Part shown: positions 1-64,000 of the stretch, one piece after another | Layout of the letters: each line of letters begins with the position of its first letter | Position numbering within the stretch: position 1 is the first letter of the stretch | NCBI RefSeq assembly: GCF_000243395.2 | Contig: NZ_CM001484.1 | Coordinates: 1,475,568 to 1,539,567 of the forward strand | Reading direction: 5' to 3' | From: Saccharomonospora glauca K62 | GTDB taxonomy: Bacteria; Actinomycetota; Actinomycetes; Mycobacteriales; Pseudonocardiaceae | Length of the DNA stretch: 64,000 bases | Translations under genes and position numbers: made by a program | Notes under the pieces: generated by a model | What the model was told of the DNA's origin: nothing | The model's input: the letters and a program-made list of their open reading frames with translations, nothing else | Databases searched by the model: none

Positions 1-428
1 TGCCGGAGTCCGGGGGCAACCGTTGGGTGACGTTCGCCGAGACCGCGCGGGCCGACCTCGTGGACGCGGGAGGATTTTTGGTCCTCGGGGCGCTGGTGTC
101 GGCGGTGCTCGGCGTCCTGGTCCCGCCGTCGTGGTTTTCGGTGCTGTCGGACGACGTCGTGCTGGGCGTCGTGGTGATGGCGGTGCTCGCGGTGGTGCTC
201 TCGTTGTGCAGCGAGGCCGACGCGTTCGTGGTCGCCTCGCTCGCCCCGGTCCCGTTGCTGCCGAAGCTGGTGTTCCTGGTGGTGGGGCCCGCCGTGGACC
301 TCAAGCTGTTCGCGCTGCAGGCCGGCACGTTCGGCCGGGCCTTCGCGGTGCGCTTCGCGCCCGCGACGTTCGTGGTGGCGGTGGGGTGCGCCGTGCTGAC
401 GGGGACGTTGGTGCTGGGGGAGGGCTGA
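1..428 (+). CDS. Permease, YraQ/DUF318 type (C-terminal part; 5' end outside window)
   Basis: The first complete codon is at base 3 and the frame is open from the window edge, so only the last ~142 residues are present. These contain several hydrophobic membrane spans and the motif CSEADAFV, a hallmark of the DUF318/UPF0718 permease family. The stop codon overlaps the ATG of the next gene (ATGA), and that partner (TIGR03943 family) is the usual neighbour of this family, so the two probably form one inner-membrane unit. The substrate is unknown. The convergent Zur gene just downstream makes a metal link tempting, but that is inference. Confidence 0.8.
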   Translation, partial: PESGGNRWVTFAETARADLVDAGGFLVLGALVSAVLGVLVPPSWFSVLSDDVVLGVVVMAVLAVVLSLCSEADAFVVASLAPVPLLPKLVFLVVGPAVDLKLFALQAGTFGRAFAVRFAPATFVVAVGCAVLTGTLVLGEG

Positions 429-1153
429 TGCGGCGCGAGACGCAGAACGTACTGCTGGTGCTGCTCGGTGGCGCGTTGTTGAAGATCGGCCTCACCGGCG
501 ACTACCTGCGCTACGTCAAGCCGACGCACCAGCCGTGGCTGGTCGGCACGGCGGCGGTGACGGTGGCGTTGGGGGTGGTCGCGATCGTTCGCGACGTGCT
601 CGTCGCCCGTCGGGCGGTGGTCGACCACGCGGGTCACGAGCACCACGCGCGGTCGGCGTGGTTGCTGGTGCTGCCGGTGCTGGCCGTGTTCCTCGTTGCG
701 CCACCCGCGTTGGGGGCCGACTCGGTCAGACGTGACGCGGCGGCCGGAGCGGTGCAGGGCGCGCAACGTCCGGAGTCGCCGTTTCCGCCGCTGCCGGACG
801 ACGACGTGGTGCCGCTGTCGATGACCGCGTTCGTGACGCGCGCCGGGTGGGACCCGGCGGACAGCCTGGTGGGCCGCACGGTGTCGTTGACGGGGTTCGT
901 GGTCCACGCGGACGGCGAGGTGATGCTCGCGCGCCTGGTGATCGGCTGCTGTGCCGCGGACGCCTCACCGGTACGCGTGCGTCTGGTGGGGGAGGCCGTC
1001 GAGGAGTTGGCCGAGATCCCGGAGGACACGTGGCTCACCGTCACCGGCACCCTCGTGCCGGGCACGGCGATACCGGAGACCGGGTACCGTCCGGACCTCA
1101 CCGTGCTCACCGTGCGCGAGGTGGCCGAGCCCGCCGACCCGTACGAGCACTGA
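428..1153 (+). CDS. TIGR03943 family membrane protein, partner of the DUF318 permease
   Basis: This 241-residue protein starts at the ATG that overlaps the permease stop. It has two N-terminal membrane spans (about residues 7-25 and 38-56), a third hydrophobic stretch near residues 78-95, and a soluble C-terminal domain. That domain has a paired cysteine motif (IGCCAADASPV) and an OB-like strand pattern ending TVTGTLVPG. This architecture matches the TIGR03943 family, which is almost always encoded directly after a DUF318 permease. Function is not known. Co-translation with the permease is suggested by the 4-bp overlap. A longer frame running upstream through the permease is a shadow. Confidence 0.75.
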   Translation: MRRETQNVLLVLLGGALLKIGLTGDYLRYVKPTHQPWLVGTAAVTVALGVVAIVRDVLVARRAVVDHAGHEHHARSAWLLVLPVLAVFLVAPPALGADSVRRDAAAGAVQGAQRPESPFPPLPDDDVVPLSMTAFVTRAGWDPADSLVGRTVSLTGFVVHADGEVMLARLVIGCCAADASPVRVRLVGEAVEELAEIPEDTWLTVTGTLVPGTAIPETGYRPDLTVLTVREVAEPADPYEH

Positions 1154-1188
1154 CGCGGTGTGGTGGCTTCCGGGGAGGTTGGAGGCGG

Positions 1189-1614
1189 CTACTTCGCCGC
1201 CGTGCACGTGGCGCACGTGCCGGTGATCTCCACCGTGTGGTCGACGTCGGAGAATCCGTTGCCCAGGGCGATGCGCTCGGCCCACCGCTCCACCGCCGGG
1301 CCCTCCACCTCGACGGTGTAGCCGCAGCGGCGGCACACCAGGTGGTGGTGATGGTGGGACGAGCACTGCCGGTACAGCGCCTCGCCCGAGTCGGTGCGCA
1401 ACACGTCGATCTCGCCGGCTTCGGACAGCGACTGCAACGTGCGGTAGACGGTGGTCAGGCCGATGCCCTCGCCGCGCTTGCGGAGTTCGTCGTGGAGTTC
1501 TTGTGCCGAACGGAAGTCGTCGATCTCGGCGAGCAGGTCGACGACGGCGGCGCGCTGCTTGGTCGCCCTGCGTCCCGGAAGCGGGACCCGACCGCGGGGC
1601 TCGGTGGTACTCAT
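1189..1614 (-). CDS. zur: Zinc uptake regulator Zur (Fur family)
   Basis: This 141-residue Fur-family repressor has an N-terminal winged helix (LTTVYRTLQSLSEAG is the recognition region) and a C-terminal metal-binding dimerisation domain. That domain has the histidine run SSHHHHHLVCRRCG and a second CxxC near the C-terminus (CATC), the structural zinc site. It lies 5 bp downstream of an ArsR/SmtB gene in the same direction, the order seen for smtB-zur (furB) in mycobacteria, and glyS follows in the same neighbourhood. It is expected to repress zinc import genes when zinc is plentiful. No Zur box was recognised near it. Family confidence is high; the Zur rather than Fur assignment rests on context and the histidine-rich site. 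Confidence 0.9.
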   Translation of the reverse strand: MSTTEPRGRVPLPGRRATKQRAAVVDLLAEIDDFRSAQELHDELRKRGEGIGLTTVYRTLQSLSEAGEIDVLRTDSGEALYRQCSSHHHHHLVCRRCGYTVEVEGPAVERWAERIALGNGFSDVDHTVEITGTCATCTAAK

Positions 1615-1619
1615 ACCGG

Positions 1620-2015
1620 CTACGCGTCCTCCTGCACGTGTGCGACGGCGTCGACGACGATGTGTGCGAGATGGTCGTCCACCAAGTGGTACACCACCTC
1701 GCGACCTCGTCGCTCACCCTGTACCACACCGGCGGTCTTCAGCACCCGGAGATGCTGGCTGATGAGGGGTTGGGCCACGCTGAGGGCGTCCACGAGCTCG
1801 TGCACGCAGCGGGGGCCGTGCCGCAGTTGCAGCACGATCGCGATGCGCACCGGGGCGGCGAGAGCGCGCAGAAGTTCACCCGCTTCGGTGAGTGTCGACG
1901 CCGGTGGCGGCGTGGCGACGGCCGGTGGTCGCCTCGTGGCGGAGTGTTCCTGTTCGCCCACGTCAGCGGGGTCGGACGTCGGAGAACGCGTCGCGTCGGA
2001 ACCCACCGTCGCCAT
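1620..2015 (-). CDS. ArsR/SmtB-family zinc-responsive repressor
   Basis: This 131-residue winged-helix protein has the core RIAIVLQLRHGPRCVHELV followed by the recognition helix QPLISQHLRVLK. The last helix carries D113-x-H115-x10-H126-x2-E129, which exactly matches the alpha-5 zinc site of SmtB/CzrA-type repressors. The start at 2015 (MATVGSD) was chosen because upstream in-frame codons run through the presumed operator and read as non-coding. Zur follows 5 bp after its stop. In mycobacteria this pair is an operon in which SmtB represses zur until zinc binds, and the same logic is inferred here. Confidence 0.9.
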   Translation of the reverse strand: MATVGSDATRSPTSDPADVGEQEHSATRRPPAVATPPPASTLTEAGELLRALAAPVRIAIVLQLRHGPRCVHELVDALSVAQPLISQHLRVLKTAGVVQGERRGREVVYHLVDDHLAHIVVDAVAHVQEDA

Positions 2016-2053
2016 GTCGCTCTCCAGCCTCGGTCGTCCTGCAGCATTCCGGG

Positions 2054-2077
2054 AGTGCACTACCATCCTAGTGCTCT
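2054..2077. promoter_or_regulatory. Candidate SmtB operator
   Basis: The perfect inverted repeat GCACTA-N6-TAGTGC lies at 2057-2074, extendable to 9-bp arms with one mismatch at 2054-2077. It sits about 40 bp upstream of the SmtB-type start and overlaps TAGGAT on the reverse strand, which could be its -10 element. An autoregulatory operator is the simplest reading; this is inferred from position and symmetry. Confidence 0.45.
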
Positions 2078-2134
2078 GCGCGACGGGTGATCCCGTACCG
2101 CACGTGGCTGGGCCGACGAGGGCAGGGGGAAAGC

Positions 2135-3271
2135 GTGAGTCGTGTCGTGGCGAGGTCGAGCGCGGTTGTGGTGGCGACGGCACTGACCGTCCTCGCGTCC
2201 GGAGCCGCGACGCCCGTCGCGGCCCTGCCCGGCCCCGTGGACCCCGAGACGGGGCCGGTGGCCTTCGCCAACGTCGCGTCGATGGCGGTCACCGACGACG
2301 GCTACGGCAGGCCGGGCGGTTCGGTCGTCACCGAGACCCAGCGCTCGCCCCTCACCACCGGGGTGTCGCGACTCGGCAGCGAGCGCTCGGCGCTGCCCGG
2401 TTCCGAGGGGGAACGCGCCGCCGTGGGGCCGAACTACCTGCTCGACATCGACGATCACGACGTCTTCGCGCGGCTCGGGGACGACGGTGTGCCCGAGGCG
2501 AGCGCGCGGGCGGACTTCGTCCTCACCGATCTGGCCGCCGACGCGCCGGTGTTGGTGTTCGAGCGCGCGACGACGTCGGCGACGTGCGCCTCGGCGACGG
2601 AACCGGAGTCGTCGGCGTCGGCGTCCCGGCTCTCCGTCATCGACCCCGACGGGGCCCTTCGACCGGTGCCGTTACCCGAGCCGGGGGACGAGGTGAGCAA
2701 GCGGGACCTGCCCTTCGGGGCTCCCGTGGAGATCGGCGAGGACGAGACGGCGACCTCCGATCTGCGGATCCGGCCGGTGACCGACTTCGACCAGCTGCTG
2801 CGGCAACAGCAGTGGCGTGACGGCGAGGTCACCGCCTCCTCGGGTTGGCTCGTCGAGATCGAGACCCACGTGAGGCCGAAGGACGGCAGCCGTTCCGAGT
2901 TGCCCGTGCCCGAGGAGATCTCGGAGGGCGCGTCGCCGGAGGCGCCGGAGGCCGGTGACGGGGAGCAGCACTCCGTGCGCACCGTCGAGACCACGCTCGT
3001 GCTGGGCGGGGTGAGCTGCTCGGTGCCGCGTGACTTCGGACGCGCGGGAGGCGGCGGGGAGGCCGAGCCGGCCGCGCCGCCGTCGGTTCCGGTGACGATC
3101 CCGGCCGGTGTCGGTGCGCCGGACGAGCGGATCGTGCGGGCGGCGGGTGACACTGACGACGCGCGGTCGGCCACCGTGTGGGGGACGGCATTGGTGGCCG
3201 GAGGCGGGCTCCTGGGACTCGCCGCGGTGTGGTTGGCGCGCAAGGCACGGTCGACGCGGGTCCGTCCGTGA
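2135..3271 (+). CDS. Secreted, membrane-anchored protein of unknown function next to a sortase
   Basis: The GTG at 2135 is preceded by an AGGGGGA ribosome site and gives 378 residues. The N-terminus is a signal peptide (basic SRVVARSS, hydrophobic stretch, cut after about residue 31, AALPGP). The body is acidic, rich in Asp/Glu/Ser/Pro, with two widely spaced cysteines. The C-terminus has one membrane span (about residues 346-366) and a basic tail ([11 protein letters not shown]). No LPXTG-like sorting motif precedes that span, so it is probably not a canonical sortase substrate despite the sortase gene overlapping its stop. No known domain was recognised. Confidence 0.65.
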   Translation: MSRVVARSSAVVVATALTVLASGAATPVAALPGPVDPETGPVAFANVASMAVTDDGYGRPGGSVVTETQRSPLTTGVSRLGSERSALPGSEGERAAVGPNYLLDIDDHDVFARLGDDGVPEASARADFVLTDLAADAPVLVFERATTSATCASATEPESSASASRLSVIDPDGALRPVPLPEPGDEVSKRDLPFGAPVEIGEDETATSDLRIRPVTDFDQLLRQQQWRDGEVTASSGWLVEIETHVRPKDGSRSELPVPEEISEGASPEAPEAGDGEQHSVRTVETTLVLGGVSCSVPRDFGRAGGGGEAEPAAPPSVPVTIPAGVGAPDERIVRAAGDTDDARSATVWGTALVAGGGLLGLAAVWLARKARSTRVRP

Positions 3272-3939
3272 CCTCCCGGTGGCGTTCGCCGATGTGGCAG
3301 CGCAGGGCGGCGACCGTGCTCGGGGTGCTGGCCGTCCTCGCCGTCACCACGGGAATGGCGGTGCTGCGCAGTGTGCCGAGCGGGTCCGGTTCCGAGACGT
3401 CGGCGTCCTCCGGAGTCACGGTCGAGGCGCCGGAGGAGAGGACTTCCGAAGCCTCGCGACAGCCGCGTCCGACCTCCCCGCGTCCGGGTCCGCAGCCGGC
3501 GAACAGCGTGCGCCTTCCGGACGGGGCCACCGCCACGCTCGTGCGGACGGAGCTGACCGCCGACGGCACGCTGCCGATCCCCGACGGGGTCGCCCACGCG
3601 GCGTGGTGGGGTGCCGAGTTCGGCCACGATCGCGGCGTCGCGCTCGTGGCCGGGCACGTCGACTGGTACGGGCGGTCGGGCTCGTTCTCCGGGTTGTTCC
3701 GGCTGGTGGCCGGTGACGAGGTGGTGGTGCGGGATGAGGCGGGGCGGAGGTGGACCTATCGCGTCGTCGCGGCGACGACCGTGCACAAAAGCGGGCTGGC
3801 CGCGAAGGCGCCCGAGTTGTTCTCCCAGGACGGCCCCCATCGGCTGGTTCTCGTCACGTGCGGTGGTGACTACGTCGGCGGAGCGGAGGGCTACGAGGAC
3901 AACCACATCGTCACCGCGGAGCTGGTCAGCGGGCCTTGA
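3268..3939 (+). CDS. Sortase (class E/F-like)
   Basis: The GTG at 3268 overlaps the previous stop (GTGA) and gives 223 residues; an ATG at 3292 is an alternative. A single N-terminal membrane span (about residues 14-32) and a Ser/Pro/Glu-rich linker lead to the sortase beta-barrel. The catalytic pair is visible as His130 in VAGHVDWYG and Cys198 in [10 protein letters not shown]. Overall length and the LVTCGG motif match actinobacterial class E/F sortases. It should act outside the membrane, joining surface proteins. Co-transcription with the anchored protein upstream suggests a shared envelope role, but no sorting signal is seen there. Confidence 0.82.
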
Positions 3940-4031
3940 GGGGCCGCCTCCCCACCGGAGCCGTCGCCCGTCTGGCCGGATACGCTGTGAGGTCTAAAGA
4001 CCAGCCATTTCCGGATGCTTCGGAGCGTGGA

Positions 4032-5420
<1,389 letters not shown>

Positions 5421-5424
5421 AGCC

Positions 5425-6051
5425 GTGGCGGCGATGAGGAAGTGGCTGACGAGGACGGTCGTCGGGATCGTCCTCGTCGGTCTGCTGATCGTGGGGGGAA
5501 CGGCCTTCCGCGTGTGGTATGTGGCGAGGGCCGACGAACGCCCGAGGGTGGACGCCATCGTGGTGCTGGGCGCGGCCCAGTACAACGGCAGGCCGTCGGA
5601 GATCTTCCAGGCGCGGCTCGCCCACGCCCAGCAGCTCTACGAGCAGGGCGTGGCCGGGGTGATCGTCACCACCGGTGGCATGCGCGCCGGGGACGCCTAC
5701 ACCGAGGCGGAGGCGGGCGCGAACTGGTTGCGTGACCGGGGAGTGCCCGAGGAGGCGCTGATCGCCGTCGGCGAGGGCAACGACACCTTGCGTTCGCTAC
5801 GGGCCGCCGCCGCCGAGATCCGGGGTCGGGGCTGGAACGACGTCGTGCTCGTGAGCGATCCGTGGCATTCGCTGCGGGCGGGCATCATGGCGGAGGACTC
5901 GGGGCTGAGGGTGTGGACCTCGCCCACTCATTCCGGTCCCATCGTGCAGATGCGCAGCACGCAGGCCCGCTACATCCTGCGGGAGACCGCGGCGCTGCTG
6001 TACTACCGGGTGTCGAAGAACCCGGCCGATTCCGTGGATCTCGGAATGTAG
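5425..6051 (+). CDS. YdcF/SanA-like DUF218 membrane protein
   Basis: This protein has about 208 residues from the GTG at 5425 (an ATG at 5434 is equally possible), 4 bp after glyQS. An N-terminal membrane anchor (about residues 10-28) precedes a DUF218 domain with VDAIVVLGAAQYNGRPS, the periodic ARLAHAQQLYEQG helix and a DPWHSLRA motif. The family includes E. coli SanA and YdcF and is linked to envelope functions, with no settled reaction. Likely co-transcribed with glyQS, though the pairing has no clear meaning. Confidence 0.8.
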   Translation: MAAMRKWLTRTVVGIVLVGLLIVGGTAFRVWYVARADERPRVDAIVVLGAAQYNGRPSEIFQARLAHAQQLYEQGVAGVIVTTGGMRAGDAYTEAEAGANWLRDRGVPEEALIAVGEGNDTLRSLRAAAAEIRGRGWNDVVLVSDPWHSLRAGIMAEDSGLRVWTSPTHSGPIVQMRSTQARYILRETAALLYYRVSKNPADSVDLGM

Positions 6052-6081
6052 GACGGCTATCACCCGATGGTGTGGCACGCG

Positions 6082-6132
6082 CGTCTCATGCAGTGAGAGA
6101 CGGTTGGGGTGTGTCGGAGGGCTCACTAGCGT
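6082..6132 (+). promoter_or_regulatory. metY promoter with an adjacent palindromic operator candidate
   Basis: TTGGGG (6104-6109), a 17-bp spacer and TAGCGT (6127-6132) form a good housekeeping promoter, with a start expected about 28 bases before the metY codon. Directly upstream, 6082-6102 is an imperfect palindrome: CGTCTC and GAGACG flank a 9-base centre that itself holds TCA/TGA symmetry. Its place against the -35 box suggests a repressor or activator site for methionine control. No SAM-riboswitch-like leader fits in the short untranslated region. Confidence 0.5.
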
Positions 6133-6166
6133 CTGGGGGACACCGAGCCGCAAAGGAGTGAGTCCA

Positions 6167-7465
6167 GTGAGCGATGGATGGTCGTTCGAGACCAAGCAGA
6201 TCCACGCGGGAGCGCAGCCCGACCCGACCACCGGCGCGCGTGCCACGCCGATCTATCAGACGACCTCCTACGTCTTCCGGGACACCCAGCACGGTGCCGA
6301 CCTGTTCAGCCTCGCCGAGCCGGGCAACATCTACACCCGGATCATGAACCCCACCCAGGACGTCCTGGAGCAGCGGGTCGCCGCACTGGAGGGCGGGGTG
6401 GCCGCGCTGGCGTTCGCCTCCGGCTCGGCCGCCACCACGGCGGCGGTACTGAACCTCGCGGGCGCGGGTGACCACGTCGTCGTGAGCCCCGCGCTGTACG
6501 GCGGCACGTACAACCTCTTCCGGCACACGCTGCCCAAGCTCGGCATCGAGGTCACCTTCCTCACCGACCAGGACAACCTCGACGAGTGGCGGTCGGCGGC
6601 GAAGCCGAACACGAAGCTGTTCTTCGCCGAGACGCTCGCCAACCCCGGCAGCAACGTGCTCGACATCCGCGGGGTCGCCGACGTCGCGCACGAGGTCGGC
6701 GTGCCGCTGGTGGTGGACAACACCATCCCGACGCCGTACCTGCTGCGGCCCATCGAGCACGGCGCGGACGTCGTGGTGCACTCGGCGACGAAGTACCTCG
6801 GCGGCCACGGCACCACGATCGCGGGCGTGCTGGTGGACGGCGGAACCTTCGACTTCGGCGCGCACCCCGAGCGCTTCCCCGGCTTCAACGAGCCCGACCC
6901 CAGCTACAACGGCCTCAAGTTCTGGGAGGCCCTCGGGCCGGGCGCGTTCGCGGCGAAGGCGCGCGTGCAGTTGCTGCGTGACACCGGCGCGGCCATCGCT
7001 CCGCTGAACGCCTTCCTGATCCTGCAGGGCATCGAGACGTTGTCGCTGCGCATGGAGCGGCACGTCTCCAACGCCAAGGCGCTGGCCGAGTGGCTGGAGC
7101 AGCGCGACGAGGTGGAGAAGGTCTACTACGCCAGCCTGCCGTCGAGCCCCTACTACGAGGCGGCGCAGAAGTACCTGCCCCTGGGCGCGGGTGCGGTGCT
7201 GTCGTTCGAGCTGCGGGGCGGGGTCGAGGCCGGACGCGCGTTCGTGGACGGCACCGAACTGCACAGCCAGCTCGTCAACATCGGTGACGTGCGCAGCCTG
7301 ATCGTGCACCCCGCCAGCACCACGCACAGCCAGCTCACCCCCGAGGAGCAGCTGGCGAGTGGTGTGACGCCGGGGCTGGTGCGACTGGCAGTGGGGCTGG
7401 AGGGGCTCGCGGACCTGCAGGCCGACCTGGAAGCCGGTTTCCGCGCCGCGAAGGCGGCTCTGTGA
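6167..7465 (+). CDS. metY: O-acetylhomoserine sulfhydrylase / aminocarboxypropyltransferase
   Basis: This 432-residue PLP enzyme converts O-acetylhomoserine and sulfide (or methanethiol) to homocysteine (or methionine). The GTG at 6167 follows an AAAGGAG site. It opens with the Cys/Met-metabolism family signature (FETKQIHAGAQPDPTTGARATPIYQTTSY), binds PLP through Lys209 in HSATKYLGGHG, and has the extended length typical of MetY over MetB/MetC. The stop overlaps the metX start (GTGA), so the acetyl donor step and the sulfhydrylation step are co-translated. Confidence 0.95.
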   Translation: MSDGWSFETKQIHAGAQPDPTTGARATPIYQTTSYVFRDTQHGADLFSLAEPGNIYTRIMNPTQDVLEQRVAALEGGVAALAFASGSAATTAAVLNLAGAGDHVVVSPALYGGTYNLFRHTLPKLGIEVTFLTDQDNLDEWRSAAKPNTKLFFAETLANPGSNVLDIRGVADVAHEVGVPLVVDNTIPTPYLLRPIEHGADVVVHSATKYLGGHGTTIAGVLVDGGTFDFGAHPERFPGFNEPDPSYNGLKFWEALGPGAFAAKARVQLLRDTGAAIAPLNAFLILQGIETLSLRMERHVSNAKALAEWLEQRDEVEKVYYASLPSSPYYEAAQKYLPLGAGAVLSFELRGGVEAGRAFVDGTELHSQLVNIGDVRSLIVHPASTTHSQLTPEEQLASGVTPGLVRLAVGLEGLADLQADLEAGFRAAKAAL

Positions 7466-8592
7466 GTTCGTCCGGTAGTACCGGTCTCCCGCCCGCTACC
7501 GGTGCGTGGCAGGCGGGAGATCCGCCGGGACGGCGACAGTGGTTCCGGCCCGAGACCGTGTTGCGGCTGGAGTCGGGGCGGGAGCTTCCCGGCGTCGAGA
7601 TCGCGTACGAGACGTGGGGAAAGCTCAACGCCGACGGGTCGAACGCGGTGTTGGTCGAACACGCTCTGACGGGCGACAGCCACGCGGCGGGGGATGTCCA
7701 GCCGGGGCATCCGAGCCCCGGCTGGTGGGACGGCCTGATCGGGCCCGGCAAGGCGTTGGACACGGACGAGCTGTTCGTGGTGGTGCCCAACGTGCTCGGG
7801 GGCTGCCAGGGCTCGACGGGCCCCGCCTCGCTCGCCGAGGACGGCAAGCACTGGGGGAGCCGCTTTCCGCAGCTCACGGTGCGCGACCAGGTGGCCGCCG
7901 AGATCGCGCTCGCCGACCACCTCGGCATCGAACGCTGGGCGGCCGTGCTGGGCGGCTCGATGGGCGGTATGCGCGCGCTGGAGTGGGCGGTCATGCGGCC
8001 CGAGCGCGTGCGGCGGTTAATGGTGCTGGCGAGTCCGGCGGCGTCGTCGGCCGACCAGATCGCGTGGGCCTCGCCGCAGATCCACGCCATCCTCGCCGAT
8101 CCGAACTGGAAGGGCGGCGACTACCACGAGGGCGGACCGGGGGAGGGACCTCACCTCGGTCTCGGGGTGGCGCGTCGCATCGCCCACGCCACCTACCGCA
8201 GCGCCGAGGAACTCAACGAGCGATTCGGGCGTCGCCCACAGGGCGAGGACGACCCCCGGTTCGCCGTCGAATCCTATTTGGATCACCACGCGGACAAGCT
8301 CGTCCGCCGGTTCGACGCGGCGAGTTACGTGTTGTTGACGCGTTCGATGAACGGGCACGACGTCGGGCGGGACCGGGGAGGAATCCGCCAGGCGCTGTCG
8401 CGGGTGACGGCCAGGACGGTCGCGGTCGGGGTGGACTCCGACCGGCTGTATCCGGCGGAGCAGGTGCGGGAACTGGCCGACGGCATCGCCACCGCCCGCT
8501 ACGCCGAGATCACCTCGCCGTACGGGCACGACTCGTTCCTCATCGAGACCGAGCAGGTGGCGACGCTGGTGAAGGAGCTGCTGGGGGAGTGA
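7462..8592 (+). CDS. metX: Homoserine O-acetyltransferase
   Basis: This 376-residue alpha/beta-hydrolase-fold enzyme transfers acetyl from acetyl-CoA to homoserine, the first committed step of methionine synthesis. The nucleophile is Ser166 in the elbow GGSMGGM and the catalytic His is His356 in YGHDSFL. Other family blocks are ETWGKLN, LTGDSHAAG and NVLGGCQGSTGP. The GTG start at 7462 lies inside the metY stop, so the two genes are translationally coupled. Confidence 0.95.
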   Translation: MSSSGSTGLPPATGAWQAGDPPGRRQWFRPETVLRLESGRELPGVEIAYETWGKLNADGSNAVLVEHALTGDSHAAGDVQPGHPSPGWWDGLIGPGKALDTDELFVVVPNVLGGCQGSTGPASLAEDGKHWGSRFPQLTVRDQVAAEIALADHLGIERWAAVLGGSMGGMRALEWAVMRPERVRRLMVLASPAASSADQIAWASPQIHAILADPNWKGGDYHEGGPGEGPHLGLGVARRIAHATYRSAEELNERFGRRPQGEDDPRFAVESYLDHHADKLVRRFDAASYVLLTRSMNGHDVGRDRGGIRQALSRVTARTVAVGVDSDRLYPAEQVRELADGIATARYAEITSPYGHDSFLIETEQVATLVKELLGE

Positions 8593-8628
8593 GTCCCTAA
8601 GCGACCGGGGTGTGACTGCAGTGGGGTG

Positions 8629-8672
8629 GCCGACGGTTTTCGACGCCCAACGCCGCGTCGGAGACCGTCGGC
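8629..8672. terminator. Long hairpin between metX and dgt
   Basis: GCCGACGGT (8629-8637) pairs with ACCGTCGGC (8664-8672), and inside them CGACGC (8641-8646) pairs with GCGTCG (8655-8660) around an 8-base loop. It lies 37 bases past the metX stop and ends 30 bases before dgt. There is no T-tract, so it may be an actinobacterial-style terminator or another RNA structure. Confidence 0.5.
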
Positions 8673-8702
8673 TCCCGTCGTGTCGCCGTAAGCTTCTCCG
8701 GC

Positions 8703-9974
8703 ATGGGCTACACCACGCACGACGCGCAGCGCCGGTTCGCCGAGCGGCCCAAGTCCTCCGGGCTACCGGGCACGGACGGGGACGGTCGGACACCGTACGC
8801 GCGGGACCGCGCCAGAGTGCTGCACTCGGCGGCGTTGCGGAGGCTGGCCGGGAAGACCCAGGTCGTCGGCCCCGGTGAGGGAGCCGAGGTCAGCGGGGTC
8901 CCGAGGACCCGGCTGACGCACTCGCTGGAGGTCGCGCAGATCAGCCGCGGCATCGCGGTCGACCTCGGCGCCGACCCCGACCTCTGCGACACCGCCGGGC
9001 TGGCCCACGACATCGGCCACCCGCCGTTCGGACACAACGGCGAGGCGGCGCTCGACGAGGCCGCGCGGACCTGCGGCGGGTTCGAGGGCAATGCCCAGAC
9101 CCTGCGCATCCTGACCCGGCTCGAGACCAAGGTCCTCGGCGAGGACGGGGAACCCTACGGGCTCAACCTCACCCGCGCCAGCCTCGACGCGGTGCTGAAG
9201 TACCCGTGGCGGCGCCGGGACGGGCAGCGCAAGTTCGGCGTCTACGCCGACGACGTCGAGGCGTTCCGGTGGGTGCGAGCCGGGGCGCCCGGTGAGCGCA
9301 CCTGCCTGGAGGCGCAGATCATGGACTGGGCTGACGACGTGGCCTACTCGGTGCACGACGTCGAGGACGGTGTGCTGGCCGGCCGCATCTCCCTGTCGGT
9401 GCTCGCCGACGCGCAGGAGCGCAGGGCGCTGGCGGAACTGGCGGCGGAGCACTTCTGCGCCCTGTCCGCGGACGCGGTCGAGGACGCCGCGCTCGGGCTG
9501 GTGGACCTGCCCGCCGTGGCGGAGCTGGTCCGTGTTCCCTACGACGGGTCCCCGGTCGCGCAGGCGGCGCTCAAACGCATGACGAGCGAACTCGTGGGCC
9601 GGTTCGTGGCGGCGGCGGTCACCGGCACGCGCGCCGAGTACGGGGAGGGTCCGCTGTCCCGCTACGGCGCCGAGCTCTCCGTGCCCGATCGGGTGGCGGC
9701 CGAGGTGGCGTTGCTCAAGGCGCTCGCCTTGCGGTACGTGATGAGCGACCGGTGGCGACTGGCCGTGCAGGAGGGACAGCGACAACTCCTCGCCGAGCTG
9801 GTGGAGGTGCTGCCGCTGCGAGCCCCCGAGGTGCTCGACGCGGGATTACGCCCCGCGTGGGAGGCGGCCTCGGACGACGCCGCCCGCCTGCGGGTGGTGA
9901 TCGACCAGATCGCCTCGCTCACCGACGCCCAGGCGAGGGCCTGGCACTCCTGGCATCTGGGACGGCATGGTTGA
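8703..9974 (+). CDS. dgt: Deoxyguanosinetriphosphate triphosphohydrolase-like protein
   Basis: This 423-residue HD-domain dNTPase hydrolyses dNTPs to the nucleoside and triphosphate, helping to balance pools. The metal ligands are visible: His73 in LTHSLEVAQ, His102-Asp103 in [15 protein letters not shown], and a later Asp in [18 protein letters not shown]. The N-terminal block [18 protein letters not shown] is typical. TAAGCT lies 8 bases before the ATG with no ribosome site, so the message may be leaderless. The dgt-dnaG neighbourhood is conserved in mycobacteria, here split by about 4.5 kb of other genes. Confidence 0.93.
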
Positions 9975-9996
9975 CTCATCACGGTACCGTCGTGGA

Positions 9997-11115
9997 ATGC
10001 CGGTCTCCGACGTCGCAACGACTCACCTGGAATTCACCCTCGCCCTGCACAAGGCCCTGACCGCGCCCGGTGTCAACGCCTGTTTCTCGCCGTACTCGGT
10101 GGCCAGCGCGCTCGCCCTGGTGACACGTGCCGCCAGGGAGGAGACCGCCGCGGAACCCGCCGCGCTGCTGGCGAGCTCCGTCGATCGCGTCGACGGGGTC
10201 GTCGAGTGGCTGGGCGAGGCCGCCGCGCTCGACGCCCCGCACAGCGGTGAGGACACGCCGTCGCTGGCCGTGTCCACCACGTTGTGGGTGTGGAACGAGC
10301 TGCCGATCAAGTCCGGGTTCACCGACGCCCTCGCCGCCTGGCCCGCCGGAGCCGTGCGGGAGGCCCCCTTCGTGAAGGACCCGGAGGGAGCGCGCACCGA
10401 GATCAACGCCGACGTCGCCCGCACGACGCACGACCTCATCCCGGAGCTGTTGCCGCGGGGGACGATCGTCGAGGACACGGTCGCGAGCCTCGTCAGCGCC
10501 CTGTACCTGAAAGCCGGATGGGTGTCGGCGTTCCGGAGGTCCGACACCGCCGAGGATGACTTCCACACGCCGTCCGGTACCGTGCGGGTGCCGATGATGC
10601 GGGGGACGAAGCGCCTCGGCTACGCCGCCGTGGACGGGTGGCAACTCGTGGACCTGCCCGCCGTCGGCGGGGTCACCGCCTCCGTGCTGCTCCCGGACCG
10701 TCCGCTGGAGGAGGCGGAGCCCGAGCTGGACGCCGCCGCCGTGACGGCTCTGCTCGACGCGCGTCGCGAGGCGATGGTGCGCCTGCGGCTTCCCCGGTTG
10801 ACGGTGGACGTCCGCTGTGCCCTGCGGGAGGCACTGGGCACGCTGGGCGTGCGGCGGATGTTCGACGCGGACGCGGACTTCGGTGAACTCACCGACGACC
10901 CCCGGCTCACCGTGACGGACGTGATCCACCAGTCGGTGTTGCGGCTCGACGAGGACGGGCTGGAGGGAGCGGCGGCGACCGCCGCCCTGTTCGGGATCGT
11001 GTCGGCCCCCGCGGGGGAGCCGGTCACGGTGACGGTGGACCGGCCCTTCCTGCTTCTCGTGCGACACCGTGCCACCGGCGCGCTCTACTTCCTGGCGAGG
11101 GTCGTCCGGCCGTGA
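9997..11115 (+). CDS. Serpin-family protease inhibitor
   Basis: This ~372-residue protein uses the ATG at 9997; an in-frame ATG at 9967 overlapping dgt is an alternative with a GGGA nearby. It shows the serpin fold signatures: NACFSPYSVASALALV near the N-terminus, the breach/shutter region VSALYLKAGW, and the C-terminal block with the hinge DEDGLEGAAATAALFG followed by the reactive loop and VDRPFLLLVRHRATGALYFLARV. The small alanines of the hinge suggest an inhibitory, not ornamental, serpin. No signal peptide is seen, so it is likely intracellular, perhaps guarding against proteases. Its stop overlaps the next gene's GTG. Confidence 0.88.
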   Translation: MPVSDVATTHLEFTLALHKALTAPGVNACFSPYSVASALALVTRAAREETAAEPAALLASSVDRVDGVVEWLGEAAALDAPHSGEDTPSLAVSTTLWVWNELPIKSGFTDALAAWPAGAVREAPFVKDPEGARTEINADVARTTHDLIPELLPRGTIVEDTVASLVSALYLKAGWVSAFRRSDTAEDDFHTPSGTVRVPMMRGTKRLGYAAVDGWQLVDLPAVGGVTASVLLPDRPLEEAEPELDAAAVTALLDARREAMVRLRLPRLTVDVRCALREALGTLGVRRMFDADADFGELTDDPRLTVTDVIHQSVLRLDEDGLEGAAATAALFGIVSAPAGEPVTVTVDRPFLLLVRHRATGALYFLARVVRP

Positions 11116-12944
11116 GCGCACCGACTCGGACGCCCGTCCGAGCGGAGCAGCCGGTTCCGGCCCCGCCGCGCGTGCGGGTTCCGTGGCCGTTGCTGGCGGA
11201 CGCGGCAATCATGGCGTTCTTCGTCCTGGCGGCCTTCCTGCTCTACCGTCCACTGTGGGAGAACCTGTCGAACGGTTACCTGCAACACAGTGGACAGGAC
11301 CAGAACATGTGGGAGTGGTTCTTCGCGGTCACCGCCCACTCCGTACTGAACTTCGAGAACCCGCTGTTCTCCGAGCTGCAAAACCATCCCCACGGCGTGA
11401 ACCTCATGGCCAACACGGTCATGTTCGGCGTCGGCATCCCGTTGACGCCGGTCACCGTACTCTTCGGACCCACGGTGACGTGGGCGATCGCGCTCACCGG
11501 GGGGCTCGCGGGGACGGCCGTCGCGTGGTACTGGGTGCTGTCACGCCATCTGGTGAGCACCCGTGCGGGCGCGGCCGTGGGCGCGGCGTTCGCCGCGTTC
11601 GCGCCCCCGATCATCTCCCACGCCAACGCGCACCCGAACTTCGTGGCGTTGTTCGTGCTGCCGTTCATTGTGCTGTGGCTGCTCAAACTCACGCGCGGAG
11701 AACGGGTGGTCCGAAACGGCGTGATCCTCGGGCTGCTCGTGGCCTATCAGATCATGCTGGGCGAAGAGCCCCTGCTCATCGCCGCCACCACGCTGCTCGT
11801 GTTCGCCCTCGCCTACACCGTGATGCGGCCCGAGCGGGCGTTGTCGATGGCGCGGCCCCTGGGCAAGGGCGTCGCCGTGGGTGCGGTGGTGACGCTGGCC
11901 CTGGTGGCGGTGCCGCTGTGGTGGCAGTTCTTCGGCCCGCAGAGCTATCCCGGCATCGAACACGGGTTGCGGGGCAACGACCTGGCCGCCTTCACCGCGT
12001 TCGCCACCGACTCCCTGGCCGGCACCGACGAGAGCGCGGTGGGCCTGTCGCTGAACCGCACCGAGGAAAACGCGTTCTTCGGCTGGCCGCTCGTGGTGCT
12101 GCTGCTGGGGATCACGGTGGCGCTGTGGCGCGACGTGGTCTCGCGCGCGCTCGCGGTGACGATGCTCGTCATGGCCTGGCTGTCCACGGGCGCGCTGCTG
12201 ATCGTCAACGGCGAGGGCACGTCGATTCCCGGCCCGTGGATCTTGCTGTTCGACGTGCCGCTGTTCGACTCCGTGCTGGAGTCGCGCTTCGCGCTCGGCT
12301 GCGTGCCCGTCATCGGCATCCTGCTGGCCAGGGCCACCGAGAAGGTGCTGCGGCTGCGGGTGCGCCCCGACTGGCGTTACACGGCGATCATCGCGTGGTG
12401 CAGCATGCTCGTCCTCGCGTTGCTGCCCATCGCGCCCACGGAACTGAAGGTCGCCGCGCGCGGGGAGACGCCGACGTTCTTCACGAGCGGGGAGTGGCGC
12501 CGGTACGTGGACGACGGCTCCGTCGTCGTGGTGCCGCTGCCGAACCCCGCCGACGCCGACGCCCTGCACTGGCAGGTGGAGTCCGGGTTGCAGTTCCCGC
12601 TGGCCGGGGGCTACTTCGTCGGCCCCGACGACAGGGGACACGGCCGGTACGGGCCGGACTACCGGCCCACCACGGCCCTGCTCGCCGAGGTGCACGACAG
12701 CGGTCGGGTGCCCGAGATCACCGTCGTCGACCGCGACAACATGGTCGACGACCTGCGGTACTGGCGGGCGGACGTCGTGGTGCTGCCGATCGGCGACTCG
12801 CCGCACCAGGTGCAGTTGCGGGAGACGCTCGAAGCGCTCCTGGGGCGGTCGGGTGAGGTGAACCGGGACGTGTGGGTGTGGGACGTGCGCGGGCTCACCG
12901 CCGACGCTGTCACGTCCGAGGGAGCCGCCTCGTCCTCACGGTGA
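11112..12944 (+). CDS. Multi-pass membrane protein, GT-C glycosyltransferase-like
   Basis: This 610-residue protein has about 10 to 11 membrane spans in its first 440 residues and a soluble extracytoplasmic C-terminal domain. The loop after the first span contains GQDQNMWEWFF and the pattern ENPLFSELQNHPHGVNLMANT, like the acidic-motif first loops of polyprenyl-phosphate-dependent GT-C enzymes. A glycosyl transfer role at the outer membrane face is inferred from topology, not shown. It is coupled to the serpin by a GTGA overlap. Confidence 0.6.
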   Translation: MSAPTRTPVRAEQPVPAPPRVRVPWPLLADAAIMAFFVLAAFLLYRPLWENLSNGYLQHSGQDQNMWEWFFAVTAHSVLNFENPLFSELQNHPHGVNLMANTVMFGVGIPLTPVTVLFGPTVTWAIALTGGLAGTAVAWYWVLSRHLVSTRAGAAVGAAFAAFAPPIISHANAHPNFVALFVLPFIVLWLLKLTRGERVVRNGVILGLLVAYQIMLGEEPLLIAATTLLVFALAYTVMRPERALSMARPLGKGVAVGAVVTLALVAVPLWWQFFGPQSYPGIEHGLRGNDLAAFTAFATDSLAGTDESAVGLSLNRTEENAFFGWPLVVLLLGITVALWRDVVSRALAVTMLVMAWLSTGALLIVNGEGTSIPGPWILLFDVPLFDSVLESRFALGCVPVIGILLARATEKVLRLRVRPDWRYTAIIAWCSMLVLALLPIAPTELKVAARGETPTFFTSGEWRRYVDDGSVVVVPLPNPADADALHWQVESGLQFPLAGGYFVGPDDRGHGRYGPDYRPTTALLAEVHDSGRVPEITVVDRDNMVDDLRYWRADVVVLPIGDSPHQVQLRETLEALLGRSGEVNRDVWVWDVRGLTADAVTSEGAASSSR

Positions 12945-12973
12945 CGGATTCCCGACGAGGAGGAGGCAGGCTC

Positions 12974-13573
12974 ATGCCCCGCATTCCCGGTGTTCCCACG
13001 GCCCGTGCGTCCCGGCTGGCGCGACTGGTGTACCGGATCGCGCTCCGCCGCTACGGCGCCGTACCCGAACCGATCACCGTCGCCGCACACCACCCCCGGA
13101 TGCTCCTGGCGTCCGGAATACACGAGCAGCTCGTCGAGCGAGCCACGCGGGTCCTGCCCGACAACGTCGCCCAACTGGCCGTGTACCGCAGCGCGGTGCG
13201 CCTGAACTGCTCGTGGTGCGTCGACTTCGGGACCATGCTGCAAAAGCACGCGGGCCTGGACATCGAGCGGCTTGAGCACATCGACGACTACGCCGATTCC
13301 CCGCTGTTCACCCGGCAGGAGCGACTGGCCCTGGCCTACGCCGACGCGATGACCGACACCCCGGTGCGCGTCACCGACGAGCAGGTCGCGGAGCTGGAGC
13401 GGGAGTTCGGGCGCGACGGGGTGGTCGAGCTGACCTACCTCGTGGCCCTGGAGAACTCCCGAGGTCGGATGAACAGTGCCCTGGGCATCACCGACCAGGG
13501 GTTTGCCTCCGGTGACGCCTGCCGGATTCCCGTGCCCGCCGACCGGCGGGACGTCACCGAGGTATCCGCGTGA
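12974..13573 (+). CDS. Carboxymuconolactone decarboxylase / AhpD-like protein
   Basis: This 199-residue protein uses the ATG at 12974 after a GGAGGAGG site. It has the AhpD-like all-helical core with the redox motif NCSWCVDFG (CxxC) and a following conserved helix (HIDDYADSPLFTRQERLALAYADAMT). The family reduces peroxidase partners or acts as an oxidoreductase. Its last 20 bases overlap, tail to tail, with the SigJ-like sigma factor gene; AhpD-like proteins often pair with such sigma factors, so a functional link is plausible. Confidence 0.85.
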   Translation: MPRIPGVPTARASRLARLVYRIALRRYGAVPEPITVAAHHPRMLLASGIHEQLVERATRVLPDNVAQLAVYRSAVRLNCSWCVDFGTMLQKHAGLDIERLEHIDDYADSPLFTRQERLALAYADAMTDTPVRVTDEQVAELEREFGRDGVVELTYLVALENSRGRMNSALGITDQGFASGDACRIPVPADRRDVTEVSA

Positions 13574-14489
13574 GTTTGTCGGGATTGGCGATGTCGTAGA
13601 TCGCCGCGATCCGGCCGTCGCGCACGACCATCGTGTGCACGTGCTCGTCGAGGTCGCGGTAGCGGCCCTCGCCGGGCTCGGCCGGGACGTGGAAGCCCGG
13701 ATCGCCGTTGACCAGCACCGGCCTACCGGCCGTGAGTGCCCCCGGCCGGTAGGTGGTGATCACTCCCAGCAGGAAGCGGGCGGTCTTGTCGGCGCCCACG
13801 ATGGTCCGCAAGGCCGTCCGCGCCTTGCCGTCGGAGTCGCCGACGAACCGAACGTCGGGGGCGAGGATCTCCGCCACGGCGCGCACGTCTCCGGAGTTCA
13901 CCGCGGCCAGGAATCGCTCGATCACCTGCCACTGGTGTTCCGGGCTCTCCCTCGGGGGCGGCTCGGCGGCGGCCACGGCCTTGCGGCCCCGTGACGCGTG
14001 TTGCCGGGCCGCGGTCACGGAGCAGCCCAGGATGTCGGCGATCTCGTCGAAGGGGACGTCGAAGGCGTCGTGCAACACGAACGCCACCCGCTGCTGGGGA
14101 GTGAGCGTGTCCAGCACCACCATGGCCGCCATGCGCACGGCGTCGTCCCGCACCACGACGTCGAGCGGGTCGTCCGGTTGTGCCCCGCCCAGCGGGGTCA
14201 CGATCGGTTCGGGCAGCCACTGACCGACGTAGCGTTCCCGGCGCGCCACCGCGGAACGCAGCCGGTCCAGGCACACCCGCCCCACCACCGTGGTGCTCCA
14301 GGCACGCAGGTCGCGGATCGCCGCGCGCTCGCTGTCCGGAAGACTCGCCCACCGCAGCCACGCTTCCTGCACGGCGTCCTCGGCGTCGGCCAGCGAGCCG
14401 GTGAGCCGGTATCCCACCGCCAGCAGAGGGGCGCGAAGGGCGAAGAACTCGTCGGCGTTGTTGCTGTCGTCGGCGCGTTCGGTCCCCAT
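13554..14489 (-). CDS. sigJ: ECF sigma factor, SigJ-like with SnoaL domain
   Basis: This 311-residue protein starts at the ATG at 14489. Residues about 10-75 are sigma region 2 (DEFFALRAPLLAVGYRLTGSLADAEDAVQEAWLRW), about 115-170 are region 4 (LTPQQRVAFVLHDAFDVPFDEIADILGC), and the rest is a SnoaL/NTF2-like domain (ERFLAAVNSGDVRAVAEILAPDV). This is the ECF41/SigJ architecture, in which the C-terminal domain controls activity without a separate anti-sigma factor. ECF41 genes typically adjoin carboxymuconolactone decarboxylase-like genes, as here. A frame open upstream to 16562 is antisense to dnaG and not real. Confidence 0.9.
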   Translation of the reverse strand: MGTERADDSNNADEFFALRAPLLAVGYRLTGSLADAEDAVQEAWLRWASLPDSERAAIRDLRAWSTTVVGRVCLDRLRSAVARRERYVGQWLPEPIVTPLGGAQPDDPLDVVVRDDAVRMAAMVVLDTLTPQQRVAFVLHDAFDVPFDEIADILGCSVTAARQHASRGRKAVAAAEPPPRESPEHQWQVIERFLAAVNSGDVRAVAEILAPDVRFVGDSDGKARTALRTIVGADKTARFLLGVITTYRPGALTAGRPVLVNGDPGFHVPAEPGEGRYRDLDEHVHTMVVRDGRIAAIYDIANPDKLTRIPR

Positions 14490-14546
14490 TGCCCAAGTAT
14501 GGGCCGGGGAGAATCCTCGTGACGGCCGGTGTTCTACAGTGGGGCG

Positions 14547-16457
14547 GTGGCGGGACGGATCCGGGAAAGCGACATCGCGCAGGTGCGGGAGCGCAATCGG
14601 ATCGACGAGGTCGTCGGTGAGTACGTGGCTCTGCGCAGGGCGGGCGGTGGCGCGTTCAAGGGGTTGTGCCCCTTTCACGAGGAGAAGACACCCTCGTTCA
14701 ACGTGCGTCCCACCCACGGCACCTTTCACTGCTTCGGCTGCGGTGAGGGCGGCGACGTCATCAAGTTCGTCATGCAGATCGAACACCTCGGGTTCGTCGA
14801 GGCCGTCGAGCGACTCGCCGACCGCATCGGCCTGCGGCTGACCTACGAGGGCGGCGGCACCTCCGTCCGTCGTGACCGGGGGACGCGACTGCGGCTGGTG
14901 GAGGCGCACAAGGCCGCGCAGGCCTTCTACGCCGAGCAGCTGACCACTCCCGAGGCGGAGGCGGCCCGGAAGTTCCTCACCGAGCGGGGTTTCGACCAGG
15001 CGGCCTGGACGAAGTTCGGCTGCGGGTTCGCCCCCGGCGGCTGGGACCGGTTGACCAAACACCTGCTCCGCAGCGGTTTCGAGCTCTCCGAGCTCTACAA
15101 AGCACAGTTGTCGAAAGAGGGCAGACGCGGCCCCATCGACCGCTTCCACCGCAGGCTCGTGTGGCCGATCAAAGACCGCGGCGGCGACATCGTCGGGTTC
15201 GGCGCGCGGAGGTTGTTCGACGACGACCCGATCCAGGCCAAGTACCTCAACACCAGCGAGAGCCCGATCTACAAGAAGTCGCAGGTGCTCTTCGGGCTCG
15301 ACCTGGCCAAGCGGGAGATCGCCCGGCGGCACCAGGTGGTGGTCGTCGAGGGATACACCGACGTGATGGCCATGCACGAGGCCGGGGTGCCCACGGCGGT
15401 GGCGTCGTCGGGCACGGCGTTCGGTGAGGAGCACATGCGGGTGCTCCGGCAGATCATGATGGACGACGACACCTTCCGCGGTGAGGTGATCTTCACCTTC
15501 GACGGTGACGAGGCGGGCCAGAAGGCCGCCCTCAAGGCGTTCGAGGGCGACCAGACGTTCGCCGGTCAGACCTACATCGCCGTGGCCCCCGACGGGATGG
15601 ACCCGTGCGAGCTGCGGCTGGCCAAGGGCGACGCCGCCGTGCGCGATCTCGTGGCTCGCCGCATCCCGCTGTTCGAGTTCGCCATCCGCAGCCTGCTCTC
15701 CGAGTACGACCTCGACTCGGTGGACGGCCAGGTGGCGGCCCTGCAACGCACCGTGCCGTTGGTGGCGCAGATCAAGGACCGCGCCAAGCGCGACGGCTAC
15801 GCCGCCAAGCTCGCGTGGTGGGTCGGCTGGCAGGACGAGGCCATGGTCGTGCGGCGCGTGCGCGAGACCGCCGGTGCGGCGGGACGCGGCAACGGCACTC
15901 GTCGCGCGGCACGGAGTGGCGCCGCGCGGAACGGCACGAACGGCGGGGGACGTCCCGCGCGGCTCGAACGCCCCGACCCCCGCGACCCCGATCTGCGTGC
16001 CCAGCGGGAGGCGTTGAAGGCCGCGCTGCAGGAGCCCGCGCTGGCCGGGCCGGAGTACGACGCGTTGCCCGAGGACGCGTTCGTCCACCCCGCCTACGTC
16101 GGCGTGCACCGCGCGATCGTGAAGGCGGGGGGCGCGAGCAGCGGGCTCACCGGACCGGCGTTGATCGAGGCCGCCGCCGAGCACGCCGAGGACCCCACCG
16201 TGGTGTCTTTGCTGTCGGAACTCGCGGTGGAACCGTTGCGCTCCAAGGCCGAGCCCGACGTGCGGTACGTGTCGAGCGTGCTCGCCGCCGTGCAGGAGAA
16301 CCTCGTCGGCAGGCAGATCGGCGAACTCAAGTCGCGGCTGCAGCGGTTGTCGCCGGTGGACGCGGCCGAGGAATACCGCGCGCTCTTCGGCGACCTCGTG
16401 GCGCTGGAGCAGTACCGCAAGGCCCTGCGGGAGCAGGCGATGGGTGGATGGGACTGA
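14547..16457 (+). CDS. dnaG: DNA primase
   Basis: This 636-residue primase makes RNA primers for replication. The GTG at 14547 gives the family's usual start (AGRIRESDIAQVRERNRIDEVV). The N-terminal zinc ribbon uses Cys41, His44, Cys62 and Cys65 (CPFH...CFGC). The Toprim core has Glu268 in EGYTDVM and the DGDEAG motif from Asp319. A Gly/Arg/Asn-rich linker (about residues 450-485) precedes the C-terminal helicase-binding domain. It is divergent from the sigJ-like gene with only about 57 bases between the starts. Confidence 0.97.
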   Translation: MAGRIRESDIAQVRERNRIDEVVGEYVALRRAGGGAFKGLCPFHEEKTPSFNVRPTHGTFHCFGCGEGGDVIKFVMQIEHLGFVEAVERLADRIGLRLTYEGGGTSVRRDRGTRLRLVEAHKAAQAFYAEQLTTPEAEAARKFLTERGFDQAAWTKFGCGFAPGGWDRLTKHLLRSGFELSELYKAQLSKEGRRGPIDRFHRRLVWPIKDRGGDIVGFGARRLFDDDPIQAKYLNTSESPIYKKSQVLFGLDLAKREIARRHQVVVVEGYTDVMAMHEAGVPTAVASSGTAFGEEHMRVLRQIMMDDDTFRGEVIFTFDGDEAGQKAALKAFEGDQTFAGQTYIAVAPDGMDPCELRLAKGDAAVRDLVARRIPLFEFAIRSLLSEYDLDSVDGQVAALQRTVPLVAQIKDRAKRDGYAAKLAWWVGWQDEAMVVRRVRETAGAAGRGNGTRRAARSGAARNGTNGGGRPARLERPDPRDPDLRAQREALKAALQEPALAGPEYDALPEDAFVHPAYVGVHRAIVKAGGASSGLTGPALIEAAAEHAEDPTVVSLLSELAVEPLRSKAEPDVRYVSSVLAAVQENLVGRQIGELKSRLQRLSPVDAAEEYRALFGDLVALEQYRKALREQAMGGWD

Positions 16458-16461
16458 TCGC

Positions 16462-16992
16462 GTGAGCGTGTGGCGCAGGATCTTCGGACCGGCCGTCCCC
16501 GACGAGATCAGGGAACGGCTCGCCGCGGACGAACACGTGCTCGCCGCCGCGGCCACCGGCACCGGCGGTCACGTCGCCGTCTCCGCGCTCGGCCTGTGGG
16601 TGCCCGACGGCGAGGGCGCTCGCCGCATCGGCTGGGATCTGATCAGCAAGGCCCAGTGGGGCGGTGACGTGTTGACCGTCACCGAGGCCGAGGTGGCCGA
16701 CCGGGCGGGGGAGGCGCTGGTGCTGCGGGACCTGCCGCCCGTGCGGCACGTCCTGCCGAAGCCGGGAAAGATCCCCTACCTGGTGCGGCAGCGGGTCGAA
16801 AGCTCCATCCGGTCGCGCTACCGCAAGGAGCTGCCCGGAGGCGGCGCGTGGTTCGTGGTGCGCAAGCTTCCGGGCACCGACGGCGCGGTGCTGCAGGTGC
16901 GCCCCGACCCCGGCACCGACCCCGAGGTCGTGCGCGGTATCGCCGAGGAAGCGGCGGCGAAACTCGCCAACGGCGGCGGCGAGCGGGCCTGA
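16462..16992 (+). CDS. Conserved hypothetical protein downstream of dnaG
   Basis: This 176-residue protein uses the GTG at 16462, 4 bp after the dnaG stop, so it is probably in the primase operon. It has no signal peptide or membrane span. The sequence alternates beta-strand patterns (HVAVSALGLWVPDGEGARRIGWDLIS) with a basic patch (VESSIRSRYRKELPG), reminiscent of a small PH-like or barrel fold. No family was recognised with certainty. Confidence 0.7.
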   Translation: MSVWRRIFGPAVPDEIRERLAADEHVLAAAATGTGGHVAVSALGLWVPDGEGARRIGWDLISKAQWGGDVLTVTEAEVADRAGEALVLRDLPPVRHVLPKPGKIPYLVRQRVESSIRSRYRKELPGGGAWFVVRKLPGTDGAVLQVRPDPGTDPEVVRGIAEEAAAKLANGGGERA

Positions 16993-17083
16993 TCGAACTC
17001 GCGGGGCGGTCGCGCCGCCACGGGACCGCGAGGAAGCAGTACGGTCGTATCCGCAGCAGTCGGGGAGGACGAGGAGGCCGGCC

Positions 17084-17851
17084 GTGTGGGACCCGCGCGC
17101 GTACTTGGACTACGGCGAGCTTCGCGCCCGGCCGTTTCGTGAGCTGGTCGCCCGTGTCGGCGCCGAGCGGCCCCGCCGGGTCGTGGACGCCGGGTGCGGG
17201 CCGGGCACGCTCACCGTCGAGCTCGCCGATCGCTGGCCCGAGGCGACGTTGGAGGCGTTCGACAATTCACCGGAGATGGTGGCCGCGGCGCGGGAACGCG
17301 GCGTGGACGCGCGCCTGGTCGACGTGACCGACTGGCGGTCCGCACCCGACACCGACGTGGTCGTCAGCAACGCGGTGCTGCAGTGGGTGCCGGGGCACGA
17401 GGAGCTGTTGCGTCGTTGGGTGGCCGAGCTTCCGCCCGGCGCGTGGTTGGCGGTGCAGGTGCCCGGCAACATGGACGCGCCGGCCCATCGCCTCGTGCGA
17501 CACCTGGCGGCGAGCGAGGCGTGGGCCGACCGGTTGCGCACCGTGCGGCTGCTCGGCGCCGACGCCGTGTACGAGCCGCTGGACTACGCGGAACTGCTCG
17601 CCGACCTCGGCTGCGCGGTGGATGTCTGGGAGACCACCTACGTGCAGCGGTTGACGGGTGAAAACGCCGTACTGGAGTGGGTGACGGGCACGGCCCTGCG
17701 GCCGATCGCCGCCGCGCTCGCTCCCGCCGAGTGGCGGGAGTTCCGCCGTGACCTGGCGCCGCTGCTCGACGAGGCCTACCCGCCCCGCGCCGACGGGACG
17801 ACGTGGTTCCCCTTCCGGAGGATCTTCGTGGTGGCGCGCACCCCCGCCTGA
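17084..17851 (+). CDS. tam: Trans-aconitate 2-methyltransferase-like SAM methyltransferase
   Basis: This 255-residue class I methyltransferase uses the GTG at 17084. The N-terminal WDPRAYLDYG and the SAM-binding glycine loop VVDAGCGPGTLT are followed by the acidic end of strand 2 (EAFDNSPEMV) and the motif VVSNAVLQWVPGHEELLRRW. This combination is typical of Tam, which methylates trans-aconitate to relieve aconitase inhibition. Substrate identity is from family resemblance only. Confidence 0.82.
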   Translation: MWDPRAYLDYGELRARPFRELVARVGAERPRRVVDAGCGPGTLTVELADRWPEATLEAFDNSPEMVAAARERGVDARLVDVTDWRSAPDTDVVVSNAVLQWVPGHEELLRRWVAELPPGAWLAVQVPGNMDAPAHRLVRHLAASEAWADRLRTVRLLGADAVYEPLDYAELLADLGCAVDVWETTYVQRLTGENAVLEWVTGTALRPIAAALAPAEWREFRRDLAPLLDEAYPPRADGTTWFPFRRIFVVARTPA

Positions 17852-17861
17852 GGGAACGAGT

Positions 17862-18113
17862 TCAGGCGCCGCGGTGAGGCTTGGAGGCGGCGTAGCCGTC
17901 GTGGCCGTGCGCCACGCCGTGCCGCCGATGGGTGAACGGCAACCACTCGTCGACCTTCTCGCCCAGCTTCGCGCGGGCGACACCGGCGGCGCCCTGCACC
18001 GCGGGGTGGTCGATCAGCTTGCGGTAGGTGCGCACGATCTGCTCGTATCGGGCGCGCCCGGCGCGGGCCCCGAGGATGTAACCCGCTGCGGCGCCCACCA
18101 GGAACATCTTCAT
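17862..18113 (-). CDS. YtxH-like small membrane protein
   Basis: This 83-residue protein starts with MKMFLVGAAAGYILGARAG, a glycine-rich single membrane span followed by the AGRARYEQI pattern common to actinobacterial YtxH-domain proteins. The rest is a basic, helical cytoplasmic tail. A GAGGAGG site lies before the ATG at 18113. Family members are linked to envelope stress in Firmicutes; the role here is unknown. It is convergent with the methyltransferase gene. Confidence 0.72.
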   Translation of the reverse strand: MKMFLVGAAAGYILGARAGRARYEQIVRTYRKLIDHPAVQGAAGVARAKLGEKVDEWLPFTHRRHGVAHGHDGYAASKPHRGA

Positions 18114-18269
18114 CGCGGCCTCCTCGTCGGCGGATCAGGTTCTCACCATTGTCCCGCAGCGGCCCCCACCGTGCCGCGCGGTCGAAGAGGGGGGGTGGTG
18201 TGAAGGGCCGATTCGGGGTGCGCTACAGTATTCAGCGTCAGGCCGGAGCGATCCGGTCGGGCAAGACGG

Positions 18270-18342
<73 letters not shown>

Positions 18343-18347
18343 CAAAC

Positions 18348-18374
18348 GCCCAGGTCGCGGACCTGGGCTTTTTT
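18348..18374 (+). terminator. Rho-independent terminator after tRNA-Asn
   Basis: GCCCAGGTC (18348-18356) and GACCTGGGC (18360-18368) form a perfect 9-bp stem with a 3-base loop, followed by six Ts. It is the only classic stem-plus-T-run terminator seen in the window. Confidence 0.95.
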
Positions 18375-18532
18375 GTTGCTCGTCCGAAGACTCGGACAAC
18401 ATCACGAAAATTCCGCAAAGATGAATGGGCACCGTCAGCGCTCCCGAGCGGGCCGAATCCCCTCCGGAGCTGCGATGCGGCCCCGGTTGGCCCGTAGCGG
18501 GCTCGCGCCGTCCGGGCGCTGTCGGTCGGCGC

Positions 18533-19033
18533 TCACCGTCCCTTCCGGAGAATCTGCGTAATCCTGCCGGGTGTGGTGTTCGCCACTTTGGCGATGTCCG
18601 GCTTCCTGTGCCTTGCCTCGTCCGCTCCGCGGACCGCCTTCCGCCAGCGCCGCACTGCCTGCCGATATTCCCGAAGCGCTCTGAGCTTGGCGCGAGATGC
18701 CCGCTTCAATTCATCCAACGCTACGGACGACACACCCACTGGCGGGCGCTCATACGGGGGAGTGGCGAACGCGGACGTGACCTCTCTTTCGACGAGGTCG
18801 GTCATGATGCCGCCGTCCTTCGAGATCGCGGCTCCTCTTCGCAGCAGAAGCAGCCCGATCGCCCGGAACACGGGGTCGAGGGCGGTCATCCCCGCGGCCT
18901 TTTGCCGGTACAGCGGTTTTGTCTCCGAAGCGATGGCCTGCTCCAGCCGGGTGAGAGCCGCTTCCGGGTCGATGTGGGCGGGAAGTTGGTCACTCATCAC
19001 CTCGGAGTGGGGAAACCGCAGCACTTCACTCAT
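18533..19033 (-). CDS. Unknown protein with a C-terminal helix-turn-helix-like segment
   Basis: The ATG at 19033 is preceded by a GGAGG seven bases away and gives 166 residues. An N-terminal hydrophilic part is followed by a hydrophobic helix (DPVFRAIGLLLLRRG), then a basic helical region (DELKRASRAKLRALREYRQAVRRWRKAV), then KPDIAKVANTTPGRITQILRKGR, which reads like a helix-turn-helix. A DNA-binding role is possible. It is the last and largest of a set of tiny, overlapping reverse-strand genes next to tRNA-Asn. An open frame continues upstream to 19261, but the ribosome site favours this start. Confidence 0.6.
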   Translation of the reverse strand: MSEVLRFPHSEVMSDQLPAHIDPEAALTRLEQAIASETKPLYRQKAAGMTALDPVFRAIGLLLLRRGAAISKDGGIMTDLVEREVTSAFATPPYERPPVGVSSVALDELKRASRAKLRALREYRQAVRRWRKAVRGADEARHRKPDIAKVANTTPGRITQILRKGR

Positions 19034-19216
19034 CGGGCGACCTCCAGCCGGTGTCTGCCACCATGTCCCTTCCACCGCGCTAGAGCGGCACGGACACGCA
19101 GCAGGTAGGAGAGGCAGTCGCATTCGGTCGGTCGCACGCCGGCGGCGCGGAGTTCCGCGCACGGTGTCGTTTCCGGTGGGCCGGGCAGGCACGGCGGGCA
19201 GCACGTCGGTGTTCAT
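19034..19216 (-). pseudogene. Small cysteine-containing ORF, possibly frameshifted
   Basis: Two reverse frames look coding in turn. From the ATG at 19216, with a GGAG seven bases upstream, the frame reads MNTDVLPAVPARPTGNDTV. Another frame reads PCAELRAAGVRPTECDCL and then SYLLRVRAALARWKG, and stops at a TGA that overlaps the next gene's ATG. That second frame has no ATG or good GTG at its head, being preceded by two TGA codons. A single base shift near the DTV/PCAEL junction would join them into one ~60-residue protein coupled to its neighbour. The frameshift is inference; a short coupled ORF from an internal GTG is the alternative. Confidence 0.35.
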
Positions 19217-19238
19217 CAGGTCTCCGGGGCCACGGAAT

Positions 19239-19400
19239 TCACGCATCGGTCCGCCCCCCATAGGCCATCATCTCCCGACCGAGCTCCACGATCCGGGAAC
19301 CGGCCTCGCGGATCTTCCGCACGTCGTCGGGGGCTGCGTCAGCGAGGTGCGTCAAAAACCCCACCATCTCGTAGACCCGCACCCACAATGGAGCAGTCAC
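19239..19400 (-). CDS. 53-residue protein of unknown function
   Basis: The GTG at 19400 reads MTAPLWVRVYEMVGFLTHL and on to ADAAPDDVRKIREAGSRIVELG, ending REMMAYGGRTDA. It is a compact amphipathic helical protein with no membrane span. It starts 6 bases after the stop of the upstream 64-residue gene, and its TGA falls within ATGCGTGA, overlapping the next possible start. The reading frame, spacing and codon use support a real small gene. No family was recognised. Confidence 0.5.
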   Translation of the reverse strand: MTAPLWVRVYEMVGFLTHLADAAPDDVRKIREAGSRIVELGREMMAYGGRTDA

Positions 19401-19406
19401 AGCTTT

Positions 19407-19601
19407 TCACGGGTGGTCGGACCACTGGGGTGGACGCAACGCTTCGAGCACGCCGACGGCGCGATCATGTAGGTCCTCGTGTGCTCCGCCCGACAGCAGA
19501 CACATCTCCGCGAACGCTTCGACGAGCACTCGCCACTGCTCGTGGCTCAGTACCGCTGGATGTTCGCATGCCTCGTCGTTGGTTTCTCCCCGAACGAACA
19601 T
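19407..19601 (-). CDS. 64-residue protein of unknown function
   Basis: The ATG at 19601 begins the first gene of the coupled small-gene set. The product is acidic and helical (SHEQWRVLVEAFAEMCLLSGGAHEDLHDRAVGVLEAL), without signal peptide or membrane span. An inverted-repeat element lies about 50 bases upstream, a likely control point for the whole set. Nothing in the sequence names its function. Confidence 0.5.
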   Translation of the reverse strand: MFVRGETNDEACEHPAVLSHEQWRVLVEAFAEMCLLSGGAHEDLHDRAVGVLEALRPPQWSDHP

Positions 19602-19648
19602 GCGGGACAGCCTCGTCCCCGAATCCCGCGGAGGGGAGGGGATTCGTC

Positions 19649-19668
19649 ATGCGCATAGGTTGACGCAT
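19649..19668. promoter_or_regulatory. Inverted/direct repeat upstream of the small-gene cassette
   Basis: ATGCG (19649-19653) and CGCAT (19664-19668) form an inverted repeat, and the first half is itself the palindrome ATGCGCAT. Read on the reverse strand, TATGCG occurs twice 12 bases apart. It lies 48-67 bases before the first small gene, where an operator would sit. Confidence 0.35.
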
Positions 19669-19876
19669 AGCGCGAAGGGCGCTAGCTGGCGTCTCGCGCC
19701 CGTTCCGGGGTCTCCCGGTATTCGCCGGTCCACTCGGCTTCCCGTTGGTCCTCCGGAAGAGCCGACAAACCGGCGGCGAGGTGATCCGCGCCGCGTTCGG
19801 GGGCTGAACTCGACCGGAGCGAAGATCGTGACCTCGGCCCGTAGGGATCTCGTCCACGAGGCGGAGGGCGGTCCCG

Positions 19877-20275
19877 TCAGCGGAGTTCCTTCGTCTGTTC
19901 GACCCGGTGGCCCTCCATGCGCAGCCGGAGGGTCTTCGCCCTCGATTCGTCGAAGACGAACTTGATGCCCTTGACGTCCAGCCGGTAGGGGCCGCGGCTC
20001 TTCTCGATGTCGGGGATGCGAAAGATCCACTCACATTCGTCCCGAGACGCCCGGTAGTAGGGGTGTGTGAGGGGACCCGCGCCGAGGAGTTCGTTGTCGG
20101 AGGCGAACACCTGAAGGACCACTCTGCTGTCGTCCGGATCGCACCCACCGGACGTGACGACGACCCCGGAGGTTTCGAAGGTGGAGTTGGCGATCACCAT
20201 CCCCGTACCGACTCCCACGGCTGTGATGACTCCGATTCCAAGGATGAGGAGAACTCCCTTGGCGGTCGTGTCCAT
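19877..20275 (-). CDS. Small membrane-anchored or secreted protein of unknown function
   Basis: This 132-residue protein has a hydrophobic N-terminus (MDTTAKGVLLILGIGVITAV, a signal anchor) and an extracytoplasmic beta-rich domain with two cysteines (GGCDPDDSRVVLQVFAS and DECEWIFRIPD) likely to form a disulfide. The end is basic and charged (RAKTLRLRMEGHRVEQTKELR). No family was recognised. It is divergent from dgdA across a 305-bp intergenic region. Confidence 0.65.
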   Translation of the reverse strand: MDTTAKGVLLILGIGVITAVGVGTGMVIANSTFETSGVVVTSGGCDPDDSRVVLQVFASDNELLGAGPLTHPYYRASRDECEWIFRIPDIEKSRGPYRLDVKGIKFVFDESRAKTLRLRMEGHRVEQTKELR

Positions 20276-21900
<1,625 letters not shown>

Positions 21901-21921
21901 CCCACGGCGGGAGCGAACGGT

Positions 21922-21955
21922 GCCCGGACGGGCCGACGTGACGGGTCGTCCGGGC
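21922..21955 (+). terminator. Hairpin after dgdA
   Basis: GCCCGGACG (21922-21930) pairs perfectly with CGTCCGGGC (21947-21955), with an inner CCG/CGG pair. It lies 21 bases after the dgdA stop and has no T-run. Confidence 0.5.
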
Positions 21956-22065
21956 AGCCCGCTGCCTCGGAGCTGGCCGAACCGGTGCCTTGGCTCGGAC
22001 TCTGTGAAGGAGTTCGGACAAAGGTTTCGGCGGTGCCATCCGTCATCCGGGGAAGGAAGAGCGAC

Positions 22066-22293
22066 GTGAGAAAGCTTGTGACCGGTGTGCTGGTGGGGTT
22101 GGGGTTGTTGGCCTCGGCCGCTCCCGCCGTGGCGACCGTGGAGGAGTGGTACTACACCGGCTACTGGTATCCCACCGAGGCCGCCTGCGAGCAGGCCTTC
22201 TGGGACAGCGTCAATCCATTGGTTCCGCAGCTCCCGCACGAATGCCGCTACAACGCGGGCGCCGACGTCTACGAGCTGTGGCGGGTCTGGTAG
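22066..22293 (+). CDS. Small secreted protein, copy 1 of a tandem pair
   Basis: This 75-residue protein uses the GTG at 22066 after GGAAGGAAG. A signal peptide (about residues 1-23, cut after APAVA) is followed by a mature ~50-residue domain rich in aromatic residues (EEWYYTGYWYPTEAACEQA) with two cysteines spaced for one disulfide (AACEQ and HECRYNAG). It may be a small extracellular inhibitor or signal; no family was recognised. It differs from copy 2 mainly in a 10 to 14-residue middle segment. Confidence 0.7.
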   Translation: MRKLVTGVLVGLGLLASAAPAVATVEEWYYTGYWYPTEAACEQAFWDSVNPLVPQLPHECRYNAGADVYELWRVW

Positions 22294-22506
22294 GCGATCA
22301 CCTCGCCGGTTTCTCGGGCCGGTGAGTCGGTTTTCGGTGCTGTCGTCGCGCCGTCTGGGGAAGGAAGGGTGACATGAGGAAGCTTGTGACCGGTGTGCTG
22401 GTGGGGTTGGGGTTGTTGGCCTCGGCCGCTCCCGCCGTGGCGACCGTGGAGGAGTGGTACTACACCGGCTACTGGTATCCCACCGAGGCCGCCTGCGAGC
22501 AGGCCT
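22072..22506 (+). repeat. Tandem gene duplication, 127-bp identical blocks
   Basis: Bases 22072-22198 and 22380-22506 are identical over 127 bp at an offset of 308. The 3' ends of both genes are again nearly identical, with a single synonymous difference in the last stretch. Divergence is confined to the middle of the mature protein and the intergenic spacer, so the duplication is recent or kept alike by gene conversion. Confidence 0.9.
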
Positions 22507-22610
22507 ACTTGGAGCTCGTCGGCTCCGACCCGCGGGGTGGGGGCCTTCCGCACGAATGCCGCTACAACGCGGGCGCCGACGTCTACGAACTGTGGCAGGT
22601 CCGCCCGTAA
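22374..22610 (+). CDS. Small secreted protein, copy 2 of a tandem pair
   Basis: This 78-residue protein uses the ATG at 22374 after GGAAGGAAGGG. The signal peptide and the first part of the mature domain are identical to copy 1. The middle loop (YLELVGSDPRGGG) differs from copy 1 (FWDSVNPLVPQ), and the ends converge again (LPHECRYNAGADVYELW). Two cysteines are conserved. Its stop is 12 bases from the convergent PAP2 gene. Confidence 0.7.
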   Translation: MRKLVTGVLVGLGLLASAAPAVATVEEWYYTGYWYPTEAACEQAYLELVGSDPRGGGLPHECRYNAGADVYELWQVRP

Positions 22611-22622
22611 TCGCCTCGCCGC

Positions 22623-23609
22623 TCAGCGGTGTTGCGGCGGCCGCGGGGCCCTCGGCGCCCGCGGTGGCCGCGGAGGGTGGTGCCGTCGCTGCCGGTCGGC
22701 GGCGGCACTTTCCGTCGGCCAGTGTGGAGTGCGGGGGATCGGGCGGGTCGGCGTGGTGTCGACGCTCGGCGGTACCGCGCTGAGCACGCGAGTCTCGTCT
22801 TCGGCGTCCGGGAGGACCACGGCATCGTCCTCCGGCTCCTCCCCGTCGTCCCGGTTCTTCGGCTCCGCCCGGTCGTCGCGGTCGTCCGCCTCCACCACCG
22901 CGTCGGGAGCCGATGCCACGCCGGGACCGAGGATCAGGGCGAACCGGGGCCGGAAGCGCTCCACGAGCTGGGTGACCCACCGCGAGGCCAGGGCCATCGC
23001 CGCCGCGACCACCGCGACGCCGAGGAGGAAGCCGACCACCACGTCGTGGGGGTAGTGCACGCCCACCACCACGCGGGAGAAGGCCACGAGCGCGCCCAGC
23101 GCCAACGCGGCCGCGCCGAGTGCCCCACGTTGACACAAAAACACCGCCATCGCCGCGCCACCGGCGATGGTCGAGTGGTTACTGGGGAACGACCAGTCGC
23201 CCAGTTCGGGACACTCCGTCAGAGGCCTCGCCCCCGGCACCGCCCGACACGGGCGGTCCTCCTGGATGAAGATCTTGGCGACCTCGCTGGTCGCGTAGGC
23301 GAGCACGGTGGCCGCCGGGGTGAGCAGCGCCGCCGCCATGGCGCGGGACGGGCCGCGCCGAGCACGCCACCACCCGAACACCATCAGCAGCCCGAGCACC
23401 ACGACGCCGGCCTCGGTGAACAGCACCGCGAAGTCCCGCAACCATCCCGGCGCGGCGTTCGCACCGTCGAGCACCGCCCGATACCACTCGGCCGAGATGT
23501 CGGGAACGCCGTCGACCTCCGGGGGCTCCTCCGGTCCCGATGGCTCGTCGGGTGCGGCGAGACTGGTCGAACGTGCGACGGGAACGGCCTCGAAGACCGG
23601 GAAGGGCAT
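22623..23609 (-). CDS. PAP2-family phosphatase, membrane protein
   Basis: The ATG at 23609 has a GGAG eight bases upstream and gives 328 residues; an ATG at 23639 also exists. Six or so membrane spans carry the PAP2 signature: KIFIQEDRP, then PSNHS, then SRVVVGVHYPHD with the catalytic histidines. This suggests dephosphorylation of a lipid phosphate such as undecaprenyl or phosphatidate pyrophosphate outside the membrane. After about residue 220 comes a long disordered acidic, then Pro/Arg/His-rich cytoplasmic tail ending RAPRPPQHR, unusual for the family. Confidence 0.85.
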   Translation of the reverse strand: MPFPVFEAVPVARSTSLAAPDEPSGPEEPPEVDGVPDISAEWYRAVLDGANAAPGWLRDFAVLFTEAGVVVLGLLMVFGWWRARRGPSRAMAAALLTPAATVLAYATSEVAKIFIQEDRPCRAVPGARPLTECPELGDWSFPSNHSTIAGGAAMAVFLCQRGALGAAALALGALVAFSRVVVGVHYPHDVVVGFLLGVAVVAAAMALASRWVTQLVERFRPRFALILGPGVASAPDAVVEADDRDDRAEPKNRDDGEEPEDDAVVLPDAEDETRVLSAVPPSVDTTPTRPIPRTPHWPTESAAADRQRRHHPPRPPRAPRAPRPPQHR

Positions 23610-23895
23610 ACTGGCAACTCCTGCGCGATTGATCGTCAACCCAGTGTAGTGACGACGTTAACGCGCACCCGGAGCCGCCCGGATCGGCTCATCGCCCCGG
23701 CTTCCTCGGCCGGTCGCAACCGGAGGGGATCGCGGTGGTCGAGACGATTCCCGCCCGGCGCGCCCATGCCACAGCCTTGTGCCACCGGCCGTGGCCGAGT
23801 CCGAGTGCGCCGAGCACCTCACCGCCGACACGGTCGAGAGCGGGGTCGACTACCGTGTGCGGCCGTCCCGGCCGATCCCCGCACCGCGAAGGGGC

Positions 23896-24507
23896 TCAGG
23901 ACAGGCCCTGCTGGGGCAGCATCATGTCGTCGGCGGTGGTCAGCGCCTCCGGATCACGGTGCGACAGCCCGCGCTCGGCCATCTCCCGGCTCAGGTCCAT
24001 CACCGCGCCGACGAGGAACTCGACCTTGCGGCGGAGTTCGCGCAGCTCCTCGTCGCTTCCGGCGGTGCTTCCCGCGGGCGTCGGCGTGGCGGGGGTGAAG
24101 ATCTCCCGCACGTCGCGCGGCATGTGCTCCAGGGCGCGCCCGAGTGAGCCGGGGGAGAGCAGTTCGCGCATCCCCTGCGACACGTTCCGCACGGCCGAGC
24201 GCACGTCGGTGCGTCGGATACCGGCCTCGGCCGCGATACGGTCGAGGCAGTCGTCGCAGTCGTAGCGGATGGGGACCCGGCTCGGCACCCAGCCGTCGTA
24301 GAAGGTGCCGCGCAGCAGTTCGGGCAGTTGGGCTCCGAAGTGGGCCGCTCCCTCCACGGTGAGACGGTCGCGCAACGTGTGCAGCCACGCCCGCAGCACC
24401 CGGTAGGTGTATCGGCGGTCGCGGGTGCCCAGCGCGTCGCCGACGACGGCGAGCCATTCGTGGGCGGTGTTCTGAGCTCGGGCGAGTGGGTCGCTGTTGT
24501 GCGTCAT
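23896..24507 (-). CDS. DUF2267 domain protein
   Basis: The ATG at 24507 follows GGGAGGA and gives 203 residues. The DUF2267 core is clear from ARAQNTAHEWLAVVGDALG, then RRYTYRVLRAWLHTLRDRL, HFGAQLPELLRGTFYDGWVPSRVP and the paired AAEAGIRRTDVRSAVRNVSQGMREL. A C-terminal coiled-coil-like helix (DEELRELRRKVEFLVGAVMDLSREM) follows. DUF2267 proteins are helical and of unknown activity, often seen in redox and dormancy contexts. Confidence 0.78.
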   Translation of the reverse strand: MTHNSDPLARAQNTAHEWLAVVGDALGTRDRRYTYRVLRAWLHTLRDRLTVEGAAHFGAQLPELLRGTFYDGWVPSRVPIRYDCDDCLDRIAAEAGIRRTDVRSAVRNVSQGMRELLSPGSLGRALEHMPRDVREIFTPATPTPAGSTAGSDEELRELRRKVEFLVGAVMDLSREMAERGLSHRDPEALTTADDMMLPQQGLS

Positions 24508-24683
24508 GGGGTCCTCCCGCGTGAGGCGTCCGGCGGTGGAGTCCACGCGCCTGCCAGTGTCGGGGGGAGACCACCGGGCGGCACAGAGTCCAACGGCTCA
24601 TCGTCGGTGCGCGTGACTTTCGTCCGCTCGCGCGCGGCGCCCATGATGGACGTCGGGGGCCCCGCCGGGATTGGACGCAAACG

Positions 24684-25772
24684 ATGGCGGCGATCACGCT
24701 CTTCCTAGCCGGTGACGTGATGACGGGACGGGGAATCGACCAGATCCTTCCCCACCCCGGCGATCACCGGCTGCGCGAGGCGGTGGTGCGGGACGCCCGC
24801 TACTACGTGCACGCCGCCGAGGAACGCAACGGCCCGCTGCCCCGCCCCGTGCCGTTCTCGTGGCCGTGGGGCAGCGCGTTACGGGTGATCGAGGAGATCG
24901 GGCCCGCGGCGCGGATCGTGAACCTGGAGACGAGCGTGACGCGCGCGCGGACGTTCCTGCCGGGCAAACCCGTGCACTACCGGATGCGGCCGGAGAACCT
25001 GCCCGCGGTGCTCGCCGCGCGGCCCGACGTGTGCGTGTTGGCCAACAACCACGTGCTCGACTTCGGGCGACCGGGGCTGGTGGAAACACTCACGGTGCTC
25101 TCGCGCGCGGGCGTGCGGGTGGCCGGGGCGGGACACGACGCCGAACAGGCGGCCGCCCCCGCCGTCGTCGAGCTCGGTGACACCCGCCTCGCGGTGTTCG
25201 CGGCGGCAGCGGTCTCCAGCGGCGTGCCCGTCGAGTGGGCGGCGGGAAGGACGACGCCGGGGGTGCGGCTGCTGGACTCGGACATCCCGGAGCTGCTCCA
25301 CCAGGTCGCCGACGCCAAACGCGACGGACACCTCGTGGTGGTGTCGGTGCACTGGGGCTCCAACTGGGGCTACGGTGTCGGTGCCGGGCAGGTGGAACTC
25401 GCGCATCGCTTGGTCAACGCCGGGGCGGACGTCGTGCACGGGCACTCCTCGCACCATCCCCGGCCCATCGAGGTGTATCGGGGGAGGCTCGTGCTCTACG
25501 GGTGCGGCGACCTCATCAACGACTACGAGGGCATCAGCGGTTTCGAGCGGTATCGCGGGGATCTGCGGCTGCTGTACTTCCCGTCGCTGGACTCGCGCAC
25601 CGGGGCGTTGCACGCGCTGCGCATGGTGCCGGTGCAGTCCCGCCGGCTGCGGCTGCAACGCGCGGGGTCGCGGGACCAGGAGTGGCTGCGGTCGGTGCTC
25701 ACCCGGTGCAGCGCCCCCTTCGGCAGCCGCGTGGACTCCGGGGAGGGCGTTCTGTCCCTGGTGTGGCGTTGA
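24684..25772 (+). CDS. CapA-family (PGA_cap) metallophosphatase-like protein
   Basis: This 362-residue protein starts AAITLFLAGDVMTGRGIDQIL. It has the CapA fold blocks: GDVMTGRG, NLETSVTRA, ANNHVLDFGRPGLVETL, VVVSVHWGSNWGYG and VVHGHSSHHPRPIEVYRGRLVLYGCGDLINDYE. These carry metal-ligand Asp, Asn and His residues of the calcineurin-like superfamily. There is no signal peptide, unlike many poly-gamma-glutamate synthesis CapA proteins, so a cytoplasmic phosphoesterase role is more likely than capsule synthesis. It is 75 bases upstream of the transporter gene. Confidence 0.82.
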   Translation: MAAITLFLAGDVMTGRGIDQILPHPGDHRLREAVVRDARYYVHAAEERNGPLPRPVPFSWPWGSALRVIEEIGPAARIVNLETSVTRARTFLPGKPVHYRMRPENLPAVLAARPDVCVLANNHVLDFGRPGLVETLTVLSRAGVRVAGAGHDAEQAAAPAVVELGDTRLAVFAAAAVSSGVPVEWAAGRTTPGVRLLDSDIPELLHQVADAKRDGHLVVVSVHWGSNWGYGVGAGQVELAHRLVNAGADVVHGHSSHHPRPIEVYRGRLVLYGCGDLINDYEGISGFERYRGDLRLLYFPSLDSRTGALHALRMVPVQSRRLRLQRAGSRDQEWLRSVLTRCSAPFGSRVDSGEGVLSLVWR

Positions 25773-25788
25773 ACGTTGGATCAGACTC

Positions 25789-25818
25789 TTGCGGGATTGT
25801 TGAACAACTCTGTACCTT
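25789..25818 (+). promoter_or_regulatory. Promoter with palindrome upstream of the NRAMP-related transporter
   Basis: TTGCGG (25789-25794), an 18-bp spacer and TACCTT (25813-25818) look like a promoter. The spacer contains TTGTT-G-AACAA (25797-25807), a symmetric element well placed for a repressor. Confidence 0.4.
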
Positions 25819-25847
25819 GTGCCGAACCCACGAGGATCGGAGTTGCG

Positions 25848-27068
25848 ATGACCGACCAGCTCGACTCGTCGAAGTCCACGAGTTCGGTGTCCGGGGGCAC
25901 GTTGCTCGGCGCCGTCTTCCTGATGGCCACCAGCGCCATCGGGCCGGGGTTCATCACCCAGACCACCACGTTCACGGTGCAGCTCGGGGCGGCGTTCGCC
26001 TTCGCCATCCTGCTGTCGATCCTCGTCGACATCGCCGTGCAGCTGAACGTCTGGCGCGTCATCGGGGTCTCGGGCCTGCGCGCCCAGGACCTCGGCAACC
26101 GCGTCGTCCCCGGCCTCGGCTACGTTATGGCCGCCCTCGTGGTGTTCGGCGGGTTGGTGTTCAACATCGGCAACGTCTCGGGCACCTCCCTCGGCCTCGA
26201 CGCGCTGTTCGGGCTCGACGTCAAGCTCGGCGGCACGATCTCCGCGGTCGTCGCCGTCGGCATCTTCCTCAGCAAACGAGCGGGCGTGGCGATGGACCGG
26301 CTCGTCGTGGTGCTCGGCATCGTGATGATCGCCCTCACCGCCTACGTCGCCGTGGCGTCCGGACCACCCGTGGGCGAGGCGCTCCGGCAGTCCGTGGTGC
26401 CCGACACGGTCGACTTCCTCGTCATCACCACACTGATCGGCGGCACCGTCGGTGGCTACATCACCTACGCCGGCGCGCACCGGCTCCTGGACGCGGGCGT
26501 GAGCGGGCCCGAGCAGGTGGCGAACGTCAGCCGCAGCTCCGTCACCTCGTTGCTGGTGACCGGGGCGATGCGTGCGGTGCTGTTCCTCGCGGTGCTCGGC
26601 GTCGTCGCCGGAGGCGCCACCCTCGCGGCGGGCAACCCCGCCGCCGACGCGTTCCACCAGGCCGCCGGCGAGGTCGGGCTGCGGCTGTTCGGCATCATCC
26701 TGTGGGGCGCCTCGGTGACCTCGGTCATCGGCGCGTCCTACACGTCGGTGTCGTTCCTCGTGTCGTTCTCGCCGGCGCTGCGGCGCCGCAGCAACTGGCT
26801 CGTGAGCGCCTTCATCGCGGTGTCGCTCGTCGCGTTCCTGCTGCTCGACCAGGCCCCCACCACGCTGCTGGTGTTGGCGGGGGCGCTGAACGGGCTCATC
26901 CTGCCCGTGGGCTTCGGGGTGCTGATGTGGGTGGCGGCCCGGCGCCGCGACCTCCTCGGCGGCTACCGCTACCCGCGCTGGCTTCTGGCGATCGGTGTGG
27001 CCGCGTGGCTGCTCACCGTGTATCTGGGATGGAACTCGCTGAGCGGGATCAGCGCGCTGTGGAGCTGA
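25848..27068 (+). CDS. NRAMP-related (YcsG-like) membrane transporter
   Basis: The ATG at 25848 follows a CGGAG site and gives 406 residues with about 11 membrane spans. The opening GGTLLGAVFLMATSAIGPGFITQTTTFT resembles the divergent NRAMP branch that includes Bacillus YcsG. The DPGN motif of helix 1 and the MPH motif of helix 6, which hold the metal in true Mn/Fe NRAMPs, are not seen. The substrate is therefore unlikely to be a simple divalent metal and is unknown. YcsG is found with 5-oxoprolinase genes in Bacillus; none lies here. Confidence 0.75.
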   Translation: MTDQLDSSKSTSSVSGGTLLGAVFLMATSAIGPGFITQTTTFTVQLGAAFAFAILLSILVDIAVQLNVWRVIGVSGLRAQDLGNRVVPGLGYVMAALVVFGGLVFNIGNVSGTSLGLDALFGLDVKLGGTISAVVAVGIFLSKRAGVAMDRLVVVLGIVMIALTAYVAVASGPPVGEALRQSVVPDTVDFLVITTLIGGTVGGYITYAGAHRLLDAGVSGPEQVANVSRSSVTSLLVTGAMRAVLFLAVLGVVAGGATLAAGNPAADAFHQAAGEVGLRLFGIILWGASVTSVIGASYTSVSFLVSFSPALRRRSNWLVSAFIAVSLVAFLLLDQAPTTLLVLAGALNGLILPVGFGVLMWVAARRRDLLGGYRYPRWLLAIGVAAWLLTVYLGWNSLSGISALWS

Positions 27069-27098
27069 ACGGGACGGGAAGCCTCCGGTGAGGCGGGG

Positions 27099-28724
27099 TC
27101 AGTGGTCCTCGCCGGGGTGCTTCTTCTCCTTTTCGTGCTTCTTGCGCTCCTTCTCCTTTTCCTTCTCCCGCTTCTTTTTCTCCTTTTCGTGTTCCTTCTT
27201 CTCCTTCTCACGCTCCTTGGGGCCCTTGGGGCCTTTGTGGTCCTTCTTGTCGTCCGGCGGAGGCGGTGGCGTGGTCGTCTCGGCGTGCAGGACGGTGTCG
27301 GTGAGGATGACGACGGCGCCCTCGTGCCGCCCGAGGCCGTGCTGGTGGTACTCGGTGACCGTGGCACCCGAACGCAACGCGAGCTGAACCCCCACGTGCA
27401 CGGTGTCGGTGCCGTTCACACGCGGCGGCGAGATCACCGTGACCTTGGTGACCTTCTCCCAGGTCTCGGCGAACTGCTGCTCGCCCTGCGCCCGCAGCAC
27501 GGGCCCCAGAAGCGCATACGCGGCATGGGGATCTTGAGGAAGATGCCCGTAGTAGTCGCCGACCACCCCGACCAACTCGGCGGAGGACAACGGCTGCGGA
27601 CTCGACACGGTGGTCGTGGGGCCGGGAGCCGGGGTCGCCGCGGTGGTCTCCCCACCGCTCGACGCGACGGCGATCGTGATGCCCGTGGCGACCACGGCCA
27701 GCCCCCCACCCGCCGCCACGAGCAACGCTTTGCGCCGGGACCGCGGCGGCGAGGCCACGGGCGCGGCCACGGGAGCCGGAGGCGGCGGTGGGGTGTCGAA
27801 CGGGTGCAGGTCGAGCCGGGTGCCCGAACGGGGAGCGTGCGCGGGAACGGCCCGAAGCGGCTGGGTCAGCTCCTCCGGCGCGGGCGCGGGAGCCGGAACG
27901 CGACCCTCGGCCACGGCCCGCAACTGGTCGCGCACCACGGCCGCCGAGGGCCGCGCCGCGGGGTCGGCGACCAGAATGCGCTGGAGCACCGGCGTCAGCG
28001 GCCCCGCCCGCCGCGCCGGAGCGGGGTTGCCCCCGGCCACCCGGTAGAGCACGCCGAGCGTGTTCTCCTCGCTCTCCCCGAACGGCGGCGTGCCCTCCAC
28101 GGCCGCAAACAGCAGCGACCCGAGCGAGAACACGTCGGAGGCGGGCGTGGCCGGTCGACCCCGCGCCACCTCCGGTGCGAGGTAGGCGGGCGTGCCCGCG
28201 ACGACCCCGGTCTGGGTGACCGTGACGTCGCCCCCGGCGTGGGCGATGCCGAAGTCGACCAGCTTCGCCGTGCCGTCGCCGCCGAGGAGCACGTTGGCGG
28301 GCTTGACGTCGCGGTGCACGATGCCCGCGTCGTGCGCGGCGGCCAGCGCGGCGGCCACCTGCGCCCCGATGGCGGCGGCGTCCCGAGGCGACAGCGGGCC
28401 GTTCGTGCCGAGCACGTCCGCCAGGCTGCGGGCGGGGAAGTACTCCATCACCAGCACCGGCAGCCCGGCGTGTTCGACGACGTCGTGGACGGTGACGGCG
28501 TTGGGGTGGTGCAGGCGCGCGGCGATGCGGCCCTCGCGCTGCGCGCGTTCCCTAGCCTGCGCGGCCGCCGCGGGGTCCAGGCCGGGCTGCAGGAGCAGTT
28601 CCTTGACGGCGACCTGCCGACCCAACCGCTCGTCCACGGCCTGCCACACGGTGCCCATCGCACCGCTCCCCACCCGATGTTGCACGCGGTAACGGCCCGC
28701 GAGCAGATCACCCACCGCTGTCAC
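27099..28724 (-). CDS. Membrane Ser/Thr protein kinase with a Lys/Glu-rich C-terminal tail
   Basis: This 541-residue Hanks-type kinase uses the GTG at 28724; TACCCT lies 6 bases before it, suggesting a leaderless message. The kinase domain (about 10-275) has GSGAMGTV, Lys41 in VAVKEL, the catalytic loop HRDVKPANVLL with Asp139, DFG at 157-159 and a TPAYLAPE activation end. A Pro/Ala linker, one membrane span (about 333-353) and a ~130-residue extracellular NTF2-like region follow. The last ~50 residues are an extreme Lys/Glu/Arg/His tail after PPPPPDDKK. No PASTA repeats are present, so it is not PknB-like. Confidence 0.9.
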   Translation of the reverse strand: MTAVGDLLAGRYRVQHRVGSGAMGTVWQAVDERLGRQVAVKELLLQPGLDPAAAAQARERAQREGRIAARLHHPNAVTVHDVVEHAGLPVLVMEYFPARSLADVLGTNGPLSPRDAAAIGAQVAAALAAAHDAGIVHRDVKPANVLLGGDGTAKLVDFGIAHAGGDVTVTQTGVVAGTPAYLAPEVARGRPATPASDVFSLGSLLFAAVEGTPPFGESEENTLGVLYRVAGGNPAPARRAGPLTPVLQRILVADPAARPSAAVVRDQLRAVAEGRVPAPAPAPEELTQPLRAVPAHAPRSGTRLDLHPFDTPPPPPAPVAAPVASPPRSRRKALLVAAGGGLAVVATGITIAVASSGGETTAATPAPGPTTTVSSPQPLSSAELVGVVGDYYGHLPQDPHAAYALLGPVLRAQGEQQFAETWEKVTKVTVISPPRVNGTDTVHVGVQLALRSGATVTEYHQHGLGRHEGAVVILTDTVLHAETTTPPPPPDDKKDHKGPKGPKEREKEKKEHEKEKKKREKEKEKERKKHEKEKKHPGEDH

Positions 28725-28743
28725 GCGATCAGGGTAGAGCGCC

Positions 28744-29343
28744 TCACAGAATCGAGATCACGGCGATGACCCCCACCAGCACCACGAACGCCACGGCGCC
28801 ACCCGCCACGACAAGCGCGGTGACCACCGGCCGCCGCTCCGCGAACCCCAGCATGTGCGGGTAGCGCGAGGACAACTCCGGCCCGGTGACCGGACGATCG
28901 GGAACATCGCAAGGCAGCCCCAGCACGTGCACGAGGCGATCGATCTCGGCGGAGCGGTACTTGTAGGCGGGAATCCGCACCAGCGGCGCACCGTGGGCGT
29001 CGAGCACGAACACCGTGTCCATGACCGGCCCCCGCAACGGAACGAGCCGAGCCCGCACCACCCGCGCCGCCCGAGCCCGCAGCACCGGCCGCTTCCGGAA
29101 GAACTCCTTCACCGTGATGTCTTGGTCGGTGACCTCCACCCGGCCGCTCCCGGCGAGCACGGGCACGATCACGGCACACACCCCGGCGACCACCAGCACC
29201 CCCACGGCAAGCGGCGTGGCCCCGGCGAGAAGAGCACCGACCAGCAGCAGAACGAGCGGCACGCCCGCCACGACCAGGCCGGCCCAGACCCGAGACCGGT
29301 CGGGCCGCAGGACGAGCGACGCGGACGGAGGCTGTGGATGCAT
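28744..29343 (-). CDS. PH-domain-like membrane protein
   Basis: This 199-residue protein has two N-terminal membrane spans (about 19-38 and 42-62), a bacterial PH-like domain (GRVEVTDQDITVKEFFRKRPVLRA and on to DTVFVLDAHGAPLVRIPAYKY) and a C-terminal span (about 175-197). The Pfam bPH-type fold suits a membrane-surface scaffold. Its stop is about 20 bases upstream of the kinase start on the same strand, so the two could be co-expressed. The function is unknown. Confidence 0.7.
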   Translation of the reverse strand: MHPQPPSASLVLRPDRSRVWAGLVVAGVPLVLLLVGALLAGATPLAVGVLVVAGVCAVIVPVLAGSGRVEVTDQDITVKEFFRKRPVLRARAARVVRARLVPLRGPVMDTVFVLDAHGAPLVRIPAYKYRSAEIDRLVHVLGLPCDVPDRPVTGPELSSRYPHMLGFAERRPVVTALVVAGGAVAFVVLVGVIAVISIL

Positions 29344-29469
29344 GGAGGTCAGCCTACGAACCCACCGCGTCCTCGGAGTGTCACACGGCAGACCCCGAGC
29401 CCCGGAAAAGGGACGCGCTATAGTTTCGACGCGCTGGGAGCGGTGGGAACCCGTGGAGAGCCCAGCGAA

Positions 29470-29543
<74 letters not shown>

Positions 29544-29955
29544 CACGCTTTTGGATTGTTCGCTTCAGTTGGCGCCTGGCGGCGCATTCACCACGTTGGC
29601 CGGACACGGAGCTGTCCGGGAGACCGCTTCACCGCGTTGTGGGCAAGAACTTGTCCAGCGCTGCGACACTGTGTTCGATCGCCTCGGCGCCGTAGGCGAA
29701 CATCTGGCTCCCGACGGCGCCGGGATGGCCGGGATGACCGCGCCGGGGCCCTGCGCGGTCGAATTCGTCCGGTGAGTGTCCGCGGTGCTCGACCGCGTGG
29801 GAGTGCGCGCTCCCGCCGCGGCCGACGTGATCACCAACGGATTGCGCGAACTGACGTGACCGGCCGGAACCCGGTTCGCGCCCGGGCCCTGCCGCAAAAG
29901 CGGAGCCACCACAGCGGCAGGGGCTCGCGTTCGGCGAACTCGGCCTTCCGCCCGG
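29544..29955. other. Gene-free stretch with a hairpin
   Basis: No convincing gene is seen in 412 bases; short open frames lack start signals. CCCTGCCGC (29887-29895) pairs with GCGGCAGGG (29914-29922) around an 18-base loop, 34 bases beyond the TPR gene's stop on the reverse strand, and could terminate that gene. Confidence 0.4.
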
Positions 29956-31488
29956 TCACCGGCCCAACTTCTCCAACACCTCGTCGAGGTTCTCACGAGC
30001 CGCGAGGGTGTACGGGTGTTGGGCTCCGAAGAACGCGATGTATCCGTCGAGCGTGGCCTCGTACTCCGCACGAGCCTGCTCCAGCTCGCCCAGGTCCTTC
30101 AGCGCCCCGGCGAGGTCGTGGCGGGCGGTCAGCGTCTCCGGGTGGTCGACCCCGAACAGCTCGGTGCGCGCGGTGAGCACGGTCTCGAACTCCGTGCGGG
30201 CGCGCTCCGCCCGGCCCAACGTCCGCAACGTGGTGGCGAGGTGGTGGCGCGTGGTCAGGGTGATCGGATGGTCGGGCCCGTAGAACGCGAGGTGCGCCTT
30301 GAGGATGGCGTCGTATTCCGCGTGGGCGTGCTCCACCTGCCCCAATGCTGCCAGGACCCCGGCGAGGTTGGCGCGCGTGATCAAAGTGTCCGGGTGGTCG
30401 GCCCCGAACAGCTCGGTGCGCGCGGTGAGCACGGTCTCGAACTCCGTGCGGGCCTGCTCCAGCCGACCCAGGTCCTTCAGCACCCCGGCGAGATTGGCCC
30501 TGGTGATCAGCGTGTGCGGGTGGTCGGGGCCCAGCGCTTCGGTGTGAAGGGGAAGCAGAGCCTCGTACTCGGCAAGGGCTTGCTCCAACTGCCCCAGATC
30601 CCACAGCACTCCGGCCAGGCAACCACGGGCCATCAGAGTGTCCGGGTGCTTGTCGCCGAGCATGTCGGTGCGGGCACGGAGGACGACCTCGTACTCGGCG
30701 CGAGCCCGGTCCAGCTCGCCCAAGTCCTTCACGACGGTGGCGAGGTTGTGGCGGGTGGTCAGTGTCTCCGGATGCTCGGCCCCGAGAAGGTCGACCTCGA
30801 CGTCGAGGACGGCCTCGTACTCCGCGCGGGCTTGCTCCAACTGCCCCAGATCCCACAGCACTCCGGCCAGGCAACCACGGGCCACCAAAGTGTCCGGGTG
30901 CTTGTCGCCGAGCATGTCGGTGCGGGCGCGAAGGACGTTCTCGTACTCGGCGCGAGCCCGATCCAGTTCCCCCAGGGCTCGCAGCACACCGGCAAGAGCG
31001 CTGCGGGCGGTCAGTGTCTCCGGGTGCTCGTTTCCGTGGAGCCGGATGTGGCTGTGGAGGAGGTTTTCGTAGTGGGTGCGGGCCTGCTGCCACCGCCCCA
31101 GTTGCCGCAGCACACCGGCAAGGCAGGAACGCCGGGTCAACGTGTCCGGATGCTCGGCCCCGAGCACCCGGATGGAATCGGAGAGAGCGGTTTGGTACTC
31201 CTCGCAAGCCCGCTCCAGATCCCCCAGATCCCACAGCACACTGGCGAGGTTGGCACGGGTGGTCAGCGTCTCCGGATGCTTCGGCCCGTGAAGTGACAAC
31301 CGGGCGCGAAGAAGTGCCTCGCATTCCTCGCGTGCTCGCCCCAGATCCCGCATCCTCCACAGCACGGCGGCGAGTTTGGTGCGGACGGCGATTGTCTCCG
31401 GATGTTCCTCCCCGTAACGCGCGAGGTGAGACTCCAAAGTGGCTTCGTAGGTCGCGCGGTCCTGCTCCAGTTGTTCGAGTTCCCCCAT
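29956..31488 (-). CDS. Tetratricopeptide-repeat protein (kinesin-light-chain type)
   Basis: This 510-residue protein, from the ATG at 31488, is built of about eleven 42-residue repeats of the TPR_10/TPR_12 type, each with the core HPETLTTRANLA.VLWDLG.LE.AR.EYE. There is no separate enzymatic or DNA-binding domain, and no signal peptide. Such repeat arrays in actinomycetes usually form the sensor half of larger signalling proteins (NB-ARC or CHAT-linked), so this may be a stand-alone sensor or a fragment left by the broken gene just upstream. Repeats are highly alike at the DNA level. Confidence 0.8.
   Translation of the reverse strand: MGELEQLEQDRATYEATLESHLARYGEEHPETIAVRTKLAAVLWRMRDLGRAREECEALLRARLSLHGPKHPETLTTRANLASVLWDLGDLERACEEYQTALSDSIRVLGAEHPDTLTRRSCLAGVLRQLGRWQQARTHYENLLHSHIRLHGNEHPETLTARSALAGVLRALGELDRARAEYENVLRARTDMLGDKHPDTLVARGCLAGVLWDLGQLEQARAEYEAVLDVEVDLLGAEHPETLTTRHNLATVVKDLGELDRARAEYEVVLRARTDMLGDKHPDTLMARGCLAGVLWDLGQLEQALAEYEALLPLHTEALGPDHPHTLITRANLAGVLKDLGRLEQARTEFETVLTARTELFGADHPDTLITRANLAGVLAALGQVEHAHAEYDAILKAHLAFYGPDHPITLTTRHHLATTLRTLGRAERARTEFETVLTARTELFGVDHPETLTARHDLAGALKDLGELEQARAEYEATLDGYIAFFGAQHPYTLAARENLDEVLEKLGR
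30586..30945 (-). repeat. Near-identical 126-bp-unit repeats inside the TPR gene
   Basis: A block beginning CAACTGCCCCAGATCCCA, including the following CAGCACTCCGGCCAGG, occurs near 30587 and again near 30839, 252 bp apart (two 126-bp TPR units). The following cluster with TGTCCGGGTGCTTGTC also recurs. Such identity points to recent unit duplication and possible repeat-number change. Confidence 0.7.
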
Positions 31489-31547
31489 GGCGGCCAAGGT
31501 TAGCGGCCGATCTCGGGACACGAGCGAGGGGGCGTCTCGCTGTCTCT

Positions 31548-32000
31548 TCAGAACACTGTGGACGGAAGAAGGAACGACGTCGCGTCCCCTTGACCGGCTC
31601 GATTGGAGTGAGGGGCACGATGACCTGCGGCTTGGCGTAGGCGGTTTCGGTGGCCGGCAAGTACTTCCGGAAGTAGGGCTTGTGCAGTACGACGTCGCGA
31701 TATTCGGCGAGGGCGTGCCAGCCTTCGGGCGGGACGACCACGTTCGGGTCGGCCGTGGACTGGCCGACGTTCGGGTAGATGCGGTTCGGCTCGGCCCGGA
31801 GCGCGGGCAACAGCGTGACGTTGATGAACAGCGGCACGCCCGGCGGAGTGTCGGCCCACAGCTCGGCCACCTGCCGCTCGAGGACAGTCCGATTCGGTCA
31901 CGGGCCGAGGTCCCTTCCTCGGCGGCGAATTCGCACCTCGGCACACTCCGGTTCGCTGCCGAGGTCAATCCCGATGATCTCGACCGGTGCCGACCGCGCT
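31548..32000 (-). pseudogene. Decayed gene upstream of the TPR gene
   Basis: One reverse frame reads like real protein over about 100 residues (VLERQVAELWADTPPGVPLF, then PPEGWHALAEYRDVVLHK, then YAKPQVIVPLTPIEPVKG). It has a TGA at about 31898-31900 directly preceded in the same frame by VEIIGIDLGSEPECAEVRI. Near 31600, at a GGGG run, the natural ending (DATSFLLPSTVF then TGA at 31548) lies in a different frame. A stop plus a frameshift suggest a pseudogene. No family was recognised, and the start is not visible. Confidence 0.45.
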
Positions 32001-32079
32001 CGGGGACCGGGCCCCGCACCCGATCCCCGACGCATCGCCGCGACGCCAACCGCGTGCTCGGCCCCCTGCGCCGAGCCGG

Positions 32080-32949
32080 TCAGGCGACGATGCCGTCCAG
32101 CTCCGCCAGAGCGTCCTCGGGCAGTTCGAGCTCCGCGGCCGCGAGGTTCTCGCGCAGGTGCGCGACCTTGGAGGTGCCGGGGATGACCACGACGTTCGGT
32201 GCGCGGTGCAGCAGCCAGGCCAGCGCCACGGACAACGGCGTGGTGCCCAGGCGCGCGGCGACCTTGTCCAAGATGTCGGACTGCAGCGGGGTGAACCCAC
32301 CCAACGGCCAGAACGCGGTGTAGGCGATGCCTTGGGAGTGCAGAGAGGCGATGAGGTCCTCGTCGCCGCGGTGAGCGACGTTGTACCAGTTCTGCACGGT
32401 GACGATCGGCGCGATGGACCGCGCCTCCGCGACCTGCTCGGCGTCGACCACCGACACCCCGAGGTGCTTGATCTTGCCCTGCTCCCGCAGCTCGGCGAGC
32501 GCGCCGAACGGCTCGGCCAGCGATCCGGGCACGGGGGAGTGCCCGTCCGGCCCGCCCCCGATCCGCAGGTTCACGACGTCGAGCGCCTCGACACCCAGGG
32601 TCCTCAGATTGGACTCGACCTGCTCCCGCAACTGCTTCGGCGACCGCGCGAACACCCACGCGCCGTTTTCGTCCCGCACCGCCCCAACCTTGGTGGCGAT
32701 GTGGACGCCGTCGTAGGGAGCCAGCGCCTCGCGGATGATCTCGTTGGTGACGTGCGGGCCGTAGCAGTCGGCGGTGTCGATGTGGTTCACCCCGGCCGCC
32801 ACGGCCTCCCGCAGCACGCGAATCGCCTCGTCCCGGTCGGCGGGAGGCCCCCACACCCGCGGGCCGGCGAGCTGCATCGCGCCGTATCCCATCCTGGTGA
32901 ACTCCACGCCTTCGGCCGTGGTGAAGACGCCGCCGAGCGTGTTCTTCAT
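32080..32949 (-). CDS. Aldo/keto reductase
   Basis: This 289-residue protein starts at the ATG at 32949 (AAGGA nine bases before; an ATG at 32955 is also in frame). The TIM-barrel AKR motifs are present: GYGAMQLAGP, AVAAGVNHIDTADCYGPHVTNEIIREAL with the catalytic Asp and Tyr, IATKVG with the Lys, and the cofactor end VVVIPGTSKVAHLRENL. It should reduce carbonyls with NADPH. It is divergent from an XRE-type regulator, a common arrangement in which the regulator represses the reductase. Confidence 0.9.
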   Translation of the reverse strand: MKNTLGGVFTTAEGVEFTRMGYGAMQLAGPRVWGPPADRDEAIRVLREAVAAGVNHIDTADCYGPHVTNEIIREALAPYDGVHIATKVGAVRDENGAWVFARSPKQLREQVESNLRTLGVEALDVVNLRIGGGPDGHSPVPGSLAEPFGALAELREQGKIKHLGVSVVDAEQVAEARSIAPIVTVQNWYNVAHRGDEDLIASLHSQGIAYTAFWPLGGFTPLQSDILDKVAARLGTTPLSVALAWLLHRAPNVVVIPGTSKVAHLRENLAAAELELPEDALAELDGIVA

Positions 32950-33060
32950 GGCCATGATCCTTCGGTGCTCCTTCCCAAGCGCCGCACATGAGTTGAGGAC
33001 CCCAGACTCGGCCGACGGCGAGGAAACGCCCAGCCCCCCGTGTTCCCGGGTATGACGGGA

Positions 33061-33094
33061 CCACCTTCGTCCGGGGGTTTCGTGCCTAAGGTGG
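33061..33094 (+). promoter_or_regulatory. Inverted repeat and -10 box before the XRE regulator
   Basis: CCACCTT (33061-33067) and AAGGTGG (33088-33094) form an inverted repeat whose right arm overlaps TAAGGT (33087-33092). That -10-like box lies 7 bases before the ATG, so the regulator's message is probably leaderless. A binding site for the regulator itself is a natural guess. Confidence 0.45.
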
Positions 33095-33099
33095 GGTTC

Positions 33100-33969
33100 A
33101 TGAGCGACTCGCCGAACCTGCTGGGCGACTACCTCCGCGCGCGACGCGAACTGGTCACGCCGGAGCAGGTCGGGCTGCCGCGCCTCGGGGTCCGCCGGGT
33201 TCCGGGCCTGCGGCGCGAGGAGGTCGCCATGCTTGCCGGCATCAGCGCCGACTACTACCTGCGCCTCGAACAGGGCCGGGACCGCAGCCCCTCCCGGCAG
33301 GTGCTCGAATCCCTCGCCCGTGCGCTGCAACTCGACGACCACGGCACCGAATACCTGCTCTCCCTCGCCCAACCCCGCCCGCGCACGCCTCGGCGCCGCG
33401 GGCGCGGGGAGACCGTGCCGACCGGGATCCGGGTGCTCGTCGACACCCTCGGCTTCCCCGCGTTCGTCGAGGACCGCTACTTCGACGTGCTCGCCGCGAA
33501 CCCCGCCGCGGCCGCGCTCTCACCTCGGCTGGTCGTGGGCAACAACCGGCTGCGCGACGTGTTCCTGGACCCCGCCGAGCAAGCGCTCTACCCCGCGTGG
33601 GACAAGGTCACCGCCCAGCTCGTCGCGGGGTTCCGCAGCTCCGTTGGCGTCGACGTGGACGACCAGCGGTTCGTGGACCTCGTCGGGGAGCTGTCGATCG
33701 CGAGCCCACGCTTTCGGGAACTCTGGGCCCGCCAGGACGTCGCCCGCCGCGAAGGCGCCACCATGTCGATCGACCACCCCGTGGTGGGCGAGCTGACCCT
33801 GTATCGGGAAAAGCTTCCGGTCACCGGCACGAAAGGACAGATGCTCGTCGTCTACCACCCCGAGCCCGGAAGCACCGACGCCGACAAACTCTCCCTCCTC
33901 ATCTCCTCCGCGCTGCCCGTCCGGTCGGAGTCGCCCGACCCCGAGCACGCGGAAGAACACCGGCCCTGA
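33100..33969 (+). CDS. XRE-family regulator with MmyB-like ligand domain
   Basis: This 289-residue protein has an N-terminal helix-turn-helix (LGDYLRARRELVTPEQVGLP and RRVPGLRREEVAMLAGISADYYLRLEQGRDRSPS) and a C-terminal MmyB-like PAS-related domain (LVDTLGFPAFVEDRYFDVLAANPAA). This architecture is typical of actinobacterial regulators divergent from oxidoreductase genes, here the aldo/keto reductase. It likely senses a small hydrophobic ligand and controls the reductase. Confidence 0.9.
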   Translation: MSDSPNLLGDYLRARRELVTPEQVGLPRLGVRRVPGLRREEVAMLAGISADYYLRLEQGRDRSPSRQVLESLARALQLDDHGTEYLLSLAQPRPRTPRRRGRGETVPTGIRVLVDTLGFPAFVEDRYFDVLAANPAAAALSPRLVVGNNRLRDVFLDPAEQALYPAWDKVTAQLVAGFRSSVGVDVDDQRFVDLVGELSIASPRFRELWARQDVARREGATMSIDHPVVGELTLYREKLPVTGTKGQMLVVYHPEPGSTDADKLSLLISSALPVRSESPDPEHAEEHRP

Positions 33970-34179
33970 CCGGCTCCCGCGCCCACCCGCGCGGCGTTCG
34001 GCCTGGTCAACACCACCGGCCACAAGTGGCCGCCGCGTGACCTTCCCGCTCCGCTCACCGGACCGCGAGTATGGGAGCCCACACCCGACCGCAGGGCCGG
34101 TGAGCCGACCGGGCGATCCACCCGCTCGACCACCGGCGTCTCACGCCGGCCCGACTCTCACGACTGGGGAGACACGCGA

Positions 34180-35295
34180 ATGACAACCACCACCGGCCGA
34201 CGGCTGCTCGCCCTCGCGGGAGGCGTCGCACTGGCCGCCACCGCCACCGTCGCGCCCGCGGCGGCCATGCCCGCCGATGACCACGATGCCACGCGAGCCG
34301 TCCTCGACCGGTATCACGCCAACACCGGCCCCGGCGCCGCCGTCTACGCGGGCAACGCCACCGAGAGCTGGACTCTGTCGAGCGGAACCGCCGAGGTCTC
34401 CGAGGACCGCCCGATCACCTCGACCGACCACTTCCGGATCGGCAGCCAGACCAAGACGTTCACCGCCGCCGTGGTGCTCCAACTGTTCGACGAAGGCAAG
34501 GTCGACCTCGATGCGCCCATCGAGCGCTACCTGCCGGGCGTGGTCACGGGCAACTTCGACGGCAACGCCATCACGGTGCGGCAGCTGCTCAACCACACCT
34601 CCGGGCTCCCGCGCGACCCCGGAAACGCGACCCCCAACCCGGATGGCACCTACGAGCTGTCCGCCGTGGTGGCCGCGGCGATGGACGACGCCCCGCAGTC
34701 CGCGCCCGGTGAGGCGGTCAACTACTCCAACATCGCCTACCTCGTGCTGGGCATGCTGATCGAGGAACTCACCGGCCAGTACGTCGGGGACGCGATCACG
34801 GAGCGGATCATCGAGCCGCTGGGGCTGGCCAACACGTCGTTCCCCGCGCCCGGAGAACGGGAACTGTCCTCGCCGTTCGTGCCCGGCTACCAGGGCTTCA
34901 AGGTGGGAGGCTTCTTCGTCTGGATCGACTACACCACCCAGATCGAGCTGTCGCGGTGGAGCTCGGCCGGCGCGATGGAGTCCACCTTCGAGGACCTCGC
35001 CACCTTCTACCGGGCGCTGCTCGACGGCAAGGTGATCTCCGAGCGGGCACTCGAGGAAATGAAGTCCGTGTCGAGCGCCGACTACGGACTGGGCCTGGCG
35101 AGGATCGAGCTGTCCTGCGGCGGGGAAGCTTGGGGACACAACGGCCGCCTGGCCACCGGACACGCCTCGCGCACGATGGTCACCGAGGACGGCCGCTTCG
35201 CCTCGGTGCTGACCAACACCATCGGGCTCCTGCTGCCCGAGAACCCCTCGGAGGTGGACGTCGTCGACACCGCCCTCTGCGAAGCGAGCTCGTGA
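34180..35295 (+). CDS. Secreted serine hydrolase (beta-lactamase / D-Ala-D-Ala carboxypeptidase family)
   Basis: This 371-residue protein has a signal peptide (about 1-29, cut after APAAA). The class C/PBP fold shows SxxK as SQTK in FRIGSQTKTFTAAVVL, YxN as YSN in EAVNYSNIAYLVLGMLIEEL, and the third motif HNG in WGHNGRLATGHAS. The substrate could be peptidoglycan peptides, beta-lactams or esters; the family cannot be resolved by eye. A 12-bp hairpin terminator follows, so it is a single-gene unit. Confidence 0.88.
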   Translation: MTTTTGRRLLALAGGVALAATATVAPAAAMPADDHDATRAVLDRYHANTGPGAAVYAGNATESWTLSSGTAEVSEDRPITSTDHFRIGSQTKTFTAAVVLQLFDEGKVDLDAPIERYLPGVVTGNFDGNAITVRQLLNHTSGLPRDPGNATPNPDGTYELSAVVAAAMDDAPQSAPGEAVNYSNIAYLVLGMLIEELTGQYVGDAITERIIEPLGLANTSFPAPGERELSSPFVPGYQGFKVGGFFVWIDYTTQIELSRWSSAGAMESTFEDLATFYRALLDGKVISERALEEMKSVSSADYGLGLARIELSCGGEAWGHNGRLATGHASRTMVTEDGRFASVLTNTIGLLLPENPSEVDVVDTALCEASS

Positions 35296-35326
35296 CGAGC
35301 TAGCGGACGTGCCGCGCGACCACTCG

Positions 35327-35358
35327 GCGGGCACCCACCCGGTGTGGGTGCCCGCTTT
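35327..35358 (+). terminator. Terminator after the serine hydrolase
   Basis: GCGGGCACCCAC (35327-35338) and GTGGGTGCCCGC (35344-35355) form a perfect 12-bp stem with a 5-base loop, followed by TTT. Confidence 0.8.
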
Positions 35359-35428
35359 CCACACGTGATCCACAATGGGCGCACCAACCGCGGTGTAGTG
35401 GTGTCCGCAGCCGGGTACTACGCCACGG

Positions 35429-36064
35429 ATGTGGACTTCTGCCGTCGGTTCGCTGCTGGGCGGCGTCTTCGGAACGCTCGCCCGAGTCAGGCACGGCAAG
35501 CCGCTGCACCCGCGCGGCACCGTGTTCGACGCCGTGTTGCGCCGGATCGGGGCGCCGGAGCCGTGGGGCGCGGAGTGGCTGGACACCCCCGGCGAGGACC
35601 ACGGCCTGGTGCGGCTGTCCCGGTCGGTGGGGCTGCCACGGCCGTTACCCGACGTGCTGGGGCTGGCGTTCACCTTCGACGACCCGACCGGCGACCGTCA
35701 CGACCTGTTGCTCGCGACCACCGGCCTGAGTCCGGGCACGCGGTTCGTGTTGCTGCCCCGCCGGGACCCGTTCGACGCGCCGTACGGGTCGCTGTTTCCG
35801 TATCGGGCGGCGAAGGGGCTGGTGCTGCTCGCCGCGGAACCGACCTCCCGCGACCGGTTCCGCCTGCTCGCCGCGTCTCCGGCCGGGCGATGGCGGGAGT
35901 TCGCGACACTGGAGCTGACCAAAGGCACCGATGTGGAGGAAGACCAGCCGATTCGCTTCGATCCGATGCGATACCCGCTGCCGGGCCTGTCCTGGCCGCC
36001 GGCCCTCGCCCGGCTCCGCGAACCCGCGTATGCCGCCGCACGCCGGGTGCCGGCCGCGGTGTGA
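35429..36064 (+). CDS. Conserved hypothetical protein
   Basis: This 211-residue protein begins WTSAVGSLLGGVFGTLARVRHGKPLHPRGTVFDAVLRR and includes LVRLSRSVGLPRPLPDVLGLAFTF. These blocks recur in actinobacterial proteins annotated loosely as phosphodiesterase or catalase-like, with no proven function. It has no membrane span beyond a weakly hydrophobic N-terminus. The start has a poor ribosome site, so the exact N-terminus is uncertain. Confidence 0.65.
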   Translation: MWTSAVGSLLGGVFGTLARVRHGKPLHPRGTVFDAVLRRIGAPEPWGAEWLDTPGEDHGLVRLSRSVGLPRPLPDVLGLAFTFDDPTGDRHDLLLATTGLSPGTRFVLLPRRDPFDAPYGSLFPYRAAKGLVLLAAEPTSRDRFRLLAASPAGRWREFATLELTKGTDVEEDQPIRFDPMRYPLPGLSWPPALARLREPAYAAARRVPAAV

Positions 36065-36157
36065 CCGTCGATTACACAGTGTGCGGGAGCCAACTCCATC
36101 GGGTGATCCCGAGGTTGGCCCCCCACAGTGGGTGATGACCCCATTACACACGATCAT

Positions 36158-36964
36158 ATGACCAACGACTACGCGGTTCGACAGCGGCGCGGATTCCGTG
36201 CCCTGATTCCCGACCACGTCTGGGCGCGCCTGGTCCAGAGCGGAGTCCGTAAGTACCACGCCGCCGGTGAGGCGTTACTGCAGCAGGGGAGTCCCGGCGG
36301 CTGGGTGCTGTTGTGCCTGACGGGCCGTTCCAAGGTCGTCTACGCGGAGCCCGACGGGCGGGAGGTACTGCTCGCGGTCCGTGGACCCGGTGACGTCCTC
36401 GGTGAATTCTCCGGACGCGACGGCCTGCCACGCTCGGCCACGGTGCGGGCCATCGAACCGGGGCTCACGTCGAGACTGTCCGATCGCCGGTTCACGGAAC
36501 TGACGGAGCAGTTCGGCGTCACCGAGAAACTCGCCGCCTACGTGATGGGGAAGGTACGGGAAAGCGCGTCCCACACCTGGCGGCTCGCCTACCGCACGAC
36601 CGCGGTCCGGCTCACCGAACTGCTCGGCATGCTCATCGACTCGGCCGGACCCGACCACCCGCAGCCCACCACGATCGCCATGTCGCAGGAGGAACTGGCG
36701 TCGGCCCTCGGCCTGGTGCGGTCGGCGATCACCCCGGTGCTCGCCGAGTGGAAAGCGGCCGGACTGATCGCCACGGCTCGGGGCCGACTCCAGGTGCTCG
36801 ACTTCCCACGACTTCGCCGCTTCGCTGTGTCCAGTTCTGGACAGAACACGCCGTGCTCCTCCGACACCCTTGATCGCACCGCACGACGCGGCACTGGGAG
36901 GAGCACTGATGAATCACGTCGACACGAACGATCTCGGCCAGCTCACCGGAATTCTCGCCGTTGA
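36158..36964 (+). CDS. Crp/Fnr-family transcriptional regulator
   Basis: This 268-residue protein from the ATG at 36158 has an N-terminal cyclic-nucleotide-binding domain (LLQQGSPGGWVLLCLTGRSKVVY). The phosphate-binding-cassette-like segment is GDVLGEFSGRDGLPRSATVRA, keeping the Glu and Arg-Ser-Ala that contact the cyclic phosphate in CRP. The C-terminal winged helix has MSQEELASALGLVRSAITPVL. After the usual end (about residue 228, LRRFA) the frame runs on for ~40 low-quality residues into the next gene, overlapping it by 56 bp. No ribosome site precedes the ATG. A sensor for the product of the overlapping cyclase is inferred. Confidence 0.85.
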   Translation: MTNDYAVRQRRGFRALIPDHVWARLVQSGVRKYHAAGEALLQQGSPGGWVLLCLTGRSKVVYAEPDGREVLLAVRGPGDVLGEFSGRDGLPRSATVRAIEPGLTSRLSDRRFTELTEQFGVTEKLAAYVMGKVRESASHTWRLAYRTTAVRLTELLGMLIDSAGPDHPQPTTIAMSQEELASALGLVRSAITPVLAEWKAAGLIATARGRLQVLDFPRLRRFAVSSSGQNTPCSSDTLDRTARRGTGRSTDESRRHERSRPAHRNSRR

Positions 36965-37886
36965 CGTACGCCGATTCAGCCAGCATAACGATGCCCAGCA
37001 GGAGCAGATCGGGAAGCTGCTGCTCGTCATTCTGCGTGAGGCCGCGGAGCGGGCCCGACTCGGCGACATCATGGAAAACAATGTCTTCCGCGCTTTTCGT
37101 GGGGACGGCTATCTCATCGGTTTCAATCCGAACCGCGTGGCCGAGGTCGTGGACCGGTACTTCGACTCGCTGCAGGCCGAGCTACGCCGCCGTGCCCCCG
37201 AGTTGCGCGCGGCCGAGATAGAGCTGCGGTTGCGCGCGAGCCTGCACCTCGGTCCGGTGCGGTCCTTCAACAAGTTGGTCGCCGATTCTCCGTCGGGAAG
37301 GATCATGGTGGAAAGCGGCCGGATGGTCGACGCGAAGCCGGTGCGGGCGTTGCTGGATCACTCGGACCCCAATGTCACGCTCGTGGCCACGGTGCTGTCG
37401 GAAGAGGTCATGAAGAATGTGATCGAGGCCGGTCGCACCGCGCGGCAGCCGAGCGAGTTCGTCGCCGCGCCGTTACGGATCGAGGCGAAGGACTACTCCG
37501 GCACGGGCTACCTCCGAGTTCCCGTGCCCTCCGGTGACCTGCTTCGGTACGGGCTGTTGCACGGGCAGCCCGAGCAAGCCGACGAGGAGGAGCGGGACGA
37601 CGCGAAGGAGTCGACTTCCTCCGAAGGGGCTTGGGGGAACACGTTCAACGGCAACGCGCAAAAAGTGCAGCAGATCCGGGACGTGCACGGCGACGTGAAC
37701 GACAGCTCCGTTTACACCTCTATCCAGGGGAATGGGAACAACGTCGCGAAGGGCGATATCAACACAACTTCCCAGACGATCTCCGGCCCGGCGTACTCGG
37801 GAACTTTCAACACTCTGGGTGACTCCAACTTCGGATCGTCGAGCGGTCGCCGCATCAACGAAAGCGGCATGTCCGGGGACCGGTGA
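36909..37886 (+). CDS. Class III nucleotidyl-cyclase-like protein with a Gly/Asn motif tail
   Basis: The ATG at 36909 follows GGGAGGAGC and gives 325 residues. Residues 12-215 resemble a class III cyclase: Asp19 in AVDVRRFSQ and Asp66 in FRGDGYLIGF occupy the two metal-binding places, and RASLHLGPV is the expected following strand. The later substrate-binding part (SGRIMVESGRMVDAKP) diverges from classical adenylate cyclases, so activity is unproven. Residues 243-310 form a low-complexity tail with two related units, QQIRDVHGDVN and GNGNNVAKGDIN. The second recurs in the next gene's product. It overlaps a Crp-family gene upstream and the next start downstream. Confidence 0.7.
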   Translation: MNHVDTNDLGQLTGILAVDVRRFSQHNDAQQEQIGKLLLVILREAAERARLGDIMENNVFRAFRGDGYLIGFNPNRVAEVVDRYFDSLQAELRRRAPELRAAEIELRLRASLHLGPVRSFNKLVADSPSGRIMVESGRMVDAKPVRALLDHSDPNVTLVATVLSEEVMKNVIEAGRTARQPSEFVAAPLRIEAKDYSGTGYLRVPVPSGDLLRYGLLHGQPEQADEEERDDAKESTSSEGAWGNTFNGNAQKVQQIRDVHGDVNDSSVYTSIQGNGNNVAKGDINTTSQTISGPAYSGTFNTLGDSNFGSSSGRRINESGMSGDR

Positions 37887-37894
37887 GGGCTCCG

Positions 37895-40105
37895 ATGCAC
37901 GACTACGACATCGATGCCTTCGGCATGCTCGACACCCCCGAGCCCGCGCAGCCGGTGACACCGAGCGATCCCGAGCCCGAGGACGACGTCGTCGGTGCCT
38001 CAATGCCCACTCCGGAGGGAGCGCCCGCACCGCCGGTACCGTCGCAGCAGGGGGAGGCCACGTCAGGCTCCGGCACCAATTGGATCGATGGGCACGGCAA
38101 CAACATCGCGCACCGGGACATCAACCAAGTCACCGTTTTCGAGCTCGGTTCCGAGATTGTCCAAGAGCTCGCGCGTGCCCGGAGGAGGGAACGCGTCGGG
38201 CGCGGTATCCAGGACCCGGAAGCGCTACGGAGGTTGGCGGACAAGTATGTCGCGCCGGACAGGCTCCTCGAAAGCTCGGAGGGGGACGAGGAGTCAGCGC
38301 TGCGAATCCTCGAAACTCGCAGAGTCCTCCTGCTCTGGGCCAGGGAACGGGACGGTGGCCAGCTCGCCGCGGCGAGCCGGCTCGGCTACGAGCTGAGCGA
38401 GCACGCTCGACGCCGGAGGCATGCTCCTCTGATCGTCCGCGAAGAACTCGTGGACCCGGACTTGAGTTTGAAACCGAAAGAGTTGCTGGTCGAGAACGAA
38501 CCGGCCACGGTCATCCTCGACTGTCGTGATGCCGATGAGAAAGATCTCCGGGCCGTTCAACGCAACCTGAGTGACTTGAGTGACCAGCTCCCTCACTACC
38601 GGAGCTACCTCATCGTCATCCTCCCCGCGGAACACCAACGCCGGTTCGAGGACAGCTTCCCCGGCAGAGTGCACGAGCTGGGCAAACCCTCGTCCGTTGC
38701 CGTGCTCGAAAGCCATGTCGGCCCCGAAGCGCTACCCGGAATCCGGGCCGACGCGGACGTCGTGGAGAAGCTGGAGGCCCTGTGGCCGCCGACAGTGGCC
38801 CGCGTCGCGGATCTCGTTCGAGAGCGTCTTACTCCGGAGGCCGACCCGGTCGAGGTGGTTCGCGCCGCACTTGACGACGAGACCGTCGGACAAAGCGACA
38901 AGCTTCGCGGGGTGATCGAGGAGAAACAGCAAGACAAGGACGCCGAATGGCTTTCCCTTCTCCTGGCCTCCTCGGTGTTGGAGGGTGCCTCACCGCAGCA
39001 CATCGCCGCGGCCTCCGATGTGCTGATGAAGCACAATAAGATCGATGTCGCCGATGAGGCGGCGCCGATACTGCGGGCCAGTCCGTTCGCTCGACTACGA
39101 CGTTTGGAAGAGGACGGCTGGTTCGATCTCGGGCAGCGGGGACTCGTTCCTTCCGGGATCGGGGGTGAGGTGCTCCGCCACTTCTGGCGAGAGCATCCCG
39201 ACCTGCACACCCCCGTGCAGGACTGGCTTACGGAGCTTCCCGAGGCTTTGCGGGGTCTTGACCGGGGAGAACTGGAACAACTCGCCGACCGGGTCGCCGA
39301 CCTCGCCGTTGAGGGCGGTGCTTGGCTCGCGCTCTACCTCGCGGCGAATTGGGCCGGGACGAAAGCCGGTGAGAACTCGGGAGGGCAGCGCACCTCCACC
39401 GCTCCCGCCGACAGGTCCCGACGGTCGATCGCCGTGCGCTTGCTGACCACGGCCGCGACGGACTCGGTGTTGGGCAGGCCAGTGCGTAACCGCCTCTGGT
39501 ATTGGTCGCGAGACGGAAGCGCGGATCTGAAGCTGTTGACCGCCGAAGTCTGCGCCGGTATCGGAGCCGCGTTCCCCCGTAACGCCCTCACCAGGCTCAA
39601 ACACCTGGCGAACTCCGACAACGAGGACGTACGGGACGCTGTGCTTCAGGCGCTGCGTCAGCTCGGTGGCGAACTCGGTGTGTCCCGGTTCCTGCGTTAC
39701 CTGACCGAATGGTTCGACCAGGCTTCTCCCAGTCGATTGGCGGTGCTGGCCACCGCCGTCGGTCGGGTGTTCGCCGATCAGACGGCTCCCGTGGAGGGCG
39801 ACGCGGTCGAGCTGTTCTGGCGGCACGCTGTGACCAATCTTCCTCTGGAAGACCTCGGGGTGGTGGTGAAGAGCTGGTTGCACGCGGCCGCGCGGATGGA
39901 CCGGGACGGTCGCAGCGGCATGATCGAACTGCTCGTGCGGGCCACCGAGGGTAAGCCCCTCCACATCTCTCACGTGCAATACGCCAGTCAGCCTCGTCCT
40001 CCGGAGTTGAAGGCCGACTGTTTCTCCGACGAGGCCATCGCCGAGGTGACGCAGCAGTTGTGGACCCGACTCGACGAGGTCGGTCCTATTTGGGTAGAGG
40101 GGTGA
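37895..40105 (+). CDS. STAND-like protein with degenerate P-loop and helical repeats
   Basis: The ATG at 37895 has an AGGG site; a GTG at 37883 overlapping the cyclase stop is the alternative. In 736 residues: a disordered Pro/Glu N-terminus (1-60), the motif GHGNNIAHRDIN (66-77), then a region like the front of actinobacterial STAND NTPases (DPEALRRLADKYVAPDRL). Where a P-loop should lie it reads RRVLLLWARERDGGQLAAA, with no GxxxxGKT. A Walker-B-like PATVILDCRDAD (about 203-214) remains. The C-terminal half is all-helical, HEAT-like (NEDVRDAVLQALRQLGGELG). An inactive-NTPase sensor/scaffold is the best guess. Confidence 0.65.
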   Translation: MHDYDIDAFGMLDTPEPAQPVTPSDPEPEDDVVGASMPTPEGAPAPPVPSQQGEATSGSGTNWIDGHGNNIAHRDINQVTVFELGSEIVQELARARRRERVGRGIQDPEALRRLADKYVAPDRLLESSEGDEESALRILETRRVLLLWARERDGGQLAAASRLGYELSEHARRRRHAPLIVREELVDPDLSLKPKELLVENEPATVILDCRDADEKDLRAVQRNLSDLSDQLPHYRSYLIVILPAEHQRRFEDSFPGRVHELGKPSSVAVLESHVGPEALPGIRADADVVEKLEALWPPTVARVADLVRERLTPEADPVEVVRAALDDETVGQSDKLRGVIEEKQQDKDAEWLSLLLASSVLEGASPQHIAAASDVLMKHNKIDVADEAAPILRASPFARLRRLEEDGWFDLGQRGLVPSGIGGEVLRHFWREHPDLHTPVQDWLTELPEALRGLDRGELEQLADRVADLAVEGGAWLALYLAANWAGTKAGENSGGQRTSTAPADRSRRSIAVRLLTTAATDSVLGRPVRNRLWYWSRDGSADLKLLTAEVCAGIGAAFPRNALTRLKHLANSDNEDVRDAVLQALRQLGGELGVSRFLRYLTEWFDQASPSRLAVLATAVGRVFADQTAPVEGDAVELFWRHAVTNLPLEDLGVVVKSWLHAAARMDRDGRSGMIELLVRATEGKPLHISHVQYASQPRPPELKADCFSDEAIAEVTQQLWTRLDEVGPIWVEG

Positions 40106-40109
40106 ATCC

Positions 40110-40853
40110 GTGTCGATGGGATTGCGCGGATGGTGGCATCGCTTCCAGGATTACGAAAGCCCCGGTTCGGAGAGCCAAGATCATGTTCAAGTGAGCATTC
40201 AGCTGGCCAGTGTTGATGACTCCTTGTACTTCACCGCTGAGATCGCCTTCTGGGCGTGGTGGAACGGCGGCGGCAGGATGCCCGATCGCGAAAGCGTGTG
40301 GGACATCGCGAGAAGTGGGATAACTCGTCGCGCTGAGGAAGTCAGCACACGGCACCGGTTGACCGCGACCGAGCGAGTACGGGCGGAGCTCAACGAAGCA
40401 CTGCTGGCGTGGAAACCGGTTGGTGGCTCGTACGTCCGGGCCCGCGGGCGTTGTTTGGCGGTGACGGCGGACCCCGAACTCGTAGAAGCTGTGGCAGCGC
40501 ACGAACGGAGCAAGAGTCAACAGCTCATGATCTCGTGGAGCGAGCAGAGACGCCAGCAACAGCGGGAACAAATGAGTTCGCTGCTCCTCGATCCACTACG
40601 GGCCACGGCCTGGTGGCTGCTGAACAACCAGGAGAAGGCCACCGAGGTAAAGGAAGTCGCGACGACATTCCTGGAACTTCAGGGCATGCTGAAGCCCGCG
40701 GCCCGAACCGAGTCCGCGGGGAAGCTGGTCGATGAGTTCCTGGATACGAAGGACGCGGCAATCAAGGTTCATTTCCTCCACACTTTGAAGAAATGTTTCC
40801 TCGGCTACGACCGCGAGGATCTGGCAACCCGATTGTCCGCCCTTGAGGAATGA
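40110..40853 (+). CDS. Helical protein of unknown function, third gene of the cyclase/STAND-like operon
   Basis: The GTG at 40110 is preceded by GAGGGG and gives 247 residues, 4 bp after the previous stop. The N-terminal half is alpha/beta (HVQVSIQLASVDDSLYFTAE, then ERVRAELNEALLAWKPVGGS and YVRARGRCLAVTADPELVE). The middle is a long charged helix (EQRRQQQREQMSSLLLDPLRATAWWLL) and the end is helical (KVHFLHTLKKCFLGYDREDLATRL). No catalytic motif, signal or membrane span is evident. The layout recalls SPFH-like helix-rich scaffolds but is not recognised. Shared operon and terminator tie it to the cyclase and STAND-like genes. Confidence 0.6.
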   Translation: MSMGLRGWWHRFQDYESPGSESQDHVQVSIQLASVDDSLYFTAEIAFWAWWNGGGRMPDRESVWDIARSGITRRAEEVSTRHRLTATERVRAELNEALLAWKPVGGSYVRARGRCLAVTADPELVEAVAAHERSKSQQLMISWSEQRRQQQREQMSSLLLDPLRATAWWLLNNQEKATEVKEVATTFLELQGMLKPAARTESAGKLVDEFLDTKDAAIKVHFLHTLKKCFLGYDREDLATRLSALEE

Positions 40854-40859
40854 AGTGAC

Positions 40860-40908
40860 GACGTTCGCGTGTCCGGTCGGGGGCGGACACGCGAACGTCA
40901 TCGCCTTT
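40860..40908 (+). terminator. Strong hairpin closing the cyclase/STAND-like operon
   Basis: GACGTTCGCGTGTCCG (40860-40875) and CGGACACGCGAACGTC (40884-40899) make a perfect 16-bp stem with an 8-base loop, followed shortly by TTTT. It lies 6 bases after the third gene's stop. Confidence 0.9.
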
Positions 40909-40984
40909 TCGAAGACGTGGGTGCGGAACCCGAGTTCTCGCAACTACGTCAGCGTGTCCATGTCGGAGAAGTCGGCGGCCGAGC

Positions 40985-41926
40985 TCATCGGCGCGCCACT
41001 TCGTCGAGTCGAGCACCGATTTCCGCGACGACGTAGTCGATCGCCTCCGCGCTGCCGGGGAGCACGTTCACCATCGTGAAGAAACCGTGCGTCTGCGACT
41101 TGAACAGTCGGCTCCGCACCGGGACACCGGCCTTCTCGAGTGCGGCCACGTAGGCCTCTCCCTCGTCCCGCAGCGGGTCGTGTTCCGCGAGGAGGACCAC
41201 GGCGGGCGGCAGACCGTCGAAGCGTTCGGCGAGCAGCGGACTGGCCTCCGGTTCACCGCGCCGCTCCTCGGGCGCGTAGTGGTTCCAGAACCAGATCATG
41301 CCCTCACGGGTGAGAATCTGCTGGTTCTCCGGATCCGTGTAGGACGGGGTGTCGAAGTCGGCCGCCGTCACGGGATACACGAGCACCTGCAGGGCGAGTT
41401 CCGGTCCCGAGCGGTCGCGGGCCCGGTGGGCCATCACCGCGGCGAGGTTGCCGCCCGCGGAGTCACCGGCGACGATCAGCGGGACGTCGGCTCCGGCGAT
41501 CTCCGTCCCGTTCCGGTGAGCCCACACCAATGCCTGCCACGAGTCCTCGACGGCCGTGGGGTACTTGTGTTCGGGAGCCTTGCGATAGTCGACCAGCACC
41601 ACGGCGCAGCGCGTCCGGGCGGCGAGCTGCCTGCCGAGGGTGTCGAACTGGTCGATGTCACCGAGCACCCACCCGCCCCCGTGGTAGTAGACGATGACTC
41701 CGGCGGGGATCTCGACCGGCACGAGCACCCGCACGGCGAACTCGTCGCCGTCCGAGGTGGGCAGCCGCACGTCGTCGACGCGCAGCATCTCCGGGCCGCG
41801 CCCGTAGAGCTCCGTGATCGCCGACCCGGCCTTACGGGCTTCGTCGGGTTCCTGCTCGTGCAGAGGCTTTCCGCCTTGCGCGGCCATTTGCGCGAGAAGA
41901 TTCGCCGTCGCTTCGTCCAAAGCCAT
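40985..41926 (-). CDS. Alpha/beta hydrolase, hormone-sensitive-lipase-type esterase
   Basis: The ATG at 41926 after GGGAGCGG gives 313 residues. HSL-family motifs are complete: the oxyanion HGGG in VYYHGGGWVLGD, the nucleophile elbow GDSAGGNLAAVMAH, the acid in LLAEHDPLRDEGEAYV and the His in SQTHGFFTMV. It should hydrolyse short-chain esters in the cytoplasm. The last ~85 bases before the operon terminator downstream contain no gene. Confidence 0.92.
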   Translation of the reverse strand: MALDEATANLLAQMAAQGGKPLHEQEPDEARKAGSAITELYGRGPEMLRVDDVRLPTSDGDEFAVRVLVPVEIPAGVIVYYHGGGWVLGDIDQFDTLGRQLAARTRCAVVLVDYRKAPEHKYPTAVEDSWQALVWAHRNGTEIAGADVPLIVAGDSAGGNLAAVMAHRARDRSGPELALQVLVYPVTAADFDTPSYTDPENQQILTREGMIWFWNHYAPEERRGEPEASPLLAERFDGLPPAVVLLAEHDPLRDEGEAYVAALEKAGVPVRSRLFKSQTHGFFTMVNVLPGSAEAIDYVVAEIGARLDEVARR

Positions 41927-42198
41927 GCCCGCTCCCCAGTCTTCTCTTTCGAAAGCCACGGAGGTCGCCGTCGTGAGCGCAAAGCGATCATAGTTTCCGG
42001 GGACCGACATTGATCGGCTGCGAAGAGGCGGGGCGACCGCCCCGCGAAGCGACGTGGTCGCCGCACCGGACTCCGCGACCACACGGCCCGACACCGGCGA
42101 GCCGTAGCCCCACGCCGATCCGGGAAGGCCGCGTCAGTCATCGAGGCGGTGTGGTCGCACGTCGACTCTCGCGGTGACCCCGGTTCCGCCGACAACCC

Positions 42199-42978
42199 TC
42201 ACCGTGGCTGCTCGCGCGGACAGTGGTAGGCGGTGCGACCACCCACCGTGTCGGTCACCACCGGGGCTCCGCAGTCGCGGCAGTACTTCTGCTTGTAGAC
42301 CTTCCGGGCCTCGGATTCGGGAATCGTGGCCCGATCGGGGACGTCCATCGTGACGATGCGTCCGTCCTCCACGGCCCGTTCCATCATGCGCCGCAGCTCC
42401 GCCCACAACGTCCGGGCTTCGGAGTCGGTCAGCTCCCGGCACGGCCGTCGCGGGGCGATGCCAACGGCATGCAGGGCCTCGTTGCGGAAGACGTTGCCCA
42501 CACCGGAGATCACCGACTGATCGAGCAGGGCCGCGCCGACGGCTCCGGGCGCCGCGCGCAACGCCGCGACAGCGGCCTCGGCATCGGCATCGGACCGCAG
42601 CGGGTCCGGCCCCAACCCCCGTACCAGGTCCCGCACCGCTTCCTCCGACAGCAGCTCGCACCGCAACGGCGCGAGCAAGTCCCACGCCACGACCTCGCTC
42701 GCCAGCCGCAACCGCACCTGCGGCAGCGCCGGTCTTCCCGGATCGTCGAACCGCAGCCACTTCCCTTGCATGCCGAGGTGCACGTGGAGCCGTTCGTCGC
42801 GCGAGAAGTCGACGAGGAGGTGCTTGCCGTGGGCGTCGGTGCGCCGCAGCACCGCGCCGTGCAGGCGTGCGGCCTCCGCGCCGAACCGGCCCCGGGGCGA
42901 GCTCACCGACAGGCGGTGCCCGGTGAGGTCCGCGCCCAGCTCACGCGCCAGCCGATGAACGACGTGTCCCTCCGGCAC
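42199..42978 (-). CDS. nei: Fpg/Nei-family DNA glycosylase (endonuclease VIII-like)
   Basis: This 259-residue protein begins MPEGHVVHRLA, with Pro2 as the nucleophile and Glu3 as catalytic acid. It contains the H2TH region (LLDQSVISGVGNVFRNEALHAVGI) and a C-terminal zinc-finger-like segment CRDCGAPVV...YHCPREQ. The fourth zinc cysteine of the usual CxxC is a glutamate here; the His before the third Cys might substitute. It should excise oxidised bases. It lies just downstream of the SnoaL-like gene on the same strand. Confidence 0.88.
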   Translation of the reverse strand: MPEGHVVHRLARELGADLTGHRLSVSSPRGRFGAEAARLHGAVLRRTDAHGKHLLVDFSRDERLHVHLGMQGKWLRFDDPGRPALPQVRLRLASEVVAWDLLAPLRCELLSEEAVRDLVRGLGPDPLRSDADAEAAVAALRAAPGAVGAALLDQSVISGVGNVFRNEALHAVGIAPRRPCRELTDSEARTLWAELRRMMERAVEDGRIVTMDVPDRATIPESEARKVYKQKYCRDCGAPVVTDTVGGRTAYHCPREQPR

Positions 42979-42993
42979 CGCGCCGACTCTCGC

Positions 42994-43392
42994 TCACTTG
43001 TTCGGGGTCTCCGGCCGCAGGAAGGCCGCGGTGTCGAAGTACGTGGCGAACCGGTGGATGCGGCCCTCGTCGTCGAAGTACAGCAGCGAGACCCCTCGGT
43101 ACTCGATGGGGCTTCCGCTGGTGAGGGTGCCGTGCGACACCCATTCGAGGACACCCAGGTCACCGGACTCCGCCACCCGGATGAACTCGGTGGTGATCTC
43201 GGAGAACGGCGAGCGGTACTTCTCCCAGAAGCGGGTGACGTCGCCGGCGTGCTCGTCACCGGTGGCCACTTCCGGCCTCACCAGCTCCGGGTCCGGCGCG
43301 AACAGCTCCCGTAGTCGCGAGCTGTCGCCGGTGTCCTCCAAGTGCCGCAGCGCGGCGGCGAAGCGGTCGGCCCGTGCGTGCGCGCTCGTCAT
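42994..43392 (-). CDS. SnoaL/NTF2-like protein
   Basis: The ATG at 43392 gives 132 residues with the SnoaL-like cone fold pattern: helix ADRFAAALRHLEDTGDSSRLRELFAPDPE, then FWEKYRSPFSEITTEFI and the strands VLEWVSHGTLTSGSPIEYRGVSLLYFDDEGRI. No catalytic residues can be assigned. Its ATG overlaps the stop of the large sialidase-type frame (ATGA), so it probably was translated with it. Confidence 0.8.
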   Translation of the reverse strand: MTSAHARADRFAAALRHLEDTGDSSRLRELFAPDPELVRPEVATGDEHAGDVTRFWEKYRSPFSEITTEFIRVAESGDLGVLEWVSHGTLTSGSPIEYRGVSLLYFDDEGRIHRFATYFDTAAFLRPETPNK

Positions 43393-46300
43393 CCTGCGGA
43401 CATACCCGCGGCGACGCGAGGGAAACCGCCCGAGACCCCGTGGCGCCGACCCCCACGCGATTCCGCCGCCCGCCACCCGGGCACCGCTGACGACACGGGG
43501 CGACTCCCCGGCGCCACGACCTCGGGAGCCGCGGTGAGCGAGCCGTCCGCCACCGCCGCGACCACGGTCGGCACCCAGGTGAACGACCCCACCCGAGCAC
43601 CGTTCGCGCGGACGTCCCCGGCGAGGACCACCAGGTTGTGGGCGTCGGCGGGCACCGCGACCCGCACCCGCCAAGTCTTCGACTCCCCGGCCGCCACGTC
43701 GGTCGACTCCGGGGAGATGACCTCGACCGCCTCGGGCGGCCACGCCGGAAGCGCCAGCTCCACGTCCTCCAATGCCTCGTCGGTCGCGGTCACCGTCGCC
43801 TCGAACTCGGTTGTTGTCCCCTGGGCCACGGAGTCCTCCGGCGCGGCGACCGCGACGCTCACGCCGTGGCCGCCCAGGGCGTCCGTCACGGCGGCCCGCT
43901 GTCGCAACAGCCGCGCCCACGCGTCCGGCCCGTCGGGGGAGTCGGCGTCCACGCCGTCGAGTGCCGCCCGCAGCACCGCGGAGTCCTCGCCCAGCTCGGC
44001 ACGCGCCAGGTCCAGCACCTCGGCGTCGTCCTGCCCGTCGCGGAAGACCTCCCACCGGATCGACGACACCGGGCCGTCGTCACCCGGATAGACGAGGTAC
44101 TCGTCGCCCTGCCCGTAACGGAAACTCGGGTCGCGGTAGACGTCCTCGGGCCACGAGTTGTACGTCCACCGCAGATAGCCGTCGAGATCGCGCTGCTCGA
44201 CCACCCAGCCCAGCGCGCGAGTGGAGACGGGCGGCGACGCCGTCACCGTGTTGGGCAGCCGCGGCTCGTAGTAGGTGTAGAAGAGCGTGGGTTTGCCCGC
44301 GGCACGCCGCTGCCGGATCAACTCGTCGGGCACGTCGTCAAGGAACGAGTAGTTGAAGCTGACGAACTCCGTGAGATCGGCCTCGGCGAGGGAGTTGGCC
44401 GCCAACGCGATCTTGTCCGACCACGCCGGATCGGCCTCGGCGATCACCTCGAAGGCCACCTCCATCGTCTCCGCGGGCCGCTCGTCGAAGGCCAGCCGAG
44501 TCCGTTCGAACCAGCCCTTCGCCTCCAGGTGCGCCCGGAAGTCCCGCAAAAACGCCGTCCACGCCTCGCGGTAGCGGGCGTCGCCGAGACCCACCTCCTC
44601 GCGAACCCGCTCCCCGGTGCGGGTGTCGGTGTAGTTGAGCAGCTCCGGGCCCCGGAACTGCAACATCGCGAAGGCGTGGATCGCCCCGTCGATGCCCGCC
44701 TTCCGCGACTCCTCGACATACCGGTCGAAGACGGTGTAGTCGAAGCTGAACTCCGAGCCGTCCCAGGACCACTCCACCGTGGAGCGGTAGTGCGACCACG
44801 TCTGCGGACGCCACTCACCCTCGTGCTCGACCATCCAAGGGTCCTCGGTGATCGCGACGTCCACGACGCGCTGCCCGTGCTCGGCGAGATCCTTCAGATA
44901 GGGGCGCAGACTCCGCCAGTGGGCCTCGCTCCACGGCTCGACACCCACATGGTCGGCCACCGCGTCCGGATGCGCCCACAGGTCCAGCACGAACGGGCGG
45001 TCCGCCATGTCGCGCAAGGTCACGTCGGGCACGTCCACCCGCAGCGGCCACCGACCGATCTCGCCGTCCGCGTCGCGAACCACCACGCGGCCGGTGTAGG
45101 CGCCGGGGGTGGTCCCGGCGGGCACCTCGATCGTGAGCCACGCGGCCTGGTTGCGTCCCGCGGCGACGTCCACGGTCTCGGCCTCGCGCAGCGGATCGGC
45201 CACCACACCGCCGTGCACCTCGTCGGGAATGAACTGCGGATAGCGCACCGTGACGGCATCCGGTGGGAGCGCGCCACCGGGGCCGCGCAATCTCGACACG
45301 GAGACGTCGAGATCCTCGGCGCCGTGCGGGGCGGTGACCGCCAGTTGCGCCGACGCCCGGCCCGCCACCGGCACCTGCAGTCGGAGCGTGCGGTCGGCCG
45401 CCAGCGGTGGCCCCTGCCCCCCCGACCCGCGGCACCCGGACGAACGAGGACGACTCGAAAGCCCCGGAAGGCACCCACACCGACGTCGTCGCCTCCGCCG
45501 GAGCCGACAAGGTCAGATCCACCGGCTCCATGGCCACCGTGCGGTCGGCGACCTCACCACCGGGTCCGTCGGCGCGGACGCGGAACTCCGGCGCCCACTC
45601 CCCGGAGGCCAGGTCGGCTTCGGTGACGGTGTGCCGGACGGACTTGCAGACGTAGGAGTCGCCGGGGGCGAGCGGTCCGGCGTGGTCGCAACTCGCCGCG
45701 TTGTCGGGACCGGTCATCCGCACGGAGGTCAGCGGCACGTTCCCGGTGTTGGTCACCCGGACCCACGGCGCGATCTCGTCGTCCAGCAGGCCGTCGGCGC
45801 CCAGGGGGTAGATCGCGTCGAGCACCGGCAGGACGTCGAGCTCGGCCCGCGGCGGGGGAGAGGGATTGGCGACCGACACGGTGGCCCGCGTCGACGAACT
45901 GTCACCCGCGACGGTGTATCGCACGGACAGCTCGTGCCGCCCGGCCGCGACGTCGTCGGCCGGCGTCACGGCAAGAGCGACCGTGTGGGAGCGTCCGGGC
46001 GCCAGCGCGGGCACGGTGACGGGGCGCGCCGACCAGCCGTCCTTTGCCTCCAGGGCAACCTTCCCGGCGGGCAGGGAGCGTCCGGACTGGTTGGTGACCG
46101 TCACCGACAGCTCCGACGCCTCGCCCGCGGGCAGCTCGCCCTCGGCCTCCACGGTCACCGGCGCGCAGACTCCGTCGAGCCAGTCGAGGTCGAAGCGGGT
46201 GAAGGACAGGTGCCGGTAGCCCTCCCGCTCGAAGAACAGGCCGTACTCGCCGCCGAGACCGTCGTCGGAGGACCCGTCGCCGAGCGGGGTGAGCGTGGAG

Positions 46301-47376
46301 TACGCCGCGGCGCCGTGTTCGACCACCTTGCGCACGGGCCAGGTCTCACCGTCGTCGCACGACAGCTTCACCGTGAGGTTGCGCCGGATGCCCGTGTCCT
46401 CGGTGTTGCTGAACAGCAGCCACCCGGCGCGCGGGTCGTCGGGTTCGGCGTCGGGGAAGGCGCGGATGATCGACCCGTTGTTGGCGGGATCGACGAGTTC
46501 GGGGTCCGGCTCGAACGGCGTGTAGGTCTCGCCGCCATCCTCGGAGATCGCGACGAGCCGATGCGGCGCCGCGCGGCTGTTGAGCAACACCCGGCCGTCG
46601 GAGAGTTCGACGGTTTTGTTCTCGTCGGCTCCGGGGCCGACCAGCTCACCCGCCCGCCACGTCTCGCCGTGGTCGTCGCTGTAGACGCTGAGGGCGTAGT
46701 TCTGTCCGTCGAACCGGACCGTGTACTGCTGGATCAACCGACCGGCGTGGGGGCCCCGGCGCAACTGGATGCCTTCGCCGGAGGCCGCGAACATGCCGCC
46801 CCAGGCGGGGTCCTTCACCATGTCGGTGATCCGGCGATGCCGCCAGGTCCGGCCATTGTCGTCGCTGTAGCTGTAGTCGAGGTGCAGGATGTCGGGGTTC
46901 GCCGGGTCGTTGCCGGTCTCGGAGTCGCCGAAGCCCCGATTGATCGAGGCGGCGTAGAAGACGAAGACCCGGCCGGTCTCGCGGTCCACGAGCAGGCTGG
47001 GGTCCCCGTAGCCGTGGGGAGCGGGGTCCCGGCGAATCACCTGCTGGGGTCCCCAGGTCTGGCCGCTGTCGGTGCTGCGGCGCATGAGCAGGGCGATGTT
47101 GGAGGGCAGGTCGGCCATCGTGGGTCGGCCGTCGTACACCGCCAGCAGGTCGCCGTTGGGCAGCGTGGTGAGCGCGGGGATGCGGTAACGCGGATGGCTT
47201 CCCTCGTAGCGGGATGCGAGGTCGGTCACCGGGAGCCCGCCGGACGTGGTCCCCGTCGACACGGAGGACGTGGACGGCTCCCCGGAGGTGGCGCCCGCCG
47301 GGGCGGCCACAGCCGGTGCCGGGAGGCCCGGGGCCAGAGCGGCCACGGAGATCAGCGCGAGGATCGAACGTCTCAT
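43389..47376 (-). pseudogene. Secreted sialidase (GH33)-DUF4091 protein, split by a one-base frameshift
   Basis: The ATG at 47376 starts a signal peptide (about 1-27), then a sialidase beta-propeller with YRIPAL near residue 65 and five Asp boxes (STDSGQTW, SDDNGRTW, SDDHGETW, SEDGGETY, CDDGETW), then NEW3-type Ig-like domains. At a run of seven Gs on the coding strand (45417-45423) the frame breaks. One base fewer restores VGGQGPPLAADRTLRLQVPVAG and continues through a DUF4091 (GH123-like) domain (LDLWAHPDAVADHVGVEPWSE) to the stop at 43389. The total of 3988 bases is one over a multiple of three, so exactly one indel repairs it to about 1328 residues. Real mutation, slippage site or sequencing error cannot be told apart. 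Confidence 0.8.
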
Positions 47377-47882
47377 CAGCGCCCCCTGATGATCGACTGT
47401 GATCGGTTCCACTCCGGAACGATCAGCAATCAGCGTGATCCGACGTCTGATGAATGTCAAGGAATGGTCTGAACCGGCTTCCTCGGACGGCCGTGGCGTG
47501 GTGGAACGGGGGTGGAGATGTGGTTGCGGGTGCGCGGAGAGCGGTTCTCGACGCTGATACGGCAGTTTCGGTAAGCGCCGAGGCTGTCGAGGCGAGACCC
47601 GACCGCCACCCCGAGGAATCGGGAAATGAGTCCATGACGGACAGTAGCGGAAGTCCACATCGAATCCCCGTTCCTTCGGAGGAAATCGGCAAAATCGGAC
47701 TCCACTGTGCATGTGCACGGGCAAACTTCTTGCCTTTCGCGTCCACACTGGCCTCGAACGAGGTGACTCCCCGGAACCGAGCATGATCGTCAACCGTCGA
47801 ACCGCTTGACGACGGGTGAGGGTCGAGGACCCTCCGGGCGCATCGAGGCCCCGGAGGAACGCCTCACCGGAAGGAGGTCATC
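47377..47882. other. Gene-free divergent region between the sialidase and an ESX-like locus
   Basis: No gene is convincing in 506 bases. The left end holds the sialidase ribosome site (AGGGGGC) and clustered GATCA/GATCG words near 47389-47430 that could be regulatory. The palindrome GTGCA-TG-TGCAC lies at 47707-47718. A near-perfect ribosome site GGAAGGAGG precedes the gene at 47883. Confidence 0.4.
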
Positions 47883-48398
47883 GTGAGCGGATACACCGTG
47901 GACATCGAGACCGTGATGCAGTTGGCGAGGACCAACTACGAGATCGCGGAACAGTACGCCGAGGTGACGAAGAAACTCGCCCGCACCGACGACGCGCGAG
48001 CTCATCTCACCAACCGCCACGGGTATGCCACCGTCGCGGACGAGGAGATCATCCGTCTGCTGGACGAGTTCGAGAACTACCTCAAGACCACGACGGCCCG
48101 CTACTACCTCACCGCGGAGCAGCTGGAGAAAGCGGCGGAACGCTACGTCCAACAGGAGAACGAGCAACGGGACGAGTACAACCGCTGGCGCGAGAGCTTC
48201 GAACGCAACGGTGTCGGCGACTACGACCTCCAGTGGGACCCGGACAAGGTCGCCGGGGACACGAAGCGGCCCGAGGAAGCCACCGACGAACAGGCCGACG
48301 GATTCGGTACCGAGGACAACCCCGCGGAGATCGACGAGCGGTCGCGCGAGTACCTCGAGGAACTGGAAGAGGCCACCGAAGAGGAGCGTGACCGCTGA
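47883..48398 (+). CDS. Helical ESX/EspC-like protein
   Basis: This 171-residue protein from the GTG at 47883 is acidic and almost wholly helical. The first ~100 residues form a helical hairpin (VDIETVMQLARTNYEIAEQYAEVTKKLAR and ENYLKTTTARYYLTAEQLEKAAERYV) like WXG100/EspC-type secretion substrates. The end has YLEELEEATEEE, a YxxxE-like signal. Type VII secretion is inferred from fold and the coupled neighbour; no core secretion gene is in the window. Its TGA overlaps the next ATG. Confidence 0.6.
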   Translation: MSGYTVDIETVMQLARTNYEIAEQYAEVTKKLARTDDARAHLTNRHGYATVADEEIIRLLDEFENYLKTTTARYYLTAEQLEKAAERYVQQENEQRDEYNRWRESFERNGVGDYDLQWDPDKVAGDTKRPEEATDEQADGFGTEDNPAEIDERSREYLEELEEATEEERDR

Positions 48399-49558
48399 TG
48401 GCCGACGACTACCTGGCCGAGCTGCAGGATGCGCTCGACCGCTTCGAGAAGAAACTGAAAGAGCGGTGGCAGGAGACCATGTACGACTGCGTCCGGCGCA
48501 TGGACTGGTGGGCCCCGCCCCCGGTCCACTTCCGACAGAACTACAACAGCGCGCCGGAAGTGTGGGAGTACCGCAAGCCCGAGGTCATGGCGCACCTCAC
48601 CTACGGGTGCGAGTACATGCGGTGGTACGAGGACGGGGCAAAGGGCTCCGTGAAGAACGTGTCCTGCCACGGCAAGATCCGGGACCGTGGCTCGCCCACC
48701 AACTACGAGGTGTGGTGGCACGACCACATCGTCCTCGTCGACGAGGACGAGATCGACTGCGGTGTCGGCGAGCTGTTCGCCAACGCCGAGGAGTGGGCCT
48801 GGCAGGACCGCAAGTGGATCTCCGATGTCCTACCGCTGTGGTCCGACAACAAGCCCGACGAGCTCAAGGAAGCACACGACACTCTCGTCGAGATGGCGGC
48901 CGACTTCGGTGCCACGTTGGAGGGCCCACGGGGTGGTGCGTTCCAATCCGCGTTGTCGTTGAGTGACAACGTGGACAAGATCTTCGTCGAACGCGACGAG
49001 GAGAAGGGCTGGCGCGTCGACTGGACCGGCACCGCGGCGGACCGTGTCGCCGAGGGCATCTTCGCCTCGACCAAGCCGACTTTGCTCAACCACGCCTTGT
49101 TCGCCAATGGCCTCGCCACACTCATCAACAGGCGAGCGAAGATCATCGACACTTACCGTAAGAACAACCTCAAACTGATCAACGCCGCCACCAAGGCGCT
49201 GGGGGAGAAGAACACCGAGACCGGCAGCCGCGACAAGTTCTGGCAGAGCCTTCAGGGGATCGGCACGGCGATCGCCATTCCTCCCAAGACGGCTCCCCTC
49301 GGGACTTCCCTCATCCTCATCGGGTGGTTGGGGGAGCGCCTCGACGGGGATACGAAGACCGTGTCCTACAAACATCACCCCGGCGAGGTGGCCAACGACC
49401 TCTACGACGACGTGATGAAGATGCTGGAAACCCTCGACGCCGACGAGGACGACCTGATCGCGGAGGTCACGCACTTCCGGAACGGCGTCAACGAGGTGCC
49501 CAGCACGTTCCTCGAACTCTACGACATCACGGAGAACGATCCCGAAGGCACGCGGTGA
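48398..49558 (+). CDS. Large ESX-associated protein of unknown function
   Basis: This 386-residue protein from the ATG at 48398 is coupled to the helical protein upstream. The N-terminal ~140 residues are tryptophan-rich (MDWWAPPPVHFRQNYN, WWHDHIVLVDEDE, EEWAWQDRKW), and a helical middle contains WRVDWTGTAADRVAEGIF, a WxG turn as in WXG100 proteins. A weakly hydrophobic segment (IGTAIAIPPKTAPLGTSLILIGWL) lies near residue 300. It may be a polymorphic-toxin-like or LXG-like secretion substrate; no toxin domain was recognised. Confidence 0.6.
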   Translation: MADDYLAELQDALDRFEKKLKERWQETMYDCVRRMDWWAPPPVHFRQNYNSAPEVWEYRKPEVMAHLTYGCEYMRWYEDGAKGSVKNVSCHGKIRDRGSPTNYEVWWHDHIVLVDEDEIDCGVGELFANAEEWAWQDRKWISDVLPLWSDNKPDELKEAHDTLVEMAADFGATLEGPRGGAFQSALSLSDNVDKIFVERDEEKGWRVDWTGTAADRVAEGIFASTKPTLLNHALFANGLATLINRRAKIIDTYRKNNLKLINAATKALGEKNTETGSRDKFWQSLQGIGTAIAIPPKTAPLGTSLILIGWLGERLDGDTKTVSYKHHPGEVANDLYDDVMKMLETLDADEDDLIAEVTHFRNGVNEVPSTFLELYDITENDPEGTR

Positions 49559-49741
49559 GCCGACGGCAAGTGGGTCGATAGTCCACAGTGGTCACTCTTT
49601 GCCGGAACCGTGGCGGAAGGAGCGTCGAGCCCCGCGACGGTGAGTGCGTGGCCCGTGCCGGGGCCGGCGGCGGACATCATCCCCCGGCCATCGGGAGTGA
49701 TCCGGCACCACACTGTCGGACCTCCCCGCTAGGTTGATGGC

Positions 49742-50569
49742 ATGCTTCTGCCCACCACGGTCCCCGGGGTCGTCGACCCACACACCGCGCGGCTGCTGCA
49801 GCCACGATGGGCGAGGGCGCGGACGGCGTTGTCGATCGCGTTGCTCGCCTGTCCGTGGGCGATCACGGCGCTTTGCGTGATCGCCGCTGCCATCGTCGGC
49901 GCCACGAGTGGGTCCGTGATGTGGTCGGTCGTGGCAGCGGTGGGAGCGGGCGTGCCCGCCGTCGTCCTGGCGGGCAGTGTCCACCGCCTGCTGTTCCATC
50001 CGCCCCGATGGGTACGGTCCGCCGCTGTCGGCTGTGGGACGCAGCTGGTGCTCGGCGTGTTGCCCGCCGTCGGCGCGGCGGCGAGTGCGGAGGGGGCCGG
50101 AGCCATGGTCGCGGTAGTGGTCCTGCCGCTGTCGCTGACCGCGGTGGTCGTCGCCGTGGTCAGCGCCTCACGCGCCATGCGGACGCTGCTGACTCCCGTG
50201 TCGTGGGAGCTGGGGGCGACGCCGTTCACCGTCGCCCTGCGAGCGCGGCTGCACGACACCGGAATGCTGACCGGGGAGGTGTCGTTGGGCACGTGGGGCA
50301 TCGCGTGGACGGCTCGGCGACACCGGGCCGTCGGGCGCGGAGCCGTCGCCTTCCACGCCGTGCGCGAGGCCCACGCGACGACACTCCCCGACACGGCGGG
50401 CCCGACACCGTGGTTGAGCCTGTCCGACGGGTCCACGGCCCGCATGACTCCGGGCCCGGTCGTGGTGCTGGACACCGAGTCCGGCACGGTCACCTTGCCG
50501 GTGGACGATCCTCGGCTCTTCGTCGCGATGCTGAACGCCCGCCTGGCCGTCCGGAACGACGCATGGTGA
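49742..50569 (+). CDS. Membrane protein of unknown function
   Basis: This 275-residue protein has four hydrophobic spans in its first ~140 residues (ALSIALLACPWAITALCVIA, a second near 55-75, then two around 90-140) and a soluble C-terminal part rich in beta patterns (GEVSLGTWGIAWTARRHRAV, VVVLDTESGTVTLPVDDPRL). The C-terminal domain recalls PH-like membrane proteins of actinomycetes. TAGGTT lies six bases before the ATG, possibly a leaderless promoter. It is convergent with the MazG-like gene. Confidence 0.65.
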   Translation: MLLPTTVPGVVDPHTARLLQPRWARARTALSIALLACPWAITALCVIAAAIVGATSGSVMWSVVAAVGAGVPAVVLAGSVHRLLFHPPRWVRSAAVGCGTQLVLGVLPAVGAAASAEGAGAMVAVVVLPLSLTAVVVAVVSASRAMRTLLTPVSWELGATPFTVALRARLHDTGMLTGEVSLGTWGIAWTARRHRAVGRGAVAFHAVREAHATTLPDTAGPTPWLSLSDGSTARMTPGPVVVLDTESGTVTLPVDDPRLFVAMLNARLAVRNDAW

Positions 50570-50611
50570 CTCGCCGGTGCGCGGCCTCGTCCTCGACGGG
50601 ACGAAAAGCCG

Positions 50612-50977
50612 TCACGCCCCCTCGGAGGGGAGTTGGTCGTACTTGTCGGCGCGTCCCCGAGCCAGCTCCACCGGATATTTCGCTTCGTTGAGCCGGAGTT
50701 TCTCCTCCGACGCCGCCAACAGGTCGACGCCGAGCACATCGGCCAGACGCACCAGATAGGCCAGCACGTCGGCGAGTTCGTGCCGAACCTGCTCGGCGGT
50801 GCGCGGGTCGGCCATGACGGCACGGGACTGCTCGGGGGTCAGCCACTGAAAGATCTCCACCAGCTCCCCGACCTCGCCCACGAGGGCCATGGCGAGGTTC
50901 TTCGGCGTGTGGAAGCGATTCCAGTCGCGCTCGTCGGCGAAGTCACGCAGACGGCGCCGCAGGTCGGCGAACTCCAT
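50612..50977 (-). CDS. MazG-like nucleotide pyrophosphohydrolase
   Basis: This 121-residue all-helical protein has the MazG/dCTPase metal motif: EVGELVEIFQW (ExxE) and, after ~35 residues, ELADVLAYLVRLADVL (ExxD). Its length and the start RRLRDFADERDWNRFHTPKNLAMAL match the RS21-C6/dCTP pyrophosphatase branch, which cleaves non-canonical or excess dNTPs. It lies 36 bases downstream of a DUF2075 helicase gene, a recurrent pairing. Confidence 0.88.
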   Translation of the reverse strand: MEFADLRRRLRDFADERDWNRFHTPKNLAMALVGEVGELVEIFQWLTPEQSRAVMADPRTAEQVRHELADVLAYLVRLADVLGVDLLAASEEKLRLNEAKYPVELARGRADKYDQLPSEGA

Positions 50978-51013
50978 GTCGGCCCAGCCTACGGTCCGGG
51001 GAACGGGGACGAC

Positions 51014-52903
51014 TCAACCGGTCATCTTCTCCAAAAACTCCCGGGTCTCCGGGTCCGTCGAGTACAGGCACACCCCGCTCAAGCCTCGCGTCAGCAGCAC
51101 CTTGTAGGTGTTGCGGATCAGCTCGGCGAAGTGGAGTTCGTCGGCCTTCTTCACGGTGGGGTCCTTGGAGTGTTCTCGCCTGGCCACCCACTGCCCGTCG
51201 CGGCGAACGAAGTCGGGGCCGAGAATGACGCCCGCCCAGTCGTACTCGAAACCCTGGGCGGTGTAGACGCAACCGACCTGCCCGAACCCTCGCGGGTCCG
51301 AGGCCCAGTAGTACGACTCCGGTGCCTCCGGCACCCGCTTGCCGGGTTTGGCGTTCCAGGGACGCCGCCAGTCGCCGATCACCACGTCGTCGACGAGTTT
51401 CTTGCCGTCGGCGGTCGACACCGGGTCGCTCCACGGCCAGCAGTAGCCCGCGGCGAGGCGTGCCGTACCGCCGTGGCGCGCCTGTTGCGCGATCAGCCAG
51501 GACTCCAACGCCGCGGGGGACTCGGCGGTGGTGACCACGAACTCGTCGTCCGCCTCGGCGAGATGGCTCCACGGCGTCGGTGCCATGCGGTCGAGCCCGA
51601 GCAGGCGCGCCACCCAGGTGTCGTAGGCGGCCGAGCCGCCGCACCGGAACTGACCCCGCAGGTGGACGACCTCGACAGCGCAACCCTTGGCCTCGGCGGC
51701 AGCCGTGATCTCCCGCAGCGATCCCATTTCTCCGGGCCGCACCGTCTGGTGCTCGTCCAGGAGGAACACGGGAACCCACGCGGCGTCGATCAACTCGTCG
51801 ATCTGACGCCTGGCACGCTCGCGGACTTCCCGCCGCGTGAACCGGTTGACGCTCGTCTCCCGGATGCGATGTGCCTCGTCGCAGACGAGCACGTCGAGAT
51901 CGCGGGGTTCGGCGGTGATGTAGTCGTTGAAGTACTTGAACAAGTTCTGCACTCGGGTGCTCCCGCGCCCGGCGATCTTGCGCATGCTCCGGGTGAAGGC
52001 GGCGGAGCCGGTCGCATGATGTACGGTGCGACCGCGGCGAGCGAGGTCACCGACGAGACTGAGGGCGATGGCGCTCTTGCCGGAACCCGGACCACCCAGC
52101 ACGACGACGACCGTCCTGGTGTTCGCGGTCCGCGCTTTCTCCACCGCTCGTTGCACCAGCTCGAACGCCACTTTTTGTTCGTCGAGCAGGACGAACTGCT
52201 CGCGTTCCCGGATCTCCTTCGCCGCGAGGTTGAGCAGCGGTTTCGACGGCGCGTGCGAGAAGCCGAGGAACTCGTCCGCCGCCGCCAGCGCCGCCTGTCG
52301 GGTGCCGTCGGGGTCCAGCCGAGAACGCAGTTGCCGTGCTAGCGCGGCCTTGTCGTCGAGAGTGAACAGGCGTCCGTACTCGCTCGGTTGGTATCGCGTG
52401 AGCGAGGAGACGAGCGAGGCTCGTGCGTTGTGCAGATAGGCGATCCCGCTCACGGCGTCGGGTCGCTCCGTAAGCGCCGGAGTCGAGTCGACGAGGTACT
52501 CGCAGTAGCCGCGCACCTGTTCCACGGGGTGGAGCAGGACGTCCGCGCCGTGGCCGGGCACGTGCACCAGGTCGTGGGCGACGAGCTCGGCGCGGGACCA
52601 CTGCTTCAGCTCGACCAGCACATAGCTGGGCGCGCCCGTCGTGGGATGGGTGCCGCACAGAACGGCGTCGACACGTTTGGGGCTATGGGGCAGCCGGTGT
52701 TCGAGCAGCACCTCGACGTGGCCCAGACCGGCGTCGATGAGATCGGTGAGCAGGACGGGAAGGCTGCGCCGCCACGACCGGACTTCGCCGGTACCCGCAC
52801 GTGCGTCGAGTTGGAAATCGGCTTGCTCCGCCAGCAGTGTGTGAAGCCGGTCGGCCTTCGCCTCGTCGAGCAGATCCACCGCACTCCTGCGGACGAGCGC
52901 CAC
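51014..52903 (-). CDS. DUF2075 DNA/RNA helicase-like protein
   Basis: The GTG at 52903 follows GGGGG and gives 629 residues. The N-terminal ~210 residues are nuclease-like (VEVLLEHRLPHSPKRVDAVLCG then VLVELKQW, a PD-(D/E)xK-type pattern). A superfamily 1 ATPase core follows with Walker A VVVLGGPGSGKSAIAL, Walker B VLVCDEAHRI, a Q-like VFLLDEHQTVRPGE and a late YTAQGFEYDWAGVI motif. DUF2075 proteins couple nucleic-acid translocation to an unknown job and often sit beside MazG-like enzymes, suggesting nucleotide or phage-defence roles. Confidence 0.87.
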   Translation of the reverse strand: MALVRRSAVDLLDEAKADRLHTLLAEQADFQLDARAGTGEVRSWRRSLPVLLTDLIDAGLGHVEVLLEHRLPHSPKRVDAVLCGTHPTTGAPSYVLVELKQWSRAELVAHDLVHVPGHGADVLLHPVEQVRGYCEYLVDSTPALTERPDAVSGIAYLHNARASLVSSLTRYQPSEYGRLFTLDDKAALARQLRSRLDPDGTRQAALAAADEFLGFSHAPSKPLLNLAAKEIREREQFVLLDEQKVAFELVQRAVEKARTANTRTVVVVLGGPGSGKSAIALSLVGDLARRGRTVHHATGSAAFTRSMRKIAGRGSTRVQNLFKYFNDYITAEPRDLDVLVCDEAHRIRETSVNRFTRREVRERARRQIDELIDAAWVPVFLLDEHQTVRPGEMGSLREITAAAEAKGCAVEVVHLRGQFRCGGSAAYDTWVARLLGLDRMAPTPWSHLAEADDEFVVTTAESPAALESWLIAQQARHGGTARLAAGYCWPWSDPVSTADGKKLVDDVVIGDWRRPWNAKPGKRVPEAPESYYWASDPRGFGQVGCVYTAQGFEYDWAGVILGPDFVRRDGQWVARREHSKDPTVKKADELHFAELIRNTYKVLLTRGLSGVCLYSTDPETREFLEKMTG

Positions 52904-53359
52904 TGTCAACCCCCACTGGGCACGCGTGAGTTACGCGCGGGTGGGGGCAGCGTCGAAGCGTGACTTCGGTGCCCGTCGGGCCGCGATCTTGCATCGTCAT
53001 GGTATCGGGTGGAGGCTCCCGCTCTCGGAGGGTCTGCGGTGACGGCCGGTTGGCCCCGGCCGGGCCTCGACCGGGGGCGATGACCACCGATTGCGCCGTT
53101 GCTCGGAAAGCATTAATCCGTATCCGAAAGGCTGATCTTGTCGGGCGGCGATGATAGAATTACGAGCGTAGGCAGGCAGTTCGGCACCGCGCACGTATCG
53201 TTCGATTTCGAGGGCTGTTCAGGTCGGCGGCAGTACTCGACGGTCTGGGGGTTTCGGGTCGCATTTCGACTGGGGGCGGAATTGGTCGTGGTGTGTCTTG
53301 TTCCCCGCGTGATTCGGTCGTTCGTGGTGCTTTCGTGACGGCGAACGGAGCTGGTTTCG
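52904..53359. other. Gene-free, relatively AT-rich divergent region
   Basis: These 456 bases hold no gene that can be supported. The stretch around 53100-53300 is clearly less GC-rich than its surroundings and contains TAGAAT (53155-53160), a possible -10 box without a good -35. It probably carries the promoter of the gene at 53360; its size and composition suggest acquired DNA. Confidence 0.35.
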
Positions 53360-54001
53360 GTGACTACCACTGCCCGTACCGTGTTCATCGGTGGACTCCA
53401 GTGGCTGGACTACGTCCACGCCGGTCCCCGCAAGGCCATGTCGATAGTGGCGGAGCAGAAGCGCCGTTATCTCGATCCCGAACGCCCCGCCTGGTCGGCG
53501 TACGGACCATTGCTGGCGGCTTTCCGGCGGGCGTTGAACTCGCCCGATCGGAAGAGTGAATTGGAAAAAGTCATCGAACAGGTCTCGGGCAAGGGAGATT
53601 GGCGGGCCGCCGCCTATCGGGACGCCTCCGAAGGATTCCTTTCCCTGATTCCCAAGCGGGCCACCGGAATACATGTCACTGATGCCACCTGGTCGGAAGG
53701 AAATCTGCGTATCGTATTTCGTCACCTGCTCGGGGTGTGCTTGCACGACAGAGCGGACACGCGGTGGCTGGTGCTTCCCTACTGCAAGGGTGAGGCGCTC
53801 AATCAGGACAGCGCCGACATCGTGCTGCAGATGATGGAGTCGTTCGCCGAGCTCGTCCTGCCGGGCTCCCGGCCCATCGTGCTCGACACCCGGCACGCCA
53901 CCCGCTACAAACTGCGCGCGAACGCCAACCGCGACAACATCGACGCCTGCGTGCGGGGGCTCGCCCTGGCCTACGAACGGCAGTGGTTCCTCACGGCCTG
54001 A
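53360..54001 (+). CDS. Protein of unknown function
   Basis: This 213-residue protein from the GTG at 53360 has a weak GGAG eight bases upstream. It is soluble, without signal peptide. Sequences such as ARTVFIGGLQWLDYVHAGPRKAM, HVTDATWSEGNLRIVF and RPIVLDTRHATRYKLRANANRDNIDA do not resemble a family I know. A role connected with the lower-GC DNA around it (mobile or defence) is only a guess. It ends at a long hairpin. Confidence 0.6.
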   Translation: MTTTARTVFIGGLQWLDYVHAGPRKAMSIVAEQKRRYLDPERPAWSAYGPLLAAFRRALNSPDRKSELEKVIEQVSGKGDWRAAAYRDASEGFLSLIPKRATGIHVTDATWSEGNLRIVFRHLLGVCLHDRADTRWLVLPYCKGEALNQDSADIVLQMMESFAELVLPGSRPIVLDTRHATRYKLRANANRDNIDACVRGLALAYERQWFLTA

Positions 54002-54033
54002 ACCGGGCCGGCCCCCTCCCGAATCCCGAAATG

Positions 54034-54076
54034 CTCGTCGAGCATCGCACCGCCTTCCGGTGCGGTGCTCGACGAG
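54034..54076. terminator. Long bidirectional hairpin between convergent genes
   Basis: A stem of 19 pairs (one G-T) runs from CTCGTCGAGCA-T-CGCACCG (54034-54052) to CGGTGCG-G-TGCTCGACGAG (54058-54076) with a 5-base loop. It lies between convergent genes and can serve both strands. There is no T-run. Confidence 0.8.
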
Positions 54077-54130
54077 GAGCCGAGTCGTTACCGGCCTTCC
54101 CGCGACGTGCGGCGGCCTTTGCCCGTGTTC

Positions 54131-54670
54131 TCAGTGGCGGGGAAGTTCGGCGCGGAAAGCGGAACTGGGGTTGCTGACGAGCACCGCGCCGCCCTCCGGC
54201 GCCGTCACCGCGCCGATCACGCGGGACATGCCGGCCCTGGAGAACGGGAAAGCCGACAGCACCACCAGCACGAACCCGGCCATCGCCACCCCCGCCAGCG
54301 CCGGCACCGAGCCCTTCTCGGCCAGCAACCCGACCACGAGGGAGCCGACGAACAGCAGCAGACCGCCGCCGAACATGACCGCGGCGACCCCGAGCCACCG
54401 GGCTCGCGTGCGCGTGCAGACGTCACACAGCGGCCATCCCTTGACCCGGGTGACTCGAACCTTGCGGGCGTGTTGCTCCAGGCGCTCCGCCATACCGAGC
54501 ACTCCGAGGCCGCCGACACGGCGCGTGCGACTGCCTTCGAGGCGCACCTTGGACTGCAGCGTGAAATCGGCGCGCTTCACCGCCGGCCTGCCGTGGCGCG
54601 AGCAATGTGAGGGAAGGGCTCCTTGCTCCACCAGATTCGCCGCGATTTCGATGATCTCGGACTCGGGCAT
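54131..54670 (-). CDS. Membrane protein of unknown function
   Basis: This 179-residue protein from the ATG at 54670 follows an AAAGG. The N-terminal half is soluble and contains CSRHGRPAVKRADFTLQSK, then CDVCTRTRARW, i.e. C-x2-C and other Cys/His residues that might bind metal. Two membrane spans follow (about 95-115 and 123-143), then a short tail with VIGAVTAPEGGAVLVSNPS. No family is recognised. It is divergent from the ESX-like locus at 54774. Confidence 0.6.
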   Translation of the reverse strand: MPESEIIEIAANLVEQGALPSHCSRHGRPAVKRADFTLQSKVRLEGSRTRRVGGLGVLGMAERLEQHARKVRVTRVKGWPLCDVCTRTRARWLGVAAVMFGGGLLLFVGSLVVGLLAEKGSVPALAGVAMAGFVLVVLSAFPFSRAGMSRVIGAVTAPEGGAVLVSNPSSAFRAELPRH

Positions 54671-54773
54671 GTGGGATCCTTTCCGGGCAAGTCGATCCCC
54701 AAGACCTGGAGCAAGCTTATCCGGGCAGTAGGGCGCGCGGTCGTGTCACCGCGCGGTGACCACGGAGGAGAAG

Positions 54774-55091
54774 GTGCCCGACGGCTTCAAAGCGAATCCC
54801 AAGAGTATCGAGAAGTTCGCTGAGCGCATCGATGAACTGAAGACCGACGCCAAGGCGGCGCAGACCTACGCCGAGGACCACCTGAACCTCGACGGCGAGG
54901 ACTCGCGGATGTACGTGACGGCCGCGAACGCGGCGAAGGAAGCCAGTGACTTCCTCAGCCGGAACTACCAAAGGCTCGCGGAGATCGTCGAGGCGGCGGC
55001 GTCCGAGCTGGACAAAGCCGCGGCCATGTACCACGAGACCGAGCAGGAGAAAGCCGCGCGTCTCGATGCCACCTACTCGACGGAAGGCTGA
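54774..55091 (+). CDS. EspC/WXG100-like small helical protein
   Basis: The GTG at 54774 with GGAGG five bases upstream gives 105 residues; a GTG at 54756 would add six. It is a helical hairpin (SIEKFAERIDELKTDAKAAQTYAEDHL and FLSRNYQRLAEIVEAAASELDKAAAMY) with a YHETE/YSTEG end, like ESX-secreted EspC-type proteins (DUF2580). It is the first of three tightly packed genes, so probably exported together with the WXG100-like product of the next gene. Confidence 0.7.
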   Translation: MPDGFKANPKSIEKFAERIDELKTDAKAAQTYAEDHLNLDGEDSRMYVTAANAAKEASDFLSRNYQRLAEIVEAAASELDKAAAMYHETEQEKAARLDATYSTEG

Positions 55092-55093
55092 AC

Positions 55094-55813
55094 ATGCCCG
55101 AATCCCCTGCGTCCAAGCTCGTCGATCCCACCGCCTCCGATCCCATCCCGGACCTGCTGGAGAACGTCATCGGGATCAGCCAGTACATCAGCGTCTCGTA
55201 CTGGGTCGGGCAGGCCATCGACCTCGTCTTCGACGTGAACCCCTTCTCGTGGGTCGCGGAACAGTTCGCCGGCGACTGGGAGAAAGTGCAGAAAGCCGGT
55301 GTCGCGATGGAGAAGCTGGGTGAGTTCCACGCCGCCTTCGCCGACGTCATCACGAGTGAGCTGAAAACCGTCTCCGCCGACTGGCAGGGCAACGCCTTCG
55401 AGGCGGCGAACAACTACTTCAGCGAATTCGCGAAGACGATCGAGGACCAGCAGCAGACCTTGGCCCAGATGGGCAAGGAGTTCAAGCAGACGGCGATCGG
55501 CATGTACGAGACGGCGAACTCCATCAAGTCGTTCCTCGAAATGCTGATGGACCTGCTCATCGCCATCGGCTTGGAACTGGCGGCGGCCGCCGCCAGCAGC
55601 TGGACCGTCGTCGGGCCCATCCTCTCCGGGGCCGCCGCGGCCGCGACGATCAGCAAGGCACTGGGGGTGTGGGGCGACATCCTCCAGGCGCACACGATCG
55701 CTTGGAACGCGGTTCAGGGACTCGTCGGTCTGACGGCGGGTTACCTCAGCACCCTGGGCGACATCGACAAGCACGCGTTGCCGGAAGACAACTACGACCA
55801 CCCCGGAGTGTGA
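55094..55813 (+). CDS. WXG100-like domain protein
   Basis: This 239-residue protein begins 2 bases after the previous stop. The segment around residues 75-125 has the WXG100 turn (SADWQGNAFEAANNYFSEFAKTIEDQQQ). A hydrophobic, alanine-rich span (LLIAIGLELAAAAASSWTVVGPIL) lies around 157-185, and the C-terminus is acidic. It is typical of actinomycete ESX-associated proteins that pair with an EspC-like partner. It may be a secreted or membrane-inserted component. Confidence 0.7.
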   Translation: MPESPASKLVDPTASDPIPDLLENVIGISQYISVSYWVGQAIDLVFDVNPFSWVAEQFAGDWEKVQKAGVAMEKLGEFHAAFADVITSELKTVSADWQGNAFEAANNYFSEFAKTIEDQQQTLAQMGKEFKQTAIGMYETANSIKSFLEMLMDLLIAIGLELAAAAASSWTVVGPILSGAAAAATISKALGVWGDILQAHTIAWNAVQGLVGLTAGYLSTLGDIDKHALPEDNYDHPGV

Positions 55814-55814
55814 C

Positions 55815-56204
55815 ATGGCCAAGCCGGAACCGGAGCCGATGCTCGACATCGCCCGTGGTGACGCGGCGCTTTCGCGTCATCTCAAGAACTCGCTGACGTT
55901 GTTGCGCGACAAGGTGCCCGACCCCGAGTTCCGTGCCCTGGTCGACGACATCCTCACGGGGCGCAGGAGCCTCCGGGACACCTTCACCTCGCCGGCCTTC
56001 GCGCGGGCGCTGGACCCGCTGGTGGACCAGGCCGTGCAGCACTACCGCGGCATGTCCGAGGAGGAACGCGAGGAACTCGCCAGGACGGGCGAGCAGCAGT
56101 TCGAGCAACTGCGACAAGACGAGACGAAGCGGGCCACGGCGCGCCGCCGCCGGGACGCCGACGAGGACGACGAGGACTTCAGCGACCGGAACTGGCTTCG
56201 CTAG
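55815..56204 (+). CDS. Small charged protein in the ESX-like locus
   Basis: This 129-residue protein starts one base after the previous stop (TGACATGG). It is helical and strongly charged (LSRHLKNSLTLLRDKVPDPEFRALVDDILTGRRSLRDTF) and ends in an Arg/Asp/Glu-rich tail (RRRRDADEDDEDFSDRNWLR). There is no signal or membrane span. It might be a chaperone or adaptor for the two upstream products. A 12-bp hairpin follows the stop. Confidence 0.65.
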   Translation: MAKPEPEPMLDIARGDAALSRHLKNSLTLLRDKVPDPEFRALVDDILTGRRSLRDTFTSPAFARALDPLVDQAVQHYRGMSEEEREELARTGEQQFEQLRQDETKRATARRRRDADEDDEDFSDRNWLR

Positions 56205-56210
56205 CCACGG

Positions 56211-56242
56211 GCCGGTCGAGCACCACACCGTGCTCGACCGGC
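56211..56242. terminator. Hairpin between convergent genes
   Basis: GCCGGTCGAGCA (56211-56222) and TGCTCGACCGGC (56231-56242) form a perfect 12-bp stem with an 8-base loop between the ESX-like operon and the convergent MmgE/PrpD gene. Confidence 0.8.
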
Positions 56243-56255
56243 TTCCGCGCCGTCG

Positions 56256-57653
56256 TCACAGCAGCCGCGTCAACTCCGTCACCGTTGGCAGCTCGGTGAG
56301 TCCGTAGGTCAGCTCGGTGATGCGGTCCGCCCGTTCCTCCGACAACACACGGGTGGCGTTGAGGCGGAACTTCGTGGCGAGCTCGTCGGCCGACAGCGGG
56401 TTGCCGCTGCCGCCCCGGTTCTCCTCCACGCGTTCCTCCAGCTGAGTCCCGTCGCGCAGGCGTGCGCGCAACACGGCGGGGAACTGGTGCGGGAAGATCT
56501 CGTCGCACCGCTCGTCGGGCACGCACGTCACCTTCGCCGCCAACGCCAGCCGTTCGGGATCGGCGGCGGCCTCGTCGGTGAAGTCCTCGTGGAAGACACC
56601 CAGACCACCGCCGCCCAGCAGCGCCGCCGCGACCGTGTAGGGGCCGGAGAAGGCCGCGTGGTAGCCCGACTTGGGCTTGATCTTGTCCTCGCGCGGTTCC
56701 CCGATGGTGCGCAACACGGCCGTGGGCGCCCCGAGTTCGAGTGCCTCGATATCGGCCGGGCCCACCCCACGCTTCCGCAGTCTCAAGGCCGCGTCGATCC
56801 CGGCGTGGGTGAAGTGGTTGCACGGATACGGCTTGAAGAAGATCCCCGGCAACTCCCAGCGTTCCCCGAGCCCGTCGGTGATCGCGCCGAGGTCCACCTG
56901 GTCACCGCAGAACGCCTGCAGCAGCCCGAACCGGCCTTCCAACACGGTGGGCGGCCCGGTGATGCCGGTGCGGGCGAGCCCGGCGGCGGTCACCGCGGCG
57001 TGCGCGGCCCAGCCGCAGTGCACGCGTTTCACGGTGCCGCCCGTGCGGTTCGCCTCCAACAGGCCCGAGCCCATGCTCGCCGCGATGCCCACGGCGTCGG
57101 CGATGCGCTCGGAGTCCATATCGGACAACATGGCGGCGGCGACGGCCCCACCCAGCGCGCCGCAGATCGCGGTGGCGTGTAAGCCGCGTTCGAAGAACAC
57201 CGAGTTCCCGAGCCGGCGGTCGTAGCCCGCCATGCCCACGCGCACGGCGACCTCGACGCCGACACCGATGGCGTCCAACAGCCGAGCACCGGAGGCACCA
57301 CGGGCCTCCGCCACCGCCAGCGCGGCGGGCACGACCGACGCCGACGGGTGCAGTACCGAGGGCAGGTGGGTGTCGTCGAAGTCCAGCGAGTGCGCCAGGG
57401 TGCCGTTGAGCAACGCCGCACTGGGCTCGGGAAGCCGGGTGCCCGTGCCGATGCCGGTGGCCCGGCCCTCACCACCCCACTCGCGCACGAGTTCCCCCAC
57501 CGCCGCCGCGGGTGGCTGGGCCGTGGCCGCCAGGCTGTTGCCCAGCACGTCGAGCACGCGGCGGGCCGCGTCGGCACGGAGTTCGTCGGGCAGACCACCG
57601 CGGCGTACCTCGTCGGCCAGGTCGGCGAGGCGCCGCACCAACGCCGTGCTCAT
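56256..57653 (-). CDS. MmgE/PrpD-family protein
   Basis: This 465-residue protein has the MmgE/PrpD fold blocks: ARRVLDVLGNSLAATAQPP, LLNGTLAHSLDFDDTHLPSVLHPSASVVPAALAVAEA, VGVEVAVRVGMAG and the C-terminal KPYPCNHFTHAGIDAALRLR. The family includes 2-methylcitrate and aconitate-type dehydratases. It is the last gene of a four-gene operon with a CoA-transferase and a CitE-like lyase, which suggests a dehydration or hydration step in organic-acid breakdown. Its ATG overlaps the upstream stop. Confidence 0.9.
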   Translation of the reverse strand: MSTALVRRLADLADEVRRGGLPDELRADAARRVLDVLGNSLAATAQPPAAAVGELVREWGGEGRATGIGTGTRLPEPSAALLNGTLAHSLDFDDTHLPSVLHPSASVVPAALAVAEARGASGARLLDAIGVGVEVAVRVGMAGYDRRLGNSVFFERGLHATAICGALGGAVAAAMLSDMDSERIADAVGIAASMGSGLLEANRTGGTVKRVHCGWAAHAAVTAAGLARTGITGPPTVLEGRFGLLQAFCGDQVDLGAITDGLGERWELPGIFFKPYPCNHFTHAGIDAALRLRKRGVGPADIEALELGAPTAVLRTIGEPREDKIKPKSGYHAAFSGPYTVAAALLGGGGLGVFHEDFTDEAAADPERLALAAKVTCVPDERCDEIFPHQFPAVLRARLRDGTQLEERVEENRGGSGNPLSADELATKFRLNATRVLSEERADRITELTYGLTELPTVTELTRLL

Positions 57654-58471
57654 GCGCTCACCGCCGCCAGCGGCCGGATCGGCGAGCCGGTGCCGCCGGT
57701 GATGCGCAGCGGGGCCAGCAGGAAGACGAACTCCCGCACGCCCTGCTCCGCCACGTCCTCCAGGTTCAGGTGTTCCATGATGAAGATGCCCGACTCCACC
57801 AACAGGACCCGGTGCACGGGCAGCACCGCGTGCCCGGCGCCCGCGGGAATCCGCTCGTAAGCCGTGGTGTCGGCCCCGGTGGCGACGACGCGGCGCTCGG
57901 CGAGCCAGCGCGCGGCCTCCACGGTCACGCCCGGCACCCCGGTCTCCTTGCCCAGGTACGCCGTCGGGTCGCCGAAGTTGCGCGCCCAGCCGGTGCGCAC
58001 CAGCGCCACGTCCCCCTCACCCGGCTCCGCGCCCGCCAGCTGTGCCGCGGCTTCGAGGTCGGCCACGGTCACGCCGTAGCCCGGATCGAGTGTGGCGACG
58101 CCGTGCACGGCGGCGACGTCGAGCAGCACCCCGCGCCGCAGCAACCCCGGCAGGTTCTCCGCGCCGTGGGTCGAGAACGTGCCGCCCCGTTGGGCTTGCG
58201 CGGCGTCGACGTCGCCGTGGAGTTTGCCGTCGTGGCTGACGTGCGAGAGGGCGTCGATGTGGGTGCCCACGTGGCCGCCGGTGACGATGATCTCGTTGGC
58301 GGCGGAGCCGCCGTCGGGGCGCATCATGTCGCCGTGCCGGCGGATGAGGGTCATCCGGAAACCGGGGTGGTTGGGCGAGCACGGCATCCCCGTGAAGAAG
58401 GGCTGCCCCAGCTCGAACAACCGCACTCCACCGGAGACGGCGGCCAGCAGGGGGTCTTGCGTGCGTGTCAT
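57650..58471 (-). CDS. Cyclase-family (KynB-like) metal hydrolase
   Basis: The ATG at 58471, sharing one base with the upstream stop, gives 273 residues. The metal motif HxGTHxDxxxH is present as GHVGTHIDALSH, and LVRTGWARNFGDP and VVATGADTTAYERI are typical of the putative cyclase/KynB superfamily, which hydrolyses amide or ester bonds. In this operon it may open a lactone or imide or release an acid from a derivative. The exact substrate is unknown. Confidence 0.88.
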   Translation of the reverse strand: MTRTQDPLLAAVSGGVRLFELGQPFFTGMPCSPNHPGFRMTLIRRHGDMMRPDGGSAANEIIVTGGHVGTHIDALSHVSHDGKLHGDVDAAQAQRGGTFSTHGAENLPGLLRRGVLLDVAAVHGVATLDPGYGVTVADLEAAAQLAGAEPGEGDVALVRTGWARNFGDPTAYLGKETGVPGVTVEAARWLAERRVVATGADTTAYERIPAGAGHAVLPVHRVLLVESGIFIMEHLNLEDVAEQGVREFVFLLAPLRITGGTGSPIRPLAAVSA

Positions 58472-59295
58472 CAGTTCCGGCCTTTCTCGCCGTCGGCGAT
58501 CGCCACGAGCCAGCGCGCCCGCTCCACGATCGCCTTGTCCACGAAACGTCCTGTGTGGTCGACGAAGACCGCGTCGTCGCTTTCGCTGATCCGCTCCAGC
58601 ACCGAGCGGGCCCACGCGGTCTCGTCGGGATCGGGCGCACATGCCTCGTGCACCACGGGAATCTGCGCCGGGTGGATCACCGAGCGCCCGAAGAACCCGC
58701 GCCGCCGCGCCGCGAGGGTGTCGCGCCGCAGCCCGTCGAGGTCCTTCACCGCCGTCCACACGCTCTGCACCGGGCTCGGCAACCCGGCCGCACGGGCGGC
58801 GACGACGACGCGCGACCGGGGCCAGGCCAGTACCTCGTCACCCGTGGCGCGCAGGTCCGCCGACAGGTCGGCCTCACCCAGCGAGATGCCGCCGACCAAC
58901 GGGTGCGCGGTGGCCAGGGCCCACGCGTTCTCCACGCCGAGGGCCGACTCGATGAGGGGCACGACCGGAACCCCGAGGGTGTCGGCCACACGACGCACGT
59001 CGTCGGCGTCCTCGCACTTCGGCACCCGAACCCCGGCCGGGGCCGCCGAGGCGGCGGCGAGTGCACGGAGGTCGGCGGCCCCGGCCGGGCTCTCCGGGTC
59101 GTTGATGCGCACGTAGACCGAGTGGCCTTCGGTGAGGACGTCGACAACGGTGCGGCGGGCTTCGTCCTTGTTCCGCGGCGCCACCGCGTCCTCCAGGTCG
59201 AGGACCACCGCGTCGGCCTCGCCGGCGAGTGCCTTGCGGACCCGGTCGGGCCGGTCGGCGGGCACGTACAACCAGCTTCGGTGAGGAGGGATCAC
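58471..59295 (-). CDS. CitE-like HpcH/HpaI-family aldolase / CoA-thioester lyase
   Basis: This 274-residue protein starts PPHRSWLYVPADRPDRVRKAL and has VVLDLEDAVAPRNKDEARRTV, VYVRINDPES, VPLIESALGVENAWALA and FFGRSVIHPAQIPVVHEA, the signature of CitE-like TIM-barrel lyases (citramalyl-CoA or malyl-CoA lyase type). Acidic residues (Asp, Glu) for Mg binding are kept. Standing alone, without citrate lyase partners, and beside a CoA-transferase, it most likely cleaves a hydroxyacyl-CoA. Confidence 0.88.
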   Translation of the reverse strand: MIPPHRSWLYVPADRPDRVRKALAGEADAVVLDLEDAVAPRNKDEARRTVVDVLTEGHSVYVRINDPESPAGAADLRALAAASAAPAGVRVPKCEDADDVRRVADTLGVPVVPLIESALGVENAWALATAHPLVGGISLGEADLSADLRATGDEVLAWPRSRVVVAARAAGLPSPVQSVWTAVKDLDGLRRDTLAARRRGFFGRSVIHPAQIPVVHEACAPDPDETAWARSVLERISESDDAVFVDHTGRFVDKAIVERARWLVAIADGEKGRN

Positions 59296-60479
59296 CGGAT
59301 CACGCCCTTCTGCCGCAGCTGGGCGAACTCGTCCTCGGTGACCCCGTAGCGGCTGAGGACCTCCTCGGTGTGCGCGCCGAGCGGGGCACCGGTCGACCGG
59401 ATCTCACCCGGTGTCTCGGAGAGCCGGAAGATCACGTTCTGCATCCGGACCCGACCGAGTTCCTCGTCGGGCAGGGAGGCGATGCTGCCCAGCGCCCGGA
59501 ACTGGGGGTCGGCCATGACGTCGGCGGCGGTGTAGATCGGGGCGACGGCGGCCTGCGCCTCCTCGAACGCCTTGATCACCTCGTCGCGGTCGCGTTGGGC
59601 GATCCAGGACCCGACGGCCTCGTCGAGTTCGTCGGCGTGCTTCGCGCGTTCGGCGCCCGAGGAGAACCACGGCTCGTCGATGAACTCGGGCCTGCCCACC
59701 AGGCGCATCACGCGTTCGGCGATGGACTGGGCGCTGGTGGAGATCGCCACCCAGCTCCCGTCGCGCGTGCGGTAGGTGTTGCGGGGCGCGTTGTTGTGCG
59801 AGCGGTTGCCGGTGCGTTCCTGCAGGGTGCCGAGCTGGTCGTAGGTGATGATCTGCGGCCCGAGCACGGTGAGGATCGGCTCGATGATGGCGAGGTCCAC
59901 CACCTGGCCCCGGCCGGTCCGCTCGCGGGCCCGCAACGCGGTCATCACGGCGAACGACGTGGCGAGCGCGGCGATGCCGTCGGCGAGGCCGAACGGCGGC
60001 AACGTCGGCGGCCCGTCGGGTTCGCCGGTGATGGCCGCGAACCCGCTCATGGCCTCGGCGAGCGTGCCGAACCCCGGACGCTTCGCATAGGGGCCGATCT
60101 GGCCGAACCCGGTCACCCGCGCGAGCACCAGCCCCGGGTTGATCTTGCTGAGTTCGTCGTAGCCGAGCCCCCAGCGTTCCAGCGTGCCCGGCCGGAAGTT
60201 CTCGATGACGACGTCGGCGTCGGCGACCATCCGCTTGAAGATCTCCTGGCCCTCGGGAGCTCCGAGATACAGCGTGACGGCCTTCTTGCCTCGACCGATC
60301 ATCTTCCACCACAGGCCCACGCCGTCACGGTGCGCGCCGTGGCTGCGCACCGGATCGCCCTTCGGGTGCTCGATCTTGATGACCTCGGCGCCGAAGTCCG
60401 CGAGCATCGTCGCGGCAAGTGGGCCGGCGAACAGCGTCGCCGTGTCGAGAACCCGGAGCCCGGACAAAGCCCCCGTCAT
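59292..60479 (-). CDS. CaiB/BaiF-family (class III) CoA-transferase
   Basis: The ATG at 60479 gives 395 residues; a GTG at 60488 would add three. Motifs are GLRVLDTATLFAGPLAATMLADFGAEVIKIEHPKGDPVRSHG, then WKMIGRGKKAVTL and ADVVIENFRPGTLERWGLGYDEL with the catalytic Asp region, and ARVTGFGQIGPYAKRPGFGTL. It should move CoA between carboxylic acids. As first gene of the operon it would activate the substrate that the CitE-like enzyme then cleaves. Confidence 0.93.
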   Translation of the reverse strand: MTGALSGLRVLDTATLFAGPLAATMLADFGAEVIKIEHPKGDPVRSHGAHRDGVGLWWKMIGRGKKAVTLYLGAPEGQEIFKRMVADADVVIENFRPGTLERWGLGYDELSKINPGLVLARVTGFGQIGPYAKRPGFGTLAEAMSGFAAITGEPDGPPTLPPFGLADGIAALATSFAVMTALRARERTGRGQVVDLAIIEPILTVLGPQIITYDQLGTLQERTGNRSHNNAPRNTYRTRDGSWVAISTSAQSIAERVMRLVGRPEFIDEPWFSSGAERAKHADELDEAVGSWIAQRDRDEVIKAFEEAQAAVAPIYTAADVMADPQFRALGSIASLPDEELGRVRMQNVIFRLSETPGEIRSTGAPLGAHTEEVLSRYGVTEDEFAQLRQKGVIR

Positions 60480-60526
60480 AGGGCGCACCTGCCTTTCTCC
60501 TTTGTTTCGGCGAGGGGAACACGGAT

Positions 60527-60638
60527 AAACAGCATGTTTCCGTGATCTCCTCGGCGCTGGTCATCAAGTTCCCACTGTTCCGGCCAATGAGTCAAGTGCG
60601 CTGGAGTTGTTGACTGCCGGTGCGGCGGATGTCACGAT
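60527..60638. promoter_or_regulatory. Divergent control region between the CoA-transferase operon and the transporter
   Basis: TTGACT (60610-60615), 17 bases and CACGAT (60633-60638) could drive the transporter genes. AAACA-GCA-TGTTT (60527-60539) is an inverted repeat on the CoA-transferase side, a candidate operator. A shared regulator for uptake and breakdown is plausible; none is encoded within the window. Confidence 0.4.
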
Positions 60639-60688
60639 GGCTCATCACTTCACCACTGTTCCTCCGAGAGAAACGCAAGCGAGGTCCG

Positions 60689-61930
60689 ATGAAGGCTCGC
60701 AGACTTCTCGCCGTGCTCGGGGCGTGCGCGTTGTTCGCGACGGCAGGATGTGGCGGTTCGGCACCGTCCGGAGCGGCCGGTGCGGCCGGCGCCAGGGACG
60801 AGGGCCCGGTCAAGATCGGCGCCTTGCATCCGGTCAGCGGCTCCTACGCCGTCGACGGATTGCAGATGCGCCGTGGAGCCGAGCTCGCGGTCGAAGCCAT
60901 CAACGCCGGCGGGGGGATCGCGTCGCTGGGCGGCCGCGAGGTCGAACTCGTCACCGGCGACACCCAGGGCAAGGTCCAGGTCGGGCAGAGCGAGGCGCAG
61001 CGCCTGATCTCCGAGGGCGCGGTCGGCCTCGTCGGCACCTACCAGAGCGCGGTGAGCACCAATGTCGCGGTCGTGGCCGAACGCAACGAGGTGCCGTTCG
61101 TCATGGACGTCACCGCCGCGGACGAGATCTTCGACCACGGCTACCGGTACTCGTTCCGGGTGCAGCCGGGAAGCACGGCCATCGCCACATCGGCGGCGCG
61201 CTACCTCGACGAGGTCTCGCGTGAGCACGGCAAACCCGTCGAGAAGGTGGCGTTTCTGCACGAACAGACCGACTTCGGCACCGCGGCGGCCGAGGCGTTC
61301 ACCGCGGCGGCCCGCGAGCGGGGCATCGAGGTGGGCCCGGTCATCAGCTACGACGCCACCACCGCCTCCGACTTCACCGCCCAGGTGACCCAGGTGAAGG
61401 CCTCGGGCGCCGACGTGCTCGCCGTCGCGGGCTACTACGGCGACAGCCTGCTGATCGCCCGAGCGATCGCCTCGGTGAAACCGGACCTCGACGCGGTGTG
61501 GGGCGTGTCGAACGGCGCGTTCGACCAACCCACGTTCGTCACCGACATGGGCGCGAACAGCGAGCTGTACTTCAACACGAACTACCACTACGACGCGAAC
61601 AACCCGAAGACCCGCGCGCTCCGCGAGGAGTACCAGCGCCGCTACGGCGCCCCCATGCGCACGGGCGCGGTGCTCGCCTACGACGCCGTGCAGGTGATCG
61701 CCGAGGCGGTCGAGAAGGCGGGCAGCACCGACCCGGCCAAGGTGCGCGACGCCATCGCCGAGTCCCAAGTGGACCCGCTGACGGTCAGCGACGGCCCGAT
61801 CCGGTTCGACGAGCGCGGGGACAACCGCAACGCCGTACCGGTGCTGACGCAGGTGCGCGACGGCCGCGTGACCCAGGTCTACCCGCCGGAGAAGGCCGAA
61901 ACCGAACCGCGATACGAGGTGGCGTGGTGA
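60689..61930 (+). CDS. Branched-chain-amino-acid-type ABC transporter, substrate-binding lipoprotein
   Basis: The ATG at 60689 gives 413 residues. The signal peptide ends with lipobox TAGC (about residue 21), so it is membrane-anchored by lipid. The LivJ-type type I periplasmic binding fold shows PVKIGALHPVSGSYAVDGLQMRRGAELAVEAIN, GLVGTYQSAVSTNVAVVAERNEVPFV and VAFLHEQTDFGTAAAEAF. LivJ relatives bind amino acids, amides, or aromatic and organic acids, and the neighbouring catabolic operon favours an organic acid. The stop overlaps the permease start by one base. Confidence 0.92.
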   Translation: MKARRLLAVLGACALFATAGCGGSAPSGAAGAAGARDEGPVKIGALHPVSGSYAVDGLQMRRGAELAVEAINAGGGIASLGGREVELVTGDTQGKVQVGQSEAQRLISEGAVGLVGTYQSAVSTNVAVVAERNEVPFVMDVTAADEIFDHGYRYSFRVQPGSTAIATSAARYLDEVSREHGKPVEKVAFLHEQTDFGTAAAEAFTAAARERGIEVGPVISYDATTASDFTAQVTQVKASGADVLAVAGYYGDSLLIARAIASVKPDLDAVWGVSNGAFDQPTFVTDMGANSELYFNTNYHYDANNPKTRALREEYQRRYGAPMRTGAVLAYDAVQVIAEAVEKAGSTDPAKVRDAIAESQVDPLTVSDGPIRFDERGDNRNAVPVLTQVRDGRVTQVYPPEKAETEPRYEVAW

Positions 61931-62937
61931 TGACCGAGGCGACGGAGACCACACGGGCGCAGACCCGCCCGCGCGAGAAGACCTCGGACGGCACCGCGGC
62001 GACGGTGCGGCGAGCCGGTGTCGTCGGGCTCGTGGTGATCGCGGCGATCGCGTTCGCACTGATGCGCTCGGGCAGCGGACTCGTGGTGTGGCAGTCGGTG
62101 GTCACCGGACTGCTCATGGGCGGACTCTACGGCCTGATCGCCATGGGACTCACGCTCATCTTCGGGGTCCTCGACATCGTGAACTTCGCCCACGGCGCGT
62201 TGCTGGCGGTCGCGATGTTCCTCGCGTTCGGACTCGTGCGGGCCACGGGGGCGCACCCCTACCTGGCGTTGCTCGTCGCGGTTCCCGCGTTGTTCGCCCT
62301 CGGCGCCATCGTGCATCGCACGCTGTTGTCGGGCTCGGGCGGGGGCTCGCTGGAGAACCAACTCCTCATCACGTTGGGTTTGTCGCTGTTGCTGGAAAAC
62401 GGGCTGCTGTTCTTCTTCGGCGCCGAGCCCAAGAGCATCGCGCTTCCGGCCGAAGGCAGCGTGTCGCTGTTCGGGGCCGTGATCTCCGGCGGCAGGCTCT
62501 ACGCGTTCCTGGGAGCACTGCTGCTGGGCGCGCTGCTGTACTGGCTGCTGCAGCGCACGTCGTTCGGCACCGCCATCCGCGCCGTCGCCGCCAACGGCAC
62601 GGGCGCCGAACTCGTCGGCATCAACGTGCGCCGCGTCCACACGCTGACCTTCGCCATCGGCACCGCCTGCGCCGGAGCCGCGGCGGTCCTGGCGGCGCCA
62701 CTGCTGTCCATCACCCCGACCCTGGGCGCGCAGTTCAACATCACGGCGTTTGTTGTGGTGGTCCTCGGCGGCATGGGCAACGTCGTGGGCGCGCTCGTCG
62801 GCGGCTTGTTGATCGGGCTGGTCGAACAGCTCACCACCATCTACCTCGGCGGACAGAGCTCCCTGCTCGGGGTGTTCGTGGTGTTCGTCGTGGTGCTGTT
62901 CCTCCGGCCGCAGGGACTGTTCGGGAGGCGCGCATGA
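61930..62937 (+). CDS. ABC transporter permease, LivH type
   Basis: This 335-residue protein starts at the ATG overlapping the binding-protein stop (TGATG); a GTG at 61927 is also in frame. It has eight or so membrane spans and the LivH signatures MGGLYGLIAMGLTLIFGVLDIVNFAHGALL and VVVLGGMGNVVGALVGGLLIGL. After a disordered N-terminal ~30 residues the fold is standard. It pairs with LivM to form the membrane channel. The stop overlaps livM (ATGA). Confidence 0.92.
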   Translation: MTEATETTRAQTRPREKTSDGTAATVRRAGVVGLVVIAAIAFALMRSGSGLVVWQSVVTGLLMGGLYGLIAMGLTLIFGVLDIVNFAHGALLAVAMFLAFGLVRATGAHPYLALLVAVPALFALGAIVHRTLLSGSGGGSLENQLLITLGLSLLLENGLLFFFGAEPKSIALPAEGSVSLFGAVISGGRLYAFLGALLLGALLYWLLQRTSFGTAIRAVAANGTGAELVGINVRRVHTLTFAIGTACAGAAAVLAAPLLSITPTLGAQFNITAFVVVVLGGMGNVVGALVGGLLIGLVEQLTTIYLGGQSSLLGVFVVFVVVLFLRPQGLFGRRA

Positions 62938-63992
62938 CCACGAGTGTCACCGCGACGACACGGTCGGACGCCCCACCGGGCGGCTCGACGAAGACCCCGC
63001 CACTGCGCCCGGAGTACCGGCACCTCGCCGTGCTGGCCGTGCTGGTGGTCGTGGCGATCCCACTGCCCCTGCTGCTGCCCCCGGCACTGGGCGCCGTGGC
63101 GGTCCGCATCCTGATCTTCCTCATCATGGCGGTCGGCTGGAACATCATGAGCGGTTTCGGCGGGATGTTCAGCTTCGGCCATGCCGCCTACTTCGGACTC
63201 GGCGCGTACACCAGCGCGTACCTGCTCGTGGAGCACGGTGCCTCACCGTGGGTGGGCATGCTCGCCGGCATGGCGGTCGCGGCGTTCGTGGCCGTGGTCA
63301 TCGGCTACTTCTCCTTCCGTTACAAGCTCCAGGGCGCCTACTTCGCGTTGGCGACGTTCGCGTTCGCCGAGATGCTGCGACTGATCGCCACCAGCAGCGA
63401 CGTCGTCAACGCGGCCATGGGCTACCAGGTGCCGCTGATCCAGGAGTCGTCGCTGTGGCTGCTGCAGTTCCCCGCGGACTCGCCCGCCTACTTCTGGGTC
63501 GCGCTGGTGTTGGCCGGTGCCGCGGTGGCCGTCAGCATCGTCTTCCTGCACTCCCGCACCGGCCGCTATGTCACCGCCGTCCGGGACGACGAACTCGCGG
63601 CCGCCTCGCTGGGCACCCCCGTGATGCGGTGCAAACTCGTCACGGTGGCGCTGTCGGCGGCCATCACCGCCGTGGCCGGGGCCTTCTACACGCAGTACTA
63701 CCTGTTCATCAACCCCGAGCTGGCGTTCGGCTCGGCGGTGTCTATCGAGGCCATCGTGCCCGTGGTGATCGGCGGCATCGGAACGATCTGGGGCCCGGTG
63801 GTCGGAGCGATCATCGTCGGCTCGTTGAGCGACGTCACCGCGACCCTGCTGCGCACCCCGCCCGAGTTCCTGTCCTTCCTCCAGGGCCGTAGCGGACTCG
63901 ACGTGATGCTGTACGCGGTGCTGCTGATCCTCATCGTCCGGTTCCTGCCCAAGGGCATCGTCGGAACACTGCTCGCGAGGAGGCGCCGATGA
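62934..63992 (+). CDS. ABC transporter permease, LivM type
   Basis: This 352-residue protein has about ten membrane spans and the LivM motifs MAVGWNIMSGFGGMFSFGHAAYFGLGAYTSAYLL and VVIGGIGTIWGPVVGAIIVGSL. The characteristic EAA-like cytoplasmic loop (GRYVTAVRDDELAAASLGTPVMRCKL) contacts the ATPase. It is coupled to livH upstream and to the next gene downstream by 4-bp overlaps. Confidence 0.92.
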   Translation: MTTSVTATTRSDAPPGGSTKTPPLRPEYRHLAVLAVLVVVAIPLPLLLPPALGAVAVRILIFLIMAVGWNIMSGFGGMFSFGHAAYFGLGAYTSAYLLVEHGASPWVGMLAGMAVAAFVAVVIGYFSFRYKLQGAYFALATFAFAEMLRLIATSSDVVNAAMGYQVPLIQESSLWLLQFPADSPAYFWVALVLAGAAVAVSIVFLHSRTGRYVTAVRDDELAAASLGTPVMRCKLVTVALSAAITAVAGAFYTQYYLFINPELAFGSAVSIEAIVPVVIGGIGTIWGPVVGAIIVGSLSDVTATLLRTPPEFLSFLQGRSGLDVMLYAVLLILIVRFLPKGIVGTLLARRRR

Positions 63993-64000
63993 CCATTCTC
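63989..64000 (+). CDS. Start of the next transporter gene, probably LivG ATPase (3' end outside window)
   Basis: An ATG at 63989 overlaps the livM stop (ATGA) after a GCGAGGAGG ribosome site, giving MTIL before the window ends. Operon order predicts the LivG ATP-binding subunit, but the few codons cannot prove it. Confidence 0.5.

Follow-up and report, generated by a model that had tools for sequence, protein, structure and literature searches.

The operon studied here lies in a stretch of 64,000 nucleotides from Saccharomonospora glauca K62 (hereafter the window; the source genome comprises 4.56 Mb on two contigs). It consists of four ORFs on the same strand, in the order Crp, CYC (the cyclase-fold protein), P3 and P4, and has a hairpin at its end. 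An earlier note on this DNA had described a tight, one-directional four-gene cluster that closes with a perfect 16-bp hairpin and is poorer in GC than its flanks, and each part of this description held. The first 56 bp of CYC lie inside the Crp ORF, P3 overlaps CYC by 4 bp and P4 follows P3 after a gap of 4 bp. The hairpin (dG -39 kcal/mol) gave a z score of -5.8 against dinucleotide shuffles, and the GC content of the operon was 61-67% compared with ~70% in its surroundings. The features referred to below are as follows.

36050..42196, no strand: inserted segment carrying the operon and an esterase gene, absent from three sister species
36099..36112, + strand: candidate operator upstream of crp, a perfect palindrome (TCGGGTGATCCCGA)
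36158..36964, + strand: Crp/Fnr-type transcription factor, 268 aa from ATG, with cNMP_binding and HTH_Crp_2 domains
36909..37886, + strand: CYC, class III nucleotide-cyclase-fold protein of 325 aa with an unstructured C-terminal motif tail (AF2 model and fold matches)
37638..37703, + strand: CYC tail motif 1 (NTFNGNAQKVQQIRDVHGDVND), RHIM/BASS3-like as judged by eye
37722..37763, + strand: CYC tail motif 2 (IQGNGNNVAKGDIN), matched to the P3 N-terminus
37883..40105, + strand: P3, nSTAND3-like STAND-type protein of 740 aa with a degenerate P-loop and a HEAT-like C-terminus (Pfam matches in its family and AF2 model)
38084..38125, + strand: P3 N-terminal motif (IDGHGNNIAHRDIN), the partner of CYC motif 2
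38204..38890, + strand: STAND/AAA+ domain of P3, model residues 105-333 (AF2 model, fold match)
40110..40853, + strand: P4, 247 aa, of no known family (defined by a BLAST cluster)
40860-40875/40884-40899, + strand: terminator-like hairpin with perfect 16-bp arms
40985-42094: esterase gene within the inserted segment

The cluster had also been placed in an accessory zone, and comparison with related genomes bore this out. The segment 36050-42196 (6.1 kb) is missing from three sister Saccharomonospora species, in which the gene upstream of it (35429-36064) and a Nei-type gene (42199-42978) are direct neighbours and the flanks meet within ~4-7 bp; the unit is therefore accessory. In genome G004, an operon of 79% identity lies beside the same upstream gene but on that gene's other side. 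This operon (L021) lies between a fragment and an intact copy of the window's upstream gene (L021:7987-8233, 13732-14384), suggesting duplication or a rearrangement of the target during insertion. Searches of phages, plasmids and viral contigs yielded no relatives of CYC and thus gave no support to transport of the unit by known mobile elements.

The first gene product matched both the cNMP-binding domain and HTH_Crp_2 in Pfam (E = 6e-13 and 6e-12, respectively), and its best solved relatives were actinobacterial GlxR-type regulators (E = 3e-34). The phosphate-binding cassette (G..GE and R) was intact and invariant in 63 Crp relatives, such that the protein combines the cassette Glu and Arg with the HTH of cNMP-responsive regulators, in line with the cNMP-type Crp proposed in the earlier note. 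The candidate operator was noticed only by reading the sequences and is therefore post hoc: TCGRGTGATC occurs just upstream of crp in 16/71 loci (maximum among shuffles, 1), and a general dyad search of the regions upstream of crp gave no signal above shuffles. The site TCGRGTGATCYCGA has one exact occurrence in the whole 4.56-Mb genome, at this crp promoter. It is reasonable to infer from these sequences that Crp may regulate itself through the palindrome at 36099-36112.

A Pfam scan of CYC gave no match, and a CYC profile matched the cyclase Ma1120 (E = 4e-4). The core of the AF2 model had pLDDT >90, with a low-confidence tail, and matched CyaC (VIA Z 15.9; 2.8 A over 169 residues) and Ma1120 (Foldseek E = 1.7e-8). 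We regard the class III cyclase fold as firm. The two metal ligands singled out in the earlier note, Asp19 and Asp66, were invariant in 68/68 CYC relatives, as were Arg138 and Lys194, down to 19% identity. CYC thus keeps the two metal-binding Asp and the transition-state Arg (Arg138) of class III cyclases, and a family stripped of its metal ligands, which would have counted against the note's reading, was not what we found. At the position where class III cyclases canonically have the transition-state Asn, four residues ahead of the Arg, 66/68 relatives have Val or Ile, and the base-specifying positions vary among the 68. The substrate of CYC is therefore unreadable from sequence and its catalysis may be altered or lost; given the missing Asn, we file CYC as a member of the fold and not as a proven canonical cyclase.

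Matches to nSTAND3 (PF20720) were obtained for 28/63 members of the P3 family (best E = 1e-6), the window copy being among those with no match. The AF2 model of P3 (pLDDT 85) has an AAA+ fold (VIA Z 11.8) followed by predicted helical repeats. Its Foldseek and VIA matches were a mixture of AAA+ and HEAT proteins from which no single family stood out; they included structures of Avs5, in which an nSTAND3 domain is also present (PMC12931631). Among 63 P3 P-loops, ~28 read G..G.G[R/L], 34 including that of the window had no clear loop and one had GK. Since the functional Walker A lysine of STAND NTPases is missing from almost the whole family and the window copy has a degenerate loop, we doubt that P3 acts as an ATP-driven switch. 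The 'inactive-STAND-like' protein with helical repeats of the earlier note survives as a degenerate STAND-like protein and not as an iSTAND in the published sense, which needs MoxR and vWA partners that the unit lacks. The fourth genes fell almost entirely into one BLAST cluster (66/68), and 32/68 P4 relatives had an N-terminal TM-like segment that is absent from the window copy; P4 had no significant match in Pfam or the PDB. PADLOC gave weak matches for P3 and had no model, including PycC, that recognised CYC, nor did any of the scans pick out a known defence gene among the four.

A profile search detected relatives of CYC in 152/249 genomes of the Pseudonocardiaceae (29/46 genera) and in only 7/296 genomes across the phylum, with up to 12 CYC-type matches per genome. 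The genes also travel together, as the earlier note had anticipated. Of 81 loci, mostly from Pseudonocardiaceae, that were mapped with profiles of all four proteins, ~70 had Crp, CYC and P3 adjacent, on one strand and in a constant order, and P3 lay within 1.5 kb on the same strand for 66/77 strong CYC places when two family-wide searches were compared. This arrangement of CYC and P3 is far beyond chance. Thirteen loci in named genomes of a second collection, retrieved with a closer alignment as the query (a single CYC sequence gave no matches), repeat the Crp-CYC-P3 order, including one from Actinopolymorpha, which lies outside the family. At the Actinopolymorpha locus (L156:5956-6877), the coding sequence of CYC is divided between two reading frames, with P4-like genes on both sides of the unit. 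The unit, which occurs in many soil actinobacteria, is real, conserved and apparently undescribed; a literature search among papers available without subscription found no published description, which leaves absence unproven.

Gly and Asn abound in the C-terminal 60-110 residues of CYC and in the N-terminal 20-100 residues of P3, two regions that lack structure in the models. They share a motif of 15-45 residues that is alike within a locus and different between loci (for example, GTVIGSNQGPVQTGDGVQVN / GTVIGASEGPVLTGSGAQVT in L125, GIERISGGVGNVFNHPTG / GIGRISGGVDNVFNDTRG in L095 and IQGNGNNVAKGDIN / IDGHGNNIAHRDIN in the window). The mean score of CYC tails was 71.0 against their own P3 N-terminus compared with 32.8 against the P3 of other loci, and the best of 20,000 partner permutations reached 40.1. 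The own P3 partner ranked first in 32/66 loci and within the top three in 45/66, and the match had p<0.01 against shuffled tails in 52/66. Identical motif residues shared codons at a frequency of 0.64 versus 0.50 expected, so a local duplication or conversion of DNA may account for some of the likeness. Nevertheless, DNA identity was only 62%, and in the window pair, the same codons were used in 10/21 identical residues, which is the level expected of independent codons. As judged by sequence, these matched motifs are the signature of NLR/effector amyloid-signalling pairs, in which the C-terminal motif of a bacterial effector is matched to the N-terminus of an adjacent STAND protein (PMC7889193, PMC8086366).

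Stand-alone CYC proteins carry only the RHIM/BASS3-like motif (motif 1 type, by eye); those ending in an RHIM-like motif were found at L028, L118, L030, L109, L115, L117 and L132. Some of them have, encoded nearby, an NB-ARC protein or another large STAND-like protein with a similar motif at its N-terminus. These include an NB-ARC-TPR receptor (L028:5988-9938, + strand) and, at L118 (1934-5140; 8142-8942), a STAND-like protein ~3 kb from the stand-alone CYC that had only a weak NPHP3_N match. Elsewhere in the S. glauca genome, an NB-ARC protein (L142, C1:1263683) has an N-terminus, MTNHLGGDNVGINIQGSKVEHATITNTVVIQ, that resembles another G/N-rich signalling motif.

Thirty strong P3 places were listed without CYC, and 29 of these have a TIR protein in its place (called by Pfam TIR_2 in the three that were scanned, E ~1e-9 to 1e-10, and by a profile built from them in the others). 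TIR tails also scored higher against their own P3 than against others (48.2 versus 33.8, p<=5e-5). Crp was adjacent to CYC in 70/70 CYC+P3 loci of the mapped set and adjacent to TIR in 0/29, a contrast that is one between clades and rests on few events, since CYC and TIR replace each other only about twice on the P3 tree; the value of a Fisher test on these counts overstates the evidence. One further CYC+P3 locus (L166), beyond the 70, has no Crp. In its CYC (L166:3149-4369, + strand), the second metal site reads GE instead of GD and the invariant Lys is gone, whereas the sister locus, L134, has Crp. The absence of Crp beside an altered CYC is the pattern expected if Crp exists to read a cyclase product. 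The TIR and nSTAND-HEAT two-gene units without Crp (L157-L165 and L167-L186, e.g. L169 and L163) form a sister family with matched tail and N-terminus motifs that occurs in many Pseudonocardiaceae.

The matched CYC/P3 motif, the interchange with TIR and the strict coupling of Crp to the cyclase, none of which figured in the earlier note, together suggest a mechanism. We think it probable, if only modestly so, that the operon is a receptor-gated cyclic-nucleotide circuit in which P3 clusters and activates CYC through the matched motifs and Crp reads the product. The case draws on the conserved operon, the predicted folds, the invariant residues, the matched motifs, the TIR alternative and the co-occurrence of Crp, all of them read from sequence. 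We infer a direction of signalling that would begin with P3, a STAND-type protein with HEAT repeats, as the sensor. Once P3 assembles, its N-terminal G/N-rich motif would meet the motif of the CYC tail and gather CYC molecules, with amyloid-like templating as the probable means. In both class III cyclases and TIR enzymes, the active site forms between subunits. Because the class III active site lies between two subunits, gathering CYC would switch on the synthesis of a cyclic mononucleotide, and activation of either enzyme by gathering via P3 would explain why cyclase or TIR can occupy the same slot. The CYC product would then be bound by the co-encoded Crp, which would alter how the operon itself is transcribed, acting at the palindrome (36099-36112), and perhaps how other genes are. 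P4 may be an accessory part, anchored in the membrane in about half of the relatives. A use of the operon in defence, against invaders, is plausible in view of its relatives and its mobility. We are more tentative about the full relay, in which prion-like templating by a STAND receptor would lead to a cyclic mononucleotide, then Crp and then transcription, with cyclase and TIR interchangeable on one receptor family; this is possible, with doubt outweighing belief.

The same four genes might instead form an ordinary cAMP-type signalling operon, with P3 and P4 as scaffolds for a developmental or stress signal and the motif as a plain assembly tag, involving neither immunity nor amyloid. In favour of this, the four genes contain no toxic or nuclease domain, Crp is a transcription factor and not a killing effector, and the genome has no exact operator site other than that at the operon's own promoter. 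However, the patchy presence of the unit, its insertion at an otherwise empty site, the multiple CYC-type matches in a single genome and the exchange of cyclase for TIR resemble conflict systems and not housekeeping, and we consider this explanation rather unlikely. The replacement of the transition-state Asn by Val or Ile and the unconserved base-specifying residues raise another prospect, that CYC is a catalytically dead cyclase fold whose role is limited to nucleotide binding, while Crp responds to the cAMP of the host cell and does no more than control how the operon is expressed. Inactive enzymes are indeed common in such systems (PMC7159879). This is nonetheless improbable in our view: both metal Asp, the Arg and the Lys persist in all 68 divergent members, Crp accompanies CYC but in no case TIR, and Ma1120, the closest solved relative, was crystallised as an adenylyl cyclase with ATP and has Ala at the Asn position.

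The receptor-gated circuit that we favour would represent a new wiring of an immune-type receptor to a chemical messenger. To our knowledge, the effectors linked to bacterial amyloid-type receptor/effector pairs to date are membrane-acting, TIR or CHAT proteins, and what their signalling leads to is not settled. A pair with a cyclic-nucleotide output, and with the sensor of that output encoded next door, would make the outcome measurable: mass spectrometry could follow the messenger, and transcription would report the response. That one receptor family works with either cyclase or TIR, and that Crp accompanies only the cyclase, would likewise constitute a built-in test that separates the sensing parts from the output parts.

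The earlier note had judged the layout to be neither CBASS nor Pycsar, and we concur. Membership in CBASS was rejected, as there is no CD-NTase domain in the four proteins and the enzyme has a class III cyclase fold. Pycsar systems (PycC with PycTM or PycTIR; PMC11224242) likewise combine a class III cyclase fold and a cyclic-nucleotide-binding protein in one operon. However, the nucleotide receptor here is a DNA-binding Crp with an HTH and not a membrane or TIR effector, and the operon includes a STAND protein with a matched motif; membership was rejected on account of this receptor and the lack of a PADLOC PycC match for CYC. The MoxR-vWA iSTAND ternary systems share an inactive STAND-like component and occasional cNMP cyclase domains, but are reportedly almost absent from actinobacteria (PMC7159879, PMC8195603). 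This membership was also rejected, since none of the four proteins matches MoxR or vWA models and the conserved unit is confined to the four genes. Avs5 and other nSTAND3 proteins (PMC12931631) resemble P3 in having an nSTAND3-type NTPase domain and C-terminal helical repeats, whereas the effector here is a separate gene linked by the motif, not a fused domain, and the P-loop Lys is absent. The likeness to NLR/BASS pairs (Dyrka 2020; reviewed in PMC7889193) extends to adjacent genes, a short G/N-rich motif at the receptor N-terminus and the effector C-terminus, several motif types, a distribution mainly in filamentous bacteria and TIR among the effectors; the likeness of CYC motif 1 to RHIM/BASS3 was judged by eye. 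In contrast to those pairs, the STAND P-loop is degenerate, the effector has a class III cyclase fold, which is not among the effectors named in the cited literature, and a cNMP-sensing Crp is added. The unit would thus appear to be a variant of the STAND/effector signalling pair whose output is a cyclic nucleotide.
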